A stretch of 7,632 nucleotides of DNA, taken from NCBI GenBank assembly GCA_003696125.1, contig RFHZ01000718.1, forward strand, positions 1 to 7,632, read 5' to 3'. This DNA comes from Nitrospinota bacterium (GTDB lineage Bacteria > Tectomicrobia > Entotheonellia > J063). Each line of letters opens with the position of its first letter. The stretch's first letter is position 1. Positions 1 through 7,632 of this stretch are shown piece after piece. The position numbers and the translations under genes are program-made. The notes beneath the pieces are model-generated. The model was not told the DNA's origin. It ran no database searches and was given only the letters and a program-made list of their open reading frames with translations.

Positions 1-191
1 AACGACAGACCGGGACTGAGCTGGAATGCGCGATACAACATGGCTACCATCAGAGAGAGGTAACAGAAGAACCAGACCACGACACTTACCAGTCCTTCTC
101 GCTGTTGGCCACGTTGCACCCCGCGAATGCACCAGTAATGATATCCGTGCCGGAGAAGCAGTGGTAAAGCTACCAGGATAAAGAGAGACAT
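1..191 (-). CDS. Membrane protein of unknown function, N-terminal 63 codons only
   Basis: The frame opens at an ATG read from position 191 and stays open to the window edge, so only the N-terminus is seen. It starts MSLFILVALPLLLRHGYHYW, a short hydrophobic segment. A basic, polar stretch follows (CIRGVQRGQQREG), then a second, longer hydrophobic segment (residues about 35-55, LVSVVVWFFCYLSLMVAML). This pattern indicates an integral membrane protein with at least two transmembrane helices. An in-frame TGA six codons upstream rules out a longer start. The ATG lies inside the last codons of the M28 peptidase gene in another frame, a 22-base overlap, so translation is probably coupled to the peptidase and the two products may work together at the membrane. 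The Shine-Dalgarno signal is weak (GATGGA). No family can be named from this fragment. Confidence 0.7.
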   Translation of the reverse strand, partial: MSLFILVALPLLLRHGYHYWCIRGVQRGQQREGLVSVVVWFFCYLSLMVAMLYRAFQLSPGLS

Positions 192-1363
192 GATTGCCGG
201 TCCATCTCACATGCGTACATTAAACAGAGCTTTCCCACCCGTTCCATCCCCTGGGGATGCACGTATTGAACCTGATCCCTCCTGGTATGGATACGGAGCA
301 GCATGCGGAGACTCCGGGTACAGAGGGTCACCGCTTCCCACCCATACGCATGAATGGGCAGATGGTCCATACCGATACCGGGTGGTGTGCGCATGGGGAG
401 AGCAGGGAGGGAAAGGGTACGGGCCAACCGGAGCAGTCCATTCACGAGCTCTCCTGCTGCCGGCAGGGAGAAACAGCCGCTTCCCCACACGACACCGATG
501 GCCGCCTCTGAGCCGATGCCGTCGATGTTGATAAACCGCGTTTCAGGAGCCAGGGTAGCCTGATGTCGCTGGATATAACGCAAGGCACCGGCCATTCCCC
601 ACTCTTCTGCCCCGGTAAACACTACCCGTACATGCACATGCTGCAACCGCTGTCGCTGCAACAGGTGAGCCAGGGTTAACAGTGTTCCGACCCCGGCCGC
701 ATTGTCTGCCGCACCGGGAGAGTAATTCTGAGAACGGTTACAGAGCAAAGCCAGACCGGAGAGGAAGGCCAGGCTACCGCACAACCGGACAGTGAGGGCA
801 TAAGGGAAGGTCGTCCAGTAGTGGGCGATCAGCGGGAAGACCAGCATCCCCATGGCCGTCACTCCCAGGCTTCCCATACAGCAAGCGCGAACCGCAATCG
901 GTAAGCGCTGCGATTTGGAATCGTAGTGGGCCACCAGGACCAGGTAGCGTCTGGCTTGCCCTGTGGGAGGGATATCACCGATCACATTGAGACTTTCCCT
1001 GGCTCGTCCCCTCTCGTAAAGCCAGGCCAGCCAGCGTCGCCAGGAACTCAACGCCAGCACACCGCTCAGGAGAATGCTCACCAGCACCAGGGGAATCCAG
1101 GAAGGCGCGGGGAAGAAAAGGGCAAGTCCCAAAATCGTCACGCCGGCCATAAACGGCACGTAGCGGAGGAGGGCTTCTGGGAGCAGGGAAAAAGTAAAAG
1201 ACTCCACCGTCACCTCTACACCGCTGTGACGGAGCGTTTCCAGAATATACTGCACCGCCTTCTGTTCTCCCGGTGTCCCTACGGCGCGGGGAAAAGCGAG
1301 GTTCTGCATGTGCTGGTAAGCCCGGGCAGCATCAAACACCATCTCTCCTTCCCTGTTCGCCAT
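170..1363 (-). CDS. M28-family zinc metallopeptidase with internal transmembrane hairpins
   Basis: This 397-aa protein is a probable aminopeptidase of family M28, which uses two zinc ions to cut N-terminal residues from peptides. All expected metal and catalytic residues can be placed: H146 and D148 in AHYDS, D220 in GAADNAAGVG, the E253-E254 pair in GAEEWG, D281 in INIDGIG and H359 in RIHTRRD. The N-terminal 60 residues resemble the usual M28 lead-in (RAVGTPGEQKAVQYILETL). There is no signal peptide. Hydrophobic stretches at about 70-85, 88-107, 161-180 and 188-208 suggest two membrane hairpins, one before H146 and one between H146 and D220, so the peptidase appears anchored within its own domain. 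The start is uncertain: purine-rich AGGAG-type sites lie just before Met1 and again before Met8/Val9. The downstream membrane-protein gene overlaps its end by 22 bases. The substrate cannot be predicted. Confidence 0.9.
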   Translation of the reverse strand: MANREGEMVFDAARAYQHMQNLAFPRAVGTPGEQKAVQYILETLRHSGVEVTVESFTFSLLPEALLRYVPFMAGVTILGLALFFPAPSWIPLVLVSILLSGVLALSSWRRWLAWLYERGRARESLNVIGDIPPTGQARRYLVLVAHYDSKSQRLPIAVRACCMGSLGVTAMGMLVFPLIAHYWTTFPYALTVRLCGSLAFLSGLALLCNRSQNYSPGAADNAAGVGTLLTLAHLLQRQRLQHVHVRVVFTGAEEWGMAGALRYIQRHQATLAPETRFINIDGIGSEAAIGVVWGSGCFSLPAAGELVNGLLRLARTLSLPALPMRTPPGIGMDHLPIHAYGWEAVTLCTRSLRMLLRIHTRRDQVQYVHPQGMERVGKLCLMYACEMDRQSCLSLSW

Positions 1364-1415
1364 CTCTCCTGCGTCTCTTCCGGTCCTGCCCTAAACCAGG
1401 CACAAAGGTCACAGG

Positions 1416-1445
1416 CGTCTGGGCGCAGCACGCTACACCCAGACG
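1416..1445. repeat. Inverted repeat between the cupin and peptidase genes
   Basis: Perfect 8-base arms, CGTCTGGG (1416-1423) and CCCAGACG (1438-1445), flank a 14-base spacer. The element lies in the 145-base gap upstream of the M28 peptidase start. No T-run follows on either strand, so it does not look like an intrinsic terminator. It could be an operator, a leader hairpin or a chance dyad. Confidence 0.45.
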
Positions 1446-1508
1446 TACTGCACCGGACACTCGACTAAAACCAGGATGTGTCGTTAAACCTCCTCTCTGA
1501 GAGGTGAA

Positions 1509-1832
1509 TCATCGATACTCCTCGCGGGGTGGACTGAAGATGTCCAGGACCCGGGCCGGTTTGTCGTAGGTACGGCCGGCGTGCGGTACGTTGGAAGGGA
1601 TAAAATAGGTGTCCCCGGCTTTCAAGAGCTTCTTCTGCTCTCCCACCGTCAGCTCCATTTCCCCCTCTAAAACCACGCCGCACTGTTCATGGGGATGATG
1701 ATGCGGCATGTCGCTGAGATGTGGCTGGAGGTCCATGAAGGCCATCATCAGCTTTTCTCCAGAGACGATACGAGCCACAATCCCTTCCCGCAACTGCTTT
1801 GCCGGAATCGCATTCAGATCGATAAACTCCAT
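1509..1832 (-). CDS. Small single-domain cupin protein (KdgF-like type)
   Basis: This 107-aa protein is a one-domain cupin, a small beta-barrel that usually holds one metal ion. Motif 1 is PHHHPHEQCGVVLEGEMEL (residues 43-61) and motif 2 is GDTYFIPSNVPHAGR (73-87). By analogy with KdgF-like cupins, the likely metal ligands are H44, H46, Q50 and H84. The length is normal for a free-standing cupin, and nothing is missing. The ATG has a good ribosome-binding site (GGGAGGAG, five bases upstream). It lies in the same direction as the dehydrogenase upstream and the peptidase downstream, but gaps of 210 and 145 bases make a shared transcript uncertain. Such proteins range from sugar-acid isomerases and dioxygenases to plain sensors or binding proteins. 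The sequence does not decide which, so only the fold is assigned. Confidence 0.9.
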   Translation of the reverse strand: MEFIDLNAIPAKQLREGIVARIVSGEKLMMAFMDLQPHLSDMPHHHPHEQCGVVLEGEMELTVGEQKKLLKAGDTYFIPSNVPHAGRTYDKPARVLDIFSPPREEYR

Positions 1833-1907
1833 GCTTTCTCCTCCCTTTATCGAGTGTTGAGGGCCTTTGCCCCTGGTGTATTGCCGTCAAGCACTCCGTG
1901 TTCAGCA

Positions 1908-1934
1908 GGTAGGAGCGCGCGCTGCGCCCCTACC
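1908..1934. repeat. GC-rich palindrome, probable interspersed hairpin element
   Basis: Two 11-base arms, GGTAGGAGCGC (1908-1918) and GCGCCCCTACC (1924-1934), pair at 10 of 11 positions around a five-base loop. The sequence resembles the GTAGGGGCG...CGCCCCTAC palindromes scattered between genes in many bacterial genomes, including Chloroflexota; that comparison is from memory. It sits in the gap between the dehydrogenase and the cupin and directly abuts the repeat block at 1937-1993. No T-tract follows, so it is not a standard terminator, although it could stabilise an mRNA 3' end. Confidence 0.6.
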
Positions 1935-1936
1935 AG

Positions 1937-1993
1937 ACCTCCGGTGCCTCTGCGTGCCTTTTTCCTCTGACTCTCCATGCCTCCGTGGTGAAA
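1937..1993 (-). repeat. Degenerate CACGGAGG-type short tandem repeat block
   Basis: Read on the minus strand, this stretch is a run of related 7-10 base units: CACGGAGG, CATGGAGA, GTCAGAGG, AAAAAGG, CACGCAGAGG, CACCGGAGG. It is preceded by CTTTCAC. It encodes nothing convincing. Similar strings (CACGGAGGCACGGAGA, CGCAGAGGCGCAGAG) recur between genes in cyanobacteria, Chloroflexota and other bacteria, as far as I recall. Its direct contact with the palindrome at 1908-1934 suggests one composite non-coding element filling most of the 210-base gap. Confidence 0.5.
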
Positions 1994-2042
1994 GCCTTTG
2001 AGCCTCTCTGAAGAGTGGTCATGTAAATTTGTAGTCAGGTAT

Positions 2043-2966
2043 CTATCTCATGCGGTAGCGGGCCACCGCCGGGTTGACCACCGGAGGTTTCCCTTTTTCG
2101 TAGAGATAGAACCCCTTACCGTTCTTCACCCCTAAGTGCCCGGAATCGACCAGCCGCTTCAAGAGGGGAGCCGGTTTGTAAAAGGGTCCGAACTCCTGTT
2201 CCAGGACTTCGGCCACGGCCAGGGCGGTATCGAGACCGACGTAATCGAGGGTGGTCAGGGGACCCATCTTGTGTCCGAGGCAGAGGGTGGTCTTGTCCGC
2301 ATCCTCCACACTCATGATCCCCTCTTCCACCACCCGCACCGCCTCATTCAAGAAGGGGACAAACATGCGGTTGATCCCAAATCCGGCCTTGTCCTCGGCC
2401 TGGATCGGCACCTTGCCCAGCTCCCTGGCAAAGTGGGTGATCCGTTCTGCTGTCTCATCCGAGGTGAGAAAACCGCGGATCAGTTCACAGCCGGGCTGAA
2501 TGGGTACCGGGTTCATGAAGTGCATCCCCATGAAGCGGTCAGGATAGCGATAGTGGGCAGCCAGACGGGTGATGGAGATCGAGGAGGTATTGGAGACGAA
2601 GAGCCGGTCATAGCCGAGAGCACTGATCTCCTCGTTGAGCTTGGCCTTGGCCTCGAAGTTCTCCACAATCGCCTCGATGATGATGTCGCGATCCTGTAGT
2701 AACGAGAGTTCGGTACCTGACTGGAGGTTCTGGAGCGCTGTCGCCTTCTGCTCCTGCGTGATGCCCCGCTGTCCCCCCGATTTCTCGTACGACTCGACCA
2801 GACGCTGCAGGCTCTCCTCAATCCGGGTCATTCCCCGGCTGACGATCTCGTCATTGACATCGATGACGACGGTATGAAACCCTGCGGTTGCCGCTACCTG
2901 GGCGATACCGCTCCCCATGAGGCCGATACCAACGACACCCACCCTGGTAATGCCTGATTGTCCCAT
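2043..2966 (-). CDS. 3-hydroxybutyryl-CoA / 3-hydroxyacyl-CoA dehydrogenase
   Basis: This 307-aa cytoplasmic enzyme interconverts (S)-3-hydroxybutyryl-CoA and acetoacetyl-CoA with NAD(P), a step of fatty-acid oxidation or of butanoate and storage-polymer metabolism. The Rossmann nucleotide-binding motif is GVVGIGLMGSGIAQ (residues 10-23), and acidic D36 at the end of the second strand favours NAD. Active-site residues of the family are present: S125 and N126 in SNTSS, H149 in MHFMNPVP, E161 in CELIRG and N199 in FGINRMFVPFLNEA. The C-terminal dimerisation domain shows MGPLTTLDYVGLD and LGVKNGKGFYLYEKG. The segment after the catalytic His reads IQPGCELIRG, whereas the usual form is close to LMKLVEIIRG, a mild variation. 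AAAGGAG nine bases upstream supports the ATG. The gene follows the unknown 209-aa gene by 42 bases, so the two are probably co-transcribed. No other beta-oxidation gene is in view. Names used for such enzymes include Hbd, PaaH and FadB2; which applies cannot be told. Confidence 0.95.
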   Translation of the reverse strand: MGQSGITRVGVVGIGLMGSGIAQVAATAGFHTVVIDVNDEIVSRGMTRIEESLQRLVESYEKSGGQRGITQEQKATALQNLQSGTELSLLQDRDIIIEAIVENFEAKAKLNEEISALGYDRLFVSNTSSISITRLAAHYRYPDRFMGMHFMNPVPIQPGCELIRGFLTSDETAERITHFARELGKVPIQAEDKAGFGINRMFVPFLNEAVRVVEEGIMSVEDADKTTLCLGHKMGPLTTLDYVGLDTALAVAEVLEQEFGPFYKPAPLLKRLVDSGHLGVKNGKGFYLYEKGKPPVVNPAVARYRMR

Positions 2967-3008
2967 ACGTACTCACTCCTTTCTCTATTCCTTCTCGTCT
3001 CCACCTTG

Positions 3009-3638
3009 TTAGCCTTCACCCGCTTCTGCTGTCTCCGCTCCGGGTATCGTAATCCCCCGTGCACGGAGGGCACAGAGTTCAGGGTGATCCACTCCCAAAA
3101 CCTCTTCGAAAAAGCTTAGTGGCCGGTAGCGATGACAGAAGATCATGGCTGTCCACACCTCGTCCGCCCGCAGGGCATGTCGATCCTGGAACCAATGGAT
3201 CGTTTGCCTGATCCGGTCGAGATAACAGCCATAGGAGATAACCCTTTCTCCCGCTTTGATCCGTTGTGGCTCTTTTACATCGGTCCCATAAATCGTCAGT
3301 ACCCCACAGAGCAGGGTGACATACTCCTCTCCGAGGATGACCCAGGGGTCATCAGGCGCGTTGGGATTGGGCAGCAGGCGAAAATGCCGCTTTTCCGGCA
3401 CGATGCCTCCGCGTTGAGGGATGGTAAGGAATTGATGCTCCTCGTAACTCCCATCAGAATGGGGGAAACAACCGAACACCCCGGAATAACAGTACCCCCG
3501 GTTGAGTAACCGCACTTCGGGCAGCGCATGCAAAGACAGGCCATGCTGCCTGGCATATGCTTCCAGAACCGGCATGAAGAGCTCTGGATAGATCGCCGCG
3601 ATCTGTTCCCTGATGAGGGGAAAGGGAACGGTATCCAT
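3009..3638 (-). CDS. Unrecognised 209-aa protein
   Basis: I do not recognise this family. The product is soluble-looking, with no signal peptide or transmembrane segment. It opens with a short helical region (MDTVPFPLIREQIAAIYPEL), followed by a Tyr/Cys/Phe-rich section (RGYCYSGVFGCFPHSDGSYEEH, residues 47-68, no CxxC pair), a Pro-rich turn (LLPNPNAPDDPW), and a C-terminal half rich in aromatic and basic residues (YLDRIRQTIHWFQDRHALRADEV). Six Cys lie at 50, 57, 111, 138, 168 and 189. The chosen ATG has GGAGGGAG about ten bases upstream. A GTG two codons earlier (3644) has even better spacing and is a real alternative. A longer frame from a TTG at 3704 is rejected because it would run through the ribosome-binding site. 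Its own promoter and palindrome precede it, and the dehydrogenase gene follows 42 bases later, hinting at a linked role that cannot be named. Confidence 0.8.
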   Translation of the reverse strand: MDTVPFPLIREQIAAIYPELFMPVLEAYARQHGLSLHALPEVRLLNRGYCYSGVFGCFPHSDGSYEEHQFLTIPQRGGIVPEKRHFRLLPNPNAPDDPWVILGEEYVTLLCGVLTIYGTDVKEPQRIKAGERVISYGCYLDRIRQTIHWFQDRHALRADEVWTAMIFCHRYRPLSFFEEVLGVDHPELCALRARGITIPGAETAEAGEG

Positions 3639-3695
3639 AGGCACAACACTCCCTCCTCTTTTCCTATCAGCGATAGCCCAGTTCCCGCCAGGCAA

Positions 3696-3718
3696 ACAGG
3701 ACAAAGTCTTTCTCCTGT
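3696..3718 (-). promoter_or_regulatory. 23-bp palindrome over the predicted transcription start (candidate operator)
   Basis: Arms ACAGGACAAAG (3696-3706) and CTTTCTCCTGT (3708-3718) pair at 10 of 11 positions around a single central T at 3707. The predicted +1 of the minus-strand promoter at 3725-3753 falls at about 3718, so the dyad covers roughly +1 to +23, a classic repressor position. It could instead form a hairpin at the extreme 5' end of the mRNA. A second small dyad in the same leader, CTATC-AGC-GATAG (3664-3676), lies closer to the ribosome-binding site. Confidence 0.55.
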
Positions 3719-3724
3719 GAGGCT

Positions 3725-3753
3725 ATTGTAATCCGGCTCTCCTTCTCTTGCAA
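3725..3753 (-). promoter_or_regulatory. Sigma70-type promoter for the 3638-2043 gene pair
   Basis: On the minus strand, -35 TTGCAA (3753-3748), a 17-base spacer and -10 TACAAT (3730-3725; 5 of 6 consensus bases) form a well-spaced promoter. It predicts a leader of about 80 bases before the unknown 209-aa gene. Its -35 box lies 40 bases from that of the divergent plus-strand promoter, so the two face away from each other across a short shared region. Confidence 0.6.
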
Positions 3754-3792
3754 GTCTTTCTTCTCCGGAGGATCGCTATCTCCCGGCATGTA

Positions 3793-3821
3793 TTGACAAG
3801 GAGACCAGGGCACGTTATGCT
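3793..3821 (+). promoter_or_regulatory. Sigma70-type promoter for the Uma2 gene
   Basis: A perfect -35 TTGACA (3793-3798), a 17-base spacer and -10 TATGCT (3816-3821; 4 of 6 consensus bases) point toward the Uma2 gene. Transcription would begin near 3828, giving a leader of about 47 bases that contains the AGGAGG ribosome-binding site. Confidence 0.65.
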
Positions 3822-3874
3822 TGCTCTATAGTATTAGCCCTTAGCTCGCTACCAGAAGAGAGGAGGGAGCTGGA

Positions 3875-4432
3875 ATGAATCCCGCACCCTTAGAGGAAAG
3901 ATCTCTCTATACCTATCGAGAATATGCCAGGTTGCCAGAGGGAGCACCATACCAACTCATCGGGGGGAAGTTGGTGATGACCCCGTCTCCATCACCGTAT
4001 CACCAGCGGGTATCAAAGCGGTTGGAGTTTTTTCTTTATGATTTTGTGGAAAAACAGCATCACCTGGGAGAGATATTTGATGCACCCATTGATGTCTATT
4101 TTGAGGAAACAGAAGTCTACCAACCAGATATAATCTTCATCAGCCAGGAGCGGCAGAATATCATCGGAGAGCAGAAGATCGAAGGGGCTCCTGATCTGAT
4201 CATAGAGGTCCTCTCCCCCTCCACCGCTTATTATGATCTGAAGCACAAGATGCGGGTCTATGCAAGGCATGGAGTCAAAGAGTACTGGATCGTCGATCCC
4301 TTGGAGAGAGGAATTGAGGTATTTGAAAATAAGAACGGGGAATTCTTTTTGTTCAGCCAGGCCACGAACAGAGGAGAAGTGGTCTCCAAACTCCTCACCG
4401 GATTCAGGGTCATGGTAGAAGACATCTTTTGA
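3875..4432 (+). CDS. Uma2 family (DUF820) PD-(D/E)XK nuclease-fold protein
   Basis: This 185-aa protein belongs to the Uma2/DUF820 family, which has a restriction-endonuclease fold and no settled cellular role. Diagnostic segments are YQLIGGKLVMTPSPSPYHQ (residues 26-44), VYQPDIIFIS (81-90), GAPDLIIEVLSPST (104-117) and YARHGVKEYWIVDP (129-142). Presumed nuclease-fold residues are D85 and E111, with lysines at 123 and 125 available as the migrated catalytic Lys. The length is usual for the family and no truncation is seen. AGGAGG eight bases before the ATG and a good upstream promoter support this start. Base counting over 3961-4380 gives about 47% GC, against about 60% in two sampled lines of the dehydrogenase gene, so the gene may have been acquired by transfer. 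These genes are often present in many scattered copies per genome. No antitoxin-like partner lies beside it. Confidence 0.92.
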   Translation: MNPAPLEERSLYTYREYARLPEGAPYQLIGGKLVMTPSPSPYHQRVSKRLEFFLYDFVEKQHHLGEIFDAPIDVYFEETEVYQPDIIFISQERQNIIGEQKIEGAPDLIIEVLSPSTAYYDLKHKMRVYARHGVKEYWIVDPLERGIEVFENKNGEFFLFSQATNRGEVVSKLLTGFRVMVEDIF

Positions 4433-4467
4433 TTGCAGGAAGTCTGCCGATCTGATCACAGGGTCAC

Positions 4468-4496
4468 TTGTTTCTCGCTTCTCTCCATGGTATACT
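4468..4496 (+). promoter_or_regulatory. Promoter giving a probable leaderless mRNA for the reductase gene
   Basis: -35 TTGTTT (4468-4473), a 17-base spacer and -10 TATACT (4491-4496; 5 of 6 consensus bases) are followed by only seven bases before the ATG at 4504. The predicted start site therefore falls at about 4503-4504, on or next to the initiation codon. Confidence 0.6.
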
Positions 4497-4503
4497 TTCC
4501 TCC

Positions 4504-5370
4504 ATGAAAATTCGAGATCTTCTCCAGCAGTCAAAGCAGAGTTTTTCTTTTGAATTCTTCCCTCCGAAGAACGATAGCGGTTTCGAGGAGCTCTATAAGA
4601 CCATAGGGCTGCTGAAACAGCTGCATCCGACCTTTGTCTCCGTCACCTATGGAGCCGGGGGAAGCACACGGCGAAAGACCATAGAGCTCGTGGCCCGGAT
4701 CAAGCACGAGATACAGATCGAGAGCATGGCTCACCTGACCTGTGTGGGATCGACGCGGGAAGAAATCGATGCCATACTCACCGAGATTCAGAAGCGAGGG
4801 ATTGAAAACGTGCTGGCGCTGCGGGGCGATCCACCGCGGGGAGCGCAAAGCTTTGTCCCTACTCCAGGAGGCTTCCGGTATGCGAACGAGCTGGTGGCGT
4901 TCATCAGGCAGAAATACGACTTCTGTATCGGTGTGGCCGGCTATCCGGAAGGACATCAGGAGAGTCCCAGCCTTCAGCAGGATCTGGAAAATTTAAAACG
5001 CAAAGTGGATGCGGGCGGAGATTTTATTATTACCCAGCTCTTCTTTGATAACCGCTTCTATTTCGATTTTGTCGAACGGGCCCGCCGGATCGGCATCACC
5101 ATCCCGATCATTCCCGGGATCATGCCCATTATCAATTTTGGCCAGATTAAACGGTTTACCGAGATGTGCGGCGCCTCCATCCCTTCCCCTCTCCTGCACC
5201 GGCTTGAGGCCATCCAGGAAGACAGGGAAGCGGTAGAAGCCTACGGCATCGAGTACGCCACCCTCCAGTGCCAGGAACTCCTGGCCAACGGTGCTCCCGG
5301 GATTCACTTCTACACGCTGAACCGCTCCAAGGCAACCTGGCAGATCTTCCAGAATCTGCAGCGCGGGTAG
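4504..5370 (+). CDS. metF: 5,10-methylenetetrahydrofolate reductase
   Basis: This 288-aa cytoplasmic flavoenzyme reduces 5,10-methylenetetrahydrofolate to 5-methyltetrahydrofolate, supplying the methyl group for methionine synthesis. It is a single TIM-barrel of normal bacterial MetF length. Family signatures appear in order: SFEFFPPK with the catalytic Glu at residue 17, VTYGAGGS (47-54), LALRGDPP with the flavin-contacting Asp at 109, GYPEGH (146-151), ITQLFFD with Gln 178, IPGIMPI (203-209) and GIHFYTLNRS (266-275). The ATG at 4504 is chosen because MKIRDLLQQS fits MetF N-termini. A TTG at 4468 would add 12 unrelated residues and overlaps the promoter. No Shine-Dalgarno sequence precedes the ATG (the upstream bases are TTTCCTCC), consistent with leaderless translation. 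No other folate or methionine gene is in view. Its stop lies eight bases from the convergent stop of the ATPase gene. Confidence 0.96.
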   Translation: MKIRDLLQQSKQSFSFEFFPPKNDSGFEELYKTIGLLKQLHPTFVSVTYGAGGSTRRKTIELVARIKHEIQIESMAHLTCVGSTREEIDAILTEIQKRGIENVLALRGDPPRGAQSFVPTPGGFRYANELVAFIRQKYDFCIGVAGYPEGHQESPSLQQDLENLKRKVDAGGDFIITQLFFDNRFYFDFVERARRIGITIPIIPGIMPIINFGQIKRFTEMCGASIPSPLLHRLEAIQEDREAVEAYGIEYATLQCQELLANGAPGIHFYTLNRSKATWQIFQNLQRG

Positions 5371-5378
5371 CCCTCCCC

Positions 5379-7340
5379 TCACTCTTTCCGTTTCTTTACC
5401 ACTCCTTTACGGGAAATATCACAGACAATGGTCAGAGGGACTCCGAAGAGGAGGAAGAGCTCGTGCAGGAGCAGGTTCCGGTACTCTTCCGTCTCCAGGA
5501 GCTCTTTTTGAAACCGATGCGAGGCGGGAAAGGTGATGGTCAGGATCCCCTGCCGGAGCGCCGTCGGTTGAGCCTCGGCGAGAATGGATTCGAGCGATTT
5601 CCGCTTCTTCCCGATTTGCCTGATAATGTGGGGCCACATCTGGCGGATTTGCGACAAAAGGGTCTGCGAGAAGGGCTCGGTAGCAGAGGACGACGGGGGA
5701 GAGGATTTCTCCGGTGTCGCGGCAGGAGATGCGGTTGGAGAGGGTTTGGCCGGGGGGGTCACACCGTGTGCCGGCCAGGATAAGGGGAGAGAGGGTTGGG
5801 CCGCCTGTTGAGTCGCCTTTCCTTTCTGGGGCTTAAAGAAGAACTGCGTCTCTCCGGCCGTATTGATCCCTTCCAGGCTGTCCACTTCAAAGATGATCGG
5901 GTACTGGCGGGTGGCATCCCCCAGCACCAGGCTGTGGTGGTTACGCAGGCGTTTGACAAAAGAGCTCATCGTCTGCTGATCGGTAAGGGCGCTCTTCCCG
6001 ATATGCTTCACATCATCATCAAAGGGGAGGCGGGTAATGAAGAGGTTATCGACCTGTCGCAGTACCGTTTCATCCAGCCCCCCGACCATGTTGGTCACAA
6101 AGAAGCAGGTGACTCCCAGGTGACGCGCCCGTGTCACAATATAGCCGATCGTATTGCGATTGATGTAGAGATGCGCTTCTTCGAAGAAGACAAAGGGGAA
6201 GCGATCCGTTTTCTGGGCAATCTCCTGCTCGCAGATCTCCCGGATGATCTCGATGATCGCCTGCACGAATCCGTACCGGGCAAGGTTGGAGAGTTGAGAG
6301 AGATCGATGACCAGCGCTCCTCCTTCCCGAATCAACCGGTACTGGTCCTGCAACGAGACCGCTTCGCTGGGACTGGAGGCAAAGACCCCGGTATTACGGA
6401 TAGCCTCTAAGCGACTCAGAATGGCCCCGTTTACCACATCACTTCCCGAAAACTCGTAATTCTGCGCCATGCGAATCAGGTCTTCTATACCGAGGAAAGG
6501 AGCGGCGATACCGCGTTTTTCCTGTATCCGCATCTCCTCGAGCAGGCGGGAGAGCCGGTTTTCCACGTACATGGCCGAGACCTCGGGCAGACCGAACTTG
6601 GTCAGCATGGTGATGAGGGGGGCCAGCCCAAACTGGCGTACCCCGAGTTTTAAATTCCGGCCGGCCTGGAGATGAATGATCCCCGGGGAGATGACCTCAC
6701 CGGTCTGCTCATCGATCACATGCCTGGGGAGATGGATATACTCTCGATTCAGATCAAAGACGATGGCAGGAGCACCATGCTTGATAAGCTGGAGGAGGAT
6801 GACTTTGGCCAGATGGGATTTTCCTGATCCCTTGACCCCGGTAATGATGTTGATCTTTTCCAGCGTGCGTCCTTCGATAAAGAAATCCCTGCCACTCAAG
6901 GTTTTCCCAAGGTGGAGAGGATTTCCCAGGTCTCCGATGCAGTTGGCAAACACCTCCTCATCTTCCGTTTTGGTGATAATGACATCCCGGGTAGGGATCC
7001 AGCCATCCCACTGATTCCACGGGGTACCGGTGAGCTTCCGCACCTTGGCGATGGCGATCTTGAGGTTTTTCAGGGGCACATTTTCGCTAAGCGTATTCAG
7101 GGTCAACGGCTCCACGAAAGAGGGAGGAAGGGCGCTACTGCCGCTGACCACCAGTTGGAGTTGCTCCTGGATGAGGGAAGGATAGGTAACGGTCTTAAAC
7201 TCGATGACCTGGACAATGATCCCCTGTCCACTCTCTCTCTCCAGGATACAGAGGTTCTCACCGATGCGCAGATCTGCTTCTTTCGGATTAAAGATCAGTT
7301 CAACGATATCCCCGGAAACCTGTTTAATCTCGATGCTCAT
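5379..7340 (-). CDS. HerA-like ATPase fused to a DnaX (tau)-like C-terminal domain
   Basis: This 653-aa protein is a HerA/DUF87-type ATPase, a family of hexameric DNA translocases related to FtsK. Residues 1 to about 65 look like the HAS-barrel that precedes HerA motors. Walker A is GVKGSGKS (168-175). Walker B is FVFFEEAH (383-390) with the EEAH ending typical of HerA. TRARHLGV (403-410) holds candidate arginine fingers, and FFVTNMVGGLDETVLRQVDN (413-432) corresponds to the usual TQ-containing sensor stretch, here with Asn in place of Gln. A Pro/Ser/Thr/Ala-rich linker spans about 505-556. Residues about 557-641 then match the pattern of the DNA polymerase III gamma/tau C-terminal domain: LSQIRQMWPHIIRQIGKKRK, SILAEAQPTALRQGILTITF, and an ending LLLHELFLLFGVPLTIVCDI. 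A basic tail, KKRKE, closes the protein. A modest AGGA site precedes the ATG. The gene follows mraZ by 82 bases. The usual HerA partner nuclease NurA is not in the window. The motor assignment is firm; the tau-like assignment rests on pattern. Confidence 0.9.
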   Translation of the reverse strand: MSIEIKQVSGDIVELIFNPKEADLRIGENLCILERESGQGIIVQVIEFKTVTYPSLIQEQLQLVVSGSSALPPSFVEPLTLNTLSENVPLKNLKIAIAKVRKLTGTPWNQWDGWIPTRDVIITKTEDEEVFANCIGDLGNPLHLGKTLSGRDFFIEGRTLEKINIITGVKGSGKSHLAKVILLQLIKHGAPAIVFDLNREYIHLPRHVIDEQTGEVISPGIIHLQAGRNLKLGVRQFGLAPLITMLTKFGLPEVSAMYVENRLSRLLEEMRIQEKRGIAAPFLGIEDLIRMAQNYEFSGSDVVNGAILSRLEAIRNTGVFASSPSEAVSLQDQYRLIREGGALVIDLSQLSNLARYGFVQAIIEIIREICEQEIAQKTDRFPFVFFEEAHLYINRNTIGYIVTRARHLGVTCFFVTNMVGGLDETVLRQVDNLFITRLPFDDDVKHIGKSALTDQQTMSSFVKRLRNHHSLVLGDATRQYPIIFEVDSLEGINTAGETQFFFKPQKGKATQQAAQPSLPLSWPAHGVTPPAKPSPTASPAATPEKSSPPSSSATEPFSQTLLSQIRQMWPHIIRQIGKKRKSLESILAEAQPTALRQGILTITFPASHRFQKELLETEEYRNLLLHELFLLFGVPLTIVCDISRKGVVKKRKE

Positions 7341-7362
7341 TGTTCCTGCCGCACGCTACCTG

Positions 7363-7406
7363 GCCCGTGTTACAGGGAGACTTTTACCTTTTGTCTCCAC
7401 CCGGGC
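7363..7406. repeat. Nested inverted repeat between mraZ and the ATPase gene
   Basis: On the plus strand, GGGAGAC-type inner arms GGAGAC (7376-7381) and GTCTCC (7393-7398) flank an 11-base loop, TTTTACCTTTT. Outer arms GCCCG (7363-7367) and CGGGC (7402-7406) enclose them, with unequal internal loops of eight and three bases. The element occupies most of the 82-base gap. No U-run follows in the direction of transcription, so it looks more like a leader or processing structure than a full terminator. Confidence 0.45.
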
Positions 7407-7422
7407 AACACCCCACATACTC

Positions 7423-7632
7423 TCATAGGATATTCAGAATCTTGTTGAGTTCGGTCTCATGCACCTCTTCGATGCGACTCAGATACTGGGTCCAGAGCAC
7501 AGGACTCCAGAGTTCCAGCCGCTCGTATAATCCGACCACCATGACCTCACCCTCAATCTGGGCATAATCCCGTAACCGTTTCGGAATACAGATACGCCCA
7601 CTCTTATCCACTTCTGAGGTCAGGGATTCGGA
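7423..7632 (-). CDS. mraZ: MraZ transcriptional regulator, C-terminal half (5' end outside the window)
   Basis: The frame is open from the right edge and ends at 7423, giving the last 69 residues. MraZ is a small DNA-binding protein of about 143 residues built from two AbrB/SpoVT-like halves; it usually controls the division and cell-wall (dcw) cluster that it heads. The visible part is the second half: SEVDKSGRICIPKRLRDYA carries the DxxGRxxxP-type motif, followed by EGEVMVVGLYERLELWSPVL and a helical tail. It closely follows the B. subtilis MraZ C-terminus (CELDKQGRVNIASPLLNYA, then a VVIGVSNRIELWS stretch), including the ELWS and W-x-QY features. A GTG at 7611 lies mid-domain and is not the true start. 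The normal next gene, rsmH (mraW), is absent here; the HerA-like ATPase gene follows instead. A paralogue of MraZ with other targets is possible. Confidence 0.88.
   Translation of the reverse strand, partial: SESLTSEVDKSGRICIPKRLRDYAQIEGEVMVVGLYERLELWSPVLWTQYLSRIEEVHETELNKILNIL

Follow-up and report, generated by a model that had tools for sequence, protein, structure and literature searches.

What would a DNA motor of the HerA family do with a C-terminal domain of the kind found in DnaX (tau)? This question is raised by a gene at positions 5379..7340 on the reverse strand of the window, the whole stretch of 7,632 nucleotides that was analyzed (contig RFHZ01000718.1 of the Nitrospinota bacterium assembly GCA_003696125.1). 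The gene is complete: a single intact frame starts with ATG, runs without internal stops for 653 amino acids, and has its stop codon within the span. HerA motors have been described in the end resection of archaea and as parts of anti-phage systems. The preliminary description of this locus was aware of no HerA-tau fusion, and our literature searches likewise found no published HerA-tau or HerA-clamp link and no HerA joined to a replisome-docking domain.

The protein consists of a HerA core with an N-terminal domain and a RecA-like motor (residues 1-504, 5829..7340), a linker rich in Pro, Ser, Thr, and Ala that is evident from direct reading of the sequence (residues 505-558, 5667..5828), a DnaX_C domain that is similar to domain V of tau and belongs to the DnaA-N-terminal-like, KH-like type (residues 559-641, 5418..5666), and a short basic tail of low pLDDT (residues 642-653, 5382..5417), at which point genuine DnaX proteins continue into a terminal helix containing Phe; all these segments lie on the reverse strand. 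The coordinates, the composition of the linker, and the secondary-structure reading of the C-terminus given in the preliminary description all check out. Two further genomes, apparently from the window's own class and related to the little-known Tectomicrobia, encode the same full-length fusion at approximately 60% overall identity: a 'Candidatus Tectomicrobia' metagenome-assembled genome (MAG), KatS3mg131 (G003, locus L045), and a MAG labelled 'Proteobacteria' (G004, locus L041). Because the fusion recurs in these two independent assemblies, where Pfam model PF20964 (DnaX_C) also scores above its cut-off in genome searches, it is neither a chance match nor an assembly chimera; a frameshift chimera is ruled out on the same grounds. 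This architecture, in which a flexible linker joins a HerA motor to a DnaX_C-type domain, is thus well supported, and the joining of HerA to a tau-type domain is a new variation on HerA.

The assignment of the motor is straightforward. Residues 165-364 match the DUF87/HerA central domain (PF01935; E-value 2e-13, 51.4 bits against a Pfam cut-off of 23.2), and the nearest solved motor in a PDB sequence search is HerA 4d2i (E-value 7e-7). The Walker A motif GVKGSGKS (residues 168-175, 6816..6839, reverse strand) reads GVKG[SA]GKS across the three fused proteins, and the Walker B motif FVFFEEAH (residues 383-390, 6171..6194, reverse strand) is invariant across their alignment. On this profile evidence the protein is a member of the HerA ATPase family, and the HerA core proposed earlier is borne out. 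It shares with the archaeal and Deinococcus HerA proteins that work with NurA and Mre11-Rad50 the ATPase core of the HerA/FtsK superfamily with both Walker motifs, and its relatives share the repair-gene surroundings, including NurA and SbcD. However, it scores far below full-length HerA models and has no match to the HAS barrel (PF09378) at E<=1, whereas a second HerA encoded in L041 (HerA2) exceeds the cut-off of that model. It also departs from those HerA proteins in its partners, as in its relatives the fused protein pairs with RusA while the second HerA adjoins NurA, and in having a linker peptide that resembles a clamp motif together with a tail of the DnaX_C type.

Several comparisons identify the C-terminal domain. 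PF20964 matches residues 563-614 with 27.8 bits in the whole protein, against a curated cut-off of 26.2, and with 30.3 bits (last 150 residues) or 30.9 bits when the C-terminal part is searched alone. With the DnaX models of NCBIfam, the last ~140 residues align to DnaX C-termini, the best model being PRK14950 (E-value 2.5e-9 with the C-terminal 150 residues). In genome searches the tails of both relatives also exceed the PF20964 cut-off (36.9 bits in L045 and 27.3 bits in L041), although a scan of the full L041 protein gives 22.6 bits, under the cut-off; the L045 tail scores on a par with the DnaX of its own genome (36.3 bits). The three HerA tails, combined into a profile, aligned with hhalign to ten DnaX C-termini, which include DnaX sequences found by the query itself, with a probability of 98.7% (E-value 2.9e-16, 90 columns), and to four same-class DnaX tails, which were picked only with the DnaX N-terminal model TIGR02397 and are therefore independent of the query, with a probability of 95.1% (E-value 3e-8, 74 columns). 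The DnaX tau-type pattern that had been read by eye in these residues is thereby recovered with significant profile matches. The same-class DnaX proteins stood in for the C-terminus of the organism's own DnaX in the tail comparisons: the N-terminal part of its dnaX lies on another contig (C804) as a 161-residue frame ended by the contig edge, and a profile search found no second copy of PF20964 in this genome. Taken as a whole, the window protein is no DnaX, judging from its N-terminal part, which matches HerA and has neither the clamp-loader AAA+ domain nor the collar. In genuine DnaX the domain has the same profile and predicted fold and the same C-terminal place after a long, flexible, Pro/Ala-rich linker; unlike here, it is joined to the AAA+ core of the clamp loader.

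Structure prediction places this domain in a wider family. An AlphaFold model of the HerA tail, made with the three sequences (pLDDT 80), shows the order alpha-alpha-beta-beta-alpha-alpha-beta, and the model of a same-class DnaX tail (L020) has the same order of elements plus one extra terminal helix. Foldseek searches with the HerA tail returned DnaA domain I (4tps), DciA, and the C-terminal domain of E. coli tau (5fku, 2aya), with 4tps as the closest solved structure (TM-score by target 0.81, Z-score 11.1). Domain I of DnaA and the corresponding domain of DciA share the KH-like topology of the tail, and the best PDB matches among replication proteins are 4tps, 7ykm, and 8a3v. All belong to the DnaA-N-terminal-like (DANL) superfamily, whose domains serve for protein-protein contacts in replication (PMC5720831, PMC9825169) and whose members include DnaA, tau, DciA, and even FliK (PMC9825169). 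The top structural match of the genuine same-class DnaX tail is likewise 4tps; thus, a match to this structure cannot separate a DnaX-type tail from a DnaA-type one. An origin of the tail from DnaA domain I was hinted at by Foldseek and by 4tps in a PDB sequence search (E-value 0.04); however, the profile comparison disagrees, as hhalign matched the HerA tails to same-class DnaA domain I far more weakly than to DnaX tails (probability 2.4%, E-value 0.02). By sequence, the HerA tail is therefore nearest to the DnaX branch of the superfamily.

What the tail does not share with DnaX is the very end. In same-class DnaX proteins, the KH-like domain is followed by a terminal helix with an invariant Phe, and none of the three HerA tails has this helix. 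The contact of E. coli tau with Pol III alpha involves residues 611 to at least 636 and is lost when the C-terminus is removed (PMC11470591). Polymerase binding by the HerA tail is therefore not to be assumed; its sequence does not support such binding, which may have been lost.

The tail changes faster than the motor to which it is attached: among class members, identity is approximately 33% in the tail and 66% in the core, while the linker (approximately 27%) is poorly alignable. Between L045 and L041, dN and dS are 0.34 and 1.9 in the tail versus 0.13 and 1.4 in the core, so the tail of this pair is under purifying selection, with weaker constraint than the core. Outside the class, searches that covered 291 genomes of the phylum of an Armatimonadota relative and 386 widely spread genomes identified orthologues with 59-66% identity in four of the 291 genomes of the Armatimonadota set and in two of four genomes of another phylum (G394 and G660); a further search of the latter phylum recovered only the same two. 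All of these orthologues stop shortly past the core, and a DnaX-like tail is missing from each. Conservation of the fusion therefore holds for two relatives within the class and does not extend to orthologues in other lineages, and the tail is best read, from this distribution of sequences, as a lineage-specific add-on and not as a trait of the family. Within the phylum of the window, the fused gene (herA/tau) is present in three of five genomes and missing from the other two (G001 and G002). A phage, plasmid, or viral origin was rejected, as no relatives were found among viral contigs, phages, or plasmids.

The linker, despite its poor conservation, carries the motif Q-x-[SP]-L-P-L in each of the fused proteins, as QPSLPL in the window (residues 515-520, 5781..5798, reverse strand) and in L041, and as QAPLPL in L045. 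The tail-less orthologues in G394 and G660 have QPQLPL. The probability of QxxLPL in shuffled sequence is 0.0005 to 0.007 per linker, and among the 43,241 residues of open reading frames from the analyzed loci the pattern occurs eight times; five occurrences are in these HerA proteins and three elsewhere, and the five are partly dependent on one another, as G394 and G660 are close. Two patterns define the motifs that bind the beta clamp, Q-phi-x-[LM]-[FL] and Q-phi-x-[LM]-x-[FL]; the Hda peptide PAQLSLPLYL binds the clamp with a KD of 0.38 uM (PMC11139829). The HerA motif fits the second pattern save for position 2, which is Pro in all but L045 (Ala) instead of the favoured Leu. The AQPSLPL of the window and L041 differs by one residue from the AQLSLPL of Hda and likewise lies in a segment that is predicted, here from composition, to be flexible. 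On the other hand, it has Pro for Leu at position 2, and the Hda motif lies in a disordered N-terminus. We regard QPSLPL as a putative clamp-binding peptide, a reading whose support is statistical and for which the resemblance was noticed only after the sequences had been seen. As a separate observation, the tail-less proteins of G394 and G660 (L088 and L089) have QQATLFE at their C-terminus, a fit to the pentameric clamp motif, and two other HerA proteins (L044 and L087) end in QPR[NS]LFGEFF, which we take to be reminiscent of the motif in the delta subunit of the clamp loader.

The gene neighborhood in the relatives is one of recombination. In L041 (5165-13953) and L045 (4980-17869), a bacterial recA stands beside an archaeal-style HerA-NurA-Mre11-Rad50 set, in the order radA-recA-(mraZ)-herA/tau-rusA-nurA-HAS-herA2, where mraZ is found in L045 and HAS denotes the HAS-barrel gene; the L045 cluster continues with sbcD and a gene similar to sbcC. 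G001 offers a natural 'empty' version (L094, 229-11130), radA-recA-mraZ-nurA-HAS-herA2-sbcD-sbcC, in which mraZ again lies inside the cluster and herA/tau and rusA are missing; neither gene was found anywhere in the genomes of G001 and G002. In two Armatimonadota genomes, a tail-less HerA gene is followed by rusA. Because the two genes adjoin in L041 and L045 and are both missing from G001 and G002, and rusA also follows the tail-less HerA gene, HerA and RusA behave as a pair. In the window itself, the 3' part of a co-oriented mraZ (7426..7632, reverse strand; PF02381, E-value 1.2e-15) directly precedes herA/tau and is cut off by the end of the contig; recA is found on a separate contig among other neighbors, and rusA was not detected in this assembly of 990 contigs. 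A 231-residue open reading frame elsewhere in the window (3009-3704, reverse strand) has zero Pfam matches at E<=1 and zero PADLOC matches. Two loci from other genomes deserve mention in their own right: translated CRISPR-like repeats (FNPLKVGSE and other frames) lie directly upstream of the tail-less herA-rusA pair in one genome of the Armatimonadota set (G125; L098, 10436-14008), and a distant HerA gene (28% identity) lies directly downstream of a nurA-like gene, read by eye, in G357 (L097, 5862-8797).

The position of herA/tau among DNA-repair genes in two of the three genomes suggests a repair motor tethered to replication. We tentatively favour, at somewhat less than an even chance, a clamp- and replisome-tethered double-stranded DNA translocase of the HerA family that serves recombinational fork repair. 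HerA would form a ring on duplex DNA, its linker peptides would catch the sliding clamp, and the tau-like domains would engage a replisome protein, which could be the DnaB helicase, Pol III, or a protein that works with either. The motor would thereby be concentrated at stalled, broken, or post-replicative forks, where it might pump double-stranded DNA and so drive branch migration or clear DNA, letting its partner, the Holliday-junction resolvase RusA, and the neighboring RecA, NurA-HerA2, and SbcCD act. Docking on the replisome through tau had been proposed in the preliminary description; a connection to the replisome or the clamp is still the best reading, helped by the clamp-motif-like linker peptide and the relatives' repair-gene neighborhood, whereas the route through the polymerase is weakened by the absence of the terminal Phe helix. 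Docking itself is plausible but unproven. If it were true, it would connect a DNA pump of the HerA type directly to the replisome of bacteria and provide a new way of bringing a motor and a resolvase to forks. The stronger claim that these proteins represent a new class of fork-repair machine, in which a HerA translocase on two hooks (the beta-clamp peptide and the tau-type domain) is coupled to RusA as an alternative or supplement to fork processing of the RuvABC/RecG type in bacteria, strikes us as rather unlikely as it stands. A natural with-and-without comparison is on offer in the tail-bearing and tail-less orthologues and in the operons with and without the herA-rusA pair.

Several features tell against a tether to the replisome: the missing terminal peptide of the class DnaX, a tail that evolves faster than the motor (33% versus 66% identity), the recognition of the clamp motif post hoc with Pro or Ala in place of Leu, the failure to detect rusA in the window's own genome with recA elsewhere in it, and the two of five class members that live without the gene. 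The tail could instead be a generic docking module of the KH-like or DnaA-domain-I-like kind for a partner outside the replisome (RecA, RusA, NurA, or the ring itself during self-assembly), its likeness to DnaX reflecting only the common superfamily and the protein being a HerA of the usual kind within a cluster for double-strand-break repair. We consider this improbable, but a serious competitor, given that the closest solved structure is DnaA domain I, that the superfamily is broad enough to include FliK, that the gene lies beside recA, rusA, nurA, and herA2 in two relatives, and that the DnaX terminal peptide is absent. However, the profile-profile comparison strongly favours DnaX tails over DnaA domain I, 4tps is also the top structural hit of the same-class DnaX tail, those members of the superfamily that are best characterised work in replication, and the linker supplies a clamp-type peptide besides.

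Tethering to the replisome must also be weighed against two readings that turn on neighbors and distribution. HerA-RusA may be a horizontally moving module, for example for anti-phage or anti-plasmid DNA processing, that landed in a repair operon and whose tail and clamp peptide recognise replicating invader DNA. Its spread is indeed patchy (three of five, four of 291, and two of four genomes in the sets above), herA/tau and rusA are present or absent jointly inside one operon, PADLOC HerA models match, and one copy in the Armatimonadota set adjoins a CRISPR-like array. Yet the PADLOC matches are partial and extend to HerA2, the NCBIfam models of anti-phage HerA give 19 bits against a cut-off of 800 (NF042943) and 18.2 bits against one of 850 (NF042944), and the searches of plasmids, phages, and viral contigs returned no relatives. 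With anti-phage HerA systems the protein shares the ATPase superfamily; unlike them, it has no full-length family match and no known effector recognised beside the gene in the window or the class loci, and the neighborhood in two relatives is that of housekeeping repair. We judge a mobile module to be quite unlikely. Less likely still, to the point of being doubtful altogether, is that the motor is the translocase of the neighboring NurA nuclease in classical HerA-NurA end resection, with the tail merely recruiting it to broken forks. Although nurA lies two genes downstream of herA/tau in L041 and L045, and the gene of the distant G357 homologue (28% identity) comes right after one that resembles nurA by visual reading, the genes directly after nurA encode a HAS barrel and a second HerA with a better match (DUF87, E-value 3.7e-35), and nurA-HAS-herA2 remain together in G001, which has no HerA-tau. 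This reading is disfavored because NurA seems to be served by a HerA of its own.

A further observation concerns DnaA in the same group of genomes. Each of G001-G004 (L034-L038) carries a second DnaA-like gene that matches the DnaA model from position ~100-107 to 437 only and has no domain I, and in G003 this gene is split into two pieces.
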